The notes beneath the pieces were generated by a model. The model was not told the origin of the DNA. It worked only from the letters and a program-made list of their open reading frames with translations, and did no database searches. Positions 1 to 64,000 of a stretch of 64,000 nucleotides of DNA are shown here, piece after piece. Numbering within the stretch: position 1 is the stretch's first letter; every line of letters starts with the position of its first letter. Made by a program: the position numbers and the translations under genes. The DNA comes from Hymenobacter edaphi (GTDB taxonomy: Bacteria; Bacteroidota; Bacteroidia; Cytophagales; Hymenobacteraceae). The DNA is taken from the NCBI RefSeq assembly GCF_003258365.1, contig NZ_QHKM01000004.1:310001-374000 (forward strand), read 5' to 3'.

Positions 1-1
1 C

Positions 2-286
2 GTCACCATCGGCGACAACGTGTTCATCGCCCCGAACGTGGTGCTGAGCACCGCCGGGCACCCGGCGGAGGCCGGGCCGCGGGTGGCGGGCTGGGAGTTT
101 GCCCGGCCCATCACCATCGGGGCGGGCGCGTGGCTGGGCGCGGGCGTCATCGTGCTGCCCGGCGTGACCATCGGGGCCGGCAGCACCATCGGGGCCGGCA
201 GCGTCGTCACGCGCGACATTCCGGCGGGCGTGGTGGCCGTCGGCAACCCCTGCCGGGTGCTGCGCCAGCTGCCGGCCGCCGAGTAG
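2..286 (+). CDS. Sugar/maltose O-acetyltransferase, C-terminal part (partial)
   Basis: The reading frame is already open at the window edge, so the N-terminus is missing. The visible part is a left-handed parallel beta-helix made of hexapeptide repeats ([30 protein letters not shown]), followed by the usual exit motif GNPCRVLR near the end. The stretch VVLSTAGHP carries the histidine that acts as catalytic base in the LacA/Maa/NodL group. Those enzymes move an acetyl group from acetyl-CoA to a sugar hydroxyl in the cytoplasm. The exact substrate cannot be read from the fragment. It ends 132 bases before the next gene. Confidence 0.85.
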
Positions 287-418
287 CCGGCGCCGGGCCG
301 CTCAGGCCGACGATTTGTGGTAAAAGAACGCTGCATGCCTACCAAATTCGCCGCAATCCGTACCTTACTGCCCGGGGCCGCTGCGCGGGCCCGCTCACTT
401 TTTCTCCATTCCATTCCC

Positions 419-679
419 ATGGCTACTCAGCAAGAATTTCAGGATGCGGCCGACCGCGCCCAGCAACTCCCCAAAAAGCCCGACAACCTGACGCTGCTCA
501 AGCTTTATGCCCTCTACAAGCAGGCCACCGAAGGCGACGTAAGCGGCGACCGGCCCGGCGGCTTCGACTTCAAGGCCATTGCCAAGTACGACGCCTGGGC
601 CGGCCTCAGCGGCAAAGGCCCGGACGACGCCCGGCAGGAGTACGTGAACCTGGTCAACCAACTGTTCCAGCAGGGCTAA
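419..679 (+). CDS. Acyl-CoA-binding protein
   Basis: An 86-residue protein matching the acyl-CoA-binding protein fold, a four-helix bundle that holds long-chain acyl-CoA thioesters in the cytoplasm. The family signature is present: an N-terminal helix (EFQDAADRAQQLP), then LLKLYALYKQATEGDVSGDRPG, and the KYDAWAGLSGKG block with the conserved tryptophan and lysine. A longer frame from 317 exists, but its first 34 residues do not resemble the family and the ATG at 419 gives the usual length. It stands alone before a REP-type element at 716-922. Confidence 0.93.
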   Translation: MATQQEFQDAADRAQQLPKKPDNLTLLKLYALYKQATEGDVSGDRPGGFDFKAIAKYDAWAGLSGKGPDDARQEYVNLVNQLFQQG

Positions 680-715
680 GCTGCTTGGGCGGTAGCACCG
701 CCGATGGCCCTGGCA

Positions 716-922
716 GTCATTGCGAGGCGGCACGACATTCCGCGCATCAAGCGGCGTCAATCCGTCCTCCAGGAGCACCGCCGACCCAATACTTACTACT
801 TGCAAACAGCACCGCCCGAAACTGCGCAACAACAGTTTCGGGCGGTGCTTCTTTGTTGGTCGGTACACTGATCAGGACCGATTGGCTGCGCCTTCCGGCG
901 GTTGCGTCGTCCTCGCAATGAC
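716..922. repeat. REP-like composite element E1 with inner hairpin
   Basis: The outer ends form a perfect 12-bp inverted repeat (716-727 and 911-922, GTCATTGCGAGG). Inside lies a perfect 16-bp hairpin (809-824 and 833-848, 8-nt loop) that can end transcription between the converging acyl-CoA-binding and CDGSH genes. The right arm (879-922) is a copy of a sequence also found at 36156-36202 and 62980-63027. This element fills the spacer 680-946; no coding sequence is seen there. Confidence 0.7.
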
Positions 923-946
923 AGCGGGTGCGGCCGGCGGCGTGCC

Positions 947-1171
947 TTACACCTTTTTGGGCGGCAAATCGAATGCTACGGCGTTGTGCTCGAAGTGCCC
1001 CTTGTGCGAACCGTCGCAGAAGGGTTTGTTTTGGGAGAGGCCGCAGCGGCAGATGCTGACCAGGGTGCGGCCCTGCAGGCCGTACTCGTTGCCCTGGGCA
1101 TCGACGATGATGAAGTCTTCGCCTTCGACGCGCAGGGAGCCGTTGTTGTTGACGGTGAGTTTCGTGGGCAT
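947..1171 (-). CDS. CDGSH iron-sulfur domain protein
   Basis: A 74-residue protein with the complete CDGSH cluster motif CRCGLSQNKPFCDGSH, in which three cysteines and one histidine hold a [2Fe-2S] cluster. Bacterial single-domain members are thought to act in redox or iron-sulfur handling in the cytoplasm; the partner is not known here. The frame can be extended to a TTG at 1180, but the ATG at 1171 sits at a more usual position. It converges on the acyl-CoA-binding gene across the hairpin at 809-848. Confidence 0.9.
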   Translation of the reverse strand: MPTKLTVNNNGSLRVEGEDFIIVDAQGNEYGLQGRTLVSICRCGLSQNKPFCDGSHKGHFEHNAVAFDLPPKKV

Positions 1172-1189
1172 GGGGAACAAAAAAGGTAA

Positions 1190-1290
1190 TGAGGTGACAA
1201 GTTAGGGGTGACAGGTAACAAGTGATACGGGACACGTTAAAAGAGCTGACCTGTTACCTGGCACCAGTTACGTGTCACCGGTCAACCGTT
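1190..1290. repeat. Degenerate GTGACA-type tandem and inverted repeats
   Basis: The spacer between the CDGSH and GNAT genes is built from variants of GGTGACA and GGTAACA in both orientations, for instance GGTGACAGGTAAC near 1207 and GTTACGTGTCACC near 1268. Related words reappear at 4035-4055, 4150-4190 and 12518-12526. The inverted arrangement can fold into a hairpin. No gene fits in this spacer. Confidence 0.55.
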
Positions 1291-1803
1291 CAGCTTCTTG
1301 CGCATCACGAAGTCGTTCATCCAGTAGGGGCCGATGGGAATGTCTTCCTCGCGGTACTGCTGGAAGCCCAGGCGCTGGTAGAAGGTGAGGGCCGGGTTGT
1401 GGCGGTTTACGTTCAGCTCCAGCCACTGGCCGCCGGCCATGCGGGCGCCGCCCTCCACGGCCGTCACCAGGCGCTGGCCCAGGCCCAGGCCCTGGTGCGA
1501 GGGCAGCACGTAGAGCTTGTGCAGCTTGAACACCTCGGGTTCCGTGGCGCGGGCGCTGTAGGAGGCGTAGCCGGCGGGGTGGCCGTCGTAGTACACCAGC
1601 AGAAAGCGGTGGCCTTCGTCCTGCATCTGCCGCGCCAGCGAGGCCGGCGTGTAGATGACGCGGTACATGTAGTCGATCTGCTCCTTGCTGATAATGAAGC
1701 GGTAGGTGGGCTCCCAGGTGGCTTCGGCCAGCTCGATGATGACGGGAATATCGGCCGCGGTGGCCGGCTGAATGAGGACGGGAGCGGCTACCGGATCGGG
1801 CAT
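1282..1803 (-). CDS. GNAT family N-acetyltransferase
   Basis: A 173-residue single-domain acetyltransferase. Near residue 100 the acetyl-CoA pyrophosphate loop reads LYVLPSHQGLGLGQRLV (the Q/R-x-x-G-x-G/A type), followed by the helix and LELNVNRHNPALTFYQRLGFQ, the usual GNAT motif B. The ATG at 1803 places the fold start (IQPATAADIP) close to the N-terminus; the longer frame upstream lies in a divergent promoter region. Substrate unknown. It is divergent from the secreted helical protein at 1959. Confidence 0.88.
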   Translation of the reverse strand: MPDPVAAPVLIQPATAADIPVIIELAEATWEPTYRFIISKEQIDYMYRVIYTPASLARQMQDEGHRFLLVYYDGHPAGYASYSARATEPEVFKLHKLYVLPSHQGLGLGQRLVTAVEGGARMAGGQWLELNVNRHNPALTFYQRLGFQQYREEDIPIGPYWMNDFVMRKKLNG

Positions 1804-1958
1804 AGGACGCGGGCGGAATATAATTTCGCAAAATAACGAACGTTCTTCCGGCCCGTAAGTGGGTTTGGCCCGAAATTTAAAGAGCCGGGTCGTAGCCCGG
1901 TTGCGGGCGGCACCTCCCAGCCCCGGGCCGTGTCTCTTTTTCCCCACAGTTGCTTGCT

Positions 1959-2660
1959 ATGAAACGAATCCTGCGTTCCGCCGCCTTTGCCGCCGCGCTG
2001 CTGGCTGCCACCGCGGCCACGGCCCAAACGACGCCGGCCAAAACGCCCACCAAGACCTCCACGCCCGCCAAGACGCCCTCCAAGGCTTCCACCACCACCG
2101 ACCAGGTTATTTCCGACGTGGAGCGCGACCTGGGCGTGTTCCGCGAGTGGATCAACGACCGGCTCGACAAGGCCGACGTGGTGACCAAGCGCGAATTGCC
2201 GCGCATCAAGGAAGAATACGAAACCCAGAGCACGCGCATCGACCGCGGCCTCGACAGCCTCACGGCGGCGGGCAAGCGCGAGTACGCCGGCCTGAAAAAC
2301 CGCTACGAAAGCTGGGAAGCCCGGCAGGAGCGCCTGGAAAAGCAGGCCAGCCAGCCCGAAACCGCCCAGCAGACCCAGACGCGCATGCTCGGCGAAAACG
2401 TAAACCTCACCACGGCCCGCGCCTCGGAGATGACCGACCTCTACGGCCGCTTCATCGACTACGTGCGCACCAACCGCAAAAACTGGGCGCCCGAAGACTG
2501 GGCCCAGGCCTCGGTGGTGCTCACCCGCCTCAACCAGCGCTACGAGAAAGTGCGCGACCTGATCGACGTGGATGACCGCCTGCGCATCCGTTCCTGGCAG
2601 GCCGAGTTCCGCACCCTGGAACAGGCCAAGAAGACCAAGGAGGCCGTTAGTGAGAAGTAA
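1959..2660 (+). CDS. Exported helical protein of unknown function
   Basis: 233 residues. The first 24 are a signal peptide (positively charged start, Ala/Leu core, ATAQ cleavage site). Residues about 25-50 are a low-complexity linker of Thr, Pro, Lys and Ala. The rest is charged and helical, with heptad-like spacing that suggests coiled coil (for example IKEEYETQSTRIDRGLDSL and EARQERLEKQ). No catalytic motif is seen. It is probably periplasmic. A TTG nine bases upstream is in frame, but the ATG begins the standard MKR signal-peptide start. Function not recognised. Confidence 0.75.
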   Translation: MKRILRSAAFAAALLAATAATAQTTPAKTPTKTSTPAKTPSKASTTTDQVISDVERDLGVFREWINDRLDKADVVTKRELPRIKEEYETQSTRIDRGLDSLTAAGKREYAGLKNRYESWEARQERLEKQASQPETAQQTQTRMLGENVNLTTARASEMTDLYGRFIDYVRTNRKNWAPEDWAQASVVLTRLNQRYEKVRDLIDVDDRLRIRSWQAEFRTLEQAKKTKEAVSEK

Positions 2661-2671
2661 CGGACGTCTTC

Positions 2672-2793
2672 CAGCCCGTCATGGCGCGCTTGGCGAGACA
2701 TCTCGCGTGCTGACGCCTGGTAGTAAATCAATCGTTCAACGAAAAGGTTAGCACCCGAGCGAGGTGTCTCGCCAAGCGCGACACGACGGGCTG
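2672..2793. repeat. Large imperfect palindrome (GTTCAACGA family)
   Basis: Left arm 2672-2700 and right arm 2765-2793 match at 27 of 29 positions; the inner arms continue the pairing more weakly. The tip holds ATCGTTCAACGAAAAGG. The same loop word and neighbouring CTCGCGTGCTGA occur in the element at 55710-55896. It lies between converging genes, so it may also stop transcription. Confidence 0.75.
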
Positions 2794-2813
2794 ATCGGAC
2801 CAGGGCCGAAACC

Positions 2814-3299
2814 CTAAGCGGCTGCGCCAGCGCGTCGGAAGGCGTGCTGGCGCAGCCATTTCCAGGCCGCGCCCACGCTGTAGAACGTGCGCAGATCCAC
2901 TTCCTGCCGGATTTTGTCGATCAGGGCCGCGTTTTCGAACGACACCATCATGTCGGGGTTGATGACGTAGGCGAAGGCCTGCAGGCCGCTGGCTTTGGCC
3001 CGCGGAATCCACTCGTACTCAATCCACGTCATGGCCTCGCCCCAGTCGCCGCTGGTGCCGCGCTTGTCGTTGAGCAGGCCCACGGGGTGGAGCTGCTCGT
3101 GCCAGGGCAGGCTGGCTTCGGCCACCCGAATGACTTCGTCGGCGGTGAGGTGGCCGTGCCAGCGCACGTAGAGCACGCGCTCCTTGTCGAAGAAACCGAA
3201 GTCGGCCACGCGCTGCCCGTGGTCGTCGTCGACGTGGTAGACCAGCTCGGCGGGCGAGTGGATTTTGCAGGTGCGGGGAAAGGGGACAGATGGCGGCAT
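2814..3299 (-). CDS. Conserved hypothetical protein, STAS/SpoIIAA-like fold possible
   Basis: 161 residues without signal peptide or membrane segment. The pattern KERVLYVRWHGHLTADEVIRV followed by LLNDKRGTSGDWGEA resembles the beta-alpha layout of SpoIIAA/STAS-like proteins common in Bacteroidota, but no active-site serine signature can be pointed to. Its ATG at 3299 is divergent from the deoxynucleoside kinase, with an AT-rich run (ATATATAAG) just upstream. The fold call is a guess from pattern only. Confidence 0.65.
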   Translation of the reverse strand: MPPSVPFPRTCKIHSPAELVYHVDDDHGQRVADFGFFDKERVLYVRWHGHLTADEVIRVAEASLPWHEQLHPVGLLNDKRGTSGDWGEAMTWIEYEWIPRAKASGLQAFAYVINPDMMVSFENAALIDKIRQEVDLRTFYSVGAAWKWLRQHAFRRAGAAA

Positions 3300-3373
3300 A
3301 TATATAAGTTACCTTATTTTTTGCGGCGGCGCAATTCCTCCACGCACAGCGCAATCGGGCGGCGGCTTTGCTG

Positions 3374-3381
3374 TACTTTTG
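3374..3381 (+). promoter_or_regulatory. Bacteroidota -7 promoter element
   Basis: TACTTTTG matches the TAnnTTTG -7 consensus used by the main sigma factor of Bacteroidota and lies 30 bases before the kinase ATG at 3412. No clear -33 TTG stands at the usual distance. Confidence 0.5.
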
Positions 3382-3411
3382 TCGGCCTCATTCTGAATTC
3401 GCCCTCCACCC

Positions 3412-4035
3412 ATGCATATCGCCATTGTCGGCAACATCGGCGCCGGTAAGACCACCCTGGCTCACAAGCTGGCGCACCACTTTCAGTGGGAAGTGTTTCT
3501 GGAAGACGTCGACGACAACCCCTACCTGAAGGATTTCTACGACGACATGCCCCGCTGGGCCTTCCACCTGCAGGTGTACTTCCTCAACAGCCGCTTCCGC
3601 CAGACGCAGCGCATCAAGCAGCTGCAGGCGGGCAACAAGGGCGTGATTCAGGACCGAACCATCTACGAGGACGCCCACATCTTCGCGGCCAACCTGAACG
3701 AGTCGGGGCTGATGAACGAGCGGGATTTCAACAACTACCGCTCGCTCTTCGATTCGATGATCAGCATGGTGGAGCCGCCCGACCTGCTGCTCTACCTCAA
3801 GGCCGACCTGCCCAAGCTCATCCAGCAGATCGAGAAGCGCGGCCGCGATTACGAGACGCACATGCGCATCGAGTACCTCAAAAACCTCAACGAGCACTAC
3901 GAGCGATGGATCAGCAGCTACGACTCGGGGAAGCTGCTCGTCATCGACGTGAACCAGCTCGACTACGTGACCCGCCCCGAAGACCTGGGCCTCATCATCG
4001 AAAAGATTCAGGGCACGTTGTTCGGTTTGTTTTAG
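3412..4035 (+). CDS. Deoxynucleoside kinase
   Basis: 207 residues. The P-loop GNIGAGKTT starts at residue 7; EDVDDNPYL, the family's substrate-site block, follows near residue 32; and IQDRTIYEDAHIF matches the DRS-type motif. DLLLYLKADLPKLIQQIEKRGRDYE gives the lid helix with its arginines. This is the deoxyadenosine/deoxyguanosine kinase family that phosphorylates deoxynucleosides with ATP in the salvage pathway. The base specificity cannot be read. A stem-loop terminator follows at 4090. Confidence 0.92.
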   Translation: MHIAIVGNIGAGKTTLAHKLAHHFQWEVFLEDVDDNPYLKDFYDDMPRWAFHLQVYFLNSRFRQTQRIKQLQAGNKGVIQDRTIYEDAHIFAANLNESGLMNERDFNNYRSLFDSMISMVEPPDLLLYLKADLPKLIQQIEKRGRDYETHMRIEYLKNLNEHYERWISSYDSGKLLVIDVNQLDYVTRPEDLGLIIEKIQGTLFGLF

Positions 4036-4089
4036 GTGACAGGTGACACGTGACAGGTTTGGGGTAGGATGGATAAGTCTCCCGCGACC

Positions 4090-4128
4090 AAAAAGGCCGG
4101 CTGCTCACTCAGAGCAGCCGGCCTTTTT
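4090..4128 (+). terminator. Intrinsic terminator after deoxynucleoside kinase
   Basis: A perfect 17-bp stem (4090-4106 and 4112-4128) with a 5-nt loop. The arms start with A5 and end with T5, so it can act on both strands and serve the converging DUF2461 gene too. GGTGACA-type words sit just before it. Confidence 0.85.
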
Positions 4129-4192
4129 GATTGGCGCGGCACATCAGCCTATCACTTGTTACGAGGCACCTCTTGCTTATCACCGCCAGACC

Positions 4193-4867
4193 TCAATCCC
4201 CCAGCATGGCCTCGTTCAGGAAGCCGACGAGGGGCTGGGCGGCTTGCCAGGCGGCCAATACGCGGTCGGGAAAATCGGGGCGGAGCACTTCCTGGTCGGA
4301 GAAGGAGCGCCACACGAAAAAGCTTTTCAGCCGCAGCCACTCGATGTCGGGGTCGTTGCGGTCGTAGCCCTTGGGGGCGGTGCGCAGGGCCTGGCTCTGG
4401 TCGAGGCCGCCGGGGAATTCGCGCAGCAGCTCGGGCGACTGGCGCAGGGCGTGGAAGGCATCGGCGTTGTAGTGAATTTCCTGGCGGATGCGGGCCAGCT
4501 GCTGGGGCTCGGGCTGCCAGCGGCCGGCACCCACGTAGGTTTCGCCGCCGGCTTCGAGGGCCACGAAGTAGCCGGCCCAGGGGCTCTGGCGGCCGTCGCG
4601 CTTCAGGCCGGCGCCCATGTGGTTTTTGTAGGGCTCGTCGCTCTGGTGAAACCGGTCGTTTTTGTTGATGCGGTACATCACGTCGGCGGGGCTGAGCGCC
4701 AGCAGCGCGGGCTCGAACTGCTGGGCGCGCTGCAGCAGCTCGGTGATAAGCGTGGTGTAGCGTTTGCGGGCGCGCTGGTAGTCGGCGCGGTGCGCGTCCA
4801 TCCAGGGCTTGTTGTTGTTCTGCTTGAGCTGGCGCAGAAACTCAAGTACGGGGGCAAGGTCCGTCAC
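4193..4867 (-). CDS. DUF2461 family protein
   Basis: 224 residues when read from GTG at 4867. It contains the landmarks of the DUF2461/TIGR02453 family: VLEFLRQLKQNNNKPWMDAHR at the start, then NDRFHQSDEPYKNHMGAGLKR and GGETYVGAGRWQPEPQQLARIR. The biochemical role of this family is unknown. The frame continues upstream to 5008, but that part crosses the terminator hairpin at 4962-4983 and is not like the family, so GTG is preferred. Cytoplasmic; no membrane segment. Confidence 0.85.
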   Translation of the reverse strand: MTDLAPVLEFLRQLKQNNNKPWMDAHRADYQRARKRYTTLITELLQRAQQFEPALLALSPADVMYRINKNDRFHQSDEPYKNHMGAGLKRDGRQSPWAGYFVALEAGGETYVGAGRWQPEPQQLARIRQEIHYNADAFHALRQSPELLREFPGGLDQSQALRTAPKGYDRNDPDIEWLRLKSFFVWRSFSDQEVLRPDFPDRVLAAWQAAQPLVGFLNEAMLGD

Positions 4868-4961
4868 GGGCGGAAGGGGAGTGGGGGAGAACGGAAAGCG
4901 GGCCGGCCGGCCCGGTGAAGAACAACCAGCGCCGCCCGCGGTTAGTGCCGCCCCAACAGAA

Positions 4962-4983
4962 AAAGGCCCGTTGCCGGGCCTTT
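4962..4983 (-). terminator. Terminator after DUF547 gene
   Basis: Perfect 9-bp stem (4962-4970 and 4975-4983) with a 4-nt loop, followed on the minus strand by a T run (4958-4964 region). It lies 34 bases past the stop codon of the DUF547 gene. Confidence 0.75.
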
Positions 4984-5016
4984 GCTGAAATCGGAAGAGC
5001 CGCACCAAAGCCGCCG

Positions 5017-5820
5017 CTAGTGGCGCCGCAGCTGCTGGGCCATCACGCCGGAGGGCGCCGCGTCGTTGAGCGACCAGTCGTAGGGTAGGTACTGCACCGT
5101 CGCGTCGGGGGCTACCGGCGTGGCGGCGTAACGGTTGAGGAAGGCAATCAGCCGGGCTGCGTCGCCGAACTCGGCGGCGTGCCAGTCGAAGACGCTCGAT
5201 ACCTGCACGGCCCCGGCCGTGAGTTGGTTGCGGGCGGGGTCGTTGACGAAGCGGCGGGCCTGGGCGTCGAGCTGCTGGTGGAGGCGCTGGCCGCAGTAGG
5301 CTTCGGGCAGCAGGCCGGGGCTGGAGGCGGCGGCGCAGTGCAGGGCCAGAAAGCGGCGCGGGTCCTGGGGCAGCAGCCGGGGCAGAATTTCGCGCTCAAT
5401 CTGGTTGAGCGAGTATTGCTTGCCACCCACGTTGACCTCGGGGGCCTCCCATACCGAGCGGTAGCCGCCCACGGTTTTTACTTTGATGTCGCTCAGGCGC
5501 TGCACCGGGTAGTAGGCCACGGCCAGCTGCACGGTGTAGGCGTTGTATACGTTCAGCCAGAAGGCTGCCTGATCCGGGCGCGACCAATCGGCCTGGGGCG
5601 TGGTGCGGCGCAGGGCCTGCAGGTAGCCGCGCAGCTGGTCGTCGTGCTCGGCCAGGGCGGCGTAGCCCAGGCGGCCGTCGGCCTGCACGCTCCGTTTCAG
5701 CAAATCGTCCCAGGGCTGGTGCAGCAGCTCCAGGGTGTTGTTGTCGGCGCGGGCGCTGGTGGCCGCCAGCAGGGCCAGCCACAGCAGCAGCTGCGACCAA
5801 GCGAAACGGGTTTGGAACAT
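5017..5820 (-). CDS. Exported DUF547 domain protein
   Basis: 267 residues with a signal peptide (hydrophobic LLLWLALLAATSARA, cleavage near residue 25). The family block is clear: AFWLNVYNAYTVQLAV near residue 88, then SLNQIEREIL and ALHCAAASSPGL, which carry the conserved Asn, Glu-Arg and Cys of DUF547. Proteins of this family are secreted or periplasmic and have been compared with papain-like folds, but the reaction is unknown. The region 5821-5995 behind its start is AT-richer and probably carries its promoter; TACTTTCG at about 5909-5916 on the minus strand is a near match to the -7 element. Confidence 0.85.
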   Translation of the reverse strand: MFQTRFAWSQLLLWLALLAATSARADNNTLELLHQPWDDLLKRSVQADGRLGYAALAEHDDQLRGYLQALRRTTPQADWSRPDQAAFWLNVYNAYTVQLAVAYYPVQRLSDIKVKTVGGYRSVWEAPEVNVGGKQYSLNQIEREILPRLLPQDPRRFLALHCAAASSPGLLPEAYCGQRLHQQLDAQARRFVNDPARNQLTAGAVQVSSVFDWHAAEFGDAARLIAFLNRYAATPVAPDATVQYLPYDWSLNDAAPSGVMAQQLRRH

Positions 5821-5995
5821 TGCTTAGGTGCGGGCAGAGCAGGAAAAGAACTTGCGCAAGGCAGTGATTTTCCTGTTTTGGGATAAAGGTCAACTACTTA
5901 TGCGGGGCGAAAGTACAACTGAAACGGTATTTTGCCAATAGCCGATAAAACTTTGCCGTCTAAATACCCTTCATTCAATTTATAAGCCCTACCTG

Positions 5996-6463
5996 TTATT
6001 CCCGAAATGGGACGCAAGACCAGCGGGCCAGCTGAAACCGATGCCAAACCGCTTCAACCAGGCCGGCCCGCACCACCAGCACCAAGTGTTCCGGTAGCCG
6101 GGGCGCCGCCAGCAGGGCCGTTAGGGCCGGGGCCAGGCCAAGGCCGCGCAGTTCCAGCGGCCCGATTTCATCAACTACCAGCCACTGCACGGCGGGCTCG
6201 GTGGCCGCTCCTCGCAGGACTGCATTGGCCCAATTGAAAGCCGTCGGCGAAAAGCGGAAGCGGCCCACCTGCTGCACCGGCCACTGGCCCGGCCGCGCCG
6301 CCGCCGGCCACTGCAGCCCGCTACCGAGGTCGAGGAAGTGGCGCTGGCCGTGGGCGTCGGTGGGCATCAGCAGGCCGCCGACGTTGGGGCAGCCGGCGGC
6401 CCAGCGGCGCAGGCGGGTGGTTTTGCCGCTGCGGATGGGGCCGCTGAGCAGGTGAATCTGCAT
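5996..6463 (-). CDS. Nucleoside-triphosphatase, THEP1-like
   Basis: 155 residues. A P-loop opens the protein (LSGPIRSGKTTRLRRW), a GGLLMPTD segment follows, and VQWLVVDEIGPLELRG gives the Walker B strand with the DE pair, all in the THEP1/YcfH-type NTPase order. The ATG at 6463 begins directly at the first strand; the longer frame upstream runs into the next gene. Only four bases separate it from the stop codon of the membrane protein gene at 6468, so the two are almost certainly one operon. It may energise or regulate that partner. Confidence 0.82.
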   Translation of the reverse strand: MQIHLLSGPIRSGKTTRLRRWAAGCPNVGGLLMPTDAHGQRHFLDLGSGLQWPAAARPGQWPVQQVGRFRFSPTAFNWANAVLRGAATEPAVQWLVVDEIGPLELRGLGLAPALTALLAAPRLPEHLVLVVRAGLVEAVWHRFQLARWSCVPFRE

Positions 6464-6467
6464 GGCA

Positions 6468-7544
6468 TCAGGCGCCCGGTCGCGCGTCGGGACGGAGGAA
6501 GACGTTGACGGCCAAGGCGCGCCCAAACCAGCGCAGCCGGCTCAGGCCGCGGTGCCCCGCCGAGTGGCGCCAGCAGCGGGCTACCAGCTGTCGGGTGGCG
6601 GGCAGCAGGGCCAGTGTCTGGCGCAGGTCGGCGGCCCAGCGGCCGCGCGGGCGGGTAAGCCAGTGATGCAGGCGCTGCGTCAGCCAGGGGCCGAGCAGCA
6701 GGGCCCAGGCGCCGTAGAGCAGCACTGAGCGCAGCAGCAGGCCGCCCAGGCGGTGCTCATTGGCTACGGCGGCCGGCGCCCAGCCCAGCGCCGCCGCCAG
6801 CCACAGCAGCAGGCAGGCTGCCCACAGCCCGAGCAGCAGGCGGCTGATGCGCCAGCGCCGGGCGCGGCGCGTAGGAGCGGAGTCTTCGCCGGGGGCGTCT
6901 TCGTCCTCGTCGGCGGGGTCGGGGCGGAGCTGCAGCCAGGCGTAGCGCTGCACCAGGCCGGGCAGGCGCGCGGGCAGGCCGCCGGCCCACCAGCCCAGCG
7001 CCGCCCCCACCAGCGCGTGCGCGGCGAAGTAGAGGCCCACCAGCCAGAGGGCGTAATTGGGCTGCCGGGCGGCATCCGCCCCGAGCAGGCCGCGCACAAA
7101 ATCGTTGAACGCCGCGGGCAGGGCCTGCCCGCCCAGCAGCCACAGCGTGAGCACCCGCTGCCCGGCCGACTCCACCAGGGTGAGCAGGCCCAGCAGCAGG
7201 CCGCGCAGGCGGGGCAGCGCCCGCGGCCAGCTCAGCAACTCGCCCAGCAGGCCCTGAAAAGCCACCGCCACGTAGGCGTTGGGGGAGGTGTGCGGGCTGA
7301 GCAGGGCCTTGATGGTGAGCACCACCAGCAGGGCGCGCAGCACGGCGCCGGGCCCGCGGCGGTAATGGCCCAGCAGCGTGAGCACCACCACGGCCGCGCC
7401 GCCCACCAGCAGGCCCGTCACCGGCAGCCGAAGCGCGTGCAGCACCCCGCCGAGCAGGGCTTCGCTGAGCGCCCACAGCGCCACGAGGCGCGGCAGCAGC
7501 AGCGGGGGAAGGGCAATGGCGGGGGCAGCGGTGGTCGGGGACAT
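6468..7544 (-). CDS. Polytopic membrane protein, partner of the NTPase
   Basis: 358 residues, extremely rich in Leu and Ala. Hydrophobic stretches at about residues 12-62, 70-90, 130-145, 170-195, 240-265 and 285-305 indicate five to seven membrane helices. An acidic, then basic linker (ADEDEDAPGEDSAPTRRARRWR) separates two hydrophobic halves, and the C-terminus is basic. The short block AYVAVAFQGLLGELL resembles substrate-binding subunits of ECF-type importers, but this is not enough for a call. Translation appears linked to the NTPase gene four bases downstream. No family recognised. Confidence 0.7.
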   Translation of the reverse strand: MSPTTAAPAIALPPLLLPRLVALWALSEALLGGVLHALRLPVTGLLVGGAAVVVLTLLGHYRRGPGAVLRALLVVLTIKALLSPHTSPNAYVAVAFQGLLGELLSWPRALPRLRGLLLGLLTLVESAGQRVLTLWLLGGQALPAAFNDFVRGLLGADAARQPNYALWLVGLYFAAHALVGAALGWWAGGLPARLPGLVQRYAWLQLRPDPADEDEDAPGEDSAPTRRARRWRISRLLLGLWAACLLLWLAAALGWAPAAVANEHRLGGLLLRSVLLYGAWALLLGPWLTQRLHHWLTRPRGRWAADLRQTLALLPATRQLVARCWRHSAGHRGLSRLRWFGRALAVNVFLRPDARPGA

Positions 7545-7619
7545 AACACCAGATAATACCGGGCGGCCAACGTGAATCGGCGGATTCCGCGTCGGGCGGG
7601 GCGGAGGGCGCGGGGCGCG

Positions 7620-8450
7620 CTAGGTGAGCGGGTGGTGGCTGAGCACGCGGGCGGCCTCGCCCACGCGCACCAAGCCCCGGGCGGGCCCGACGACGTTCAT
7701 GCCGAACATGACCTTGTTGGCCTTGGTGCGGTAGCTGGCCAGGGTGCGCAGAGGCTCGGGGCCGCGCTGGGCGGTTTCCTGGTCGGTGGTGGTGAGCACG
7801 CAGCGGGCGCAGGGCCGGATGCCGTGGAAGGTCAGGTCGCCGAGCTGAAACTCGTACCAGGTGTCCTCGGCGTAGGGCGTGGCGCCGCTCACCACCAGGT
7901 TGGGGCGGAAGCGGTTCATGGCCACGGCTGCGGGCAGGCGCTGGTTCAGGTCGTCGAGCGAGGCCTGGCCGATGAGCAGGTAGGGGTAGGCATCGGCGAA
8001 GCTGACCAGGCCGGGGGCGTGGCCGCCGTCGGCGTCGCGCAGGGCGGCCTCGGGCATGTGCACCAGGCGCACGGGCAGGCCCAGGGCTTCCGTCAGCCAC
8101 TCGTCGTGCTCCTTCAGCCCGCGGAAGGCAAACACCATATCGTCCCAGATGGTAACGAACTGCGTGCCCTTATGCTCGGCCTCGAAAGGCACCAGCAGGG
8201 GGCGCAGGTCGGGGCGCTGAATGTGGCGGATAATGAAGCCGTTGTGGGCGTAATCGAGGTGGAGCAGCGCCATCTGCGGGTGCGTGCGCTGCGTCAGGAA
8301 CTGCCCGCGCTCATCCACCACCAGCCAGCGCCGGTCGTGGCGCAGGCCGCGGGTGGTCAGCTGAGCCTCGGGCACGCGCAGGCCGCCGAGCGACTTGACG
8401 GGGTAGAGGTACAAATCGGTCAGGGTGAGCGGAGCGGGGGTATCGGCCAT
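7620..8450 (-). CDS. MOSC domain protein (YcbX-like)
   Basis: 276 residues. The N-terminal beta-barrel begins LTDLYLYPVKSLGG, the standard MOSC_N start, and GLRHDRRWLVVDERG follows. The MOSC core includes MNRFRPNLVVSG and FHGIRPCARCVLTTTDQ, with the conserved cysteine that in relatives binds the molybdenum cofactor. It lacks the C-terminal ferredoxin domain of E. coli YcbX. Likely a cytoplasmic molybdenum-dependent reductase component. ATG at 8450 starts at the fold; the upstream frame overlaps the divergent DUF3667 gene. Confidence 0.9.
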   Translation of the reverse strand: MADTPAPLTLTDLYLYPVKSLGGLRVPEAQLTTRGLRHDRRWLVVDERGQFLTQRTHPQMALLHLDYAHNGFIIRHIQRPDLRPLLVPFEAEHKGTQFVTIWDDMVFAFRGLKEHDEWLTEALGLPVRLVHMPEAALRDADGGHAPGLVSFADAYPYLLIGQASLDDLNQRLPAAVAMNRFRPNLVVSGATPYAEDTWYEFQLGDLTFHGIRPCARCVLTTTDQETAQRGPEPLRTLASYRTKANKVMFGMNVVGPARGLVRVGEAARVLSHHPLT

Positions 8451-8529
8451 GGGGCGAAGGTACGGCTTGCGCGGGAGTGCGAAAGGGGGTAAACTGCGCC
8501 GCCGCGGCCGATCAGCGCGGCCCCCGCCT

Positions 8530-9360
8530 ATGCTGCCCGCCGCCCCCCTGCCCGCCGAAGCCCCGGAAACGCCCGCCGCGCCCGCGCCGGATGCCTGCCT
8601 CAACTGTGCCGGCACGCTGCTGGCCGGGGCCGGCTACTGCCCGCACTGCGGGCAGCCGCGCCCGCACCGCCTGTCCACGGCCCACGTGCTGCACGAAATC
8701 CTGCACGTGTTCACCCACGCCGACAAAAGCATTTTCGGCTTTGTGGGCCAGGTGCTCACGCGCCCTGCCCGCGTAGTGGCCGACTACCTGGCTGGGCGGC
8801 GCAAGCGCTACTTCAACCCGTTTCAGTTTCTGCTGCTGGCCGTGGGCGTGGCCACCGTGCTGGCCGTGCAGCTGCACTACTATGAGCGCATCGGGGAGCA
8901 GGTGCAGCTGGCCATGCAGGCGCACGGGGCCCCGGCCGCGGTGCTGGCGCGGGTGGGGCAGTACTTCCACGCCGTCGGTAAGTTTTTCAACGTGTGGTGG
9001 CTGGCCCTGATGCCCCTGCACGCGCTGGTGGCCTGGGCCGTGTACCGCCGCCGGCTCAACTACGCCGAGTCGTTTTTTCTGCTGGTCATCGTCGGCAGCG
9101 TGTTTCAGCTCTACCTGATTTTGGCCTTGGTGAGCGTGTTTCTGGTGGTGGGGCTGGAGCCGGGCAGCAGCACCGCGCTGCTGCAGGCTACGGTGTACGT
9201 GGGCTACCTCACCTGGATCGGGCGGGGCGGCCTGGGCCTGCGCTGGCCGCGGGCCGTGGGCAGCGCTCTGGTGGTCAGCATGCTGGCCGGGGTCATCAAT
9301 TACGGCCTCAACTGGCTGGCTTTCTGGGGCTACGTGATGCATTTTCGGGTGCCGGGATGA
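8530..9360 (+). CDS. DUF3667 membrane protein with zinc ribbon
   Basis: 276 residues. A zinc ribbon near residue 24 (CLNCAGTLLAGAGYCPHCG) is followed by the family block HVLHEILHVFTHADKSIFGFVGQVLTRP and a YFNPFQFLLLAVG segment. About five hydrophobic helices follow (residues 95-115, 155-172, 185-210, 220-240, 250-270). This is the layout of DUF3667, a Bacteroidota membrane family of unknown role. The ATG at 8530 starts just before the zinc ribbon; the promoter region is shared with the MOSC gene. Confidence 0.85.
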   Translation: MLPAAPLPAEAPETPAAPAPDACLNCAGTLLAGAGYCPHCGQPRPHRLSTAHVLHEILHVFTHADKSIFGFVGQVLTRPARVVADYLAGRRKRYFNPFQFLLLAVGVATVLAVQLHYYERIGEQVQLAMQAHGAPAAVLARVGQYFHAVGKFFNVWWLALMPLHALVAWAVYRRRLNYAESFFLLVIVGSVFQLYLILALVSVFLVVGLEPGSSTALLQATVYVGYLTWIGRGGLGLRWPRAVGSALVVSMLAGVINYGLNWLAFWGYVMHFRVPG

Positions 9361-9436
9361 GCGCGGGCGTGGCAAAGCCCGGCAGCCTGCGATGCGCCGG
9401 CTGATGGGCGTGCCCCGGGCTTCCTGCCCTGCCTCG

Positions 9437-10396
9437 TTAGTGCAGCGGCCGCTTCTTGATGAGGCCGCCGCGGGTGTCCTTGATGCTGTGCATCAGGATG
9501 AACGCCTGATGGTCGATGGCCTCGACCTCGGTGCGCAGGCGCGTCAGCTCCAGGCGGGTGACGGCGGTGAAGACAATGTCGAGGCCTTCCTGCTGGTGGC
9601 CGTGGCCGCCGTAGCCGGTGCGGCCCGCGTAGATGGTCACGCCGTGGCCCAGCTTCTCGGTAATCATCAGCCGGATAGCCTCGCTGCGCTTGGAAATGAT
9701 GGTGACGCCGGTGTACTCCTCCAGGCCGTCAATCATGAAATCGACCGTCTTGGAGGCCGATAGATAGGCCAGGATGGAGTACAAGGCGGTTTCGACCGAC
9801 AGAATCCAGGCCGCCACCAGGAAGATGACGATGTTGATGAGCAGAATCACGTCGCCCACGCTCAGCGGGCTTTTGCGGCTGGCGAAGACGGAGAGGATTT
9901 CGGTGCCGTCGAGCACGCCGCCGCCGCGGATGGTGAGGCCGATGCCCGCCCCGAGGAAAAATCCGCCGAAGACGGAAATCAGCAGCTTGTCGGTGGTCAG
10001 CACCGGGAAGGTGACGAAGTAGAGCACCAGGGCCAAGCCGAGAATGGCCAGCCCGGCGCGCACGGCCACCACCCGGTCGAGGTGAAAATAGGCCAGCAGC
10101 AGAAACGGCGCGTTGATGACGATGATGAGCACCGACAGCGGCCAGCCCGTTACGTGCGCCGTCAGGAGCGACATGCCCGTCACGCCCCCGTCGATAAAGT
10201 CGTTGGGCAGCAGAAAGCCCTTCAGCCCCAGCGCCGCCGAGAAAATGCCGGCCAGCATGAGCCCCGCGTTGACGAGCTGCCGCCGCAGCAGCCGCCGGGC
10301 CTGCTGCCACAACTCATGGTTGGAGGGGCCGGGCGTGGGGCCGCCGGCCTGTTGCTGGCGGAGGACGTTGCGGATAATGAGTTGTTGGATGAGCAT
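9437..10396 (-). CDS. YitT family membrane protein
   Basis: 319 residues. After a short charged N-terminus come five hydrophobic segments (from about residue 50 to 215) including LKGFLLPNDFIDGGVTGMSLL and GLTIRGGGVLDGTEILSVF, both typical of YitT (DUF161). The cytoplasmic C-terminus (SAEAIRLMITEKLGHGVTIY... DIVFTAVTRLELTRLR) is the DUF2179 domain. Transport function has been proposed for the family but the substrate is unknown. Start chosen at ATG 10396; ATG 10435 would add 13 residues. Confidence 0.9.
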   Translation of the reverse strand: MLIQQLIIRNVLRQQQAGGPTPGPSNHELWQQARRLLRRQLVNAGLMLAGIFSAALGLKGFLLPNDFIDGGVTGMSLLTAHVTGWPLSVLIIVINAPFLLLAYFHLDRVVAVRAGLAILGLALVLYFVTFPVLTTDKLLISVFGGFFLGAGIGLTIRGGGVLDGTEILSVFASRKSPLSVGDVILLINIVIFLVAAWILSVETALYSILAYLSASKTVDFMIDGLEEYTGVTIISKRSEAIRLMITEKLGHGVTIYAGRTGYGGHGHQQEGLDIVFTAVTRLELTRLRTEVEAIDHQAFILMHSIKDTRGGLIKKRPLH

Positions 10397-10481
10397 GCGG
10401 CGGCGAGGCTGGGTGTTGGTGCTAGGTACGGCCAAAGATGGGTTTTTGACCGGAATGAGCGGGCCCCAACCGGGTGGTCAC

Positions 10482-10512
10482 AAAAAAAAGGCGGCCCAGC
10501 GGACCGCCCTTT
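10482..10512 (-). terminator. Terminator after fibre-like gene
   Basis: On the minus strand an 8-bp stem (one G-T pair) with a 3-nt loop is followed by T8 (10482-10489). It sits 32 bases past the stop codon of the gene at 10544-12436. Confidence 0.8.
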
Positions 10513-10543
10513 TCCGGGTTAGTATGCAACTGATGACCGCGCC

Positions 10544-12436
10544 CTAGATGCCGGCGCGGATGATAATCCAGTTCGTGCCGTCGGATATGGCCGTGACGAC
10601 CTTGGACGAGCCCGTGGTGTTCATGTCGAAGGTGTTGCCGCTGCTGATGGTGTTCGTGCCGTCGAAGATGGAGCTGTTGCTGGAGAGCTTAGCCGCGATG
10701 CTGCCGCCGTTGCGCAGGTAGTAGATGCGCCCTTTGCAGGAGCTGGCCGCCGGCAGAAAGTAGTGCTGGTTGCTGGTGCTGCTGGGGGCCAGGCCGTAGT
10801 AGCCGGCACCGAGGTCCGTCTGGCTGGGTATGCCCTGGTCCAGGCCGTTGGCGCTGCCAAGGGGGCCGCCGCCGCCGCCGTAGCCGGTCTGCACGCCCAC
10901 GGCAAAGGTGCCGTTTACCTGCAGGCTGCTGCTGGGCGCCGACACGCCGATACCCACCCGGATGGCGTCGTTGTTGCCGGGTAAGGCCCCGAGGACCAAG
11001 GAGTTGCTCTGGGTGACCGAGGCGCTGTTGCCGATGATGTAGGCATCGTATAAGCCCGGACTGGCCTGCACGCTGCCACCGATGAGGATGTTGTTGTTGC
11101 TGTTGTTGTTCAGGTTAGTGCCGGAAAAGCCCCCAAAAATGAGGTTGCCATTGCCCAGGGGCCGGCTCGCGGTCTGACTGCCGGCGGAGTTGCCGACGAA
11201 CACGTTGTTGCCGCCACTGGTCATGTTAACCCCGGCATCGTTGCCCAGCAGAGTATTGCCCGCATCCGTCGCCTGTTGGCCGGCCCGGTAGCCCACGAAC
11301 GTATTCGAGCCGGCGTTGCTGCTTTCCCCGGCTTTGGCCCCCACGAAAACGTTCTGCGTGGCATTCGTCACCGCCACGCCGGCATTGAAGCCCAGCAGCA
11401 CCGAATACGAGGAGGGCGTGTTGTTGCCCAGATTCACGCGGCCGTTGCTGAACACCCGGAAGGCCTCGGTGCCGTTGCGCTTAAAGATGAGGTCCTCGTT
11501 GTTGTTCGAGCCCAGGAACTGGTTGCCGTCGAGGGTGTTGCCCGTCAGGCTCCAGCCGCTGCTGCTGGGGATAGTGGCCCAGGTATTGTCGCCGCGCAGG
11601 AAGGTGCTGCTGCTGGCCGTGCCCGTGGCGGCCAGCTTCGGGATGGTCACGGCATCGTCGGCCAGCTTGGCGCTGTTCACGGCGTTATCGGCCAGCTTAA
11701 CGTTCGTCACGGCGCCGGAGGGCAGCTTCGAGGTGGTCACGGAATTGTCGGCCAGCTTGAGGCTGGTCACGGCGTCGTCGGCCAGTTTCGCGTTGGTTAC
11801 CGCTTCGTCGGCCAGCTTAACGGTCGTCACGGCCCCGGTGGCTAGTTTGGCGGCGTTTACCACGCCGGTACCAATGCTGGGGTTCGGGTAAGTCCCCGAC
11901 AGGTCGCCGCCGGCCGCGCCGCTGGGCGTAGCGGTGGGTGCTGCCCAGGTGTTGTCGCCGCGCAGGAAGGTGCTGCTGCTGGCCGTGCCCGTGGCGGCCA
12001 GCTTCGCGATGGTGACGGCGTCGTCGGCCAGCTTAGCGGTATTGATGACGCCGGCCGCTACCGTGGGGTTCGGGTAGGTGCCGGTCAGGTCGCCGCCGGC
12101 CGCACCGCTGGGCGTGGTGGCCGGGTTCAGGTACACCCAGGCGGCAGGGTTGCCGGCGTAGTACCAGAAGCCCGTCTGGGTGCCGCCCGAGGCGGTGCCG
12201 TCGGTCTGGTACACCATCAGGCCCTGGGGTGGCGAGGCAATGGCGGTGCGCTGGGCCTGCGTCAGGCGCGGAATCAGCAGGCCCCGGTCGGTAGCTGATA
12301 TGTCCAGCGCGGCTTTGGCATTAGGCGAAGTAGTGCCGATGCCGATGTTCTGAGCCAGGGCGGCCGGGGCAGTCCCCAGTAGCAGAGCAGCGGTCAACCA
12401 GGCAGCAGGTTGTGGGCGGCGTATCATGTTGGTCAT
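10544..12436 (-). CDS. Secreted fibre-like repeat protein (tail-fibre/autotransporter-passenger style)
   Basis: About 630 residues with a signal peptide (AAWLTAALLLGTAPAALAQ). After it, NIGIGTTSPNAKAALDIS is a start motif seen in many Bacteroidota surface and phage-tail-like proteins. Residues about 100-290 hold two copies of PSGAAGGDL(T/S)GTYPNP and a run of nine or so KLADxAV/KLAxGAV repeats in steps of seven to eight residues. Then come beta-helix-like NVFVG.. NTFVGYRAG.. NTLLGNDAG repeats. The C-terminus binds no recognised anchor; no T9SS sorting domain or S74 peptidase is visible. Probably a trimeric, extended surface or secreted fibre. ATG 12436 or 12427 are both possible. Confidence 0.72.
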   Translation of the reverse strand: MTNMIRRPQPAAWLTAALLLGTAPAALAQNIGIGTTSPNAKAALDISATDRGLLIPRLTQAQRTAIASPPQGLMVYQTDGTASGGTQTGFWYYAGNPAAWVYLNPATTPSGAAGGDLTGTYPNPTVAAGVINTAKLADDAVTIAKLAATGTASSSTFLRGDNTWAAPTATPSGAAGGDLSGTYPNPSIGTGVVNAAKLATGAVTTVKLADEAVTNAKLADDAVTSLKLADNSVTTSKLPSGAVTNVKLADNAVNSAKLADDAVTIPKLAATGTASSSTFLRGDNTWATIPSSSGWSLTGNTLDGNQFLGSNNNEDLIFKRNGTEAFRVFSNGRVNLGNNTPSSYSVLLGFNAGVAVTNATQNVFVGAKAGESSNAGSNTFVGYRAGQQATDAGNTLLGNDAGVNMTSGGNNVFVGNSAGSQTASRPLGNGNLIFGGFSGTNLNNNSNNNILIGGSVQASPGLYDAYIIGNSASVTQSNSLVLGALPGNNDAIRVGIGVSAPSSSLQVNGTFAVGVQTGYGGGGGPLGSANGLDQGIPSQTDLGAGYYGLAPSSTSNQHYFLPAASSCKGRIYYLRNGGSIAAKLSSNSSIFDGTNTISSGNTFDMNTTGSSKVVTAISDGTNWIIIRAGI

Positions 12437-12566
12437 AGGCGTGTAGCGCGTCGAATCTGGCCCCAAATCTAGCCGCTTACCCCCGCCGGAAGGATAAAGC
12501 ACTTTGTACCCTAATCAGGTGACAAGGGACTTTCCTAAGCGGAGCAGACCCGGCGGCCCGGCCGGG

Positions 12567-13205
12567 CTACACCGGCACCGGGCAGTTCCAGAGCCGGCGC
12601 AGCCCGTCCAGGGAGCCGTTGAACTGGTCCCGGTCGCAGGGCCCGATGCCGTCCACGCTGTGCGGAGCGGGGCCGTTCACGCCGTCGGTGTACTGCCACA
12701 TGGTCCAGGTATGCCAGGCGGCCGGGTGCGTGGGGTAGGGCACGTCGGCGTAGCGGGCCACCCACAGCCAGCACTGGGTCAGAATGGCGCTTTTGTCGGC
12801 CTGGAGCTGGGTCAGGTAGCTGTCGGTGGAGTACAGGCCGGGGTAGCGGCCGGTTTGCTGGTGCACGTACTGCACGAAGTCCTCGGCCTGCTTCACCGTC
12901 ATGCACCCACCGCTGCCGCTGCTGTTGTCCTCGAAGTCGAGCACCAGCAAATCAGTGGCTGCGGGCGCCGTCACGGCCAGAAAGTGCTTGGCCTGGGCGA
13001 CGCCGTCGGCGTTGGTGCCGAAGTGGTAAGCGCCCCACAGCAGCCCGACCGACTGGGCCAGCGGCTTGCGGCTGGAATAGCGCGCGTCCACGCTCTGCGT
13101 GTCCTGGGTAGCCTTGTGAAACATACCTACGATGCCCTGCGCGGCCACGGTGTTGAAGTTGATGTTGTCCTGCCAGTGCGAGACGTCGACGACGGCGTTG
13201 AGCAT
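12567..13205 (-). CDS. GH25 family muramidase (lysozyme) without signal peptide
   Basis: 212 residues that match glycoside hydrolase family 25 along the full length: VVDVSHWQ with Asp7, GMFHKATQ, WGAYHFG near 58, LLVLDFED with Asp90 and Glu92 as the catalytic pair, LYSTDSYL, WVARYAD, and WTMWQYTDG. These enzymes cut the MurNAc-GlcNAc bond of peptidoglycan. There is no signal peptide, so export would need lysis, a contractile injection or type VI system, or an unrecognised route. It is 45 bases downstream of the gene at 13251-13943 in the same direction. Confidence 0.9.
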   Translation of the reverse strand: MLNAVVDVSHWQDNINFNTVAAQGIVGMFHKATQDTQSVDARYSSRKPLAQSVGLLWGAYHFGTNADGVAQAKHFLAVTAPAATDLLVLDFEDNSSGSGGCMTVKQAEDFVQYVHQQTGRYPGLYSTDSYLTQLQADKSAILTQCWLWVARYADVPYPTHPAAWHTWTMWQYTDGVNGPAPHSVDGIGPCDRDQFNGSLDGLRRLWNCPVPV

Positions 13206-13250
13206 AAATCAAACGATGAGAAGTAAGGAACAAGAACCGTCGCGGCCGGG

Positions 13251-13943
13251 CTAGCTGGTAAGGTCGGCCGAGCCGGGAAAAAGCGCTTCGAGCCGGGCTT
13301 TCAGCGGGGCCGAGATGTAAGGCACCGTGAACAGAATGCGGATGGGGGCGCTGTTGGTGGTGTCGACGGCAGCGCCCGCCGGCAGCCGGCCGAAGTTTTT
13401 CAGCTCGCGGGCCCAGAGCGGGCTGGGCTTGAGCAGGTACAGCCGCACCGCGTAGGCCTCGCCGGGGCCCAGCGGGTTCAGGTACTCGCCCAGGTTGATG
13501 CCCCACTCGCTGGAGCCGGTGCCGCTGGCCGCCAGCTCCGTCGACCAGTCGGTGCCCACCATCGCGAAGCCCTCGTCGCTGCCCATCGGCACCTCCAGGT
13601 TGAGCACGCCCAGCCCCGCCTGTACCTTGGTTTCCAGCCCCCAGGCCACGCCCACGTAGTCGCGGCTGCTGATAAACGCCGACCCGCCGACGGTAAAGGC
13701 CGATGTCGCCTGAAAGGAGCTGCGCTGAATGCCCGTTTCGGAAAAGGCAAACTCCAGGTAGGGCAGGTTGCCATCGGGACCGAAGCAGTTGGAGCCAAAG
13801 CGGCTGACCACTTCGTGCACGTAATTTTCCTGGTAGCTGGCGGTTGAGCTGCCGTTGGCCGTGCCGTACACCTGGCTGTAGTTCACGCCGTTGAACGTGA
13901 AGTCGCTATGCACCGTGCCCGGGCTGTAAAACAGCTTGCGCAT
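13251..13943 (-). CDS. Unknown beta-rich protein, N-terminus possibly truncated
   Basis: 230 residues from the first ATG, with no signal peptide or membrane segment. It is rich in Gly, Ser and aromatic residues with alternating patterns (for example WGLETKVQAGLGVLNLEVPMG and EAYAVRLYLLKPS). The same frame stays open without any start codon for 37 more codons upstream, up to the end of a 41-bp duplicated sequence at 14016-14056, and the upstream peptide (SYCYTPGNLLSYQEEF) looks like real protein. The gene may therefore have lost its original start. It precedes the GH25 gene by 45 bases. No family recognised. Confidence 0.6.
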   Translation of the reverse strand: MRKLFYSPGTVHSDFTFNGVNYSQVYGTANGSSTASYQENYVHEVVSRFGSNCFGPDGNLPYLEFAFSETGIQRSSFQATSAFTVGGSAFISSRDYVGVAWGLETKVQAGLGVLNLEVPMGSDEGFAMVGTDWSTELAASGTGSSEWGINLGEYLNPLGPGEAYAVRLYLLKPSPLWARELKNFGRLPAGAAVDTTNSAPIRILFTVPYISAPLKARLEALFPGSADLTS

Positions 13944-14015
13944 CCGGTGATTGATGAATTCTTCCTGGTAGGAGAGCAGGTTGCCGGGGGTGTAGCAGTA
14001 GCTCGTAATACTCGC

Positions 14016-14056
14016 CGGCGGCGGCCACCTGCGTTGAAGGTCGTCGGTGTGTTCCT
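14016..14056. repeat. 41-bp direct repeat, copy 1
   Basis: Identical over 41 bp to 15332-15372 and in the same orientation. Copy 1 lies 72 bases before the ATG of the gene at 13251-13943 and marks the point where that gene's open frame ends. Confidence 0.9.
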
Positions 14057-14087
14057 AAGCGTAGTGGGCGGCGGGCGCCGCACCCTT

Positions 14088-14119
14088 GGCCCGCCCCCGC
14101 TACCAGGCGGGGGCGGGCC
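14088..14119. terminator. GC hairpin after the 14140 gene
   Basis: Perfect 12-bp stem (14088-14099 and 14108-14119) with an 8-nt loop, 20 bases past the stop codon on the minus strand. There is no T run, so it is a weaker candidate terminator. Confidence 0.5.
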
Positions 14120-14139
14120 GGGCTACCGGCACCAGGCAG

Positions 14140-14718
14140 CTAGGCCCGCACCGACTTGATAAAGCACTGGCTGATCATCATGGCCACGTAGGCGAAGCCC
14201 TTGCGGCCGGCGTTGTCGCGGTCGTCGCCGTAGTCCACCTTCTTCTGCACGTCGCGCATGGCGTTGTACAGGCCCTCGCTCACGTCGTTGCCCACGCCGT
14301 CGGTGTTGGCAATGACGGGGCTGATCTTGAAGTTCTTGTCGTCGGCGCCGTGAAATTGGGCCGCGGCCTGCGCCAGCACCAGCTTGCCGGTCGCGTCGAA
14401 GCCGCAGATCAGGGTAAGGTGGTCGTCGCGGTTGCCCCGGTCGTAGTCGATTTTGCACGACACGATCAGGCCCAGGTTGTCGCCCACCACCGAGGTTTCC
14501 ATGTACCACACGCGGTAGTTGAGCGGGTCGTCGTCGCCGGGCACCTGGTTCTGGTACTGGAAGCTCACCACCTTGTCGTAGTTGCTGGATTTGAAGTTGC
14601 CGTAGTACTCCCAGGCGTCTTTGCCGTTGTCGCTGGTTTTGAAGTCCGGGATGTTCAGGTCTTTCCCCGATTCCAGCATCAGGGGGAAGTAATTGTAGTC
14701 GAGGGTAATGGTACTCAT
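14140..14718 (-). CDS. Unknown protein B, related to protein A at 14750
   Basis: 192 residues with no signal peptide. Residues about 70-135 (DDHLTLICGFDATGKLVLAQ followed by NFKISPVIA) line up with the neighbour's DDHANLVLTFNPDGTLQQVAG and GFKIPPVVV, and the last 30 residues are also alike (charged turn, then AYVAMMISQCF). The two genes probably arose by duplication. B lacks the long Ala/Val/Gly hydrophobic stretch of A. The N-terminal half is rich in Asp, Tyr and Asn. It follows A by 31 bases in the same direction. No known family. Confidence 0.62.
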   Translation of the reverse strand: MSTITLDYNYFPLMLESGKDLNIPDFKTSDNGKDAWEYYGNFKSSNYDKVVSFQYQNQVPGDDDPLNYRVWYMETSVVGDNLGLIVSCKIDYDRGNRDDHLTLICGFDATGKLVLAQAAAQFHGADDKNFKISPVIANTDGVGNDVSEGLYNAMRDVQKKVDYGDDRDNAGRKGFAYVAMMISQCFIKSVRA

Positions 14719-14749
14719 CGGGTTGTCAGGATAATACGGTGGGGAATGA

Positions 14750-15286
14750 TTAGGCCGACACGCAGCTGCAGGCCCGGTTGACGGCGTGGCACACCACGGC
14801 CGTAGTGTAGAGGCGGCCGCCGTCGTCGCTGAGCTTGATCAGCTTGGGGCTGATGTAGTTGAAGAGCGCGCTGTACACGTCGAAGGCCACGGCGGCGGCC
14901 GTAACGACCAGGCCCACCGCGGCCGAGAGGCCCGCCGTTTCGGGGGCGGCCACCGCGGCACCCGCTACGATGACGGCGGCGGCGCTATCCACGGCCAGCA
15001 CCACCACCGGCGGAATCTTAAACCCGTCGCCGCCGGCCTCCCAGTCGCCGGCCACCTGCTGCAGGGTGCCGTCGGGGTTGAAGGTCAGGACCAGGTTGGC
15101 GTGGTCGTCGGTGGCGTTGTTGCGGATGTGGTCGATTTGCATCGACAGCTCAGTCTTGTTGCCGTTCCAGGTGGGGTTGTACACGCGGTAATCCGAATCC
15201 TGGATGGTGTACTCCACCTTGTTGGAGCTTACCTGGGCATTGGGGAACAGCTTCTGAAACTTTCCCAGGTCAAATTGCAAACTCAT
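14750..15286 (-). CDS. Unknown protein A with Ala/Val/Gly hydrophobic segment
   Basis: 178 residues. The first 95 form a polar, probably beta-rich domain shared with protein B. Residues about 95-145 (from VVVLAVDSAAAVIVAGAAVA to VTAAAVAFDVYSALF) are strongly hydrophobic with small residues, like glycine-zipper or membrane-inserting hairpins. The C-terminus has three cysteines (AVVCHAVNRACSCVSA). No signal peptide. It is the first gene of the minus-strand block and has the second copy of the 41-bp repeat 46 bases upstream. Function unknown; a membrane-active or secreted role is only a guess. Confidence 0.6.
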   Translation of the reverse strand: MSLQFDLGKFQKLFPNAQVSSNKVEYTIQDSDYRVYNPTWNGNKTELSMQIDHIRNNATDDHANLVLTFNPDGTLQQVAGDWEAGGDGFKIPPVVVLAVDSAAAVIVAGAAVAAPETAGLSAAVGLVVTAAAVAFDVYSALFNYISPKLIKLSDDGGRLYTTAVVCHAVNRACSCVSA

Positions 15287-15331
15287 GTACGGGCTATTTA
15301 AATCTTCACGGTGCCTACTCTGTGGGCTTTT

Positions 15332-15372
15332 CGGCGGCGGCCACCTGCGTTGAAGGTCGTCGGTGTGTTCCT
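15332..15372. repeat. 41-bp direct repeat, copy 2
   Basis: Perfect match to 14016-14056. It lies upstream of protein A, 46 bases before its ATG on the minus strand, so both copies sit just upstream of a minus-strand gene. Confidence 0.9.
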
Positions 15373-15479
15373 TGCAATAGGAATTAGCGGAAGGGCAACC
15401 AGGCGGCTACGGGCGCGCTCCGTGGCCAGCTGCTTGGTGGATCAAAGGTGCTGCGCCGTGGGTGATTAGCTAAATAAAA

Positions 15480-15510
15480 ATTGTACCCTGTTTAGGGGAG
15501 AGTAATTTTG
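15480..15510 (+). promoter_or_regulatory. Promoter of response regulator gene
   Basis: ATTG (15480-15483), then exactly 19 bases, then TAATTTTG (15503-15510): a near-ideal Bacteroidota -33/-7 pair. Transcription would start near 15517, giving a leader of about 100 bases before the ATG at 15615. Confidence 0.7.
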
Positions 15511-15614
15511 CGGGGTAGGGCAGGTATTTCTACGGGGGCTGGCCCGTGTCCCCTGAACCGGGTACAGCGCCCGTGCGGCTGCCGGTGTGTCGAGTTGCAC
15601 CTTTGTCATCGTTT

Positions 15615-16262
15615 ATGACTTTCCCCACTTTTCCCGTCGCCCTGGCCATTGTCGAAGACGACGCCCGCGTGCGCGAGTTGCTGCGCACGTACCTGAGCCG
15701 CCAGCCCGAGTTTAGCTGCACCATCGTGGTGGGCTCGATGGAGGAATTCTGGGAAGAACTGGCCCTGGGCCTGCCCCCGCGCGTCATTTTGCTCGACGTA
15801 AGCCTGCCCGGCCAAAGCGGCATCCAGGCCTTGCCCATGCTGAAAAAGCGCCTGCCCGAAGCCGATGTGGTGCTGCAGACCATGCACGACGACGCCGACC
15901 GCATTTACCAGGCGCTGCGGGCCGGGGCCACGGGCTACGTCATCAAAAACGCCACCAGCCTGCCCCAGTACAAGCAGGCCCTGCTCGACGTGCTGCAGGG
16001 CGGGGCGGCCCTCTCGCCTTCGGTGGCCCGCAAGGCCCTGCAGCACTTTCAGCCCGCCCCCAGCCAGCAGCCCGCCCTGCTCTCGGCCCGCGAGCAGCAG
16101 GTGCTGCAGGCCCTGCTCGATGGCCTGAGCGAAAAGCAGGTGGCCGCCCGCCTCACCCTCTCGCCCGACACGGTACACACCTACGTCAAGCGCCTCTACG
16201 ACAAGCTGCGCGTGAACTCACGGGCCGAACTGCTGAGCCGCGCCGCCAAAGGCGACCTGTAA
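15615..16262 (+). CDS. NarL/LuxR-type response regulator
   Basis: 215 residues. The receiver domain covers residues 8-125: acidic pair near residue 15 (VEDDAR), phosphoacceptor Asp61 in VILLDVSLPGQSG, switch Thr near 83 (LQTMHDD), and Lys near 106 (GYVIKNA). The C-terminal helix-turn-helix LSAREQQVLQALLDGLSEKQVAARL...HTYVKRLYDKLRV is of the LuxR type. It ends only 12 bases from the stop codon of the convergent histidine kinase, its probable partner. The longer frame from GTG 15546 adds 23 unlikely residues. Confidence 0.92.
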   Translation: MTFPTFPVALAIVEDDARVRELLRTYLSRQPEFSCTIVVGSMEEFWEELALGLPPRVILLDVSLPGQSGIQALPMLKKRLPEADVVLQTMHDDADRIYQALRAGATGYVIKNATSLPQYKQALLDVLQGGAALSPSVARKALQHFQPAPSQQPALLSAREQQVLQALLDGLSEKQVAARLTLSPDTVHTYVKRLYDKLRVNSRAELLSRAAKGDL

Positions 16263-16274
16263 GCGCCCCCGCGG

Positions 16275-19268
16275 CTACAGCGGCACCCGCAGGCGCACCC
16301 TCCAGCCGCCCGGGGCCGGCCCGGCTTCCAGTGCCGCCCGCAGCAGCGCGGCCCGGTGGCGCATGTTGCGCAGCCCCTGGCCCGCCCGCGACGTGGCGGC
16401 CGGCGCCCCCTGGCTGCTGACGGTCAGCTCCAGCTGCGCGCCGCCGCTCAGGCCCACGGCGATGGACGTGCCCGGCTGGCTGTACTTCAGCGCGTTGGTC
16501 AGGGCTTCCTTGAACACCAGGTACACGTGCTGGCGCACCGCCGGCGGCAGCGGCCGGTCGAGCGTGGGCGGCAGGGCCGTGTCGTCCAGCGACAGCGCCC
16601 GGCCGGTAGCCCGGGCCGTGGCGTCGAGGTGGTCCTGCACCCGGTCGACCAGGGCCGCCAGGGTATCGGCCCCGGCATCGACGCTCCAGATGATGTCGCG
16701 TACGGTGCTGGCCGCCGCCCGGCTGTCGTCGACCAGGGCTTCCAGCTGCGGGGTGGGGGCCAGTTCCAGCTCGCGCAGCAGCTCGGCCTGCATGGTCACG
16801 CGGGTGAGCAGGGCGCCCACTTCATCGTGCAAATCGGCGGCGAGGCGGGCGCGCAGCTCGTTTTCGCGGCGCAGGCGCAGCAGGCGGCCGCGCTGCCAGA
16901 GGTACACCGCGGCCACGGCGGCCAGGCCGGCCAGCACCCAGGTCAGCGGGCGGTTCCACCAGGCGGCCGTCACCGTCAGCGGCAGGCTCAGCTGGTTGGT
17001 GGCCGGCACGCCCTGGCTGGTTTCGGCCCGAATGTCCACGGTGTAGCGGCCCGGCGGCAGCCCCTGCAGGCGCAGCTGCGGTGTCGTGCCCAGGCCCAGC
17101 CACCGGTTGCCGAGCCAGCCGCGCACCCGGTAGGCGTAGCGGGCCCGGGCGGGGTCCGCGTCGTGGGTCAGGGCCAGGTGCAGGTCGACGAGCGGCGCGT
17201 CGGGGGCCAGGTGCAGGGCTGGTCGCGCGTCGGGGGGCAGCAGGTAGCGGGTGTGGTTGGCGGCAGTGCCGAAGGTGGTCAGGCGCGTCAGCAGCAGGTG
17301 CGGACGCGCCGCCGCCGGAGCCGGGGCGCGGTCGGGCCAGATGCGGTGCAGGCCGGCCACGCCCCCGATCAGCAGCGAGCCATCGGCCGGGTCGATGTAG
17401 GCGGCGCGGGCGTTGCACTCGTCGGAGGCCAGGCCGTGGGCCGTGGTGAAGATGGCCAGCCGCCCGCTGCCCGGGTGGTAGCGCACCAGGCCCTGGTAGG
17501 TGCCCAGCCACAGGTAGCCGCCCGGGCTGGGCGTGATGGTGGCCACCGATGCGTTGGGCAGGCCCTGGCCCAGCGTCAGGGCCGGGTGCGCCCGCCCGTC
17601 GGGCTCGATGACGGCCAGCCCGTGGGCGCGGGTGCCCACCCACAGCCGGCCGTCGGGCGCCAGGTACAGGCAGCGCGCGCCGTCGACCGGGGCCCGCCGG
17701 CCGGCCGGGGCGCCGGGGCCGTAGCTGGTGCGGGAGCCGGTGGCCAGGGTGAGCCGTTCCACGCCCTCGGGCGTGGCCAGCCACAGGTGCCCGCGCCCGT
17801 CGGGGCACACGTCTTCGATGGAGCGGCCCGCCAGCGGCGCCGGCGCGCCCGCCGGCGTGAAGGGGCGGTAGGTGGCAGCGGCGGCGTCGTACCAGTACAG
17901 GCCGGCGCGGGTGCCGCCCCACACCCGCCCGCTGGCCGGGTCGCGGGCCAGGCTTAGGATGCCGGCGTTATTGGCACTCTGGTCGGTGACGGGGAGCTTG
18001 TTGATGCGGCCGGAGTGCGGGTTGAAATGCAGAAAGGGAAAGACGCCCACCGCCAGCCAGTCGCCGCCGGGCCCGAGGGGCGCGGGCACCACGCCCATGA
18101 GCACCGGCGCATTGCCGGCCGGCAGCGCGGCGGCGGGCCAGCGGCGCAGCGGGGCCAGGGGCGAGTCGGGGGCCTGGGTGAGCAGGCCCTTCTGGTAGCT
18201 GCTGACCAGCAGGCGGCCGTCGGGCAGCCGCACGCTGGCGCGCACGCTGTAAGGCTGGCCGTCGGGGCCGGGCAGGGGCTGAATGAAGGCGGGCGCGGCG
18301 GTGCGAAACCAGCAGCCGCGGGTGCCCGAGTCGAACACCCACCAGCGCCCGGCGTTGTCGGCGCGCAGCCGGCCGTTCCAGGCCCCGGTCGACCAGTCGG
18401 GCAGCGCCAGGCTGAACAGCAGGCGGGGCTGGGGGGCGGGCCCGGCCGTCCAGCTAAGCTGCAGCAGCTGGCCAGGGCGCAGCAATACGGGTCCGGTGGG
18501 GGTGTTGCGCAGCAGGTCGCTGGCGCTCTGCTGGCTAGTCGGGGCCCAGCGCAGCGCCTCGTGCAGCTGGTTGCGGGCGTCCAGCCGGTAGGCCGCGTGC
18601 CGGCTGAGCAGCCAGATCCGGCCGCGCGGGTCGTACACCGGAAACAAGGGTTCCGCCGGGTTCGGGTACCAGTTGCGCCGCAGCCGGCCGGTGGAGTCGA
18701 GCTGGCTGGTGTGGGTTTCGCTCACCATCCAGTGGGTGCCGTCGGGGGCGGCAAACCAGTCGGTGACTTCGGCGGTGTAGGGCAGCAGCGGCCCGGCGGG
18801 CCGTCCCTGCGGCGAATACCGGCGCAGCCCCACTTCGCGCTGGTACACCCACACGTGCCGGCCGTCGGCGGCCAGCTGCACTCCGGCAATGTAGCGGCTG
18901 GGCTGGTCGGGGGCGGGCAGCGGCAGCGCCCGCAGCCCGCCGTCGGGGCCGAAGCGGTACAGCCCCGATTCGGTGCCCACCCAAAGGCTGCCGTCGGGCA
19001 GGGGCAGCAGCTGGTTGCAGGGCACCGGCGGCAGGGCCGGCCCGGCCCGGCGCAGGGCGTTGAGGGGGACCAGCTCGGTGCCGTCGTAGCGGTACACGCC
19101 GTCGTCGGTGCCCACCCACATCAGGCCCTCGGGCGTGGTAACCAGGGTGCGCAGCATCAGCTTGCTGAGCGCCGCGTCGGGCTGCCAGCCGCCCGGCGCC
19201 GGCGCCGCCGCGGCGCGCAAGGCGAGCAGCACCGCCAATAACCCCAACCATAAGCCCCGGGTATTCAT
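16275..19268 (-). CDS. Two-component sensor histidine kinase with periplasmic propeller and Y_Y_Y domain
   Basis: 997 residues. A signal peptide leads into two-component regulator propeller repeats (EGLMWVGTDDGVYRYDG, GSLWVGTESGLYRFGPDG, GRLWVGTRAHGLAVI, GYLWLGTYQGLVRY), which fill roughly residues 30-640. A Y_Y_Y-like domain (DADPARARYAYRVRGW... PPGRYTVDIRAETSQG) precedes one membrane helix near 760. The cytoplasmic part is a HisKA_3 kinase with His814 in ADLHDEVGALL, and an ATPase domain with KEALTNALKYS and GQGLRNMRHRA. It lacks the attached regulator of hybrid kinases of this type, fitting the separate NarL-type gene next to it. Confidence 0.92.
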   Translation of the reverse strand: MNTRGLWLGLLAVLLALRAAAAPAPGGWQPDAALSKLMLRTLVTTPEGLMWVGTDDGVYRYDGTELVPLNALRRAGPALPPVPCNQLLPLPDGSLWVGTESGLYRFGPDGGLRALPLPAPDQPSRYIAGVQLAADGRHVWVYQREVGLRRYSPQGRPAGPLLPYTAEVTDWFAAPDGTHWMVSETHTSQLDSTGRLRRNWYPNPAEPLFPVYDPRGRIWLLSRHAAYRLDARNQLHEALRWAPTSQQSASDLLRNTPTGPVLLRPGQLLQLSWTAGPAPQPRLLFSLALPDWSTGAWNGRLRADNAGRWWVFDSGTRGCWFRTAAPAFIQPLPGPDGQPYSVRASVRLPDGRLLVSSYQKGLLTQAPDSPLAPLRRWPAAALPAGNAPVLMGVVPAPLGPGGDWLAVGVFPFLHFNPHSGRINKLPVTDQSANNAGILSLARDPASGRVWGGTRAGLYWYDAAAATYRPFTPAGAPAPLAGRSIEDVCPDGRGHLWLATPEGVERLTLATGSRTSYGPGAPAGRRAPVDGARCLYLAPDGRLWVGTRAHGLAVIEPDGRAHPALTLGQGLPNASVATITPSPGGYLWLGTYQGLVRYHPGSGRLAIFTTAHGLASDECNARAAYIDPADGSLLIGGVAGLHRIWPDRAPAPAAARPHLLLTRLTTFGTAANHTRYLLPPDARPALHLAPDAPLVDLHLALTHDADPARARYAYRVRGWLGNRWLGLGTTPQLRLQGLPPGRYTVDIRAETSQGVPATNQLSLPLTVTAAWWNRPLTWVLAGLAAVAAVYLWQRGRLLRLRRENELRARLAADLHDEVGALLTRVTMQAELLRELELAPTPQLEALVDDSRAAASTVRDIIWSVDAGADTLAALVDRVQDHLDATARATGRALSLDDTALPPTLDRPLPPAVRQHVYLVFKEALTNALKYSQPGTSIAVGLSGGAQLELTVSSQGAPAATSRAGQGLRNMRHRAALLRAALEAGPAPGGWRVRLRVPL

Positions 19269-19401
19269 CGCTCCAAGGTACAGCTCGGCCGTTAGGAAAT
19301 GGGCCGGCCGGGGCCGATAACGCAATGTTAATCTGGGCCCTCACGCGCCGGTCTGGCCGCATTGGTGGGCGGCCGGCGCGCGGGCCGGGGCTTACGCAAA
19401 A

Positions 19402-19430
19402 CAGCCACCAACGCGGGGCGCTGGTGGCTG
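19402..19430 (-). terminator. Terminator after subtilase gene
   Basis: 13-position stem with one mismatch (CAGCCACCA paired with TGGTGGCTG and CGC with GCG) and a 3-nt loop, followed on the minus strand by TTTTG. It stands 25 bases past the subtilase stop. Confidence 0.7.
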
Positions 19431-19454
19431 CAATAGCACAAAACCGGGACTGGC

Positions 19455-21110
19455 TTACTTGCCGCCGGCCGAGGTGCCGCCGCTGGCCGAGGCCGTGGCC
19501 TGCTGGGCCAGCTGCACGGCGCGGTAGAGGTTGACCACCCCGCCGGTGTTTGAAAGCGTGGTGAAGTCCACCTTTTTCTTTTCCTCGCCGGGCTTGACGA
19601 CCTGCGTGTGCACCGGCTCGGCCGACTGCATGATGATGCGCTTCAGCTCGGCGGCCTGCAGCTGCGGGAAGTAGGACTTGAGCACCGCGGCCACGCCGGC
19701 CACCGTGGGGGCGGCCATGCTGGTGCCACTCTCGTTGCCGTATTTGCTGCCGGGCAGGGTGTTGTAGATGGCCACGCCCGGGGCAAAAACGTCGACGCGC
19801 TTGCCGTAGTTGGAGAAGTCGGCGGCCAGCTGCGCGTCGTTCTTGCTGCTGCTGGCGCCCACCGTCAGCACGTTGGGGTAGGTGGCTTTGGCGCCCTCGG
19901 CAATGGCGGCCGGGAAGTGGTCAATCACGTCGATGTTGTTCGACTCGTTGCCGGCCGCGTGCACCAGCAGCACGCCCTTCTGGCCGGCGTAGCGGATGGC
20001 GTCCTCCACGGCCTTGCGCTGGGGCGAGTAGTACTTCCCGAAGCTCATGTTGATAACCGTCGCGCCGTTGTCGACGGCGTAGCGGATGGCGTTGGCCACG
20101 TCCTTGTCGTGCTCGTCGCCGTCGGGCACGGCCCGGAGGGCCATGACGCGCACCGGCGCGTCGGCCACGCCCAGCACGCCCTCGTTGTTGCGGCGGTCGG
20201 CGGCGATGATGCCCGACACGTGGGTGCCGTGCATGGGGTCGGGGCCCATCACGTCGGGGTTGCCGTAGCCGCGCTGGTCCACCTTCGTTTCGTCGTCCTG
20301 CACGATGTCGGCCCGCGGGTTATAGCTCAGGTTCAGCGAGTACTCCACGCGCTTCCGCGCCGACACGGCCGCCTCCTGCATCTGCGTCACCACCGACTCC
20401 ATGTCGGGCGCGCCGGTGGCCACCAGGCTCTGGTACCACTGCGCGGCCACCGTTTTCAGGCGGGCATCCTGGGTGGGCGGGTTGCGCAGCACGGCCGTAT
20501 CCAGCCGCTGCACGCCCAGCACCTGCTTCACGATGTCCACGTTCTTGCCGATGGTTTCGCTCATCGGGCCGTACTGCTCCGCGCTTTCGGTGTCTTCCTT
20601 GAGCTTCTTGTCGTAGTCCTTTTTCACGCGCTGGTACAGGTCGTATTCGGCCTGCTTGTCCTTGGGCAGCGCGGCGCGCGTCTTGCCCTCGTAGAGCGGC
20701 TTCAGGCGGGCCACCAGGCGCGTCTCCTCGTAGGTGTCGGTGCCCACGTTGCGGCCGTCCTTGCCGCCGAGGAAGTTCCAGCCGTACACGTCGTCGACGT
20801 AGCCGTTGTTGTCGTCGTCCTTGCCGTTGCCGGCAATTTCGCGGGGGTTGTGCCAGAGCACGCGCTTCAGGTCGACGTGGGCCGTGTCGACGCCCGAGTC
20901 GATGACGGCCACCACCACCGGCGAGGCAGTGCGGCCTTTCAGCAGCTCGGCGTAGGCGCGGTCGGCACTGATGCCCATCACGTTGTTGGCTTTGGGGTCG
21001 AGCAGCGTCCACTGGGGCGCGGCGGCCGGGGCGGCGCTCTGCGCGAAGGCGGCGGCGGGCAGCAAAGCCACGCCGAGTACGGTCAGCCAGGGACGAAAGG
21101 AATTGCGCAT
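19455..21110 (-). CDS. Exported S8 family serine peptidase (subtilase)
   Basis: 551 residues with a signal peptide (PWLTVLGVALLPAAAFAQ). The catalytic triad is complete: Asp71 in VIDSGVDTAHVDL, His294 in HGTHVSGIIAA and Ser464 in GTSMAAPTVAGVAA. Between Asp and His there is an unusually long insertion of about 220 residues, charged and mostly helical (KDYDKKLKEDTESAEQYG, MQEAAVSARKRVEYSL). No C-terminal sorting domain is seen; the end is a Gly/Ser tail. Probably periplasmic or outer-surface protein turnover. The start is the ATG that opens the signal peptide. Confidence 0.92.
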   Translation of the reverse strand: MRNSFRPWLTVLGVALLPAAAFAQSAAPAAAPQWTLLDPKANNVMGISADRAYAELLKGRTASPVVVAVIDSGVDTAHVDLKRVLWHNPREIAGNGKDDDNNGYVDDVYGWNFLGGKDGRNVGTDTYEETRLVARLKPLYEGKTRAALPKDKQAEYDLYQRVKKDYDKKLKEDTESAEQYGPMSETIGKNVDIVKQVLGVQRLDTAVLRNPPTQDARLKTVAAQWYQSLVATGAPDMESVVTQMQEAAVSARKRVEYSLNLSYNPRADIVQDDETKVDQRGYGNPDVMGPDPMHGTHVSGIIAADRRNNEGVLGVADAPVRVMALRAVPDGDEHDKDVANAIRYAVDNGATVINMSFGKYYSPQRKAVEDAIRYAGQKGVLLVHAAGNESNNIDVIDHFPAAIAEGAKATYPNVLTVGASSSKNDAQLAADFSNYGKRVDVFAPGVAIYNTLPGSKYGNESGTSMAAPTVAGVAAVLKSYFPQLQAAELKRIIMQSAEPVHTQVVKPGEEKKKVDFTTLSNTGGVVNLYRAVQLAQQATASASGGTSAGGK

Positions 21111-21278
21111 GGGCAAGGGGAAATCAGGGGTAAATGGCGGCGGCAATGACAAATTGCGGGCCGGAAGATAGGCTACGGACACCAGCCGGGCGGCGGGCGT
21201 TGCGGCTGGGGCGGGTTTTCTGTCTATGGCCGTTAACCGATATTGCCGTGTGACTCGTTCCCGCAACCCCTGACTAAC

Positions 21279-21795
21279 ATGGCTCCGCCGGCAGCAAAGC
21301 AAGCTGAATGGGCCCACTCCCTGCCCGGTATTGGGTGGCGGCTGGTGCTGCCGTTGCTGGTGGAGCTGGTCGTACTGGAAGGGGTAGGATGGTGGTAGGC
21401 CCAGGCACCCGTCGACAACACCCCGACCGCCACTCCTCCGGCGTTATCGCCCCCCGGTTTTACTGCCCTGGCCGATGCCTCGGGGCGGGTATTTGAAGCG
21501 GTGATATTCTTTTACCTGTGCCTGCTAAGCTTCGGGGCGCTGGCGCTGCTGCAGGCTTTGCTCAGCTCCCTGCCGGCCCACCGCCGCTACGTACGCGGGC
21601 GGCCCAATAGGTGTATGCGCTGCTCGGGGCGGTGGCATTTACCGGCTGGATGCACGGCTTTAGCAACACGGAGTGGCTGGTAAACAGTAGCTTGGCGTGA
21701 AGCTGGCGGGCGGCGTGCTGGCACTGGCCAGCCCCGGCGTGGTCGAATGGGCCAACCAGCGAAACCAGGCCGCTCCGGCCGCTTCTGGCGTGAGT
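21279..21795 (+). pseudogene. Decayed membrane protein gene
   Basis: A frame starting ATG 21279 reads MAPPAAKQAEWAHSLPG and a hydrophobic helix (LVLPLLVELVVLEGVGWW), then meets TAG at 21396. The same frame goes on with a second helix (AVIFFYLCLLSFGALALLQA) to about 21600. The protein-like sequence then moves to another frame from 21611 (VYALLGAVAFTGWMHGFS) until TGA 21698, and to the third frame from 21700 (KLAGGVLALASPGVVEW). One nonsense codon and two frame changes mark a broken gene for a small membrane protein, perhaps a YoaK/DUF-type integral protein; family not recognised. Confidence 0.65.
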
Positions 21796-22080
21796 CCGCC
21801 TGGCGCGAGTCGCCCGCCTGGCGCGAGTCTTAAGCGCAGCGTGACTCGTGCCCACGGATGAGGGCGAGTCTCCGACTCGCGGCCCGCGGCCCGCGGCCTG
21901 GCGGAACCGCGCCACCCGCCAAGCTTCTCCCGACCACCTATCGTGGTTCACTCCTTTGTGCGCCGCCCGGGCGGCGCAGGTGCCGGGAGTCTGCAGACTC
22001 CCCTCCATGGGGCGACACGAGTCCCGCGCTGCGCGCTTCAGACTCGCGCCAGTGACTTCAGACCCGCGCCAGCGGCGCGG
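21785..22080. repeat. Spacer rich in GAGTC/GACTC words and palindromes
   Basis: Between the decayed gene and the PIG-L gene there are ten GAGTC or GACTC words in under 300 bases, plus two perfect palindromes, 21961-21976 (16 bp) and 21985-22002 (18 bp, GGGAGTCTGCAGACTCCC). No credible gene is present; long frames here have no coding look. Confidence 0.55.
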
Positions 22081-22153
22081 ATCTATCTGCGCCAAAAACA
22101 TCTTCGCCCTCCGCCGGTCTACCTTTACGCCCCGCACGTCCAGTTTACTCCGA

Positions 22154-24808
22154 ATGCTCCGTCGCTTCTTCCGCGCCGCCCTGCCGGCCCTGCTGCTCTC
22201 GCAGTCACTCAGTCACGCATTCACTGCCTCGGCGCAAGCGCCGAAAACCTACAGCTCCTCGGAAATCCTGCTGGGCCTCAAAAAGCTCAACGTCCTCGGC
22301 TCGGTGCTCTACATCGCCGCCCACCCCGACGACGAAAACACCCGCCTGATTGCCTACATGGCCAACGGCCGCCTGGTGGAAACCGGCTACTTCAGCTGCA
22401 CCCGCGGCGACGGCGGCCAGAACCTCATCGGCCCGGAGCTGCGCGAGCAGCTGGGCGTCATCCGCACCCAGGAGCTGCTGGCCGCCCGCCGCATCGACGG
22501 CGGCCGGCAGTTCTTCGGCCGCGCCAACGACTTCGGCTTCTCCAAAACCGCCGACGAGACGTTCAAAATCTGGAACAAGGAGCAGGTGCTGGCCGACATG
22601 GTCTGGGTGATTCGCCAGCGCCGCCCCGACGTGCTCATCACCCGCTTCCCGCCCGACGCCCGCGCCGGCCACGGCCACCACACCGCCTCGGCCATCCTCG
22701 CCGCCGAAGCCTTCGACGCCGCCGGCGACCCGAAACGATTCCCCGAGCAGCTCCAGTACGTGCAGCCCTGGCAGCCCAAGCGGCTATTCTGGAACACCGG
22801 CTCCTTCTTCGTGAAGCCCGGGGAGAGCATGGACGGCTACCTCAAGCTCGACGCCGGCGGCTACAACGCCCTGCTCGGCCAGGGCTACGGCGAAATTGCC
22901 GCCCGCAGCCGCTCCCAGCACCGCAGCCAGGGCTTCGGCTCGGCCGCCCAGCGCGGCGAAGCGCTAGAGTACCTGCAGCTGGTGAAAGGCGAAAAAGCCA
23001 GCAAAGACCCGCTCGAAGGCGTGGACCTCACTTGGAACCGCGTGAAAGGCGGCGCTGCCGTCGGCAAGCTGCTCGATGAGGTCATCCGCAAGTTCGACCC
23101 GAGCAACCCGGCGGCTTCCGTGGCGGGGCTGCTGAAGGTGCGGGGAGCTATTGACGCACGGATGCAGCCGCCTAATGATTACAAAGTTGGAGTGTTAGCC
23201 ACGGATTGGTTAACCCAGAAACGACAGGCTGTAGATGAGCTTATAGCTGTCTGCTTAGGGCTTCATGTAGCGGCTAATAGTTTAGAACCCTCGATTACTG
23301 AGAAAAAAGGGGGAGCGAGTTTTATATCTGCCGAAGTCATTGCCAGAACGAATACATTACCTGTGCAGCTCAAGTATATGCAAATGGACGGGGGAGGGCA
23401 GCAAAAGAAATTGGTGAATGGGGTATATGTCGATACGCTGCTGAACAAAAAACTTCAGCCTGAACAGCTAGTTGCAATTCGCTTGAAAATGCGTGTAAGT
23501 CCCCGAACATCCACGCAACCTTATTGGCTCGAAGAGCCAGGTACGGTAGGTATGTATACAATACCTGAAGGGTTCTTTTCGAGCGGCACCGACCCTGATT
23601 ACAGGCATTATATTGGCGCAACTGGTAACACCCTGCTGGCTGGCCAGATGTTGGTTGGCCTGCCGGAAAGTCCTGCGCCAGTAGTTTTGAAGTCAACCTT
23701 TCAAATTGGGGCAGGGCAAGAGGAGCTTACGGTCATGACTCCCGTCCAGTACAAGCGCACCGACCCCGCCCTCGGCGAGCTGTACCAGCCCCTGGCCGTC
23801 GTGCCGCCCGTGGCCGTCAACGTGCTGGGCAAAGCCTACGTCTTCGCCGACGAGCAGGCCAAGATGGTGCCCGTCACCCTTAAGGCCGGCCGTGCTGGCG
23901 CCAAAGGCTCGGTGGCCCTGCAGGTGCCCGCCGGCTGGCAGGTGCTGCCCGCCAGCATTGCCTTTGACATTGCCAACAAGGACGAGGAGCGCACCTTCAC
24001 CTTCCTGGTGCAGCCCGTCAAGAACAGCCCCGAAAGCAGCGGGCAGCTGCGCGCCGTGGCCACCCTCGACGGCCAAACCTACTCCCGCGGCATCCAGCAG
24101 ATCAGCTACCCGCACATTCCAACCCAGACGCTCTTCCCCGAAGCCACCGCCCCGCTCGTGCGCCTCGACGTGAAGCGCCGCCGCGACGAAATCGGCTACC
24201 TCATGGGCGCCGGCGACGAGGTGCCCGACGCCCTGCGCCAGCTCGGCTACCGCGTCACCCTGCTCAAGCCCGAGGACCTCACCGCCGACAAGCTTAAGCG
24301 CTTTGACGCCGTCCTGCTCGGTGTGCGCGCCTACAACACCATCGAGCGGCTGAAGTACCAGCAGAAGGAGTTGCTCGAATACGTGGAAAAGGGCGGCAAC
24401 CTGGTGGTGCAGTACACCGTCAACCGCGGCACCGTGCTGCCCGAAATCGGCCCCTACCCCCTGCAGCTGTCGACTGACCGCGTGACGGTGGAAGACGCCC
24501 CGGTCACCATCACCCGGCCCCAGCACCCGCTCATGAGCACCCCCAACAAGATTACCCCCAAGGACTTCGAAGGCTGGCAGCAGGAACAGGGCCTCTACTA
24601 CCCCAGCTCCTGGGACCCGAAATACCAGACCGTCATCAGCAGCCAGGACCCCGGCGAGAAGCCAAAGGAATCGGCCATCCTCGTCACTGAGTACGGCAAG
24701 GGCCACTACATCTACACCGGCCTCTCGTTCTTCCGCGAGCTGCCCGCCGGCGTCCCCGGCGCCTACCGCCTCATCACCAACATGATCGAGCTGGGCAAGG
24801 CCAATTAG
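22154..24808 (+). CDS. Exported PIG-L family deacetylase, large multidomain form
   Basis: 884 residues with a signal peptide. The N-terminal PIG-L domain has the zinc motif AAHPDDE near residue 55, then TRGDGGQNLIGPELREQLGVIRTQELLAARR, and GHGHHTASAI near 170. Such enzymes remove acetyl groups from N-acetyl sugars or related conjugates. A long middle region and a C-terminal GATase1-like domain (LKRFDAVLLGVRAYNTIERL, GGNLVVQYTVNRG) follow, as in other Bacteroidota members. DNA from about 23150 to 23710 is strikingly AT-richer than the rest and uses TTA, ATA and AGT codons, suggesting replacement of an internal segment. The true start is the ATG opening the signal peptide. Confidence 0.9.
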   Translation: MLRRFFRAALPALLLSQSLSHAFTASAQAPKTYSSSEILLGLKKLNVLGSVLYIAAHPDDENTRLIAYMANGRLVETGYFSCTRGDGGQNLIGPELREQLGVIRTQELLAARRIDGGRQFFGRANDFGFSKTADETFKIWNKEQVLADMVWVIRQRRPDVLITRFPPDARAGHGHHTASAILAAEAFDAAGDPKRFPEQLQYVQPWQPKRLFWNTGSFFVKPGESMDGYLKLDAGGYNALLGQGYGEIAARSRSQHRSQGFGSAAQRGEALEYLQLVKGEKASKDPLEGVDLTWNRVKGGAAVGKLLDEVIRKFDPSNPAASVAGLLKVRGAIDARMQPPNDYKVGVLATDWLTQKRQAVDELIAVCLGLHVAANSLEPSITEKKGGASFISAEVIARTNTLPVQLKYMQMDGGGQQKKLVNGVYVDTLLNKKLQPEQLVAIRLKMRVSPRTSTQPYWLEEPGTVGMYTIPEGFFSSGTDPDYRHYIGATGNTLLAGQMLVGLPESPAPVVLKSTFQIGAGQEELTVMTPVQYKRTDPALGELYQPLAVVPPVAVNVLGKAYVFADEQAKMVPVTLKAGRAGAKGSVALQVPAGWQVLPASIAFDIANKDEERTFTFLVQPVKNSPESSGQLRAVATLDGQTYSRGIQQISYPHIPTQTLFPEATAPLVRLDVKRRRDEIGYLMGAGDEVPDALRQLGYRVTLLKPEDLTADKLKRFDAVLLGVRAYNTIERLKYQQKELLEYVEKGGNLVVQYTVNRGTVLPEIGPYPLQLSTDRVTVEDAPVTITRPQHPLMSTPNKITPKDFEGWQQEQGLYYPSSWDPKYQTVISSQDPGEKPKESAILVTEYGKGHYIYTGLSFFRELPAGVPGAYRLITNMIELGKAN

Positions 24809-24812
24809 GATC

Positions 24813-24956
24813 TGTGGACAGTAACCAAAAATGGTGTTCTGTGCTTCCCAGGCCGTCATGCTGAGCCTGTCGAAGCATCTCTACCGCTTCGTTGAAAAGT
24901 GCGGTAGAGATGCTTCGACAAGCTCAGCATGACGTTCTTTTGGCTTACTGTCCACA
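24813..24956. repeat. Nested palindrome after PIG-L gene
   Basis: Outer arms 24813-24830 and 24938-24956 pair over 18 bp with one extra base. Inside them a second inverted repeat, 24855-24887 and 24901-24933, pairs at 32 of 33 positions around a 13-nt loop (TTCGTTGAAAAGT). The outer arms begin four bases past the stop codon and look like a terminator stem that was split by the inner element. Confidence 0.75.
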
Positions 24957-25142
24957 CGGCTTAGGGGAGGCGTGTAAGAGGATAGGCGTGTAAGAGTCGA
25001 TAGGGAATTGGGCGAAAGGAAGAACGACAAGCTCCCCTCCTCAGATGAGGAGGGGACGCCAAGCCGCAGGCTTGGCTGGGGTGGTTGACCGTCGTTGCTG
25101 ACGCCCACGCGGCCCAGGCGTCGCTACCCAATGACATTCCCC
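24957..25142. repeat. Spacer with short direct repeat and REP-type hairpins
   Basis: AGGCGTGTAAGAG occurs twice (24968-24980 and 24984-24996). A 10-bp hairpin of the CCCCTCCTCA/TGAGGAGGGG type (25034-25055) and a short stem AAGCC-GCA-GGCTT (25061-25073) follow; this pair is a common intergenic element style in the phylum. No gene is seen. Confidence 0.55.
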
Positions 25143-25415
25143 GCCACCATCATTCCGCACGCCCCCACTACCTCGCCGATAGCTCCCACCACCCTTCCGC
25201 GCTCTTCCACCGCCTCGCCGATAGCTCCCACCATCATTCCGCACGTGCCCACCACCTCGCCGACCCTTCCCACCGCCTCGCCGCACGTCCCCACCGCCTC
25301 GCCGATAGCTCCCACCACCTCGCCGCACGTCCCCACCGCCTCACCGACAGTCCCCACCATCTCGCCGACAGTCCCTACCGCCTTACCGCACGTTCCCACC
25401 ATCTGGCACGATATT
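25143..25415. repeat. 21-bp minisatellite, 13 units
   Basis: Thirteen consecutive units of exactly 21 bp, each starting CCCACC or a close variant and ending in one of a few alternative tails (GATAGCT, GCACGTC, GACAGTC, ATTCCGCACG). Because 21 is a multiple of three, several frames stay open on both strands: on the minus strand a 92-codon frame (25124-25402) reads as VGxxGEx heptads, and on the plus strand as PTxSPxx heptads. No ribosome site or promoter favours either as a gene. Confidence 0.85.
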
Positions 25416-25491
25416 GCCGGCTGACTCAGCTGCCCGGCCGCAACCTGCGCCCGGCCGCCCGCGTCCCTTCCCCGCTCCTGATCCGCCCATC

Positions 25492-25644
25492 ATGCCCCAG
25501 CCCGCCCCAGCCCCCGCCGACGCCCACGACGACGCCCAGCCCCCGCTGCTGCCCAGCTGGCGGGCCTGGTACGCGCTGGTGCTGGCCGCATTGGCCGCTG
25601 AAATAGCCCTGATGGTGGCCTTCACCCGCTATTTCGCCGCATGA
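25492..25644 (+). CDS. Small single-helix membrane protein, coupled to symporter
   Basis: 50 residues: a Pro/Ala/Asp-rich N-terminus, then WRAWYALVLAALAAEIALMVAFTRYFAA, one membrane helix. Its stop codon overlaps the ATG of the symporter gene (ATGA at 25641-25644), so translation is likely coupled. Small one-helix partners of transporters are known in bacteria, but this one matches no family I recognise. Confidence 0.7.
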   Translation: MPQPAPAPADAHDDAQPPLLPSWRAWYALVLAALAAEIALMVAFTRYFAA

Positions 25645-27356
25645 GTGCCCTCGACTGGGCCGTGCTCACCGGCGCCCTGCTCTTCATCATCGGCTACGGC
25701 ACCTGGCGCACCCGTCGCGCCGGCCACTCCCTCGACGGCTACCTGCTCGGCGGCCGCCAGACGCGCTGGTGGGGCGTGGGCCTGAGCATCATTGCCACCC
25801 AGGCCTCGGCCGTCACCTTCCTCAGCACCCCCGGCCAGGCCTACGCCGACGGCATGCGCTTCATTCAGTTCTACTTCGGCCTGCCCCTGGCCATGGTGCT
25901 GATTGCCGTCGTGGCCGTGCCCATCTACCACCGCCTGCGCGTCTACACCGCCTACGAGTACCTGCAAAGCCGCTTCGACCGCCGCACCCGCACCCTGGCG
26001 GCCAGCCTTTTCCTGGTGCAGCGCGGCTTCAGCAACGGCCTCTCGCTCTACGCCCCCGCGCTGGTGCTGTCGGCCATTCTGGGCTGGAACACCACCGTCA
26101 CCGTGCTGCTGCTCGGTACCGTCATGATTGCCTACACCGTCAGCGGCGGCACCCGGGCCGTCACCGTCACGCAGCAGGGGCAGGTGGCCGTCATCTTCGC
26201 CGGCATGGCCACGGCCGGCTACCTGCTGGTGCATTATCTGCCCGCCGAAGTCGGCTTCTCCGATGCCCTGCACGTGGCCGGCCGCCTCGGCAAGCTCAAC
26301 CTGGTCGACTTCCATTTCAGCTGGACCGACCGCTACAACTTCTGGACCGGCATGACCGGCGGCCTGTTTCTGGCCCTCTCGTACTTCGGCACCGACCAAA
26401 GCCAGGTGCAGCGCTACCTCTCGGGGCAGAGCGTCACCCAAAGCCGCCTCGGCCTGCTCATGAACGGCCTGGTGAAAGTGCCCATGCAGCTCGGTATCCT
26501 GCTCATCGGCGTGCTGCTGTTCGTGTTCTACCTCTTCCAGCCCGCCCCGCTGAGCTTCAACCGCCCCGTGTACGAGCGGGTGATGCACGGCCCCCGCGCC
26601 GCCGATGCCCGCCGCCTCGAAACCGAGCACCAGGCCATTCAGCAGGCCCAGCAGGAGGCCGCCGCCGCCTTCGTGCAGGCCCGCCACGCCCACGACGCCC
26701 CCGCCCAGGCCGCCGCCCAGCAGCGCCTGCAGCTCACCCAGGCCTCCGCCGCCGGCCTGCGCACCGACTGGCAGCAACTCGTCCAGCAAGCCGCCCCCGC
26801 CGCCGACGTGAAGGACACCGACTACGTGTTCATCTCGTTTGTGCTGCGCTACCTGCCCCGGGGCCTCGTCGGGCTGCTGGTGGCCGTGGTGCTCAGCGCC
26901 GCGCTGGGCTCAGCCGCCGGCGGCCTGAACTCCCTCGGCTCCACCACCCTCATCGACCTCTACCGCCCCTTCACCCGCCGTCAGGATCAGACTGAGGCGG
27001 AGCTGGTGCGCGTGTCGCGCTGGGCCACGGTGGGCTGGGGCGTGCTCGGCATCGGCTTTGCCCTGTTCGCGGCGCGCATGGAAAACCTCATCCAGGCCGT
27101 CAACATCCTCGGCTCCCTGTTCTACGGCACCATCCTGGGCATTTTCGCCGTGGCCTTTTTCCAGAAGCACGTCCACGGCCGCGCCGTGTTCTGGGCCGCC
27201 GCCGCCACCCAACTGGCCACCGTGCTCTGCTTCTGGCTCACCGACATTGCCTACCTCTGGTTCAACCTGCTGGGCTGCGCCGCCGTCATGCTCCTGGCCG
27301 AGCTGCTCCAACGCTTCTGGCCCGAACCCGCCAAGCGCGTCCTGGCGCCCGCCTAG
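25641..27356 (+). CDS. Sodium:solute symporter (SSS family) with soluble insertion
   Basis: 571 residues with about 13 hydrophobic helices. The SSS core is clear: GYLLGGRQTRWWGVGLSIIATQASAVTFLSTPG near the start and FGTDQSQVQRYLSGQSVTQSRLGLLMNGLVKVP near residue 250, the sugar/solute symporter signature. Residues about 311-391 form a polar, Ala/Gln-rich, helical insertion between helices (LETEHQAIQQAQQEAAAAF and so on), not part of the usual core. Solute unknown. It overlaps the small membrane gene by four bases and is followed by a 32-bp hairpin. Confidence 0.9.
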   Translation: MSALDWAVLTGALLFIIGYGTWRTRRAGHSLDGYLLGGRQTRWWGVGLSIIATQASAVTFLSTPGQAYADGMRFIQFYFGLPLAMVLIAVVAVPIYHRLRVYTAYEYLQSRFDRRTRTLAASLFLVQRGFSNGLSLYAPALVLSAILGWNTTVTVLLLGTVMIAYTVSGGTRAVTVTQQGQVAVIFAGMATAGYLLVHYLPAEVGFSDALHVAGRLGKLNLVDFHFSWTDRYNFWTGMTGGLFLALSYFGTDQSQVQRYLSGQSVTQSRLGLLMNGLVKVPMQLGILLIGVLLFVFYLFQPAPLSFNRPVYERVMHGPRAADARRLETEHQAIQQAQQEAAAAFVQARHAHDAPAQAAAQQRLQLTQASAAGLRTDWQQLVQQAAPAADVKDTDYVFISFVLRYLPRGLVGLLVAVVLSAALGSAAGGLNSLGSTTLIDLYRPFTRRQDQTEAELVRVSRWATVGWGVLGIGFALFAARMENLIQAVNILGSLFYGTILGIFAVAFFQKHVHGRAVFWAAAATQLATVLCFWLTDIAYLWFNLLGCAAVMLLAELLQRFWPEPAKRVLAPA

Positions 27357-27415
27357 CCGCGCTTCGCTCGCAAGGACGGCCAGTGTCGCCGCCGGCCAGC
27401 ATTACCGATATCCTC

Positions 27416-27485
27416 CCCAGCTCCCGAAACGTCAAACGGCCCGCTACCGGATAGTAGCGGGCCGTTTGACGTTTCGGGAGCTGGG
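27416..27485. terminator. Bidirectional hairpin, perfect 32-bp stem
   Basis: Arms 27416-27447 and 27454-27485 are perfectly complementary over 32 bp with a 6-nt loop. It fills the gap between the symporter (plus) and the DUF2911 gene (minus, stop at 27491). There is no T run; action would depend on the length of the stem. Confidence 0.8.
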
Positions 27486-27490
27486 TGAGC

Positions 27491-28561
27491 TTAGCTTTTC
27501 TTCGCCGGCTCCTCCGTTTTCTTGGCGTCGGCTTTGGGCTTGTAGAGCGCCTTTTCCTTCACCTCCGTTTTCTTGTCCTCGGTTTTGGCTTTGACCTCGG
27601 CCTTTTTATCGTCGGCTTTCACCTTGACCTCCGTTTTCTTGTCGTCGGTCTTCACCTTCACTTTCGTGTCTTTGCCGGGGGCCACGCCGCCGTTCTTCGC
27701 CTCCAGCATCAGCAGCTCGTTCAGCTTGACGTAGTCGAGGTTCTTGGCTTCCAGCGCCAGCTTGCGCGACTGGTCCGCGGTGGCCTCGGCCCCGGCGTAG
27801 TCTTTCAGCTTCAGCTTGATCTTGGCCTCGGTGTGCACGTTCCAGAACTTGGGCTCCGTCGCGTTGGCCTTCTGCATCCAGGTCAGGGCCTGGTTCAGGT
27901 CCTTGCCGTTGTCGTAGTAGTAGAGGGCGGCGGCGGCCAGGTCGTTGGCGGCCGGCGCGGCGTTTTTCACCACTTTCTCGTCGATCTGGGCCATGACCTT
28001 GGGCTCCACGTCGGCCGCAATTTTAAACTTGGCGCCGGTCAGCTCCCACTGCATGTCCACGTTGGCCGTGGCCGGGGTGATATCGGCGAAGTTGATGGTG
28101 AACGTTTCCACCTTCGTGCCGAGCTTGTAGGGCTTGATGCTCACGCGGGCCACATCCTCGTCGTCCTTGAAGCCGTCCACGTTGGCGCCCTGCTTGAGGT
28201 TCTTGTTGAACACCAGCAGCCACTCCGCCTTGTTGGGAATGGTATAGAGGCCGTACTCGCCGGCCGGAATCTTCTTGCCCTCCACCGTCACATCGTCCGA
28301 AAACTTGATGCTGGTGGTTTGGTTGGCACCCGTGCGCCAGCGCTTGCCGAAGGGCACCAGTTCGCCGAAGATGGCGCGGCCCCGGGCGCTGGGGCGCGAG
28401 TAGGTAATGGTGACGTCGGTGAGGCCTACGCGCTGCTGCACGGTGCTTTTGGGGCTGGCGGCCGGGGTATTGAGCTGGGCCTGAACGGCCGAAGCGGTGA
28501 AGAGCAGAACGCCTGCCACGGCCGAGCCGGCCAGCCGCGAAATCCGGGTTTGTAGCAACAT
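27491..28561 (-). CDS. Exported DUF2911 domain protein with Lys-rich tail
   Basis: 356 residues with a signal peptide (AGSAVAGVLLFTASAVQAQ). Residues about 30-180 match DUF2911: VGLTDVTITYSRPSARGRAIFG, PFGKRWRTGANQTTSIKFSDDV and IPAGEYGLYTIPN. A helical, TPR-like part follows (ALTWMQKANATEPKFWNVHTEAKIKLKLKDYAGAEA). The last 70 residues are repeats of K(V/A)KxxDKKxEVK, strongly basic and probably disordered. Role unknown; periplasmic or outer-membrane facing is likely. Confidence 0.85.
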   Translation of the reverse strand: MLLQTRISRLAGSAVAGVLLFTASAVQAQLNTPAASPKSTVQQRVGLTDVTITYSRPSARGRAIFGELVPFGKRWRTGANQTTSIKFSDDVTVEGKKIPAGEYGLYTIPNKAEWLLVFNKNLKQGANVDGFKDDEDVARVSIKPYKLGTKVETFTINFADITPATANVDMQWELTGAKFKIAADVEPKVMAQIDEKVVKNAAPAANDLAAAALYYYDNGKDLNQALTWMQKANATEPKFWNVHTEAKIKLKLKDYAGAEATADQSRKLALEAKNLDYVKLNELLMLEAKNGGVAPGKDTKVKVKTDDKKTEVKVKADDKKAEVKAKTEDKKTEVKEKALYKPKADAKKTEEPAKKS

Positions 28562-28667
28562 GAGAGAAGGGTACGTGGAGTTGATACGTACCGGTAAAAG
28601 TACGGCTTTCGGCCAATGGCACCCGGTCCGTGCTAAAGGAATTGTCACGCCGGCGGCCAAGCCGCTG

Positions 28668-28916
28668 TCAGCCAGCGTAGGGGCGCCCGTCGACCAGCAG
28701 CCGCGCGAAGGAGTCGTGGTGGTGCAGCAGGCGCCAGAAGCGCTGCAGCGACACCAGCGTGTAGCCGCCGTAAATGGTGAACGTGACCGTGCCGCGGGCA
28801 GGGCTGTAGCCGCGGCTGTAGTGCGCCGCCGCATCCATGGCGGCGTAAAACAGCTGCTGCACCGCGGGCACGTCGAGGTAGTTTTCGTTGAACGTGACGC
28901 GCAGGCGGGTTTGCAT
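28668..28916 (-). CDS. Small conserved-looking hypothetical protein
   Basis: 82 residues with no signal peptide: MQTRLRVTFNENYLDVPAVQ, then an aromatic, beta-strand-like second half (GTVTFTIYGGYTLVSLQRFW). Codon use matches its neighbours. The ATG at 28916 is preferred to a much longer upstream frame that has no protein-like content. No family recognised; it may share the promoter side with the T9SS gene. Confidence 0.55.
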   Translation of the reverse strand: MQTRLRVTFNENYLDVPAVQQLFYAAMDAAAHYSRGYSPARGTVTFTIYGGYTLVSLQRFWRLLHHHDSFARLLVDGRPYAG

Positions 28917-29314
28917 AGCAGAACGACGACCGGAAGAGCTACTCCTGAAAGGGTGCTGCAAGGTAAAAGCGGTTGGCGTGGTACCGGGCCAACCAGCTGG
29001 TGCGGCCGGTGCCAAACTACCCCGCCGGCAGCTGACGCGCAAGTGCCCGTCACGACCAAACCAGGACCGGCATCAGGGTAGTAGCAGCGCAGCTACTTTG
29101 AGTGAGGGGTAAGCGACGGATTATTGCTGCTTTATCAGCTTACAGGGTGTGGATTGAAAGGGGGTTAAGATTTTTATCACTGATAAAAGCTGCATGAGCC
29201 CCAAAAGAGCAAGGCCCTTTGAAAAAAAACAGCGAATTGCGTTGCGGGCATTCGGACATATAGATAAGCTTATTTACTTTTCGCCCATCGCTTTTTCCCT
29301 TCACCCAACTCTGT
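28917..29314. other. Intergenic region upstream of T9SS gene
   Basis: 398 bases without a convincing gene. From about 29110 the GC content drops; an inverted pair around TTTATCACTGATAAA (29172-29186) and TACTTTTC (29275-29282, near match to TAnnTTTG) point to the promoter of the gene at 29315. The 86-codon minus-strand frame crossing it overlaps that gene's signal peptide and is not credible. Confidence 0.45.
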
Positions 29315-30310
29315 ATGAATAAAAACTTTACCCGTCTTCTGTCCGCCACGCTGGTTGTCGCTGGTCTAGGGTTGCCGGGGCTTGCCCGGGCGCAGGCCAC
29401 CTACACCCAGATTTCGCTGACCGGCTTCAATCAGGACGTTATTGCCAACGGCAGCGGTGCCGCTACCACTTCCACCACCTACGACCTCGACGGCAGCAAC
29501 GGCGCCGCCTTTGTGCTGATGGCGCCTAACTTCGTAAACCCCTCGGGAGCGGCGCCGACGCGCTCGTTGCCGGCCAACGGCGTCATTACCAGTGCCGTTA
29601 CCACCGGCGTGACCTACCAGCTGGCGCCGTATACGGGCAACAACGACCTGCGCATTCCGCTGACCGGCTCCAGCACTGCCGGCACGGGGACGCTCACTTT
29701 TGCCAGCCCCCGCGCCGCCAACACCATCTACGTGCTGGTTACCTCCGGGGCCGCGCCGAGCACCGTCACGCCCACGGTCACGTTTACCGACGGCACCACG
29801 CAGGTGTTCACCTCCCAAACTGTGCTCGACTGGTTCGACGGTGCCAACCCCGTCGTGATGGGCCTGGGCCGGGTGGGGCGCACGGCCGCCAGCGGCATCG
29901 AAAACCTGACGACCAACCCGCGCCTCTACCAGATGACGCTGCCCATCGCGGCCGCCAATCAGAGCAAGCTGGTGCAGAGCATCAGCTTCAACAAAACCTC
30001 CACCACGGGCGTGCTCAACGTGCTGGCCGCCACGGTACTCGACGTGCCGCTGTCCTCGCGGGCCCCCAAGGCCGGCGTGGTGCTGCAGGCCGTGCCCAAC
30101 CCCGCCCGCGAAACCATTACCCTGCGCGTAGACAAGGCCGCCAAGCAAGCCACCGCCACCTTGCTCGACCTGACCGGCCGCGAGCTGCAAGCCGCGCCCG
30201 TGCACAACCAGCAGGCCAGCTTCGCGCTGACCGCCCTGCCCGCCGGCGTGTACCTGGTGCGCTACCAAAACGAAATCGGCAGCCAGACCATCAAGGTGGT
30301 GAAGGAGTAG
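29315..30310 (+). CDS. Secreted protein with T9SS C-terminal sorting domain
   Basis: 331 residues. Signal peptide (LLSATLVVAGLGLPGLARAQ), then a beta-rich body of repeated Thr/Gly/Asn-rich strands without catalytic motif. The last 80 residues are a Por/type A sorting domain: AVPNPARETITLRVDKAA, ATLLDLTGRELQ and LPAGVYLVRYQNEIGSQTIKVVKE. Such proteins cross the outer membrane by the type IX system and are cut and anchored or released. Function of the body unknown. Confidence 0.88.
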   Translation: MNKNFTRLLSATLVVAGLGLPGLARAQATYTQISLTGFNQDVIANGSGAATTSTTYDLDGSNGAAFVLMAPNFVNPSGAAPTRSLPANGVITSAVTTGVTYQLAPYTGNNDLRIPLTGSSTAGTGTLTFASPRAANTIYVLVTSGAAPSTVTPTVTFTDGTTQVFTSQTVLDWFDGANPVVMGLGRVGRTAASGIENLTTNPRLYQMTLPIAAANQSKLVQSISFNKTSTTGVLNVLAATVLDVPLSSRAPKAGVVLQAVPNPARETITLRVDKAAKQATATLLDLTGRELQAAPVHNQQASFALTALPAGVYLVRYQNEIGSQTIKVVKE

Positions 30311-30332
30311 TACGTACTGACCTGATGAACGG

Positions 30333-30367
30333 AAACGGCCCCGCGGCAGCTGCTGCGGGGCCGTTTT
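30333..30367. terminator. Bidirectional terminator
   Basis: Arms 30333-30344 (AAACGGCCCCGC) and 30355-30366 pair perfectly; the loop region is itself nearly palindromic. T4 follows on the plus strand and A3 precedes, so it can serve the T9SS gene and the converging ABC gene. Confidence 0.8.
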
Positions 30368-30401
30368 GGCTATTGGCGGGAGCAAAAAACGCGTTTCGGG
30401 C

Positions 30402-32252
30402 CTACGTCAGCTCAAACTGCAGCTTGAGCAGGTTGGCGTACAGCCCGTTGTCGTCGTGGCTCAGCTCGTCGTGGCTGCCCTGCTCCACGATGCGCCCGCC
30501 GTCGATGACCAGAATCTTGTCGACTTTGCGGATGGTGCTCAGGCGGTGGGCGATGATAATGCTGGTGCGGTTCTGCATCAGCTCGTCCATGGCCTGCTGC
30601 ACCAGCTTCTCGCTCTCGGAGTCGAGGGCCGAGGTGGCTTCGTCGAGCAGCAGGATGGCCGGGTTTTTCAGGATGGCGCGGGCAATGGCAATACGCTGCC
30701 GCTGTCCGCCCGAAAGCTTGATGCCCCGCTCACCCACCACCGTTTCGAGCCCCTCGGGGAAGCTCTGGATGAACTGCCAGGCATTGGCCCGCCGGGCCGC
30801 GTCGATGATGTCGGCCTCGGGGGCGCCGGGGCGGCCGTAAAGAATATTCTCGCGGATGGTGCCGCCGAACAGCAGCGTCTCCTGCGGCACAATGCCGATG
30901 TGCTGGCGCAGCTCCGTCAGATCCAGGTCGTTGATGTCGCGGCCATCCACGCGGATGTGGCCGCCGCTGAGCGGGTAGAGCAGCATCAGCAGCTGCACGA
31001 TGGTGCTCTTGCCCGCGCCCGAGGGCCCGACCAGCGCTACCTTCTCGCCCGCCTCGATGTGGAAGCTGATGTCCTTGAGCACCGTCAGATCGGGGCGGGT
31101 GGGGTAGCGGAACTGCACGTGCTGGTACTCGATGTCGCCGCGGACCTTGAGCGGCGCGGTGCCGGCCGGCCGCGGCTGGTGCACCGGCTCCGATTCTTCG
31201 TCCAGGATTTCCAGGATGCGCTCCGAGGCGCCGAGGCTGCTCTGAATCTTGCCGTACATCTCGCCCAGCCCGGCCACCGAGGCGCCGATGAACATGGTGT
31301 AGAGGATAAACGATACCAGGTCGCCCATGGGCAGGTGGCGCGGGTCGGAAGCGGGCAGCTCCACGTAGGTGGCGCCGCGCCAGAGCACCAGAAAGATGCC
31401 GCCGAAGATGGCCACGATGATAAACGATACGAAACCACCGCGGAACAGGCTGGCTTTCAGGGCCGCGTCCACGGTGCGGCCGAGGCCGAGGCCGTAGCGC
31501 TGCACCTCGTGCTGCTCACTGGTAAAGGCCTTCACCGAGTTGATGCCCTGCATGGTTTCCTCCACGATGACGTTGGTCTTGGCCAGCTCGTCCTGGGTTT
31601 GCTTGGAGAGCTTGCGGATGCTGCGCCCGAACAGGAAGGCCAGCAGCACCAGCGGCGGAAACGTGGCCAGCATAAACAGCGACAGCCGCCACGACTCCCA
31701 CATGATAAAAGCCACGCCGGCCAGCAAGGTCAGAATCTGGCGCATGAACTCGGCCAGCGTGAGCGTAAACGTGTCCTGAATGTTGGCCACGTCGGAGGTC
31801 AGGCGGGAGGTGATTTCGCCCACCCGGCGCTGCTCGAAGAACGGAATCGGCAGGGTGACGAGCTTTTGGTAGAGCGTGCGGCGGATGTCGCGCACCGAAA
31901 ACTCGCTTACGCGCGAGAAAAAGAAGATGCGCCCGAAGGAAAACACGCCCTGCAGCAGCACTACCCCGAAGAGCACCAATGCAATGCCGGTGATGGTTTT
32001 GGGCAGGTAAGCCGGCAGCGTGGCCGTCTGGTGGTTGGCAATGTTGACGAGGTAGCCCAGCATCTTGGGCATCACCATCGTGGAAACGCTGCTCAGCAGC
32101 AGCAGCAGCAGGCCGGCAATAAACGGCGCCTTGTAGGGCAGCACGAAGCGGAAAATCCGCAGCCCGCGCTGGAAGCTTTCTTTGGTGAGCTTAACCTTGG
32201 GTACGTCGGCCCCCACCTGGCCGCTGGTATTCATTCCGCTTCTGGCTGCCAT
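30402..32252 (-). CDS. ABC transporter, fused permease-ATPase (MsbA/LmrA-like)
   Basis: 616 residues. Six membrane helices lie within about residues 40-330. The ATPase domain has Walker A GPSGAGKST near 413, Q-loop IVPQETLLFGG, signature LSGGQRQRIAIARA, Walker B ILLLDEATSALD and the switch His in IIAHRLST. It works as a homodimer or with another half transporter, exporting lipids or hydrophobic compounds; the exact cargo cannot be read. ATG 32252 is used; ATG 32234 is also possible. Confidence 0.92.
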   Translation of the reverse strand: MAARSGMNTSGQVGADVPKVKLTKESFQRGLRIFRFVLPYKAPFIAGLLLLLLSSVSTMVMPKMLGYLVNIANHQTATLPAYLPKTITGIALVLFGVVLLQGVFSFGRIFFFSRVSEFSVRDIRRTLYQKLVTLPIPFFEQRRVGEITSRLTSDVANIQDTFTLTLAEFMRQILTLLAGVAFIMWESWRLSLFMLATFPPLVLLAFLFGRSIRKLSKQTQDELAKTNVIVEETMQGINSVKAFTSEQHEVQRYGLGLGRTVDAALKASLFRGGFVSFIIVAIFGGIFLVLWRGATYVELPASDPRHLPMGDLVSFILYTMFIGASVAGLGEMYGKIQSSLGASERILEILDEESEPVHQPRPAGTAPLKVRGDIEYQHVQFRYPTRPDLTVLKDISFHIEAGEKVALVGPSGAGKSTIVQLLMLLYPLSGGHIRVDGRDINDLDLTELRQHIGIVPQETLLFGGTIRENILYGRPGAPEADIIDAARRANAWQFIQSFPEGLETVVGERGIKLSGGQRQRIAIARAILKNPAILLLDEATSALDSESEKLVQQAMDELMQNRTSIIIAHRLSTIRKVDKILVIDGGRIVEQGSHDELSHDDNGLYANLLKLQFELT

Positions 32253-32261
32253 CTTTTAGCT

Positions 32262-32364
32262 GGTGAAATAGTGAGATGGTGAAATAGTGAGTGTCGTTCA
32301 AACTGCGCATTTCCCGCGCTGTCAGAACCTCAACCTCACCATTTCACTAGTTCACCATCTCACC
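32262..32364. repeat. Octamer tandem repeats in inverted pair
   Basis: 32262-32291 is built of alternating 8-mers GTGAAATA and GTGAGATG; 32335-32364 holds degenerate copies in inverse orientation (CTCACC, TTTCAC). Together they can fold back on each other between the ABC and TonB-like genes. Similar words do not occur in the coding parts. Confidence 0.65.
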
Positions 32365-32376
32365 TATACGTCGCTG

Positions 32377-32859
32377 TTATTCGAATTTTACTTTACCCTT
32401 CTCCACAATTAGCTCGCCGGAGTGGCCAATGGGCACGGGCAGGGCCACGTCGACGGCTACGGGCTTGCCCTTGCGGGTGGCCGGCTTCCAGGCCGGCATC
32501 AGGCCGAGCACCCGCAGGGCTTCGGCGTCGCACTCGGCGGAGTAGCCTTTGTCGACCTTAACGTTCGTCAGGCGGCCGTCCTCGCCCACGGTGAAGCTGG
32601 TAAACACCACGCCCGACTTCTGCTGGTCGAGCAGGGCCTGCGGGGTTTTCACGTTTTCCTGAATAAACTGGCTTAGCGCCGGCTGGCCGCCGGGGTAGGC
32701 CGGGGCCACGTCGGGGCGGTCGGCGCCGGGCTTGAGCTGCGGGCGCATCTGGTCGGCGCGCATCACCACCGGGCCGCGCACGTTCGGCGGGCGGCGCTGG
32801 GCCACGGCGGCCGAGCCGCAAGTAGCCAGCAGCAGAACGAAGAGCAAGTGATATTTCAC
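32377..32859 (-). CDS. Exported TonB C-terminal-domain protein
   Basis: 160 residues with a signal peptide ending SAAVAQ. The C-terminal half matches the TonB C-terminal fold: GGQPALSQFIQENVKTPQ, GVVFTSFTVGEDGRLTNVKVDKGYSAECDAEALRVLGLMPAWKPATRKGKPV. There is no uncleaved N-terminal anchor and no proline-rich spacer as in true TonB, so it is probably a periplasmic relative rather than the energy transducer. Promoter-like TACCTTTG lies 33 bases upstream. Confidence 0.85.
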   Translation of the reverse strand: MKYHLLFVLLLATCGSAAVAQRRPPNVRGPVVMRADQMRPQLKPGADRPDVAPAYPGGQPALSQFIQENVKTPQALLDQQKSGVVFTSFTVGEDGRLTNVKVDKGYSAECDAEALRVLGLMPAWKPATRKGKPVAVDVALPVPIGHSGELIVEKGKVKFE

Positions 32860-32891
32860 GGGCAGGAGCGGATTGGGGTAAAACCAGCGGG

Positions 32892-32899
32892 CAAAGGTA
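32892..32899 (-). promoter_or_regulatory. -7 element upstream of TonB-like gene
   Basis: On the minus strand TACCTTTG fits TAnnTTTG exactly, 33 bases before the ATG at 32859. No -33 TTG at standard spacing. Confidence 0.45.
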
Positions 32900-32903
32900 C
32901 GGC

Positions 32904-34406
32904 TTAGCTAACCAATTCGGGGGCAGCGGGGTTCACCGCCGCCGCCACTTCGGCCGGGCGCGAAATGGCCAGCAGCGAGCAGAACGTGAGCAGCCCGTTG
33001 ACCAGCAGAATCTCGAAGCCGAACTCGTAGCCGCCCAGCCACTGCTTGGAGTTGGCGTTGAGCAGGTAGCAGAACAGCGGCGGCCAGGCGCACATGTAGG
33101 GCACGTACTTATCCAGCAGCTGGCGCCGGGTGAAGATGCCGAAGGCGAACAGGCCCAGCATCGGGCCGTAGGTGTAGCCCGCGGCCTTGAACACGGCCGT
33201 GATAAGGCTTTGATTGTTCAGAGCCCGAAACACCAGGATGATGGCCACCAGCACCACCGTGAACATCAGGTGGGTGCGGTGGCGCAGCGTGGTCTGCCGC
33301 TCCTCCGAGTACTTGCTGATGCTGAGGAAGTCGACGCAGAAGGAGGTGGTCAGCGCCGTCAGGGCCGAGTCGGCGGAGGAGTAAGTGACGGCGATGATGC
33401 CCAGGATGAAGATGATGCCCGCAAACAGGGTGAAGTGCCCGGTGGCCAGCATCGGAAACACGTCGTCGCCGATAATCTTGCCGGTGGGCCCCACGGGCAG
33501 CTGAATGCCCTTGGCGGCGGCGTATTGGTAGAGCAGCACGCCCAGCGAGAGAAACAGCATGTTGACCGGCACCAGGATAAGGGCAAACCAGAACATGTTC
33601 TTCTGCGCGTCCTTCAGCGAGCGGCAGCTCAGGTTTTTCTGCATCAGGTCCTGGTCCAGCCCGGTCATCACGATGGTGATGAAAATGCCCGACACAAACT
33701 GCGTCCAGAACTTGCGCGAGTCCGTCCACTCCCAGAAGAACACCCGCGACATTTCCGAGTTCTTGATGGTGCTGACCACCTGCCCGAAGCTCAGATTCAG
33801 CTCGTCGGAAATCAGATACACGCTCACGGCCACGCAGGTGAGCATGGCCAGCGTCTGGAAGGTGTCGGTCCAGAGAATGGTGCTCAGGCCGCCGCGGAAG
33901 GTATAGAGGTAGATGAGCAGAATGCTCACGGCCACCGTCACGGCGAAGGGCACGCCCAGCTGATCGAACACGGCAAACTGCAGCACGCCCGCCACCACGT
34001 AGAGGCGCAGCGCGGCCCCGATGGCCCGGGAAATCAAAAACAGCGCCGCCCCGGTCTTGTAGCTCCAGAAGCCGAAGCGCTTTTCCAGGTAAGTGTAGAT
34101 GCTGACCAGGTTGAGCTTGTAGTACAGCGGCAGCAGCACCGTGCCGATGACCAGGTAGCCCACCAAATAGCCCATGACCACGGCCATGTAGCTCCAGGCC
34201 TGGGCGTGCACCATGCCCGGCACCGAAATAAAGCTCACGCCCGAGAGCGAGGTGCCAATCATGGCGAAGGCCACCATGTACCACGGCGCGTTGCGGTTGG
34301 CCACGAAAAACGAGGCGCTGGTGGCCTTGCGCGAGGTCAGAAAGGCAATGACGATGAGAATGACGAAGTAGCCGGCAATCAGGCTCAGGACCAGGGTAGG
34401 CGACAT
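32904..34406 (-). CDS. Sodium:solute symporter (SSS family)
   Basis: 500 residues, about 13 helices. Signature parts: FFVANRNAPWYMVAFAMIGTSLSGVSFISVPG near residue 33, RLYVVAGVLQFAVFD, YTFRGGLSTILWTDTFQTLAM, and MTGLDQDLMQKNLSCRSLKDAQKNM near 245. It belongs to a different branch from the symporter at 25641, without the polar insertion. The solute is unknown; sugars or sialic acid-type compounds are common in this family. ATG 34406 begins the first helix. Confidence 0.92.
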   Translation of the reverse strand: MSPTLVLSLIAGYFVILIVIAFLTSRKATSASFFVANRNAPWYMVAFAMIGTSLSGVSFISVPGMVHAQAWSYMAVVMGYLVGYLVIGTVLLPLYYKLNLVSIYTYLEKRFGFWSYKTGAALFLISRAIGAALRLYVVAGVLQFAVFDQLGVPFAVTVAVSILLIYLYTFRGGLSTILWTDTFQTLAMLTCVAVSVYLISDELNLSFGQVVSTIKNSEMSRVFFWEWTDSRKFWTQFVSGIFITIVMTGLDQDLMQKNLSCRSLKDAQKNMFWFALILVPVNMLFLSLGVLLYQYAAAKGIQLPVGPTGKIIGDDVFPMLATGHFTLFAGIIFILGIIAVTYSSADSALTALTTSFCVDFLSISKYSEERQTTLRHRTHLMFTVVLVAIILVFRALNNQSLITAVFKAAGYTYGPMLGLFAFGIFTRRQLLDKYVPYMCAWPPLFCYLLNANSKQWLGGYEFGFEILLVNGLLTFCSLLAISRPAEVAAAVNPAAPELVS

Positions 34407-34425
34407 AGGCGGGAAAAGTAGGCGG

Positions 34426-34433
34426 CAAAGATA
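34426..34433 (-). promoter_or_regulatory. -7 element upstream of SSS symporter
   Basis: TATCTTTG on the minus strand, 19 bases before the ATG at 34406; this would give a leader of about a dozen bases. No -33 partner is visible. Confidence 0.4.
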
Positions 34434-34476
34434 CGCAATGCCACCCCCGCGGCGGGCACCCCGGCCGTGCCCCGCC

Positions 34477-35538
34477 TCAGCCGCCCGCCGACTGTAGCTC
34501 GGCCGCCAGGACACGCACCAGCTCGGCCGCTGGCAGGGCCCGGGCCAGCGGCGCGCCCTGCCCGGCCCACTGCACCCCGAAGTCGGCTTCGCCCCGGGCC
34601 TGGGCGGCGGCAATCAGGGCGCGGGCGGCCTCGTAGGCGCGCGGGTACGCCGCTACGGCCGGCCGCCCCGGGGTGTCGACTGCCTGCACCAGGCGGGTGC
34701 GGAAGCCCCGCGCCGGCCGCCCGGAAATCACGCTGCTGATAACCGTGGGCGGCTGGTCCGGGCTCAGCAGCCGCGCCCGGTACGCCGCATCGGCCGCCGA
34801 CTCGGGACAGGCCACGAAGGCGGTGCCGAGCTGGGCCGCCGCCGCGCCCAGCCGGCGCACGGCCGCAATGCCGGCGCCGTCCATGATGCCGCCCGCCGCC
34901 ACCACCGGCACGCGCAGCTCGCGCACCAGCAGGCGCGTCAGGGGCAGCGTGCCCAGGCCGGCGTCGCCCGGCTCGGGGTAGAATATGCCGCGGTGCCCGC
35001 CCGCTTCCAGGCCCTGGGCCACCACGGCGTCGAGGCCGGCCGCCGCGGCCTGCCGGGCTTCGGCCAGGGAGGTGGCCGAGGCCAGCAGCGTGGCACCGGT
35101 GGCGCGCAGGGCGGCCAGCGCCCCGGCCGGTGGCAGGCCGAAGTGGAAGCTGACGACCGGCGGGCGCACGTCGAGCAGCAGGCACAGCAGCTCCTCGTTG
35201 GTCCCGAAGCTGGGGTAGGGCGCCGCGAGCGTCGCCGGCGGCGCCGCGCCGAATTGGGCGAAGAGGGGCTGCAGGTAGGCCAGCCAGGCGGCGTCGCCGG
35301 CCGGATCGGGCGCGGGCTGCTGATGGCAGAAGAGGTTGACGTTGAAGGGCCGCGCCGTGCGGGCTCGTACTTCCGCTATCTGCTGCGCCAGTGCGGCGGC
35401 CGGAGCCGAGCCCGCTGCCACGGAGCCCAGCGCCCCGGCTTCCGCCACGGCCGCCGCCAAAGCCGGGGTCGACACGCCGGCCATCGGGGCCTGAATGATG
35501 GGATGCGCAATGCCCAGGCGCTCGAGCAGGTCAGCCAT
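34477..35538 (-). CDS. Nitronate monooxygenase (2-nitropropane dioxygenase family)
   Basis: 353 residues in a TIM-barrel pattern for FMN binding: LGIAHPIIQAPMAGVSTPALAAAVAEAGALGSVAAG at the start, VNLFCHQQPAPDP, VVSFHFGLPP, DAVVAQGLEAGGHRG with the histidine that deprotonates nitronates, VPVVAAGGIMDG and LGTAFVACPES for the phosphate. Oxidises alkyl nitronates, a detoxifying step. No close neighbour in the same direction shares its role. Confidence 0.92.
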   Translation of the reverse strand: MADLLERLGIAHPIIQAPMAGVSTPALAAAVAEAGALGSVAAGSAPAAALAQQIAEVRARTARPFNVNLFCHQQPAPDPAGDAAWLAYLQPLFAQFGAAPPATLAAPYPSFGTNEELLCLLLDVRPPVVSFHFGLPPAGALAALRATGATLLASATSLAEARQAAAAGLDAVVAQGLEAGGHRGIFYPEPGDAGLGTLPLTRLLVRELRVPVVAAGGIMDGAGIAAVRRLGAAAAQLGTAFVACPESAADAAYRARLLSPDQPPTVISSVISGRPARGFRTRLVQAVDTPGRPAVAAYPRAYEAARALIAAAQARGEADFGVQWAGQGAPLARALPAAELVRVLAAELQSAGG

Positions 35539-35701
35539 AGAGGTGCGGAATCAGGTAGCCGATAAGGTAAAGCGGCGCGGCGGCAAAAGGTTGGGCCACG
35601 CTGCGCAGTTGGCCGCCCAGGGCAGCCGGCAGCACCAAGCTCGGCCGGAACCGCCGGCCGGGGCGCGCGTACTGGCAGGTAGAACCCAGCTGCTTTTCCC
35701 C

Positions 35702-35956
35702 ATGCCCCTGCACCCCGACCTCGATAAAAAGCTCAGCAAAAAGTACGAGCCCAAAACCCGCGTCGACGACGTGTTCAAGGGCTACGACATCACCTTCCTC
35801 ACCAACGAGCACGGCGAACCGGTCATTCTTTTCTTCGGCCGGCGCCGCCCCGACGGCGCCATTGCCGGCGAACGGTATACCCGCACCATCAAGCGCGTGC
35901 CCGACACGTTGGAGGTAAAGCACAGCCACTGGGATTTGCAGGGCAAGATCCGCTAG
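35702..35956 (+). CDS. Small conserved-looking hypothetical protein
   Basis: 84 residues, charged: MPLHPDLDKKLSKKYEPKTR, then ITFLTNEHGEPVILFFGRRRPDGAIAGERYTRTIKRVPD and a C-terminal KHSHWDLQGKIR. No signal peptide. The compact beta pattern suggests a small nucleic-acid or ligand-binding fold, but nothing definite is recognised. The ATG at 35702 is chosen because the longer frame upstream is antisense to the nitronate monooxygenase. Confidence 0.65.
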   Translation: MPLHPDLDKKLSKKYEPKTRVDDVFKGYDITFLTNEHGEPVILFFGRRRPDGAIAGERYTRTIKRVPDTLEVKHSHWDLQGKIR

Positions 35957-35980
35957 GGCAAGCCGGCGGTTCAGCCCGCA

Positions 35981-36202
35981 GTCATTGCAAGGAGGCACGA
36001 CGAGGCAATCTTGCCGCTAGTAACAGAAACGGCCCAGCTGGCAGAACTCAAAAATCCAGTCGGACGAAAACAGCCCCGCCCCAACCTGGCACCGGCAGAT
36101 TTGGGCGGGGCTGTTTTCGTTCGTAGGCAGTGCGTTGGCGGTGCTCCTGGAGAAACGATTGGCTACGCCTTCCTGCGGGTGCCGCGCTTCGCTCGCCGTG
36201 AC
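35981..36202. repeat. REP-like composite element E2 with terminator hairpin
   Basis: The left end (35981-35992, GTCATTGCAAGG, then AGGCACGAC) and the right end (36156-36202, reverse orientation, GGCTACGCC...CGCCGTGAC) copy the ends of element E1. Between them, 36064-36081 and 36103-36120 form a perfect 18-bp hairpin that can terminate both the gene at 35702 and the DUF892 gene. No gene fits in the 268-base spacer. Confidence 0.7.
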
Positions 36203-36224
36203 TACCAGTATGGCCGCTGCTCAG

Positions 36225-36722
36225 CTACTCGGCCTTTTTGTTCAGGTAGTTCTTGGCCAGCTCGTTGAGCTTGGTGTCGGTGAACTGCTCTTCCTCCAGC
36301 GTCTTGCGCAGCAGCTCGGCCGCATCGGCGTAGCCCAGGCGCTCGGCGTAGTGGGCGGCGGTACCGTAGCAGGCTATTTCGTAGTGCTCGATTTTCTGCG
36401 AAGCCCCGATCAGGGCCGCGTCCATTACTTCCTCGGTGGCGTTTTCCGACATCAGCTTCTGGCCCTCCTTGATCAGGCCTTCCATGGCCACGCAGGTTTC
36501 GCCCGTCAGGTTCAGGTCCAGGTCGTTGCCGATGCGCTCCAGGCGCTTCACTTGCTCTTCGGTTTCGCGCAGGTGCCGCTCGAAGCCGCGGCGCAGGCGC
36601 CCGTCCTTGGCCGACTCGGCCATTTGGGGCAGGGCCGCCACCAATTGTTGTTCGGCGCTGTAGAGGTCCTTAAGGCAGATCAGCAGCAAATCATCCAGGG
36701 TTTCGAGCTTGTCAAATAGCAT
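36225..36722 (-). CDS. DUF892 ferritin-like protein (YciF type)
   Basis: 165 residues, all helical. DLLLICLKDLYSAEQQLVAALPQMAESA near the start and GASQKIEHYEIACYGTAAHYAERLG in the second half provide the paired Glu/His positions of the ferritin-like di-iron fold. Family members are stress-related proteins of unclear reaction. The ATG at 36722 is chosen over the longer frame to 36758. Confidence 0.9.
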   Translation of the reverse strand: MLFDKLETLDDLLLICLKDLYSAEQQLVAALPQMAESAKDGRLRRGFERHLRETEEQVKRLERIGNDLDLNLTGETCVAMEGLIKEGQKLMSENATEEVMDAALIGASQKIEHYEIACYGTAAHYAERLGYADAAELLRKTLEEEQFTDTKLNELAKNYLNKKAE

Positions 36723-36821
36723 GGCGTAACGCGTTGAAGTGAGCGGCGGCCAGGACATCCGGCCGCCGCCGCAGGTTACGCGCCAAGTGGCGGGGTGTTA
36801 AGGACGAGCTGCCCGTTCGGC

Positions 36822-37850
36822 CTACTCCAGAGCCGTCAGATCGAGCGGCTCGCCCACGGCAAGCGGGTGCAGCCGGGCGTTGAGCATGCCCTCGGCGGCC
36901 ACCTGCTCCACGGTGCGCAGCGGCTCGGCGGCGGGCTCGTCCGACAAATCGAAGGTGCCGTAGTGCATCGGGATGAAGTGCCCGGCGCGCAGCTGGTTGC
37001 TGACTTTGGCCGCCTCGTTGGGGTTCAGGTGGCTGCGCTGCATCATAAACGCCGGCTTGTAGGCTCCGATGGGCAGCAAGACCACGTCGAGGGGGCCGAA
37101 CTGCTCTTCGATCTGCGCGAAGTGCGGGCCGTCGGCCGAGTCGCCGCCGAAGTAGAGCGTGCGGCCCGATTCTTTCTCGCGCAGCAGAAACGAGCCCCAG
37201 AGCACGGTGTTCAGGTCGCCCACGCCGCGGCGGTGCCAGTGGGCGGCGGGCAGGTAAAACACCTCGATGGGCGCGTTCGGGCCGAGGTCAAACTGCTGCC
37301 ACCAGCCCGCTTCCTGGGTGGGCGGCAGCAGGCCGGCGGTGCGCTTCAGCAACTGCGCCACCCGCAGCGGGCCGAGCACCTGCAGCTGCGGGTTTTGCCG
37401 GGCCAGCAGGCGGATGGAGTCGTCGTCGAGATGGTCGCGGTGGCCGTGGCTGAGCAGCAGGTAGTCGATGCCGGTGAGGTCGGTGGGGGCGCAGGGCAGC
37501 GGGTGGCGGCGCTTGATGAAGGGCAGATCGAAGAGCACCGGGTCGAAGAGGAAGGTGCGGCCGCCCCAGCGCAGCCAGAACGAGGCGTGGCCCAGCCAGA
37601 GGAGCGTGCCCTCGGGGCGCTGGCGCAGCACCTCGGCGCAGGGCTGCACCGCCGGGGCCCAGGTGTCGCGCTTTTTGGCCTCGGCCTGCGGGTTTTTGCT
37701 CAGCACCTTCCAGCGAAAGACGTCGGAAAAAGCCGGCTCGTAGAGCCGCTCGTCGGCGTTGGCAAACGCGCGGCCGATGAGCAGGTTGCCGGGGTAGTGG
37801 GGGCGGATGGTCGGCAGCTGCTCGTTGCGGACGCGGCGGGAAGTGGGCAT
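36822..37850 (-). CDS. MBL-fold metallo-hydrolase (NAPE-PLD/UlaG-like)
   Basis: 342 residues. The metal motif HGHRDHLD appears in YLLLSHGHRDHLDDD, with LLWLGHASFWLRWGGRTFLFDPVLF before it and AAHWHRRG and FGGDSADGPHF after it, then FIPMHYGTFDLSDEP. This order is that of bacterial relatives of NAPE-hydrolysing phospholipase D. Cytoplasmic or lipid-associated; substrate unknown. Start ATG 37850; the upstream extension to 37913 is unlikely. TACCTTTC lies shortly upstream on the minus strand (37872-37879). Confidence 0.9.
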   Translation of the reverse strand: MPTSRRVRNEQLPTIRPHYPGNLLIGRAFANADERLYEPAFSDVFRWKVLSKNPQAEAKKRDTWAPAVQPCAEVLRQRPEGTLLWLGHASFWLRWGGRTFLFDPVLFDLPFIKRRHPLPCAPTDLTGIDYLLLSHGHRDHLDDDSIRLLARQNPQLQVLGPLRVAQLLKRTAGLLPPTQEAGWWQQFDLGPNAPIEVFYLPAAHWHRRGVGDLNTVLWGSFLLREKESGRTLYFGGDSADGPHFAQIEEQFGPLDVVLLPIGAYKPAFMMQRSHLNPNEAAKVSNQLRAGHFIPMHYGTFDLSDEPAAEPLRTVEQVAAEGMLNARLHPLAVGEPLDLTALE

Positions 37851-37976
37851 AAGGCGAAGCGGAATCGGCGCGAAAGGTAGGCCGGCGGCGGCTGGTTTTG
37901 CGGCGGCAAACAACTATTTTACCCCCGGTTTTGATCCGCCGTTTCCGTTTCCTTTTCTATCACCACCGTTTCGTTC

Positions 37977-38714
37977 ATGGAAAACTTTACCCCTAACGAG
38001 GAGGCCCACGAGCCTCAGCCCCGTCAAATCGTGCTGTCGGCCGAAGAAGCCGCCGCCATCCAGACCCGCTTTCTGACCCAGGTCTACGGCTGGATGACCG
38101 GGGCGCTGGCCATTACCGGCGGCGTGGCCATGGTGGTGGGCGCTTCGCCCGAGCTGCAGGAAATGGTCGTCGGCAACCGCCTGGTGTTCTGGGGGCTGCT
38201 GCTGCTGGAGCTGTTCATCGTCGGCTACCTCGGCGCGCGGCTCATGAACATGTCGGCCAGCCAGGCCATCGGCGCCTTCGCGGCCTACTCCGTCATCAAC
38301 GGCCTCACGCTCGGCATCATCTTCATGGTGTACACCGCCGACAGCATTGCCTCCACCTTCTTCGTGACGGCCGGCACCTTCGGGGTGATGAGCGCCTACG
38401 GCTACTTCACGCGCACCGACCTCTCGCGCTGGGGCAACCTGCTGCTGATGGCCCTTATCGGCGTCATCATCGCCACGGTGGTCAACCTGTTCCTGCAAAA
38501 CAGCATGCTCTACTGGATTACCTCTATGCTGGGCGTGTTCATCTTCGTGGGCCTGACCGCCTACGACACCCAGAAAATCAAGGAGCTGGCCTTCGTGGGC
38601 CTCGAAGACGAGGAAGTGGACCGCAAGGCCGCCGTGTGGGGCGCCCTCACGCTCTACCTCGATTTCGTGAACCTGTTCCTCTACCTGCTGCGCTTCTTCG
38701 GCCGCCGCAAGTAA
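37977..38714 (+). CDS. Bax inhibitor-1/YccA family membrane protein
   Basis: 245 residues with seven hydrophobic helices. Starts with a polar acidic tail, then FLTQVYGWMTGALAITGGVAM, a typical BI-1 opening. AAYSVINGLTLGIIFMVYT and GLTAYDTQKIKE near the end hold the conserved Asp thought to control calcium/proton leak in the family. ATG at 37977 gives the normal length. Confidence 0.92.
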   Translation: MENFTPNEEAHEPQPRQIVLSAEEAAAIQTRFLTQVYGWMTGALAITGGVAMVVGASPELQEMVVGNRLVFWGLLLLELFIVGYLGARLMNMSASQAIGAFAAYSVINGLTLGIIFMVYTADSIASTFFVTAGTFGVMSAYGYFTRTDLSRWGNLLLMALIGVIIATVVNLFLQNSMLYWITSMLGVFIFVGLTAYDTQKIKELAFVGLEDEEVDRKAAVWGALTLYLDFVNLFLYLLRFFGRRK

Positions 38715-38798
38715 TCCTGCACCTGCCTCCGTTAGTCGAAGCGCGCCGGCGGGCTTGTCCGCGGCGCGCTTCGTTGCGTTCAGCCCCTTACCCGCCCG

Positions 38799-39458
38799 AT
38801 GGAAGCCGATTTTCAGACCTACCAGAAATATCCCACCCTGGCCGCCGCCGAGGAGCTGCTGGCCCTGCTGCAGCAGCACGACATATCTTACCGCCTGCAG
38901 GAAGACCGCGCCACCGTGGAGCCGGCCTTTGCCTTCAACGAGCACGACCGGAGCTTCCTGGTGAAGCTGCTGCCCGCCGACTTCGCCCGCGCCGATGCCC
39001 TGCAGGACGAAGCCAACGCCCAGCTGGTGGCCGCCACCGGCCCCGAGCATTACCTCTTCAGCTTCAGCAACGCGGAGCTGATGGACCTGCTGGTGCACCC
39101 CGACGAGTGGAGCCGCTTCGACGTGGCGCTGGCCCAGCGCCTGCTGCGCGAGCGGGGCCAGCCCGTGAGCCCCGACACCGTGCAGCTGCTGGAGCAGCGC
39201 CGCCACGTGGAGCTGAACAAGCCGCCCGAGAAGCAGCCCGCCTGGGTGTGGCTGGGCTACGTGTCGGCCCTGCTGGGCGGGCTGCTGGGGCTGGCCATCG
39301 GCTGGCACCTCTATTCGCACCAGCGCCGCCTCACCAACGGCCAGCTGGTGCCCGCTTTTTCGGCCCAGGAGCGGGTGCACGGGCTGCGCATCGTGGCGCT
39401 GGGCGTGGTCAGTTTGGTGGCGTGGGTGGCGCTGCGGCTGTACTTCGGGCGCTACTAA
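38799..39458 (+). CDS. Membrane protein with DUF2007-like N-terminal domain
   Basis: 219 residues. The first 80 (FQTYQKYPTLAAAEELLALLQQHDISYRLQ... FLVKLLPADFARADAL) resemble the small signal-transducer-like DUF2007 domain. A helical linker follows, and two membrane helices close the protein (WVWLGYVSALLGGLLGLAIGW and LRIVALGVVSLVAWVALRLYF). Its last 50 bases overlap, tail to tail, the MFS gene on the other strand. Confidence 0.75.
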   Translation: MEADFQTYQKYPTLAAAEELLALLQQHDISYRLQEDRATVEPAFAFNEHDRSFLVKLLPADFARADALQDEANAQLVAATGPEHYLFSFSNAELMDLLVHPDEWSRFDVALAQRLLRERGQPVSPDTVQLLEQRRHVELNKPPEKQPAWVWLGYVSALLGGLLGLAIGWHLYSHQRRLTNGQLVPAFSAQERVHGLRIVALGVVSLVAWVALRLYFGRY

Positions 39459-40659
39459 CGGCGCGCCACGCCACCACCGCCACGCCCGCCAGGCACAAGG
39501 CAAACCACGCCCACGGCAGCCGCAGATCCAGCACCGACAGGGCCCCGTACACCACGGTGGAGGCGATGCTGGCCACGCCCTGCACGGCCTGGTTCAGCCC
39601 GAACACCTCGCCGCGGTCCTGCTCGGAGATGTGCTGGGCGATGAGCCCGTCGAGCAGGCCGGGGATGAGCGAGAGGGTGAGGCAGTCGACGGCGACGGTG
39701 GCGAACAGGGCGGTGCGCGAGCTGCCCACCAGGCCGTAGGTCACGAGCACCGGCACGCCGCACAAGGCCAGCCAGCGGATGGCGCGGCGCTGGTCGAGGC
39801 CATCGGCCAGGAAGGTGAAGAAGCCGTAGTTGATGGCAATGCTGAGCGTGCCGAAGAAGATGAAAAACAGCGAAAGGGCGCGGGCATCCATGCGCAGCGC
39901 GCCCAGGCTGGCGTAGGGCACGAAGTAGGAGTAGTAGCCGATGCTGAGCGTAAAGAGCACCTGCGTCAGCACCAGCGGCAGCAGGCCGGGGTGTTCCCGG
40001 CCCTTGGCCTGCAGGCGCCGCCAGAGCTGGGGCACGTTCAGCGCCTCGGCCACGGTGCGGCGCAGCTCCCGGCGGCTCAGGCCGGTGCGCTGGGCGTGGG
40101 TTTCGCGCATGAGCAGGCTCAGGCCGATGTTGAGCGCGGCCAGCACCACGGCCAGCCCCACCACGGCGCGGGCCTGTTGCGGCGGGGTGAAGTCGTACAG
40201 CATCAGCAGCAGGCCGCCGGCCATGGGCCCGAGCACGAAGCCCAGCGAGATGATGGCGCCCTCGATGCCGAGGTTGCGAAACAGCCGCTCGGGCGGCGAC
40301 AAGTCGGTAATGGCCGAGCGCACGGTGGCGTACATGCCGTTGGTGAGCCCGTCGCTGAGGCGGTTGACGAAGTACAGCCCCGCCCGCACCGGCAGCAGCA
40401 GCCCATTGGCCAGCAAGGTGCCGATGGCCGACACGATGAGGATGGGCCGGCGCCCGTAGCCGTCGGAGAGCTTGCCCAGCAGCGGCGCGGCCACCAGCTG
40501 CACCCCCAGAAACAGCCCGGTGCCCAGCGCCAGCCACAGCTGCGGCCGCGGCAGCCCCCGCACAAACTCCGGCACGATGGGCCCGGTGGCCGCGCCCACT
40601 ATCACGTCGAGCAGGATGATGGCGTACAGCAGCCAGAGGCGGCGGTCGGGTGGGGGCAT
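39409..40659 (-). CDS. MFS transporter (tetracycline-resistance-like DHA1 branch)
   Basis: 416 residues, twelve helices. Motif A is visible as GKLSDGYGRRPILIVSAIGT between helices 2 and 3, and GPMAGGLLLMLYDFTPP (motif C region) in helix 5. The layout matches TetA/TCR-like exporters; the substrate is not known. A tandem array of 42-bp repeats with palindromic cores lies 52 bases upstream of its ATG and could bear on its expression. The 3' end overlaps the neighbour by 50 bases. Confidence 0.9.
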   Translation of the reverse strand: MPPPDRRLWLLYAIILLDVIVGAATGPIVPEFVRGLPRPQLWLALGTGLFLGVQLVAAPLLGKLSDGYGRRPILIVSAIGTLLANGLLLPVRAGLYFVNRLSDGLTNGMYATVRSAITDLSPPERLFRNLGIEGAIISLGFVLGPMAGGLLLMLYDFTPPQQARAVVGLAVVLAALNIGLSLLMRETHAQRTGLSRRELRRTVAEALNVPQLWRRLQAKGREHPGLLPLVLTQVLFTLSIGYYSYFVPYASLGALRMDARALSLFFIFFGTLSIAINYGFFTFLADGLDQRRAIRWLALCGVPVLVTYGLVGSSRTALFATVAVDCLTLSLIPGLLDGLIAQHISEQDRGEVFGLNQAVQGVASIASTVVYGALSVLDLRLPWAWFALCLAGVAVVAWRAVSSARSTAAAPPTPPN

Positions 40660-40710
40660 GGGGCGGCGGGTGAGGCGGTAAGTACGCAAAAGCCGGTCGG
40701 CCGGGCACCG

Positions 40711-41099
40711 CAACCGGTTGCAGTGCCTCGCCCCGGGAGCGGAAGGCGGTTACAACCGGTTGCGGTGCCCCTGCCCACGCGCGGAAGCCTGTTGCAACCG
40801 GTTGCAATGCCTTTGCCCGCGAGCGGAAGGGGATTACAACCGGTTGCAGTCCCCTTTCGCTTGCGGGGCAAGCTGCCCCAACCGGTTGCGCTCAGCCCGC
40901 GGCACCAATTGCAGCCACCGGCACAGGTGCCAGGGCCCTTCCGCGCGGGCGGCAAGCATCTGGCACAGGTGCCCAAAGGGTTCCGCCCGCGCGGAAGGAG
41001 GCCGGCACAGGGGCCCGATGGGTTCCGCCCGCGCGCAAGGGGCCCGGCACAGGTGCCAGGGCCTTGTCGCCCGCGGGGCAAACCACTGGCACCTGTGCC
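40711..41099. repeat. 42-bp phased tandem array of palindromic cores, 10 positions
   Basis: Cores begin at 40711, 40753, 40795, 40837, 40879, 40921, 40963, 41005, 41047 and 41089: spacing is exactly 42 bp every time. The first five are the identical 11-mer CAACCGGTTGC; the last five are GCACAGGTGCC or one- to two-base variants (last GCACCTGTGCC). Linkers are about 31 bp and share TTCCGCCCGCGCGGAAGG-like dyads. The array fills the space between the M61 gene end and the MFS gene start. Open frames through it on both strands reflect the multiple-of-three period. Confidence 0.92.
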
Positions 41100-41118
41100 G
41101 GAAGGCGGCGGGCGGCCC

Positions 41119-43005
41119 TTACTTCACCTGCGTGCCCAGCCAGGCCGTGCGGAAGGCCAGCTGCTCGGCCGTGGGCTGCTGCCCGGCTTTTTCCAGCGTC
41201 AGCACTTCCAGCACCGATGAGGCCGTAAGCGGCACCTGCACGGTGCGCACCTGCCCGCGCGAGCGGATTTCCAGCGCCGCCGTGTCGCCCACCTTGTGCT
41301 TTTTCAGCGCCTTGGCCAGATCGGCTTCCTTTTTCAGCTCCTTGCCGTCGAAGCGCAGAATTTCGTCGTCGCGGTCGAGGCCGGCCTGGTAGAGCGGGGT
41401 GCCCGTCTGGGTGTTGAAGGTGATGACGAAGCGGCCGTTATTGAAGCCAAGCTGCCCGGGCAGGCCGAGGCTGGCCTCCGTGGGCCGCACCGGGCGCACC
41501 AGCAGGCCGGCCGGCGCCAGCAGCTTGGCGTAGTCGTGGGGCGCGGCGGCCGAGTAAATGTGCTGGCGAAAAAACTGCCCGGCAAAGGCCGTGTCGCCGC
41601 TCACCTGGCCGAGCAGGCGCTGCAGATCGGGCACGGTGTAGGGCCGACCCGGGGCGTAGTTCTGCTGCGGCTGGCCGTGCTGCTGCCACACCAGGCGCAT
41701 GTACTGGTCGAGGGTGGTGCGGTAGCGCTGGCGCAGGGTCAGGTCCAGGGCCAGGGCGTTGGCCCCGCCCAGGGGGTAGTACGACTGGTAGGTGTTGGCC
41801 CGGTTCGAGGGGTCGATGGACTTGGCCGCGTCCACGAACGGCGCCTGCTGGCTCATGTAGATGGCCCCGTAGCGCCTGGCCCCGGGCGCCTCCATGGCGT
41901 TGACCAGGCCCGTCAGCGCCTCCTCGCAGTACTGCTGGTCGGTGGCGTAGGCGCCGGAGCGGCGCATTACCAGCTCGCCGTAGTACTGCGTGAAGCCCTC
42001 CGCAAACCAGAGCATGTCGCTCATGTTGGCCCGCTCGAAGTCGAAGGGCTCCAGGTCGCGCGGGCGCAGGCGCTCCACGTTCCAGCTGTGGAAAAACTCG
42101 TGCGACACGGTGCCCAGGTTGTCGAGGGCCGAGGGGCCGCTGATGGGGCGCGGGCTGGTGACGGAGGTGGAGTTGCGGTGCTCCATCCCGTCGCCGCTGG
42201 CCTGGGGCAGGTAGTTGGCCACGAAGGTGTAGCGGCCGAAGTCGTAGCTGGGCAGCTCGCCGAACACCGCCCGGGCCTCCGTCACCACTTTCTTGGTCAG
42301 CTCGGCGTAGCGGTCCAGGTCGGCTTCCGAGCCCCGGTGCAGCACCTGCAGCTCGATCTGCTGGCCGGCTTCCTGCCAGCTGCGCACCTGCTGGGCCCCC
42401 AGCGAGGTGGGCGAATCCATGAAATACTGCAGGTGCGGTGCCTCGTACTGGCCCGGCACCGCCGCCCCGTTGAGCTGCACCGGCAGCAGCTGGGTGGCCA
42501 CTTTCCACTCGGCCGGCAGCTGCTCAAACGTTACCCGAATGGGCCGCTGCTCCAGCCCGCGGGCGTAGGCGAAGGTGGCCGGGATGTTCAGGTGGGCGTG
42601 CTGCGCGTCGATGCCGGCGTAGGTGCCGTCGGTCCGGTCGCCGTAGAGCGTGTAGCTCAGGCGCACGGTGCCGTCGGGGCCGGGCGTCACGTCCCAGCCG
42701 TAGGGGTCGGGGTGGGTGAGGGGCAGCGGGCGGCCCTGGGCATCGGTGGCCTTCACGTCGTACACGTTCTTGGCAAATTCGTGCAGGGCGTAGCGGCCGG
42801 GCGAGGAGCGGGCCATGCGCACGTGCAGCGGCTGGCCCGCGGGCACCTGGCGGAACTCGGCCACCACCTGCGCCTCGTGGTGCACGGCGTTGGGGAACGT
42901 GATGCGGTACTGGACGGGCGCGGCAGTCTGCTGGGCCGAAACGGTCAGCGGCGCGGCCAGCAGGCCCAGGCCCAGCAGCAGCCGGGCGGCGGAAGAAGAA
43001 GGCAT
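41119..43005 (-). CDS. Exported M61 family metallopeptidase with PDZ domain
   Basis: 628 residues with a signal peptide (LLLGLGLLAAPLTVSAQ). The zinc site HEFFHSWNVERLRP near residue 302 with downstream Glu in FAEGFTQYYGELV is that of M61 glycyl aminopeptidases. PLGGANALALDLTLRQRY follows. The C-terminal 130 residues form a PDZ domain (GTPLYQAGLDRDDEILRFDGKELKKEADL). Probably periplasmic peptide degradation. ATG 43005 starts the signal peptide. Confidence 0.92.
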   Translation of the reverse strand: MPSSSAARLLLGLGLLAAPLTVSAQQTAAPVQYRITFPNAVHHEAQVVAEFRQVPAGQPLHVRMARSSPGRYALHEFAKNVYDVKATDAQGRPLPLTHPDPYGWDVTPGPDGTVRLSYTLYGDRTDGTYAGIDAQHAHLNIPATFAYARGLEQRPIRVTFEQLPAEWKVATQLLPVQLNGAAVPGQYEAPHLQYFMDSPTSLGAQQVRSWQEAGQQIELQVLHRGSEADLDRYAELTKKVVTEARAVFGELPSYDFGRYTFVANYLPQASGDGMEHRNSTSVTSPRPISGPSALDNLGTVSHEFFHSWNVERLRPRDLEPFDFERANMSDMLWFAEGFTQYYGELVMRRSGAYATDQQYCEEALTGLVNAMEAPGARRYGAIYMSQQAPFVDAAKSIDPSNRANTYQSYYPLGGANALALDLTLRQRYRTTLDQYMRLVWQQHGQPQQNYAPGRPYTVPDLQRLLGQVSGDTAFAGQFFRQHIYSAAAPHDYAKLLAPAGLLVRPVRPTEASLGLPGQLGFNNGRFVITFNTQTGTPLYQAGLDRDDEILRFDGKELKKEADLAKALKKHKVGDTAALEIRSRGQVRTVQVPLTASSVLEVLTLEKAGQQPTAEQLAFRTAWLGTQVK

Positions 43006-43345
43006 ACGGGAAAAATCAGCGGGGAAAGGGCCCGAAAGTACGCGCCCGCCAGCAGACACCGAAACCGGCCGGGTCGTTGCAGTCCGGCGTGGTCCCTACG
43101 CCGCCAAAGTCGTAGGACCACTATTGTTGCCGGGCCACGTTGCCCGGCACATCCGGCCGGGCGTTGCCTTATCGTCGAACCACGGGCCGGGAGGGCGACG
43201 TAGCCGGCCGCCGCGCTGGTGGTTCGACCACAGGCGTAGCGCCGCCGGATTGCCCGCCGCTGCCGGGTGCCCGGTGCCAAACGGGCCGTTCAACGATAGT
43301 CATGCGGGCCGTTCAACGATAGTCGTAGTACCGCTTTGAGCGGTA
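43006..43345. other. Intergenic region with repeats, no gene
   Basis: About 340 bases. Contains an inverted GTCGAACCACG/GTGGTTCGAC pair (43174-43230 region), two direct copies of GGGCCGTTCAACGATAGTC (43283-43301 and 43306-43324) and a perfect 13-bp hairpin (43322-43334 and 43340-43352) that overlaps the stop codon of the methyltransferase gene. TACTTTCG at 43032-43039 on the minus strand is a near -7 match for the M61 gene. Confidence 0.6.
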
Positions 43346-43996
43346 CTACGACCGCGCCCACACCCCGGCCTGCACCAGCCCATCGGCCCAGTGCTGCTCC
43401 CACACCGGCCGTAGCCCCAGCTGCCCGAGGGCGCCGGCTATGTCCGGCAGCTGCCGGCCGCGCACGCCCGAGGTCAGCCCGAAAAAGCGGTACATCAGCC
43501 ACTGCAGCCCGCGCTGCCAGCCGCGCCGGGGCGGGGCAAAATCGGCCACCAGCCAGCGGGTACCGCCGTGCGCGTGGCAGTGCAGGCGGGCCAGCAGGGC
43601 GGCCAGCTCGGCCGGCGGAAACAGGTCGAAGAGGAAAAACGCGACGATGACGTCGAACTGCTCGGCGGGCAGCAGGGCCGCTTCGGTGCCGTGGCGGAAG
43701 CTCACCTGCCCCGCCGCTTCGGGCCGGCGCTGCAGCAGTTCTGCTGCCTGCCGCAGCATCCGGGCCGAGGCTTCCAGGTACAGCACCTGCGCGTCGGGGC
43801 GGGCGGCCAGCAGCTCGGGCAGCACCCGCCCCGTGCCGCCGCCGATGAAGAGCACCCGCGGCGCGGCCCCAGCCGCGGGCAGGCCCGCCTGCAGGGCCGC
43901 GCGCTGGGCCCGCAGCAGCGTGGGCCCGAACACCAGCCGGGCCAGCGGGTCGTAGAAAGCAGCGACGGAATCGAAATCGGGAACGGACGTAGGCAT
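43346..43996 (-). CDS. Class I SAM-dependent methyltransferase
   Basis: 216 residues. Motif I reads VLFIGGGTGRVLPEL near residue 48; LYLEASARMLRQA gives the acidic residue after strand 2; FDVIVAFFLFDLFPP is motif II/post-II. The N-terminal FDSVAAFYDPLARLVFG is common in lipid or quinone-type methyltransferases, but the substrate is unknown. ATG 43996 chosen over 44005. The stop codon lies in a hairpin. Confidence 0.88.
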   Translation of the reverse strand: MPTSVPDFDSVAAFYDPLARLVFGPTLLRAQRAALQAGLPAAGAAPRVLFIGGGTGRVLPELLAARPDAQVLYLEASARMLRQAAELLQRRPEAAGQVSFRHGTEAALLPAEQFDVIVAFFLFDLFPPAELAALLARLHCHAHGGTRWLVADFAPPRRGWQRGLQWLMYRFFGLTSGVRGRQLPDIAGALGQLGLRPVWEQHWADGLVQAGVWARS

Positions 43997-44098
43997 GGGG
44001 CGCAAAGCTGCCCGAACATACGCGGCCCGGGGCGCCGGAGTATCTTTCCGGGGCGGCTTTGCGTTGTTTCAGCTACCCGTCACCGCTTTTCGCTGCGC

Positions 44099-44815
44099 AT
44101 GACCACCACGCTCCGCCGCCTGCTCGCCGGCCTCGCCCTGTTTGCCACCGAATTTGCCCTGATCCTGGCCGTGGGCACCGCCGGGGTGGTGCTGTTCCTG
44201 CTGCTGGGCCGGCAGGTGCTCGGCGACGGGCAGCTGAGCTTCGACGAAAGCGCCTTCACCTGGTCGCACGCGTTCCTGGGCGAGGCCAACCGCCGCTGGG
44301 TCGACTTTATCACCTTTCTGGCCTCGCGCAACTTCATCATCGTGGCCGCGCTGTCGGTTATCGGCTACTTCCTCGTCATCCGGCAGCACCGCTGGTACTC
44401 GCTGAAAGTGCCAGTGGTGGCCCTGGGCAGCATCACCCTGAACCTGCTGCTCAAGAACTTCTACCACCGCCCGCGCCCGCTGCTGCCGCTTACCTCGGCC
44501 TCGGGCCTGAGCTTTCCCAGTGGCCACGCCATGATTTCGGCCTCGTTCTACGGCCTGCTCATCTACCTCACCTGGCGCCACGTCGCCAACCGTTCCCTGC
44601 GCTGGCTGCTCACCCTGCTCATCACCGCGCTCATCCTGCTCATCGGCCTGACCCGCGTGTACCTGCGCGTGCACTACGCCTCCGACGTGCTGGCGGGCTT
44701 CGCGGCCGGCACGCTGTGGCTGCTGATTGCCATTCCGCTGCTCAACCGCCTGGAGCACGCCATCAAGCGCCGCGTGCGCACCGCCACCACCGACAGTGTG
44801 CTGCCCGTGGAGTAG
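44099..44815 (+). CDS. PAP2 superfamily phosphatase, copy 1
   Basis: 238 residues with about six helices. The three phosphatase motifs are complete: KNFYHRPRPL, SFPSGHAM and GLTRVYLRVHYASDVLAG with its catalytic histidine. Such enzymes remove phosphate from lipid phosphates or undecaprenyl pyrophosphate at the outer face of the inner membrane. A close relative lies at 45303, beyond the tRNA gene. TATCTTTC at 44041-44048 is a near -7 match. Confidence 0.9.
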   Translation: MTTTLRRLLAGLALFATEFALILAVGTAGVVLFLLLGRQVLGDGQLSFDESAFTWSHAFLGEANRRWVDFITFLASRNFIIVAALSVIGYFLVIRQHRWYSLKVPVVALGSITLNLLLKNFYHRPRPLLPLTSASGLSFPSGHAMISASFYGLLIYLTWRHVANRSLRWLLTLLITALILLIGLTRVYLRVHYASDVLAGFAAGTLWLLIAIPLLNRLEHAIKRRVRTATTDSVLPVE

Positions 44816-44907
44816 CCGAAATAGTGCAAGCGTGTTTTGTTAGTGAAAATTTTTTCGCTGATAGTCAGCGCAGAAGCGGCTTTGAATGAAAAATCTTTGC
44901 GCTGGTG

Positions 44908-44939
44908 CTTGACAACTGCCCGCAGTGCCTCTACTTTTG
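44908..44939 (+). promoter_or_regulatory. Promoter of tRNA-Leu
   Basis: CTTG (44908-44911) is followed after 20 bases by TACTTTTG (44932-44939), a full Bacteroidota promoter; the -33 box extends to TTGACA. Start expected near 44946, 43 bases before the mature tRNA. Confidence 0.72.
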
Positions 44940-44988
44940 TATCACAATTCGCCGCTGAGCTACCAACAACGGTGAATTTTTAAAAGCT

Positions 44989-45070
44989 GCGGTTGTGGCG
45001 AAATTGGTAGACGCGCTGTCTTCAGGCGGCAGTTCCGAAAGGTGTGAGAGTTCGAGTCTCTCCGACCGCA
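44989..45070 (+). tRNA. tRNA-Leu (anticodon CAG)
   Basis: Acceptor arms GCGGTTG and CGACCGC pair (one G-U). The D arm (GGCGAAATTGGTAGACGC), a 5-bp anticodon stem around loop TTCAGGC (anticodon CAG), a long variable arm typical of class II leucine tRNAs, and the T arm with TTCGAGTC are all present. The CCA end is not encoded. CAG reads CTG, the dominant leucine codon of these genes. Confidence 0.95.
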
Positions 45071-45075
45071 CAAGC

Positions 45076-45113
45076 CGAAAACCGGTTCCGAAAGGGCCGG
45101 TTTTCGCTTTTTT
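45076..45113 (+). terminator. Intrinsic terminator after tRNA-Leu
   Basis: 10-bp stem (45076-45085 and 45097-45106) followed by CTTTTTT. Confidence 0.85.
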
Positions 45114-45123
45114 ACGCGTTTTG

Positions 45124-45160
45124 CAGTGGTGCCACGACTCCGAAAGTCGTGGCACCACTG
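45124..45160. repeat. GTGGTGCCACG hairpin repeat, copy 1
   Basis: Perfect 16-bp stem (45124-45139 and 45145-45160) with loop CCGAA. Related copies are at 45221-45253 and 49366-49396. Confidence 0.8.
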
Positions 45161-45220
45161 CGTTTACCCCGCACCGTATGCGCAAGGCAGGCGTGGGAGG
45201 CCACTGGCAGCTTAAGCGTA

Positions 45221-45253
45221 ATGGCGCCATGACTCCGAAAGCCGTGGCGCCAT
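45221..45253. repeat. GTGGTGCCACG hairpin repeat, copy 2 (diverged)
   Basis: Imperfect stem of 14 positions with the same CCGAA loop; arms 45221-45234 and 45240-45253. It shares the xTGGxGCCAxGxCT word with copy 1. Confidence 0.65.
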
Positions 45254-45302
45254 GCGGCCCCTTGCATCGTCGGGCGGGTTTTGCCGTAAGTCAAAGCCGC
45301 CT

Positions 45303-45983
45303 ATGAACCGCCTTGCCCAATTTCTGCTCCGTCTTACCGGTCAGCTCACGGCCGAAGTGCTGGTATTGGGCGGTGCCTTCGTCGGTTCCTTTCTCGTCTT
45401 CCTGTACCTCACGCGCCTGGTATTCGTGGCCGGCCCCGAGCAATTCGATCAGGCCGCCTTCGACCTGATGGACCGGCTGCGCGCCGCCACGCCGGGCCTC
45501 ACGCAGTGGGCTCTGCGGGTTACGTTTTTCGGCTCGGCGCGCTGGTTTGTCGTGGCGGCCGTGGCACTGCCCGCCCTGCTGTGGTGGGGCCTGAAGCGGC
45601 GCCGCGAGGCCGTGGAAATCTTCGCGGCCATTGCCGGCTCGGCCCTGCTCAACCAGCTGCTGAAGCACTTCTTCGGGCGCGTCCGCCCCCTCACGGCCTT
45701 GATCTATCAGCCCGGGCTGAGCTTTCCCAGCGGCCACTCCATGATTGGACTGGCCCTGTACGGCATGCTGGCCTGGCAGCTCTGGCGCCACGGCCGGCAC
45801 CCGTTCTGGGCCGTGCTGCTGGTCATTTGGGCGCTGTTTATCGGCCTCACGCGCATCTACCTCCACGTGCACTACGCCACCGACGTGCTGGCCGGCTTCG
45901 CGGCGGGCGTGGCTTGGGTGGTGCTGGTGCAGGCCGCCGTGCGCCGCCGCCTGCGCCGCATGGGGCAAGACGTCAGAAGCTAG
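45303..45983 (+). CDS. PAP2 superfamily phosphatase, copy 2
   Basis: 226 residues, about six helices, with motifs KHFFGRVRPL, SFPSGHSM and GLTRIYLHVHYATDVLAG. It is clearly related to copy 1 at 44099 (same length, same motif spacing), so the pair arose by duplication and now flanks tRNA-Leu. The ATG at 45303 is used. A heptamer repeat follows its stop codon. Confidence 0.9.
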   Translation: MNRLAQFLLRLTGQLTAEVLVLGGAFVGSFLVFLYLTRLVFVAGPEQFDQAAFDLMDRLRAATPGLTQWALRVTFFGSARWFVVAAVALPALLWWGLKRRREAVEIFAAIAGSALLNQLLKHFFGRVRPLTALIYQPGLSFPSGHSMIGLALYGMLAWQLWRHGRHPFWAVLLVIWALFIGLTRIYLHVHYATDVLAGFAAGVAWVVLVQAAVRRRLRRMGQDVRS

Positions 45984-46046
45984 AAGCTGGGAGCAAGGAG
46001 CTAGAATGTTGTGCGAATCCGTAACCCGGGAACCACGAAGCCATAC

Positions 46047-46102
46047 GCTCCTAGCTCCTAGCTCCTAGCTCCTAGCTCCTAGCTCCTAGCTCCTAGCTCC
46101 TA
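46047..46102. repeat. Heptamer tandem repeat (GCTCCTA)8
   Basis: Eight perfect copies of the 7-mer GCTCCTA; the last one overlaps the TAG stop codon (46100-46102) of the GAF gene on the minus strand. Degenerate inverse copies (AGAAGCTAGAAGCTGGGAGC) lie at 45974-46005, so the spacer can fold back. Confidence 0.9.
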
Positions 46103-48439
46103 GTCCAGCTTCACCTTCACCCGAATGGCCTGCAGGCCCTTCACGCCCTGCAATTCCTCCAGTTCCAGCTCTTCCTGGCCGGGTTCGAGCAGGCCACGGT
46201 CCTGCAGGTAGTCCACGTATTCGCGGTACTCGGCGGCTTCGCGGGCCTGGGCGTACACCAGTGCAATGTGGCCGGGCTGAGTGAGCCGCTCGCCGGTGCC
46301 GGCCACGGTGGCCTTGTCCACGCGCTTCTTGATGATTTCGTAGCGGATGTTGTAGGCCCCGTCCACGTCGAACTGCCGCTCGTCCATGCGGAAGCGGATG
46401 CTCAGGGCCTGCGAGTGGATAAGCACCAGCTGGGTGGTATCCAGCGGGACGGGCAGCGTGGCCTTGAGGCGGTGGGTGAGGCGGGTGATTTCGCAGCTCA
46501 CCAGCAGTTGCCACAGGCGCAGGTTCTTCAGGAAGATGAGGTCGAAGGTTTTGTCGTGCACCAGCGAGGCGCCCACGTAGATGTTGTACTCCACGCCGTC
46601 GGTTTTGAAGCGCTGGAAGTAGTGCGGAAACATCTGCTGGGCACGGCGGTCCTCTTCGTCGAGGTAGTCGCTCACCGCGTCGTTGATTTGGGTGATGCTC
46701 TGCTCAAAGGCCTTGCGGCGCTTGTACAGAATGCCCAGCTCGGGGTCGATGTTCGACCAATATTCGCTGATGACCGGCCGCAGCTCGGGCGTGTGCTGGG
46801 CCAGGTACTCAAACAGCGGCTCGACCTCGCTCTTGATGGACTCCAGAATGCTCACCTCGTCGCCCGACAAAATGCCCTGGCGCAGCCGCTTCAGGTTCTT
46901 GGTCACGTAGAATTTCAGCTCGTCCAGGATAGGCAGGGCCTGAAACTCGGTGGCTTTCTTGAGCACGCGGTTGGCCAGCGTGAGGTGCTCGATCAGGTCG
47001 CCCTGAATGGCCTCGTTGCGGGCTGTGCTGCTGCCACGCACGTCCGACGAGCCGTAGAGCGGGTACACGTCCTGGAACACGATGGGCTCCATTTCGGCGT
47101 TTTTGTTGCCGTCCTCGAGCTTTTCGAGCAGGTTCAGGGCCGCGTCGGTGAAGCGCCACTCCATGCTGGGGTGGATGGCGGTGAACTTCTCCTTGACGAT
47201 GGCCTGCACGCGGGTCTGGATTTCCTCGGCGTTGCGCTTCACCGCCACCGCGAAGAGCGGCAGAAAGGCCGTCACTTTGTCCAGCGCAAACTCGTCCAGG
47301 TCGCCGGGGTTGGGCGAACCCAGCTCCAGCAGGCCCACCGCGTCGTCGCCGTAGGGCAGCAGCGCCAGGATGGCCGAGCGGATGCCGATGCTGGTGAGCT
47401 GCTCGCGCAGATCCTCCGGAATGTCGGCCGTGGCCACGTCTTCGAGCACCAGCGGGCGGCGCTCCTGCGTCACCTGGGCGTAGATGCGCCGGAAGCCGGA
47501 GTTGGCGTCCTGGCGCTGCAGCTGCTTCATCAGGAACGAGTGGTTGATCTTGCGCCCGAAGTCCACGAAGGCCTTTTTCTTCTCGTCGTAGGCCGCAATA
47601 CCGAGCTGCAGGAAGGGCCGCCCGAAGAGCACGCGCAGCTTTTCCTGAATCTGCTCCAGTCGGTCGGAGGCCTGCAGCACGTCGCGCTCCAGCAGGTCGT
47701 ACTTCAGCTCCGAGAGAATTTCCTGATTGGTGACGTCGCTCAGGTTCAGGATGTTGAAGCCTTCGAGGGCGAAGTTTTCGGGCGGCAGCAGCTGGCGCCA
47801 CAGGGCCACGTCGTAGGGGTTGCGGCGCAGCTGCTCCAGGTCCTCGGGGCTCAGCTCGGGCTTGTCGCCCACCACTTTCACGTCCAGAAACGCGGAGTTG
47901 AAGGCCACGCTGTAGTGGCGGTAGAGGCCAATGCTGTAGTCGGGCACGGTGAAGATGATGCTGCCGTAGTGGTCGGGCAAATCCTCGCCGTAGAGCTTTT
48001 CCAGAATCTGGGCGTAGACCATGTGCACCATGTGGCGCTCCATGGTAGCCGCGTCGATGTTGAGCGGCTGCTTCACGCGCTTGTCGGGGGCCAGCAGCAC
48101 CTCCGCGAAGCGCGGCGTGTGGTAGAAGCTGAAGCGCTGAAAGGGCGGAATGGCGCCGCTGATGTCTTTGTCGAAGGAGGCGGGCGGAAACACGGCCACC
48201 ATCAGGGCCTGCACCAGGGGCTGGTGGGCGTTGAGCACGGCCGGGTCGGTGAGGGGGCCGCGCAGCTCGGGGGCCAGCTCCACCTCGCGCAGAATGCCGC
48301 GGGCCAGCAAGGACACGCCGGGGTTGGGGTCGTCGGTGCGGGCCTGCCACCACGCAATGATGGGCTCCAGGCTCAGCGTGGTCTGGAAGAAAAAGGCAGA
48401 AGCGGCGGGCGCCGGAACAACGTCGGAGGGGCGGGGCAT
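46100..48439 (-). CDS. Large GAF domain-containing protein
   Basis: 779 residues, cytoplasmic. A GAF-like domain can be placed around residues 275-415 (LQLGIAAYDEKKKAFVDFG... RRPLVLEDVATADIPEDLREQLTSIGIRSAILALLPYGDDAVGLLELGSPNPGDL). The rest is helical, including a C-terminal half of unknown fold. Similar large GAF proteins are found in the Cytophagales without an output domain. The ligand is unknown. The stop codon lies within the heptamer repeat. Confidence 0.82.
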   Translation of the reverse strand: MPRPSDVVPAPAASAFFFQTTLSLEPIIAWWQARTDDPNPGVSLLARGILREVELAPELRGPLTDPAVLNAHQPLVQALMVAVFPPASFDKDISGAIPPFQRFSFYHTPRFAEVLLAPDKRVKQPLNIDAATMERHMVHMVYAQILEKLYGEDLPDHYGSIIFTVPDYSIGLYRHYSVAFNSAFLDVKVVGDKPELSPEDLEQLRRNPYDVALWRQLLPPENFALEGFNILNLSDVTNQEILSELKYDLLERDVLQASDRLEQIQEKLRVLFGRPFLQLGIAAYDEKKKAFVDFGRKINHSFLMKQLQRQDANSGFRRIYAQVTQERRPLVLEDVATADIPEDLREQLTSIGIRSAILALLPYGDDAVGLLELGSPNPGDLDEFALDKVTAFLPLFAVAVKRNAEEIQTRVQAIVKEKFTAIHPSMEWRFTDAALNLLEKLEDGNKNAEMEPIVFQDVYPLYGSSDVRGSSTARNEAIQGDLIEHLTLANRVLKKATEFQALPILDELKFYVTKNLKRLRQGILSGDEVSILESIKSEVEPLFEYLAQHTPELRPVISEYWSNIDPELGILYKRRKAFEQSITQINDAVSDYLDEEDRRAQQMFPHYFQRFKTDGVEYNIYVGASLVHDKTFDLIFLKNLRLWQLLVSCEITRLTHRLKATLPVPLDTTQLVLIHSQALSIRFRMDERQFDVDGAYNIRYEIIKKRVDKATVAGTGERLTQPGHIALVYAQAREAAEYREYVDYLQDRGLLEPGQEELELEELQGVKGLQAIRVKVKLD

Positions 48440-48604
48440 ACGGAAAGGAAAGCGGCCGGGGCAGCATCGGCGCGGCTACCGCCATATACGCAGCCGCCCG
48501 CCCGGCGGACGTGGCCCGCGGCGGCACCGGCAGCGGCATAACGCCGGCTTAACCTCGGGAAGGCAGCGCCCGGCCCGCAATAGCCCGGGTAGGCCCGCTC
48601 CCGC

Positions 48605-49225
48605 TTAGCGGCGCAGGATGGTCACCCGCGGCTCGGCGCCGGGGGCTACGTGCGCATCGACGAGCGTGTCGCGCCGGGAGCCGTTGGCGAACGAGCTAAG
48701 GGTGAATTGCTTGTCTTCATTGCGGTAGCAGCTGCAGCAGCCATCGGCCTCGTACTGCCCGCGCAGCTGCACGCGCCCGATGTAGTAGCGCGCCAGCACC
48801 GGGCCGCGGCGCGCCGGCTCGCGCACGAGGATGGTGTAGCGGTACGACTTGGCGGCGGTGGAGTCGCCGAGCTTGCGGCCGTTGACGGTGGCAAACGGCT
48901 CGGCGTTGTCGAGCACGATGGGGTTGGTGAACACCGTAGTCCGCTCGCGCACGATGGTGGCCGTGTCGCCCTTGGCATACGTGACGGTGGCCGTGGAGCC
49001 GGTGCCGGTGCGGATGACGGAGTCGCGCGGGTACACGGAGCGCACCAGCAGCACCGTATCGATCTGGGCGGCGGTGAAGCTGCCGGGCTTGAAGTTAAAC
49101 AGCAGCGCGTCGGCGCGGTAGTTCTGGCAGTTGCAGGCCACCGAGCCGCAGCAGCCGGCAAACAAAGCGGCGCCCAGCAGCGAAAACAGCACGGACCGAA
49201 GCAGCACGGAGGAAAGGAATTTCAT
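48605..49225 (-). CDS. Putative lipoprotein
   Basis: 206 residues. Signal with lipobox LFAGC at about residue 25, followed by CGSVACNCQNYRAD. The body alternates strands (ATVTYAKGDTATIV, YRYTILVREPARRG, RVQLRGQYEADGCCSCY) and has five cysteines. No known family. ATG 49225 is chosen because it begins the signal; the longer frame upstream is an artefact of high GC. Confidence 0.75.
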   Translation of the reverse strand: MKFLSSVLLRSVLFSLLGAALFAGCCGSVACNCQNYRADALLFNFKPGSFTAAQIDTVLLVRSVYPRDSVIRTGTGSTATVTYAKGDTATIVRERTTVFTNPIVLDNAEPFATVNGRKLGDSTAAKSYRYTILVREPARRGPVLARYYIGRVQLRGQYEADGCCSCYRNEDKQFTLSSFANGSRRDTLVDAHVAPGAEPRVTILRR

Positions 49226-49365
49226 GAGGAAGACGCGGGTTGCCGCCCGCCCGGCGGGCCCGCCACGCGGCAGGCGACACCGAAGCGTAACGAACGGGCC
49301 GTAAAAATAGGGGTACTCCGGCCGCAAAGCCGTCGGCCCGCGGCCGGATCGGAGGCTTAAAAAAA

Positions 49366-49396
49366 GTGGTGCCACGGCTCCCAGCCGTGGCACCAC
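49366..49396. repeat. GTGGTGCCACG hairpin repeat, copy 3
   Basis: Perfect 14-bp stem (49366-49379 and 49383-49396) with a 3-nt loop, A-run before it. It lies between two minus-strand genes and may end transcription from the T9SS gene at 49456. Confidence 0.75.
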
Positions 49397-49455
49397 CCGC
49401 TTAATCATTCCCGAAACCCGCGGAATCCATCGAATCCGGCTGCATCCGAGGCCTT

Positions 49456-50406
49456 TTATTCCTTCACGAAGCGGCGGGTTTCGGTGCCGCCCTTGCCGGT
49501 GATTTTGTAGTAGTAAGTGCCGCGGTTGAGGTCGGCCAGGTTCACGTCGAGCGAGTGGCTGCCCTTTTCCTGCTTGCCGTCGAACACGGTGCGCAGGGTT
49601 TTGCCGCGCTCGTCCAGCAGCTCCACCTTCACGTTGCCGTCCTTTTTCACCTCGTAGTCGAGGCGCTGGGTGGTAGTGGCGGGGTTGGGGTACATGGCGG
49701 CCTGGGCGCCGCGCGTGGCGGTTTCGGCCGCGGCCGGCGCGTTCGGGTCCATCAGCAGAAAACGGGTGGGCCCGAAGAACTTCAGCTTCATGCCGCCGTG
49801 GTGGCCGCGCCGGCCGCCGTGCTCCTTGCCGGCTTCTTTGCGCTGCACCAGGTGCTGCTGCTGCTCGGGCGTGAGGTTTTTCTGCACCAGCGCCGTGATG
49901 TCGGCTTCCCACTTCTCGCGCTGGGGCTGCACGTCGGCTTTGATTTGCTTGAGCTGCGCTTCGTACTTGGTCGCCAGCTGGCCCACGCTCTGCATGATGG
50001 TGCGCTGCTCGGCGTGCAGCTGCTGCAGCTGCTGGCGCTGGGCCTCGGTGGGGGCCGGGCGCTGGCCGGGCGTGGCGCCGTCGGCCGGGCGCAGCGCCTG
50101 ATGCAGCGCCTTGCCTTGCTCGCGCAGGGCCTTCAGCTGGGCGCGGTAGGTGCTGAGCTGGGCTCGGTCGGCCGCCGAGAGCTGGGCCTCCAGCTTCTGG
50201 CGCTGCTCGCGCACCACCGGCAGCACATTCTGCTCGACGTAGGCCCGCACTTCGCCGTTGCCCTGATGACGACCGGGGCCTTGATGGGCGAAACCGGCGC
50301 GCTTCAGCTGCTCACTGGTGCCTGCCTGCGCCAGGCTAACGGTGGTGGAAGCGGGGAGAATGGCCGCCGCGAAGGCCAGAGCCTTCAACCAGGAAGAAGT
50401 TTTCAT
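49456..50406 (-). CDS. Secreted helical protein with T9SS sorting domain
   Basis: 316 residues. Signal peptide (LAFAAAILPASTTVSLAQ), then a long helical region rich in Gln, Glu, Arg and Lys (REQRQKLEAQLSAADRAQLSTYRAQLKALREQ), with a second EKWEADITALVQKNLTPEQQQHLVQR block resembling Spy/CpxP-like LTxxQ repeats. A His/Gly patch (KEHGGRRGHHGG) follows. The final 75 residues are a type A sorting domain (MYPNPATTTQRLDYEVKKDGNVKVELLDERGK... ETRRFVKE). Possibly a surface stress or metal-binding protein. Confidence 0.85.
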   Translation of the reverse strand: MKTSSWLKALAFAAAILPASTTVSLAQAGTSEQLKRAGFAHQGPGRHQGNGEVRAYVEQNVLPVVREQRQKLEAQLSAADRAQLSTYRAQLKALREQGKALHQALRPADGATPGQRPAPTEAQRQQLQQLHAEQRTIMQSVGQLATKYEAQLKQIKADVQPQREKWEADITALVQKNLTPEQQQHLVQRKEAGKEHGGRRGHHGGMKLKFFGPTRFLLMDPNAPAAAETATRGAQAAMYPNPATTTQRLDYEVKKDGNVKVELLDERGKTLRTVFDGKQEKGSHSLDVNLADLNRGTYYYKITGKGGTETRRFVKE

Positions 50407-50788
50407 GCTTATGCGAGGGAAAAAATGATTGCCGTTTTCTGCTCACATAGAGGCCGGGGCCGGGAGGGAGTTTAACGGCAGCGCGGAAAATTTATTCGCC
50501 ACTCAGAAATGGTTCACCGGGTTGGTACTGCCCCGGCACCGGGCCCAGCACCGCACGGCCAGTATGCTGATCCGCAGCCGGAATCGGCCCCGACCACAAC
50601 GGGGTAACGACTGCGCGGCGCAGAGGCTGCGGCCACCGGAAAGTAACGGGGCGGCCCGGCCCGAAACGGGCCCGGCGCCCAACAGGGCGCCGGGCGACGG
50701 TGGCGTTGGGGACAAGGCAGGCTGCACGCAGGGCAGCGGTAGGAGGGGCGGGAGCGAGGCAGAAAAGGTAAGGTTGGGCGGTGCGGGC
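50407..50788. other. Intergenic region with GC hairpin
   Basis: 382 bases without a gene. A perfect 10-bp hairpin (50671-50680 and 50685-50694) about 95 bases past the stop codon at 50789 may end transcription of the lipoprotein gene; GGCCCG words around 50652-50672 give a second, weaker stem. The part next to 50406 is AT-richer and probably holds the promoter of the T9SS gene. Confidence 0.5.
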
Positions 50789-51475
50789 TTAGCGGGCCGC
50801 GGTGCGGGCCTGCGCGTCGGCGGCGGGCACGGGCAGGCTGCCGGTCGACTGGCCCGACCCGCGCCGCAGCGGGCCGGCCGTGAGCAGGGCTCCGCGCAGG
50901 CGGCCCGAGTCGTTGTCGAGCTGCAGCTTGATCTGGGCCAGCGCCTCGCGCAGGGCGGCCAGGTCGGCCACGCGGTGGGCCTGGGTCTGGGAGTAGCCGT
51001 GGTACACCGCCACCCGCACGCGCGACTGGCCGCGGCCGGTGTAGGTGGCCAGGGTGTCGCCCTGGGCACTGACAATCTGCACGGCGGCCTTCAGGTCGGT
51101 TTCGTACCACTCCAGCGGCACGCCCAGCAGCGAGGGCAGCATGAAGGTGAGCATCTGCAGGCCCTGCAGCACCCGGCCGGTGCGCTTGGTGCTGCAATCC
51201 ACCACCTGCAGCTGCGCCGTGCCGAAGCGCAGCGTGTCCTCCGGGTCGCTCAGGTTCATGCGCACTTCCCGCTCAAACAACCGCTGCGGGTCGTCGGGCA
51301 GGGCGCCGGCAGAGGTGTCCAGCGGCCCGTTCTCGACGGCAATTTCCAGCGAAGGCAGCCGCTCCGTCAGGGCGGCCGGCGAGGGTTGAAACATCACCCG
51401 GTCGGCAGATTTGCAGCCGGGCAGCAACAGCGTTAGCGTGGCAAGGGCAAGCGCAAAGCGGAATGGAAGCGTCAT
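50789..51475 (-). CDS. Putative lipoprotein of unknown function
   Basis: 228 residues; lipobox LLPGC at residue 21 after a hydrophobic signal. It holds a mixed alpha-beta body (PSLEIAVENGPLDTS, AQLQVVDCSTKRTGRVLQGLQMLTFMLPSLLGVPLEWYETDLKAAVQIV) with a short hydrophobic stretch near residue 108, and an Ala-rich tail. No family recognised. The start is at the ATG that opens the signal peptide. The AT-rich stretch 51540-51600 upstream is likely its promoter region. Confidence 0.75.
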   Translation of the reverse strand: MTLPFRFALALATLTLLLPGCKSADRVMFQPSPAALTERLPSLEIAVENGPLDTSAGALPDDPQRLFEREVRMNLSDPEDTLRFGTAQLQVVDCSTKRTGRVLQGLQMLTFMLPSLLGVPLEWYETDLKAAVQIVSAQGDTLATYTGRGQSRVRVAVYHGYSQTQAHRVADLAALREALAQIKLQLDNDSGRLRGALLTAGPLRRGSGQSTGSLPVPAADAQARTAAR

Positions 51476-51656
51476 GGCGGGGCAAGGCTAGGCGGCGGCA
51501 AAAAAACCAAGGTGGGTAATCCGGAGCGGAGGATCAGGTAGAAGCAAATGTAATTTAGTTTATAATAAATTGTATGTTTTAAATAGAAAAAATTTCACGA
51601 TTTTGGTATTCGTGCATCGGCGGATGGTGGAGGGCGACACGAAGCCACCAAAACGA

Positions 51657-51693
51657 CCAACGCCCGGACCGACTCAGTCGGTCCGGGCGTTGG
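51657..51693 (-). terminator. Terminator after dicarboxylate symporter
   Basis: Perfect 17-bp stem (51657-51673 and 51677-51693) with a 3-nt loop, 26 bases past the symporter stop codon on the minus strand. Confidence 0.8.
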
Positions 51694-51718
51694 CACCTGA
51701 AACGGGTTTGCCGGGGCG

Positions 51719-53152
51719 CTAGTGCAGCTGACCAGCGGGCTGGGTTTCCTCGAACAGCTCGTCGACCGGATGGCCGTGGTAGTTGTCGACAAACTCGCCT
51801 TCCCAGCGGGCAATGACGGCCGAGGCCAGGCAGTTGCCGATAACGTTGACGGCCGTGCGGGCCATGTCCATCAGCGCGTCGATGCCCAGGATGATGAACA
51901 CCGGCCAGGGCGGCAGGTTGAACGAGGCCACCGTGGCCAGCAGAATTACCAGGGAGGCGCGGGGCACGCCGGCCACGCCCTTGGAAGTGAGCATCAGGGT
52001 GAATACCATCACCAGCTGTTCGCCGAAGCTCAGGGGCACGCCCGCGGCCTGGGCCACGAAAATGGCCGCCAGCGAAAGGTAGAGCGTGGTGCCGTCGAGG
52101 TTGAAGGAGTAGCCCGTGGGCATTACGAAGGCCACCACCCGGCGCGGCACCCCGATGCTTTCCATCGCCTCCATGGCCCGGGGCAGCGCCGCCTCCGAGG
52201 ACGTGGTGGCAAAGGCAATGCTCACCGGCTCGGCAATGGCCTGCACGAAGCGCTTGAGCGGAATGCGGGCAATGAGCGCCACCGGCAGCAGAATCAGCAC
52301 GAGGAAGGCAATGAGCGCGCCGTAGAGCGTGAGCAGCAGCTGCAGCGCGTTCAGCAGCGGGGCGAAGCCCATCTTGCCCACGGTGTAGGCAATGGCGCCG
52401 CCCACGCCCAGCGGGGCGAAGAACATGACCACGTTGGTGAACTTGAACATCACCTCCGACAGGCTTTCCGACCACTCCAGCATGGGCCGGCGGTGCTTTT
52501 CAGGCACCATGGCCAGGCCGATGGCGAAGATGATGGCGAAAACCACCACCTGCAGCACCTGTCCCTCGGCCACCGATTTGGCAATGTTTTCGGGGAAGAT
52601 GTGGGTGATGATGTCGGCCGCCGACTGCTTGGGCGCGGTGGCAATGGCGTCGTTGGTGGTGTTGCCGGCGCGGGCAGCGGCCAGCACCGCCGGGTCGAGG
52701 CGGCCGGCCTGCGTGAGGTTGATGGCGGCCAGCCCGATGAAGAGGGCAAACGTGGTGACGATTTCAAAGTACACCAAGGCCTTGACGCCCATGCGGCCCA
52801 CCTTTTTCAGGTCGGCGTGGCCGGCAATGCCCACCACCAGCGTGGCGAATACCAGCGGGGCAATGATGGTCTTGACCAGGCGCAGGAACACGTCGGACAG
52901 CACTTTCAGGTTCTGCGCGCCCTGCGGGAAATCGGCCCCGGCTTCGGCCCCGACGAGCATGCTCACCACAATCCAGAAGGTGAGGGAGCGGCGCTGCACG
53001 GCCCAGACGACCATGGCGAGCAAGGCCAGCCAGCGCGCGGCCAGCGGCACCGCGGGCGGCAGGGCCAGCACGCCGTAGTGGGAGAGGGCAGTCAGCAGCG
53101 CGGCCACGAGCAACAGGGCCAGGGCCGGCACGGCAAAACGGGTAAGCTTCAT
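51719..53152 (-). CDS. Dicarboxylate/amino acid:cation symporter (DAACS)
   Basis: 477 residues, about eight helices and two re-entrant loops. Family marks: FLRLVKTIIAPLVFATLVVGIAGHADLKKVGRMG, the serine-rich loop AFATTSSEAALPRAMEAME, PTGYSFNLDGTTLYLSLAAIFVAQ, and LTSKGVAGVPRASLVILLATV. This is the GltP/DctA type that imports glutamate, aspartate or C4-dicarboxylates with protons or sodium. The ATG at 53152 is used; the longer frame has no membrane character. Confidence 0.93.
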   Translation of the reverse strand: MKLTRFAVPALALLLVAALLTALSHYGVLALPPAVPLAARWLALLAMVVWAVQRRSLTFWIVVSMLVGAEAGADFPQGAQNLKVLSDVFLRLVKTIIAPLVFATLVVGIAGHADLKKVGRMGVKALVYFEIVTTFALFIGLAAINLTQAGRLDPAVLAAARAGNTTNDAIATAPKQSAADIITHIFPENIAKSVAEGQVLQVVVFAIIFAIGLAMVPEKHRRPMLEWSESLSEVMFKFTNVVMFFAPLGVGGAIAYTVGKMGFAPLLNALQLLLTLYGALIAFLVLILLPVALIARIPLKRFVQAIAEPVSIAFATTSSEAALPRAMEAMESIGVPRRVVAFVMPTGYSFNLDGTTLYLSLAAIFVAQAAGVPLSFGEQLVMVFTLMLTSKGVAGVPRASLVILLATVASFNLPPWPVFIILGIDALMDMARTAVNVIGNCLASAVIARWEGEFVDNYHGHPVDELFEETQPAGQLH

Positions 53153-53170
53153 AAAGCAGGTAAAAAGGAC

Positions 53171-53202
53171 GGACGCTGCCCGGTGGGAAGGGGGCAGCGT
53201 CC
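53171..53202 (-). terminator. Hairpin with T run: terminator of 53253 gene or leader attenuator
   Basis: Perfect 11-bp stem (53171-53181 and 53192-53202), followed on the minus strand by GTCCTTTTTA. It lies 51 bases past the stop codon of the gene at 53253 and 19 bases before the symporter ATG, on the far side of a promoter-like TATCTTTG. Confidence 0.65.
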
Positions 53203-53204
53203 GG

Positions 53205-53233
53205 CAAAGATAGCCGATTGGGGCAGAGCCCAA
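53205..53233 (-). promoter_or_regulatory. Promoter candidate for dicarboxylate symporter
   Basis: On the minus strand TTG (53233-53231), 18 bases, TATCTTTG (53212-53205). The transcript would begin at or inside the hairpin 53171-53202. Confidence 0.5.
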
Positions 53234-53252
53234 CGGCGGCGAAAAACGCGGG

Positions 53253-54491
53253 CTAGGGCAGCGTGAGCAAGTAGCCGATGGTGAAGTTGGCGTCCCAGTC
53301 GAACACGAACTGCTGGCAGCCGGTGGCTTTGGCCAGCGCCTGGTAGATGTTGACGCCGGCCTGGGCCTTGGCGCCCTCCAGCGCGGCATAGGCGGCCGGG
53401 GCTTGCAGCACGGTGTAGCGCTCCGTGCCCTGGCGGTGGGGCTTGGCCAGCTCGTAGGGCACCCCGCCGATGATAAAGCAGGTGGCGCGCTCCTCGGCCG
53501 GCACCTGGGCCGCCTTGCTCTGCACGTCGGCGGCCACGGCGGCCGGGTCGGCGTTTTTCTGGTAGTACTTCGAGCCGTAGGTGTCGGCCGTCTGCACCAT
53601 GCCGGTTTCCAGCCAGGCGAGCTTGGTGTTGCCCGAGCCCATGTCGACCAGGAAAGCCTTGTCGGCGTAGGCGGCGGGCAGGGCGGCGCGCAGGCCCAGG
53701 GCGGCTTCGCGCTCCGGCGTCACGGTCAGCACCACGTAGTTCATGGCCCGCAGCGCCTTGATGATTTTCTGGGTGCCCGCGGCCGCCACGGCGCCGGAGC
53801 TGACCACGAAGTGAATGTCGCGGCCGCCCACGCCGTAGTCCAGCATCTTGCCGATGTAGGTTTTGAGGCCCTTGCGGATGTCGTCCTCGGTGGCCAGGTT
53901 TTCCATCACCAGGCTGTTGCCGAACTCCGACTTCTCCAGCTTCCAGTTTTTGTCGGCGTCGATGCGCACGATAAAGGAGTTGAAGCCGCTGGCACCCAGC
54001 TCCACCACGCCGCGCAGCTTGCCATTGACCGGCGCCGCGGGCCGGAAGGTAAAGCTGGCCGGCGTCGCATTGACGGGGGCGGGCTTAACGGCCGGAGCGG
54101 CCGGCATCGGCGCCGTCGAGGCCACGGCCGTAGCCGGGGCCGCCGGAGCGGGTGCGGGCGCCGGTGCGGGCGTCACCGGGGCCGCCGTGGCCGTGGGCGT
54201 TTCCTTGGCTTGGTGCACTTCGCCGTACAGCGTCACGGTGTCGCCTTCGCGCAGCACCACTTTCTGGCCGCCGGGCAGCATAGCCGTGCGCGACTGGTAA
54301 TCGAGGCGGGTGCCGTTGATGAGCACCACGCTCTTGGTCAGCGGCGTGGTTTTGGTGTTGGTCTGTACCACCAAGGCGTTGTCTTTCACCGCAAACCAGG
54401 AGGTGAACCCCGCTGCCCCGGTCGATTGGGCCAGCAGCCGACCGGGCAAGAGCAGCACCCAGAGTAGGCAGAGAAGTAAGAAGTTTTTCAT
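53253..54491 (-). CDS. Exported DUF6799-like plus actin-fold (Ppx/ASKHA-like) protein
   Basis: 412 residues. Signal peptide (LLLCLLWVLLLPGRLLAQ), then a DUF6799-like domain of about 60 residues (ALVVQTNTKTTPLTKSVVLINGTRLD... LREGDTVTLYGEVH). A Pro/Ala linker of some 50 residues follows. The C-terminal 270 residues look like an ASKHA fold: phosphate-1-like GVVELGASGFNSFIVRID, a helical part, and phosphate-2-like AFLVDMGSGNTKLAWLE. An exported member of this ATP-binding fold is unusual because ATP is scarce outside the cytoplasm. Its function is unknown. Confidence 0.72.
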   Translation of the reverse strand: MKNFLLLCLLWVLLLPGRLLAQSTGAAGFTSWFAVKDNALVVQTNTKTTPLTKSVVLINGTRLDYQSRTAMLPGGQKVVLREGDTVTLYGEVHQAKETPTATAAPVTPAPAPAPAPAAPATAVASTAPMPAAPAVKPAPVNATPASFTFRPAAPVNGKLRGVVELGASGFNSFIVRIDADKNWKLEKSEFGNSLVMENLATEDDIRKGLKTYIGKMLDYGVGGRDIHFVVSSGAVAAAGTQKIIKALRAMNYVVLTVTPEREAALGLRAALPAAYADKAFLVDMGSGNTKLAWLETGMVQTADTYGSKYYQKNADPAAVAADVQSKAAQVPAEERATCFIIGGVPYELAKPHRQGTERYTVLQAPAAYAALEGAKAQAGVNIYQALAKATGCQQFVFDWDANFTIGYLLTLP

Positions 54492-54650
54492 GTGCAATAG
54501 GAGGATTTGGAACAGTGATGCAAGGTAATTGTAAATATTATTCTATAAAATAGAATTTATACCAACCGACTGATTTTCTGGCCCAAAGTCCGTCGCCACT
54601 GTCCGGAGCGAATTTCTGCCCATCTTCGGCCGCCTTACGTTCCCCCGTTC

Positions 54651-55679
54651 ATGCTGCACTGGTCAATCCGCCCGCTGGAGTTGCCGCTCCGCTTCACCTG
54701 GAAAATTTCCCGCAACGCCTCCGACGCCAAAACCAACCTGCTCGTGCGCGTGGGCGACGCGGGGGGCACGTCCGGCTGGGGCGAAGCCGCTCCCAACGTG
54801 CGCTACGGCGAGTCGCCGGCCGGGCTGCTGACGGAGTTCGAGGCGCTGCAGCAGGCCGGGCTGGCCCAGGTGCAGGACCTGACGGACCTCACCGCCCTGC
54901 TCGAAGCCCGGCAGCCGGCCCACGCGCTGCGCTTCGCCCTCGAGTCGGCCTACGTACACTACCTGGCGCAGCGGCGGGGGCAGTCGGTGCCGCAGCTGCT
55001 GGGCGTGCCCGCGCCGCTGCCGGCCGTGGGCACCGCTTTCACCCTGCCCATTATGGCGCCCGGGGAGGTGGCCGGGTTTATCGAGCGGCACGGCCTGGCC
55101 CGCTTTCCGCTGCTGAAGGTGAAAGTGAATCAGGAGCTGGGCGTGGACCTGCTGGCCGAAGTAGCCCGGCTGCTGCCCGGCCGCCCGGTGCTCGTCGACG
55201 GCAACGAGGCCTGGACCGACGCCGACGCGCTGCTGGGTTTCATGGAGCAGGTGCAGCAGCTGCCCGGCCTCAGCGTACAGCTGCTGGAGCAGCCCCTGCC
55301 GGCCGCCTGCGCCGCCGACTACCGCTACCTGCGCCCGCGCAGCCCCTGGCCGCTCATTGCCGACGAATCGGTGACCGACGCGGCCGACTTCCACGACATT
55401 GCCCGGCAGTTTCACGTGCTGAACATGAAGCTGATGAAGGCCGGCGGCTACCTCAACGGCATTCGTCTGCTCAACGAAGCCCGGGCCCACGGCCTGCGCA
55501 CCATGGTCGGCTGCATGGTCGAAACCTCGCTGGGCATCTGGTCGGCCCTGCAGGTCAGCGGCCTCTGCGAAATCTGCGACCTGGACGGCCTGCTCATCGT
55601 GCGCGACGAGCCGTTCGGCGTGGTGCACGAGGAAGGCGGCCGGCTGATGCCGCAGCCGCAGGTGCCGGTGCTGGATTGA
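54651..55679 (+). CDS. Dipeptide epimerase (enolase superfamily)
   Basis: 342 residues. The barrel shows the general-base lysine pair in LLKVKVNQE near residue 159, metal ligands in VDGNEAW, EQPLP and ADESV, and the second lysine in LNMKLMKAGG near 260, then GCMVETSLGIWSAL. This is the muconate lactonizing subgroup with the Ala-Glu epimerase pattern, which interconverts L-Ala-D/L-Glu from recycled peptidoglycan. The exact dipeptide may differ. Confidence 0.9.
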   Translation: MLHWSIRPLELPLRFTWKISRNASDAKTNLLVRVGDAGGTSGWGEAAPNVRYGESPAGLLTEFEALQQAGLAQVQDLTDLTALLEARQPAHALRFALESAYVHYLAQRRGQSVPQLLGVPAPLPAVGTAFTLPIMAPGEVAGFIERHGLARFPLLKVKVNQELGVDLLAEVARLLPGRPVLVDGNEAWTDADALLGFMEQVQQLPGLSVQLLEQPLPAACAADYRYLRPRSPWPLIADESVTDAADFHDIARQFHVLNMKLMKAGGYLNGIRLLNEARAHGLRTMVGCMVETSLGIWSALQVSGLCEICDLDGLLIVRDEPFGVVHEEGGRLMPQPQVPVLD

Positions 55680-55709
55680 TGCTAACCGCTGGGGAATCTT
55701 GTAACTGGT

Positions 55710-55896
55710 AGAACGTCATTCCGAGCGCAGCCGAGGACTCTCGCGTGCTTCGCTGAACGACTAAACCCGAACCTCATTCCGAGCCAGGCGAAGCAGCTCG
55801 CGTGCTGATGCCGGATAGCATGCTTCCCGTTCAACGAGAAGTTTACTCACAGCCGGTTAAACACGCGAGCTTCCTCGGCGCTCGGAATGACGTTCT
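55710..55896. repeat. Large composite palindrome (GTTCAACGA family)
   Basis: Ends 55710-55728 and 55878-55896 are a perfect 19-bp inverted repeat (AGAACGTCATTCCGAGCGC). A second, partial start of the same kind (CTCATTCCGAGCCAGGCGAAG) occurs at 55772-55792, so one copy seems set inside another. The tip holds CCGTTCAACGAGAAG, and CTCGCGTGCTGA matches the element at 2672-2793. It fills the spacer between converging genes. Confidence 0.75.
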
Positions 55897-55912
55897 GCGG
55901 GACTTTGGCCTT

Positions 55913-56497
55913 TTACTTCACCGCCCGCAGCTGCTCGTCCAGGGCTTTGATCTGGCCGTCGAGCTGGCTGGTGTCGGGGGCTTTGGGGTTTCCCTGGCTG
56001 AGCAGGCTGATTTTCTGATTCAGCAGCTGAATCTTCTGGGCCATCAGCTCCACGCGGCGGTTCAGGCCGCCGAGGCGGGCATCCACGTCGGCGGCGGCGG
56101 TGGGGGCGGGGCTGCGGTCCACCACCTCGCCGAACTTGGCGTCGGGCGAGGCCGTTTCGCCGCGCGAGGCGGCCGCGCTCTGCGGCGTGGCAAACATCAC
56201 GCCGCCGTCGGCCGCCACGTAGTCGCCTTCCTTCAGGGTAATCATCTTGCCGGTGGGCAGCTCCACGATGCCGCTCTTCACGTTCACCTTGGTGCCGTTG
56301 GGCAGGCGCACGTTCTGGCTCAGGCCGCTGGTCTGGCCGTTGCGGCGGCGCACCACGGCCCCGTTCTGCATCACAAACTGGTCGCCGTTCTGCAGGTCTA
56401 CGCGGTCAGCGGGCGGGGTTTTCGGCGACTGGGCGTGGGCGGTGGGGGCCGCCAGCAGGGCGGTGAGCAAAACCAAGGCGGGGGCAAACGGTTTCAT
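55913..56497 (-). CDS. Exported DUF6799-like protein with coiled coil
   Basis: 194 residues. Signal peptide (ALVLLTALLAAPTAHAQ). Residues about 30-100 carry two DUF6799-like units (NGDQFVMQNGAVVRRRNGQ; LPNGTKVNVKSGIVELPTGKMITLKEGDYV). A Pro/Ala linker leads to a C-terminal coiled coil (VDARLGGLNRRVELMAQKIQLLNQKISLLSQ). The same N-terminal domain type occurs in the protein at 53253, so the two may act at the same place. ATG 56497 begins the signal peptide. Confidence 0.78.
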   Translation of the reverse strand: MKPFAPALVLLTALLAAPTAHAQSPKTPPADRVDLQNGDQFVMQNGAVVRRRNGQTSGLSQNVRLPNGTKVNVKSGIVELPTGKMITLKEGDYVAADGGVMFATPQSAAASRGETASPDAKFGEVVDRSPAPTAAADVDARLGGLNRRVELMAQKIQLLNQKISLLSQGNPKAPDTSQLDGQIKALDEQLRAVK

Positions 56498-56612
56498 GGC
56501 GGGGCGGTTGGGAAATTGTGGTGTGGTTGTTGGTAAAGCGCGCCTCTGCATACGCAGGAAGCCGGGCGCGGGTAGGCCACCGGGCTTTTTCAAAAAAAGT
56601 TGGGAACCAATG

Positions 56613-56643
56613 TTGCGACATATAATGTATGTACATATATTTG
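56613..56643 (+). promoter_or_regulatory. Promoter and possible operator of marR-yceI operon
   Basis: TTG (56613-56615), 20 bases, TATATTTG (56636-56643). The spacer holds the perfect palindrome TATGTACATA (56628-56637) inside a wider imperfect dyad (ATATAATGTA/TACATATAT), placed over the -7 box, as expected for self-repression by a MarR protein. Confidence 0.65.
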
Positions 56644-56663
56644 CAACGCCATTCGGTTCTGCC

Positions 56664-57113
56664 ATGAAGCTCGAAGACGAAATCCAGCAGCGCGCCTTTA
56701 AAAACGTCTACCAGAAAGCCCACTTGAACGTGGTGTTTACGGCGGGCTGGCTGCAGCAGCGCCTGGCCGCGGCCTTCAAGCCCCACGGCCTGACGCTGCC
56801 CCAGTACAACGTGCTGCGCATCCTGCGCGGGCAGCACCCCAAGCCGGCCACCGTGAACCTGCTCATCGAGCGGATGCTGGACAAAACCAGCAACGCCTCG
56901 CGCATCGTGGACAAGCTGGAGGCTAAGCAGCTGGTCACGCGGCAGATCTGTCCCAGCAACCGCCGCGCCGTGGATATCCGCATCACCGAAGCCGGCCTGG
57001 AGCTGCTGCGCCAGACCGAAAGCCTGGCCGACGGCCAAAGCCAGGGCCTGCACAACCTCACCGACGAAGAAGCCGCTCAGCTGAGCGACCTGCTCGATAA
57101 AATCCGCGACTGA
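56664..57113 (+). CDS. MarR family transcriptional regulator
   Basis: 149 residues. Winged helix pattern: LTLPQYNVLRILRGQHPKPATVNLLIERMLDKTSNASRIVDKLEAKQLVTRQICPSNRRAVDIRITEAGLELL. Works as a dimer on palindromic DNA near its own promoter. The ATG at 56664 lies 20 bases past the -7 element, so the leader is short. It precedes the yceI-type gene by 51 bases in the same direction, a common pairing. Confidence 0.92.
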   Translation: MKLEDEIQQRAFKNVYQKAHLNVVFTAGWLQQRLAAAFKPHGLTLPQYNVLRILRGQHPKPATVNLLIERMLDKTSNASRIVDKLEAKQLVTRQICPSNRRAVDIRITEAGLELLRQTESLADGQSQGLHNLTDEEAAQLSDLLDKIRD

Positions 57114-57164
57114 CGGCTACTTTTCAGTTAACCCAACCCCAGACTCTCTCACCGTTTGAAGACC

Positions 57165-57830
57165 ATGAAAAAAATCATCCTGCCTCTGCTCGTTGCCGGT
57201 GCCCTGTTTGCTGCTCCGGCTCAGGCCCAGCAAAAAGCCACTGCCGCCGTTAGCGCCAAAGCCGCTACGCCCGCCAAAGCGGCCAAAGCTGCCAAAAACA
57301 GCAACTCCTACGCCGTGCAGCCCCAGCTGAGCACCCTCGGCTGGGTGGGCAAGAAAGTAGGCGGCCAGCACAACGGCTCGGTAGCCGTGAAAGACGGCTC
57401 GGTACTGGTGAAAGGCAACCAGATTGTGGGCGGCACCTTCACCTTCGACATGAACTCCATCAAGGTGGACGACCTGAAGGACGCCGAGTGGAACGGCAAG
57501 CTGGTGGGCCACCTGAAGAACGACGACTTCTTCGCTGTGGACAAAAACCCGACGGCCACCTTCGTCATCACCAGCATCAAGCCCGTCACGGATGCCGTCG
57601 GCAACAACGCCCAGGTAACCGGTAACCTCACCATCAAGGGCAAGACCAACCCCGTGACCTTCCCGGCCAAAGTGGGCGTGAAAGACGGCGTGGCCTCGGC
57701 CGTGGGCGTGGCAACCATCGACCGCACCAAGTACGACGTGAAGTACGGCTCGACCCTGTTCGGCGCCGCCGCCGACAAAGCCATCGAAGACAACTTCACG
57801 CTGAACTTCAACGTCATTGCCAAGCAATAG
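57165..57830 (+). CDS. YceI family exported protein
   Basis: 221 residues. Signal peptide (IILPLLVAGALFAAPAQAQ), an Ala/Lys-rich linker, then the YceI lipocalin-like barrel: STLGWVGKKVGGQHNGSVAVKDGSVLVKGNQIVGGTFTFDMNSIKVDD, LKNDDFFAVDKNPTATFVITSI, TGNLTIKGKTNPVTFPAKV and IDRTKYDVKYGS. Relatives bind isoprenoid-type molecules in the periplasm. Likely controlled by the MarR protein just upstream. The ATG is used rather than the TTG nine bases earlier. Confidence 0.93.
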   Translation: MKKIILPLLVAGALFAAPAQAQQKATAAVSAKAATPAKAAKAAKNSNSYAVQPQLSTLGWVGKKVGGQHNGSVAVKDGSVLVKGNQIVGGTFTFDMNSIKVDDLKDAEWNGKLVGHLKNDDFFAVDKNPTATFVITSIKPVTDAVGNNAQVTGNLTIKGKTNPVTFPAKVGVKDGVASAVGVATIDRTKYDVKYGSTLFGAAADKAIEDNFTLNFNVIAKQ

Positions 57831-57861
57831 CGGTAGCTGACGTCCTTTGTTCCTAACCGGA

Positions 57862-57920
57862 CCAAAAGCAGCAAACGGCCCCTTTACCACTGCGGTGAAG
57901 GGGCCGTTTGCTGCTTTTGG
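57862..57920. terminator. Bidirectional hairpin, 27-bp stem
   Basis: Arms 57862-57888 and 57894-57920 pair at 26 of 27 positions with a 5-nt loop, between the converging YceI and lipoprotein genes. Confidence 0.85.
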
Positions 57921-57929
57921 GCGGCTGGC

Positions 57930-58646
57930 TTAGCGGCCGTCCGAGGCGGGGGCGGTAGCCGGGGCCGCCGGGGCGGGAGCGGCCGGCGCGGCGGTGGGCG
58001 CCGGGGCAGCGGCGGCGGCGGCGCGCAGCTGCAGGCGCAGCGGGGCCACGTTCATCTCGCGCAGGCTGATGATGCCGTACACCGTTTCGCCGGGGCGAAT
58101 CACCTTGTTGGTCATTTCGTTGGTGACGAATTCCTTGCGCATGTTGGAGTTGGCGCTGGCCGCCCCGATCATGTTGCCGGCGCCCACCAGCGGGCCCCAG
58201 GGAAAGAGGGTGCCGCCGGTGGTCTGGCCGGTGTAGGGGTCGGTGGTGCCCCCGATCTGGCCGATGCCGAGGAAGTAGAGCACGTAGATGGCCACGCCCT
58301 GCTTCAGGTCGTTGGCGGCCTGAATGGCGGGCACCGGCATGGTGGGCCGGTCGCCGAAGAACAGCTCCAAGTCGCGCGAGAAGTTGAGGTCGGCCGCGGT
58401 GTTGTTTTTCACGCGCACGACCACGGTCTGGTAGCCGCGCTTGCGTTCCTTCTTGATGTACTTGCGGTTGCCGCCGGCCATCTGCAGGGCGCTGAACTGG
58501 TAGCTGAACTCGACCGGGGTGCCGGCCGGGCCCATGGATTGGTAGCGGGTGAAGTTGGCCGGGCGAATCTGGTGGTAGCTACCGGCGCAGCTGCTGAGAG
58601 CCAGTGCCAGGGTGCCAGCGGCCAAGTGCGTAGCGGTCAAACGCAT
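57930..58646 (-). CDS. Putative lipoprotein
   Basis: 238 residues; lipobox LSSC near residue 20, then AGSYHQIRPANFTRYQSMGPAGTPVEFSYQFSAL. Contains VVRVKNNTAADLNFSRDLELFFG, a short hydrophobic stretch (VAIYVLYFLGIGQIGG) and VIRPGETVYGIISLREM, then an Ala/Pro tail. This combination recalls conserved Bacteroidota lipoproteins of unknown role. ATG 58646 is chosen at the start of the signal. Confidence 0.75.
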   Translation of the reverse strand: MRLTATHLAAGTLALALSSCAGSYHQIRPANFTRYQSMGPAGTPVEFSYQFSALQMAGGNRKYIKKERKRGYQTVVVRVKNNTAADLNFSRDLELFFGDRPTMPVPAIQAANDLKQGVAIYVLYFLGIGQIGGTTDPYTGQTTGGTLFPWGPLVGAGNMIGAASANSNMRKEFVTNEMTNKVIRPGETVYGIISLREMNVAPLRLQLRAAAAAAPAPTAAPAAPAPAAPATAPASDGR

Positions 58647-58700
58647 AAAGAAGCGGTTAAACGGTGGGGATGAAAGAGGAATGAACAAACATTGAACTTT

Positions 58701-58730
58701 CAAAGATACCGCCGCCCATCAGTAAACCAA
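58701..58730 (-). promoter_or_regulatory. Promoter of lipoprotein gene
   Basis: On the minus strand TTG (58730-58728), exactly 19 bases, TATCTTTG (58708-58701); the ATG at 58646 lies 54 bases on. Confidence 0.68.
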
Positions 58731-58758
58731 CCAGCGCCCGGGGCAAAAAAAGAGCTGC

Positions 58759-59310
58759 CTAGGCGGGCAGCTCCAGCTCGGTGGGCAGCGGGTAGCGCAG
58801 CTGCCGGTGCTTGTCGTGGGCGCGCAGGGTGCGCAGCACGTCGTTGAACTCGTCCTGGTATTCCAGCCAGAGGTCCTCGTGCAGCTTCGGAATGAGCTTG
58901 GCCGTGCGCAGCACGAAGCGCACCGTGGCCACGTAGAACAGGTGGAAGTAGCCGTCGAAGTAGCTCTGGTACTCGTCGAGCACCAGGCGCAGCACGTACA
59001 TGTTCAACTCGACTTCCAGGCGCTTGTCCTTGGTGATGCGCTTGGCGCGGGCCACTTCCTTGGCGGCTTTGCCCAGGGCGCGGGCCAGGGCGCGGCTCAT
59101 CACCCGGCCGTTGGCTTTCTGCAGCAGCTCGGCAATGCGCTCGGCGTGCTCGTCCTGCACCGTGCGCAGGTCCACGTCGGGCAGAATTTCGTAGCGCACC
59201 AGGTCGTAGAGCTCCGCGTCGCGGCGCACGGCTTTGAGCAGCAGGTCTTCCTTTTCCTTGTCGGTGAGCTGGCGCAGGGCGCGCTTGAAATCGGCGGAGG
59301 GAGCGGGCAT
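58759..59310 (-). CDS. Hypothetical helical protein
   Basis: 183 residues, charged and helical throughout (FKRALRQLTDKEKEDLLLKAVRRDAELYDLVRYEILPD, LARALGKAAKEVARAKRITKDKRLEVELNMYVLRLVLDEYQSYFDGYFHLFYVATVRFVL). No signal peptide, no membrane helix, no motif I recognise. Similar helical proteins occur in Cytophagales. The start is the ATG at 59310; the spacer upstream carries a composite repeat. Confidence 0.75.
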   Translation of the reverse strand: MPAPSADFKRALRQLTDKEKEDLLLKAVRRDAELYDLVRYEILPDVDLRTVQDEHAERIAELLQKANGRVMSRALARALGKAAKEVARAKRITKDKRLEVELNMYVLRLVLDEYQSYFDGYFHLFYVATVRFVLRTAKLIPKLHEDLWLEYQDEFNDVLRTLRAHDKHRQLRYPLPTELELPA

Positions 59311-59319
59311 ATTCGAAAG

Positions 59320-59503
59320 GGCCTCACCCCCGGCCCCCTCTCCAAGGGGAGACGGGGAGCTGAGGCGGCGCAGGCGTTTGTGCTGAAAGGAAAAAAGAAC
59401 GGGCGGGGCTGCGCAGCGCGAGCGGAGCAGCCCCGCGTCGTTGAACGAAATCGTTGCTGATGGCTGGCTCCCCCTCTCTTTGGGAGAGGGGGCCGGGGGG
59501 GGA
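59320..59503. repeat. Composite REP-type element with 24-bp ends
   Basis: Ends 59320-59343 (GGCCTCACCCCCGGCCCCCT...) and 59479-59503 form an imperfect inverted repeat. Inside are a second inverted pair (GGGGAGC near 59354, GCTCCCC near 59464) and a hairpin (GCGGGGCTGC, GCAGCCCCGC region 59402-59436), and the word CGTTGAACGAAA, also seen in other repeats of the window. It fills the spacer between two minus-strand genes. Confidence 0.65.
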
Positions 59504-59508
59504 GGCCC

Positions 59509-61734
59509 CTACTGCCCGTTGCTGGCGCCGGCGGCCGGCGCTTCGGGCTTCAGGTACTGATCGAGGTAGTTGGTAATCTTGGTGTAGAGGTGCACGCGGT
59601 CTTTGCCGCCCACGTTGTGCGGGTGGCCCGGGTACACGAAATAGTCGAGCTGCACGCCCTTATCCACGGCATTCTTGAGGTAGTCGAGGCTGTGCTGCCA
59701 CACCACCACGTCGTCGACGGTGCCGTGAATCATCAGCAGCGGGGCCTTCAGGTTCTGCACGTAGCCGAGCAGGTTGGCCTTCTGGTAGCCCTCGGGGTTT
59801 TGCTGCGGGGTGTCCATGTAGCGCTCCGTGTACATCACCTCGTACATGCGCCAGTCGATAACCGGCCCGCCGGCGACGCCGACTTTGAAGGTGCCCTCGG
59901 GGGCGCGGGTGAGCATGGTGGTGGTCATGAAGCCGCCGTAGCTCCAGCCGTGCACCCCGATGCGCTGGGCGTCCACGTAGGGCAGGCTTTTGAGGTAGTC
60001 CACGCCCTTGAGCTGGTCGGCCAGCTCCTGGGTGCCGAGCTGGCGGAAGGTGGCCTGCTCGAAGGGCAGCCCGCGGTTGCCGGAGCCGCGCGAGTCGACG
60101 GTAAACACCACGTAGCCCTTTTCGGCCATCATCTGCATCCACAGGTTGCCACCGCCCAGCCAGCTGTCGGTGACGAGCTGCACGTGCGGGCCGCCGTAGA
60201 CGTAGATAACGGCCGGGTACTTCTTGCTCGGGTCGAAGCCGGGCGGGGTGATGATGCGGGCGTACAGGTCGGTCTGCCCGTCGGCGGCCTTGAGGATCTG
60301 CAGCTTGGTCTGGCCCAGGCGGTAGCTGCTGATGGGGTTGGGCGCGTTGAGCAGCTGCTGACGCATTTTGCCATCCTTGGTGCCCACCACCGAAATGGTG
60401 CGCGGCGTGCTCAGGCTGCTGTAGCTGTCGAGCAGGGCCTCGCCTGAGGGGCTGAGCACGCCCGCGTGGGTGCCGGCCGCCGCGGTCAGCTTTTTCGGCT
60501 TGCCGCCGCCCAGGCTCACCGCGTACAGGCCGCGCTGAATGGTGCCGTCCTGGTTGCTGGCGTAGTAGACGGTTTTACCCTTCTCATCGAAGCCCAGCAG
60601 GTCCGTGACCAGCCAGGGGCCGCTGGTGAGCTGGCGCAGCAGCTTGCCCGAAGTATTATACAGATACAGGTGGTTGTAGCCGTCCCGCTCGCTCTGGTAC
60701 ACGAACTGGTCGGCGTGGCCGGGCACGAAGCTCAACTGGTGCAGCGGCTCCACGAACTCGGTATCGGTTTCCTCGAACAGGGTCTTGACCAGCGCGCCCG
60801 TCGCGGCGTCGTACTGGCGCAGCCACATGTGGTTCTGGTCGCGGTTGAGCACGGCCACGTAGATGCTCTTCTCGTCCGGGCTCCAGCTGATGTTGGTCAG
60901 GTACTGTTCCTTCGGCTCGCCGGTCTGCAAAAACACCGTCTTGCCCGAAGCCACGTCGTACACGCCCACGGTTACTTCGTGGCTTTTGTCGCCGGCCATG
61001 GGGTACTTGATGGGCTCGGCCTGGGCGGGCGTCGGCGCCACCGACACCAGCGGGTAGTCCGTCACCATGGTCTGGTCCATGCGGTAGTAGGCCAGCTTTG
61101 CACCCCGGGGGCTCCAGAACGTGCCCTTGGTGATGCCGAATTCCGAGCGGTGCGCCGCCTGCCCGTTCACAATGGCCGGGTTGGCTTCCGAGGTCACGGC
61201 CACGTTTTCCTTGCCCGGCACGCTCACGTACAGATTTTGCTCCTTGGTGTAGGCCACGCGGGTTTTCGTCGGGTCGAAGTCCACGTTGTCGGCGCCGGCC
61301 TGGTAGCCCAGCAGCTTCGTGGCCTTGCCCTCGGTCACCGCGTAGCGGAATACCTCCCGGCTGGGCATCGTTACCAGAAAGGCGTCGGGGCCGGTCCACT
61401 GCACCTGCGGAAACGCATTGGCTTTCAGGGTGGGGGCGCCCGCGGCCTGCAGGGCTTGGTAGAGGTTGGCCATGCTCACCACCGGCTGCAGGGGCCCGCC
61501 GGCGGCGCGGCCGCGCACCAGCTCGTCCTGCCCGTTCTCGGTGCGCACGTAGCTGAATTCGTCTTTCGAGCCCGGAATCCAGGTCAGCTGCTTGAGGTTG
61601 GCGGGCTGCAGGGCCGGGTTGCGGAAGGCGTCTTCCACGGAAAGCAGCTGCTGCTGGGCGCGCAGGGCGGTGGGGGTCGCAGTCAGGGTCAGCAGCAGGG
61701 CGGGCAGCGCGAGGCGCCGGAACGTCAGGGACAT
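59509..61734 (-). CDS. Exported S9 family peptidase (dipeptidyl peptidase IV-like)
   Basis: 741 residues with a signal peptide. Residues about 40-470 are a beta-propeller of the DPP IV type (WIPGSKDEFSYVRTENGQ, FWSPRGAKLAYYRMDQTMVTDYPLV). The C-terminal hydrolase shows VYGGPHVQLVTDSW, GSGNRGLPFEQATF, the nucleophile serine in HGWSYGGFMTT, Asp in IHGTVDDVVVWQ and His in VYPGHPHNVGGKDRVH. It frees X-Pro dipeptides from peptides outside the cytoplasm. ATG 61734 is preferred to TTG at 61746. Confidence 0.93.
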   Translation of the reverse strand: MSLTFRRLALPALLLTLTATPTALRAQQQLLSVEDAFRNPALQPANLKQLTWIPGSKDEFSYVRTENGQDELVRGRAAGGPLQPVVSMANLYQALQAAGAPTLKANAFPQVQWTGPDAFLVTMPSREVFRYAVTEGKATKLLGYQAGADNVDFDPTKTRVAYTKEQNLYVSVPGKENVAVTSEANPAIVNGQAAHRSEFGITKGTFWSPRGAKLAYYRMDQTMVTDYPLVSVAPTPAQAEPIKYPMAGDKSHEVTVGVYDVASGKTVFLQTGEPKEQYLTNISWSPDEKSIYVAVLNRDQNHMWLRQYDAATGALVKTLFEETDTEFVEPLHQLSFVPGHADQFVYQSERDGYNHLYLYNTSGKLLRQLTSGPWLVTDLLGFDEKGKTVYYASNQDGTIQRGLYAVSLGGGKPKKLTAAAGTHAGVLSPSGEALLDSYSSLSTPRTISVVGTKDGKMRQQLLNAPNPISSYRLGQTKLQILKAADGQTDLYARIITPPGFDPSKKYPAVIYVYGGPHVQLVTDSWLGGGNLWMQMMAEKGYVVFTVDSRGSGNRGLPFEQATFRQLGTQELADQLKGVDYLKSLPYVDAQRIGVHGWSYGGFMTTTMLTRAPEGTFKVGVAGGPVIDWRMYEVMYTERYMDTPQQNPEGYQKANLLGYVQNLKAPLLMIHGTVDDVVVWQHSLDYLKNAVDKGVQLDYFVYPGHPHNVGGKDRVHLYTKITNYLDQYLKPEAPAAGASNGQ

Positions 61735-61921
61735 AGACAAAAGCAAAGGGGGGAAGGGGAGGGGAAGGCAGGCGGTTTGGGCCGGGAATTTACGGCGGAA
61801 TCAACAGACCCGCCCCGCTACAAATTCCCGGGGGCGCGGGCAACTATCCGGCCGCGGCCGCTGTTAAGGGGTGCTTTTTGCGAGACACCAACCTAGCGCC
61901 CGAATTCTTACCTTTACCACC

Positions 61922-62203
61922 ATGAATACCAACCCGCAGATTGCACACGACGAGGACGTTCTGCTGCTGGAGGAAACCACCGACCTGCGCGACCTTGTCG
62001 TCTACAACGACGACATCAACACCTTTGACCACGTCATCCAGACGCTCATCGACGTGTGCCAGCACGAGCCCATGCAAGCCGAGCAGTGCACCCTGCTGAT
62101 CCACTACAAGGGGCAGTGCGCCGTCAAAATGGGCACCTACGAGGAGCTGGAGCCCCTGTGCACCGCCATCCACGACCGCGGCATTTCGGCCGACGTGGTG
62201 TAG
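61922..62203 (+). CDS. clpS: ATP-dependent Clp protease adaptor ClpS
   Basis: 93 residues. After a flexible acidic tail, LVVYNDDINTFDHVIQTLIDVCQHEPMQAEQCTLLIHYKGQCAVKMGTYEEL follows the ClpS core, including NDDxxTFDxV and the binding pocket for N-terminal degrons. It delivers N-end rule substrates to ClpAP-type machines. TACCTTTA at 61909-61916 is a near -7 match six bases before the ATG. Confidence 0.92.
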   Translation: MNTNPQIAHDEDVLLLEETTDLRDLVVYNDDINTFDHVIQTLIDVCQHEPMQAEQCTLLIHYKGQCAVKMGTYEELEPLCTAIHDRGISADVV

Positions 62204-62225
62204 CGTTTTTTCGACGAAAACTTCG

Positions 62226-62325
62226 GTCATCCTGAGCGTAGCGAAGGACCTTATCACGCCAGATAATTGTTATCTGACGTATGCTGTTTCGACGGCGTAA
62301 GGTCCTTGGTTTTGCTCAGGATGAC
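62226..62325. repeat. Imperfect palindrome GTCATCCTGAGC family between clpS and recR
   Basis: Outer arms 62226-62260 and 62294-62325 pair with a few gaps (GTCATCCTGAGC with GCTCAGGATGAC, GAAGGACCTTA with TAAGGTCCTT). A small inner stem AGATA-ATTGT-TATCT lies at the left of the loop. The right end is only 15 bases before the recR ATG, so it forms almost the whole leader region. Confidence 0.8.
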
Positions 62326-62340
62326 ATCTGTATAGACTGA

Positions 62341-62955
62341 ATGGAATTTCCCTCCAAACTCATCGAAAACGCCGTGGGCGAGCTGGCCAAGCTGCCGGGC
62401 ATCGGCCGCAAAACGGCCCTGCGCCTGGCCCTGCACCTGCTCAAGGCCGATACCGATACCACCAGCTCCCTGGCCGAGGCACTGGCCAAGATGCGCTTCG
62501 ACATTCGCTACTGCCAGAGCTGCCACAACATCTCCGACACGGAGGAATGCGGCATCTGCGCCAACAAGCTGCGCGACCACAGCACCGTCTGCGTCGTGTC
62601 GGACATCCGCGACGTTATTGCCATCGAAAACACCGGGCAGTACCAGGGCGTGTACCACGTGCTCGGCGGCGTCATCTCGCCCATCGAGGGTATCGGCCCG
62701 GCCGACCTGCACATCGACTCCCTGCTGACGCGCGTGCAAACCGAGGGCTCGGAGGTGAAGGAAATCATCCTGGCCATCAGCCCCACGATGGAGGGCGATA
62801 CCACCGCTTTCTACCTCACCCGCCGCCTGCGCGAAACGCCCGAGGTGCACATCAGCAGCATTGCCCGCGGCATCCCGGTGGGCGGCGAGCTGGAGTACGC
62901 CGACGAAATTACTCTGGGCCGCTCCATCGTGGAGCGCCAGCGGCAGGCGCGCTAG
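62341..62955 (+). CDS. recR: Recombination protein RecR
   Basis: 204 residues. N-terminal helix-hairpin-helix ([20 protein letters not shown]), zinc finger ([17 protein letters not shown]), Toprim domain with [38 protein letters not shown], and the C-terminal [25 protein letters not shown]. It works with RecO and RecF in loading RecA on gaps. Start at ATG 62341, directly after the palindrome at 62226-62325. Confidence 0.96.
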
Positions 62956-62979
62956 CCCCAGCAACGGCCGCACTCTGTA

Positions 62980-63027
62980 GGCATTGCGAGTGAAGCGAAG
63001 CAACCGCCGGATGGCGTAGCCAATCAG
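62980..63027. repeat. REP-like element E3
   Basis: Copy of the arm found at 879-922 and 36156-36202 (reverse there): GGCATTGCGAGTGAAGCGA, then CCGCCGGATGGCGTAGCCAA. It lies between recR and the terminator hairpin at 63045. Confidence 0.7.
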
Positions 63028-63044
63028 GGCTGGCCAACGAGCTG

Positions 63045-63107
63045 ACCCCAAAACCGCCCCGCCCGAAACTGTCATTGCGCAGTTTCGGGCGGGGCGGTTT
63101 TTGGGGT
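63045..63107. terminator. Bidirectional hairpin, 26-bp stem
   Basis: Arms 63045-63070 and 63081-63107 pair over 26 bp with one extra T in the right arm; the 10-nt loop GTCATTGCGC repeats the REP start word. The core CGCCCGAAACT/AGTTTCGGGCG equals the hairpin at 809-848. It separates converging recR and the gene at 63131. Confidence 0.82.
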
Positions 63108-63130
63108 AGTGCGTCTTGAGTCCCGTCTGC

Positions 63131-63478
63131 TCAAATGGGGCCGTTCAGCGTTTTGGGCGACACCCACACGGCCGGGCCAGGCACTTTGGGCTCGATGCTC
63201 AGAATGCGCCCTTCGCCGGCAATTCGCGTGGGCGGGGTGCCAAACAAGATGGCCGCGCCGGGCTGCATCAGGTCTTCCAGGACAGGCGCCAGCAGGGTTT
63301 CAATCTGGAGCACGTAGGCCGTGCCGGCCTGCACAGGCTCCTGAATCTGAAATTCGGCGGGGACCGAATGGGCTTTGGCGGCCGGCCACAACGACAGGCG
63401 TAGCGGCTGGCGGATGGGAAAGCGCAGCCACGGCTCTGGGTGAAAAATGACTTCCGCTGTCAACGTGACGTTTGTCAT
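63131..63478 (-). CDS. Hypothetical protein, beta-barrel pattern
   Basis: 115 residues, no signal peptide: MTNVTLTAEVIFHPEPWLRFPIRQPLRLSLWP, then EPVQAGTAYVLQIETLLAPVLEDLMQPGAAILFG and IAGEGRILSIEPKVPG. The order resembles the C-terminal barrel of EF-Tu-like proteins (GRxPF..., PG, G.G.IL), but the match is weak. Stands alone between a terminator and the pta gene. Confidence 0.6.
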   Translation of the reverse strand: MTNVTLTAEVIFHPEPWLRFPIRQPLRLSLWPAAKAHSVPAEFQIQEPVQAGTAYVLQIETLLAPVLEDLMQPGAAILFGTPPTRIAGEGRILSIEPKVPGPAVWVSPKTLNGPI

Positions 63479-63629
63479 GGAGCTACCCGTGAAGATAAGA
63501 GACTTTTGCGGCGCGAAAGATGGCTCCGGCGTTCAGCTGCAGTCGGCAAGCACGCTAAATCTTCCGTAGTTAAAGCCGAAACCCGCCCTCCGCGGTTGTT
63601 CTGCTAACGCCCTTCGAACCACTCCCGGC

Positions 63630-64000
63630 ATGACCAAAACCGTCTTTATTGCTTCCGCCGAGCCCTACAGCGGCAAGTCTCTCATCACGCTGGGCCTGGT
63701 GAACATGCTGCTCAGCAAGGCCCAGCGCGTGGGCTACTTCAAGCCCGTCATCAGCGCGGGCGGGGAAGGCCGGCGCGACCCGCACATCGACACCGTGCTG
63801 CGCTACTTTCAGCTGCCCACAGCCTACGAGGACACCTTCGCCTACACCGGCCCGGAGGTGCTGCGCCTGATCGAAACCGAGGGGCAGGGCGAAATGCTCG
63901 ACACCATCATTCGCCGCTACAAGCAGCTGGAGGAGCAGCACGACTTTATCGTGGTGGAGGGCACCGACTTCGTGGGCCACGGCACCGCCTTCGAGTTTGA
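63630..64000 (+). CDS. pta: Phosphate acetyltransferase, N-terminal part (partial)
   Basis: The gene runs off the window. The visible 123 residues begin MTKTVFIASAEPYSGKSLITLGLVNMLLSKAQRVGYFKPV, the P-loop domain found at the N-terminus of long-form Pta, and continue IDTVLRYFQLP and IIRRYKQLEEQHDFIVVEGTDF. Long-form Pta makes acetyl-CoA and phosphate from acetyl phosphate and CoA, or the reverse, in overflow metabolism. The catalytic C-terminal domain is outside the window, so a stand-alone AAA-type protein cannot be excluded. Confidence 0.85.
   Translation, partial: MTKTVFIASAEPYSGKSLITLGLVNMLLSKAQRVGYFKPVISAGGEGRRDPHIDTVLRYFQLPTAYEDTFAYTGPEVLRLIETEGQGEMLDTIIRRYKQLEEQHDFIVVEGTDFVGHGTAFEF

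Follow-up and report, generated by a model that had tools for sequence, protein, structure and literature searches.

The ten-unit palindromic array that fills the gap between an M61 peptidase gene and an MFS transporter gene, both on the minus strand, in the analysed window (a stretch of 64,000 nucleotides from Hymenobacter edaphi) is, in our judgement with slightly better than even probability, a solitary (trans) copy of an array family associated with a protein here termed X, and would let X dimers bind cooperatively along one side of the helix. We put the chances at about even that the family as a whole constitutes a new genetic module, restricted to Hymenobacter as far as seen, in which an X gene is followed by its own 42-bp phase-locked palindromic 3' array, the core diversifies between paralogues, and matching arrays are placed and maintained behind other genes, with a further protein, X2, having the same architecture with a 21-bp sub-period. 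The features of the locus are given in Table 1.

Table 1. Features of the M61-MFS intergenic region and its flanking genes, in window coordinates.
Feature	Position	Strand	Basis
MFS transporter gene, ATG at 40659 the most likely start	39409..40659	-	
Right arm of the intergenic terminator, GACCGGCTTTTGCGTACT, retained; the array abuts here and the left arm of relatives is gone	40681..40698	-	comparison with relatives G002 and G006
Array A: five 42-bp units, core CAACCGGTTGC at 40711/40753/40795/40837/40879	40710..40889	.	sequence; core common to the X-linked array G000:C40:161622-161841 and the array G000:C21:113035
Weaker second dyad (D2), one example, offset by 21 bp from that of the core; recurs in most linkers	40729..40745	.	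column and pairing profile, 185 units
Junction between the halves; 42-bp step kept, without the typical linker dyad	40890..40919	.	sequence
Array B: five units, core GGCACAGGTGCC at 40921/40963/41005 (one mismatch)/41047, reverse complement GGCACCTGTGCC at 41089	40920..41100	.	sequence; linkers most similar to those of array A and of the X-linked array in this genome
M61 glycyl aminopeptidase gene; stop codon 19 bp from the last core; the true start may be slightly inside the ORF	41119..43059	-	

The ten dyad-symmetric cores (window 40711-41089) are separated by steps of exactly 42 bp throughout, as described in the initial annotation of this DNA, and comprise five CAACCGGTTG dyads followed by five GCACAGGTGC-type dyads. 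Cores 1-5 are the identical 11-mer that had been reported, CAACCGGTTGC. The last five had been taken for a single second type with close variants, which is correct for four of them (three GCACAGGTGCC, and GCACAGGGGCC with one mismatch at 41005), but the fifth, GCACCTGTGCC at 41089, is the reverse complement of the second-half core and not a variant. The second dyads previously noted in the linkers were recovered as a weaker dyad mid-linker, 21 bp from the cores. Tandem Repeats Finder reported the two halves separately with a period of 42 each, and the predicted folding of the entire array is much stronger than that of shuffled sequence (z about -10 on either strand). Its proximity to the MFS gene was likewise reproduced, with 51 bases between the first core and the most likely start codon; what had been overlooked is the stop codon of the M61 gene (at 41119, minus strand), 19 bp past which the array begins.

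For other members of the family, the same genome was searched for CAACCGGTTG pairs at any period of 27-57 bp, which yielded two more arrays, both of 42 bp, and hence 3 loci with such pairs in 6 Mb. The spacing is also kept in arrays of H. siberiensis, H. gummosus, H. ruricola and Hymenobacter sp. ASUV-10, the sole exception in these four being one 41-bp step in Hymenobacter sp. ASUV-10. Among 204 genomes of the bacterial family, probed with further cores, the core varies and the period remains constant; the alternative cores, among them GGCACCGGTGCC, TGCACCGGTGCA, GCCACCGGTGGC, CGCACGCGTGCG, TTCACCGGTGAA and GGGACTTGTCCC, all fit the form NNNACNNGTNNN. In a set of 34 arrays with 185 units, chosen partly for exact 42-bp spacing but with an extension step that permitted 30-54 bp, 151 of 152 unit steps measured 42 bp and one measured 41. 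Despite this locked spacing, neighbouring linkers differ at 1532 of 3510 positions (44%). Some arrays of other genomes have a period of 43 or 41, and the number of units varies between arrays. The check proposed there, whether other Hymenobacter genomes keep the period while changing the number of units, thus had a positive outcome across species, arrays and core types, and conservation of the period over diverging linkers supports the further suggestion that the phased sites would suit a dimeric protein.

In the same set, the unit consensus YYnSMACnnGTKSnRR has its axis of symmetry at the core dyad; 99-100% of the 185 units have A at -3 and T at +2 (A/T at k=3), and the profile contains a second, weaker dyad at a distance of exactly 21 bp. 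Most units retain the purine/pyrimidine class at k=7 and 8 even without base pairing, as expected for protein-DNA readout. The change of core halfway through the window array, for which no standard explanation had been at hand, is partly accounted for, in that within-array switches recur in at least six other arrays (L226, L294, L297, L302, L303, L311) and the switching cores are members of one NNNACNNGTNNN family. With a covariance model of three units, arrays were detected in 15 of 390 sampled genomes, which belong to only two genera of the order.

Several established classes of repeat were considered for these arrays. A coding repeat (42 bp corresponding to 14 codons) was rejected: each of the six frames is interrupted by stops across the arrays, and four of these lack an open frame altogether. 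No match to the window array reached its gathering score in Rfam, the sole CRISPR-repeat match lying far below; the linkers, moreover, have a common second dyad and column profile, and no cas-type match was obtained among the flanking proteins scanned, in disagreement with a CRISPR array. Assignment as a LacI-type operator from the core alone was also rejected, since many phyla contain CAACCGGTTG pairs with other spacings (42/45 bp in Collinsella, 27 bp in Chitinophagaceae) and the core by itself is therefore of little diagnostic value. No description of the arrays or of X was found in the open-access literature, coverage of which was partial.

Gene calls in the neighbourhood of the arrays were made with a simple codon model. 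Nearly every array examined is faced by the 3' end of a neighbouring gene, commonly 10-50 bp past the stop codon, and clustering of the neighbours placed 12 arrays 10-37 bp past genes of one family of about 235 residues, X. By profile search, X was identified in 40 of 204 genomes, that is, in 19 of the 20 genomes with curated 42-bp arrays as opposed to 21 of the 184 others; G039 has an array, and no X was found there. The 3' flanks of X genes were gathered regardless of arrays and evaluated with one detector at fixed thresholds. A phased palindromic array lies directly 3' of 58 of 68 X genes, as compared with 0 of 70 for the 5' flanks and 1 of 252 for the 3' flanks of unselected genes of this genome, the single positive gene being a distant X homologue. 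With the 12 X proteins found via arrays left out, 46 of 56 X 3' flanks pass. The best period falls at 41-43 in 59 of 68 X flanks versus 22 of 252 controls (Fisher p 5e-36). X-linked arrays mostly lie 10-100 bp past the stop codon and consist of 4-8 dyad units at a spacing of 42 bp (sometimes 41 or 43), and each X subfamily has a core of its own (CCGGAGCTCCGG, GTACGCGCGTAC, GCCGCATGCGGC, TTCTTAAAAGAA, GGACGTACGTCC, GGCAGCGCTGCC and others). The most divergent X homologues of this genome, C11 and C36:31k, have no visible array. A longer distant X homologue of 348 aa with an extra C-terminal domain (L008:10912-11958, minus strand) also lacks a visible 3' array.

Arrays away from X genes were compared with the X-linked ones by core, using tables compiled by hand. 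A core is shared with an X-linked array of the same genome by 14 of 24 solitary arrays, against a permuted-genome mean of 4.1 (p 5e-5), and by 9 of 19, against 3.0 expected (p 5e-4), when close relatives are collapsed; these arrays were found mainly via AC..GT core searches, so that other core types are under-sampled. For 10 of the 24, including array B, no X with the respective core was found in the same genome. The core of array A is that of the X-linked array at G000:C40, and for array B no X-linked match was found in this genome; the core of array B had been predicted for the second X of this genome (C21:191196), but the array there has a period of 41 and the core TTCCGGATTCCGGAA. As the linkers of array B are closest to those of array A, array B would represent the backbone of array A carrying another specificity, and, from the sequence, the switch in the window appears to combine two specificities on a single backbone. 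The distance between X proteins is correlated with the distance between their cores (Mantel r 0.33, p 0.001). The partial correlation is strongest in the C-terminal tail of X, which is coded next to the array, so that it may reflect shared inheritance or recombination.

The history of the window array was assessed from G002 (M61 96% identical) and G006 (93%), the closest two relatives in which this gene pair occurs; in both, M61 and MFS have an ordinary terminator between them and no array. In the window, the right arm of this terminator is kept and the array occupies the place of the left arm. At third codon positions of M61, the window differs from G002 and G006 by 8.8% and 16.3%, respectively, and the linkers of the window array differ among themselves by 17-57%. 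As the divergence within the array exceeds that of the host lineage, the array is older than its stay at this place, and most likely arrived recently as a finished block, judging by these comparisons; that it was instead lost twice in the relatives is less likely. G006 also lacks the X-array module at the orthologous place. A comparison of linkers makes arrays A and B and the X-linked array of this genome mutual nearest neighbours (0.64-0.71 vs 0.46 between genomes), array A being closest to the X-linked array (0.71).

For X itself, Pfam, NCBIfam, PHROGs and the anti-phage set of PADLOC yielded nothing convincing and the PDB no match by sequence, and X has no recognisable DNA-binding domain; neither Y1 (PF01797) nor any other Pfam/NCBIfam family scored above cut-off in the X proteins scanned, and X was not found in the plasmid, phage and IMG/VR sets searched. 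AlphaFold models of X are predicted to be all-helical, with a mean pLDDT of 76 and 87, and Foldseek searches with them returned E above 0.7 throughout. Among solved folds the Avd and S23 four-helix proteins came nearest, with a Z of 8.2 to 2rld_C (93 residues, 2.6 Å) for one model and of 8.0 to 8ub7_C and 7.8 to 4dwl_C for the other, values that are within chance for helical bundles.

In the reading that we prefer, X would bind the dyads as dimers, and sites four helical turns apart would place neighbouring dimers on one face of the DNA and thus allow cooperative binding. At gene 3' ends, the arrays might act on transcript ends, by termination or insulation, or might mark a place for another activity of X. 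Array A (CAACCGGTTG) would be read by the X encoded at G000:C40:161857-162555. If so, the array behind each X gene would name the presumed site of that protein, readable from the genome, and dozens of X proteins with differing cores would form a natural data set for specificity change under locked spacing. A class of phased palindromic repeats otherwise easily taken for junk would also receive a concrete explanation, and the question would arise how pre-formed arrays move into gene ends.

An action at the RNA level was weighed against this, in which the arrays are transcribed at gene 3' ends and their hairpins terminate or stabilise transcripts, or bind X as repeat RNA, loosely like type III antitoxin RNAs. 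The 3' position, the folding score of the window array and the weak likeness of the X models to Avd/S23 bundles are compatible with it. Selected RNA hairpins would show more G:U than A:C mismatches on the transcribed strand; where a single neighbouring gene gives the array its orientation, the two are equally frequent (42 to 47), and the sense strand of X-linked arrays has a weak excess of G:U, 76 to 39 (24 to 12 by array, p 0.065). X-linked arrays often open with a unit that is itself an intrinsic terminator with A- and T-tracts, which agrees with a role as RNA, and a T-rich tail is present in 29% of first units versus 7-14% of units 2-6; the units behind such a terminator are, however, probably little transcribed. 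A period of 42 ±1 has no obvious reason in RNA, and the core sequence itself, not only its pairing, is kept inside an array. The mismatch counts, the first-unit terminator and the period together favour action at the DNA level, as far as sequence can indicate, and we regard the RNA reading as distinctly improbable.

Cooperative binding by X dimers also has to be set against mobility, namely that X or a partner copies or moves the arrays into gene 3' ends, as RAYT does with REP, the arrays being mainly selfish and the cores recognition sites for movement. We consider this unlikely, although several observations speak for it: the array is missing at M61-MFS in both closest relatives and has linkers far older than the split, the X-array module is missing at its orthologous place in G006, array A is closer by linker to an X-linked array of its own genome than arrays of different genomes are to each other, and gene 3' ends are harmless places. 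On the other hand, X has no Y1/HUH transposase match in Pfam and did not turn up in the searched phage, plasmid and IMG/VR sets, only 3 loci in 6 Mb have this core pair, no target duplication was seen, and several solitary arrays have stayed beside one and the same gene in 2-3 species (Lon protease, followed by an array in three genomes, and an amino-acid permease, with an array next to it in three). The means of array movement is one that we infer. The initial annotation had proposed an operator array controlling the MFS promoter, for which the phased dyads and the short distance to the MFS start speak. The relatives, however, keep the M61-MFS pair without an array, the array replaces one arm of a terminator, and the other arrays have no MFS neighbour in common and sit behind stop codons; the window array is probably not an MFS promoter element, and we hold that reading to be very improbable. 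Its alternative of a plain minisatellite, grown in place by slippage, would account for the tandem period and the variable number of units, but lost most of its appeal, given a single length change in 152 steps against 1532 linker differences, without drift of the period, the same period in arrays with unrelated cores, the presence of arrays at 58 of 68 X genes but only 1 of 252 other genes, and linkers that diverged before the array came to lie at M61-MFS. It appears scarcely credible.

Among known systems, REP/BIME/REPIN elements with their RAYT (TnpA_REP) proteins, (see PMC2817692 and PMC3116915), are similar in being extragenic palindromes, often 3' of genes, that form regular arrays of alternating orientation, have dispersed copies and are accompanied by a cognate single gene beside its own copies. 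X differs by the lack of a Y1 transposase match and by few copies per genome instead of tens to hundreds, and its arrays by phase-locking at 42 bp with 4-8 sites at 3' ends and by many cores among the paralogues of one genome. REP palindromes flank the RAYT gene; an array lies on the 3' side of 58 of 68 X genes and on the 5' side of 0 of 70. The X-linked arrays also share features with arrays of the iteron, parS and parC type. In those, the sites are spaced by whole helical turns and lie close to the gene for the protein that binds them, a role for which X would be the candidate here; the arrays associated with X are chromosomal, several per genome, palindromic, located 3' of genes and specific in core to each X paralogue, and no replication or partition genes were recognised next to the arrays examined. 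In type III toxin-antitoxin systems (ToxIN and relatives), a gene has a system-specific cognate tandem array of nearly identical repeats in front of the toxin gene. The combination of a gene with its own tandem array and the roughly similar repeat length are common to both, but the array of X follows its gene, is dyad-symmetric, has diverged linkers and occurs in solitary copies. KstR sites (TnnAACnnGTTnnA) and other TetR-type operators have the same AC-NN-GT dyad centre and are usually single promoter sites, in contrast to phased arrays at gene ends, and X has no TetR match in Pfam.

Further repeats were encountered in the course of the searches. The window contains a low-complexity array at 25144-25404 with periods of 21, 42 and 84 (CCCCACCACCTCGCCG...) and a perfect eight-fold repeat of the heptamer GCTCCTA at 46047-46103. 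At L442 (G001), a palindromic array of another type, with GACGCG-rich dyads, lies 3' of the M61 orthologue of another species, as though this gene end had been used more than once. In Collinsella (L042, L046, L049, L050, L054, L056, L085, L087, L147), three CAACCGGTTG sites at spacings of 42 and 45 bp lie in a conserved region and are probably an operator cluster unrelated to the Hymenobacter arrays. Chitinophagaceae and related genomes (L038, L041, L043, L053, L058, L075, L099, L126, L148) have CAACCGGTTG pairs 27 bp apart in AT-rich DNA, some with two pairs per contig stretch. In a Tannerellaceae genome (L134:2106-2400), CCAACCGGTTGG forms a 42-bp array of seven units that has AT-rich linkers and is possibly of independent origin, and L239 (G026) has arrays of about 45 bp period (ACCGGTTGAAGTGAGCACGATTTCAGCC...) at several places in one genome. 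X2, a protein of about 160 aa without a Pfam match (L345:1717-2202, minus strand; also L317, L318, L320, L322, L329), is a second, unrelated-looking family with the same layout as the X-array pair: its homologues in five genomes are also followed by palindromic arrays, with a sub-period of 21 bp (ACCGGT/AGTGGT).
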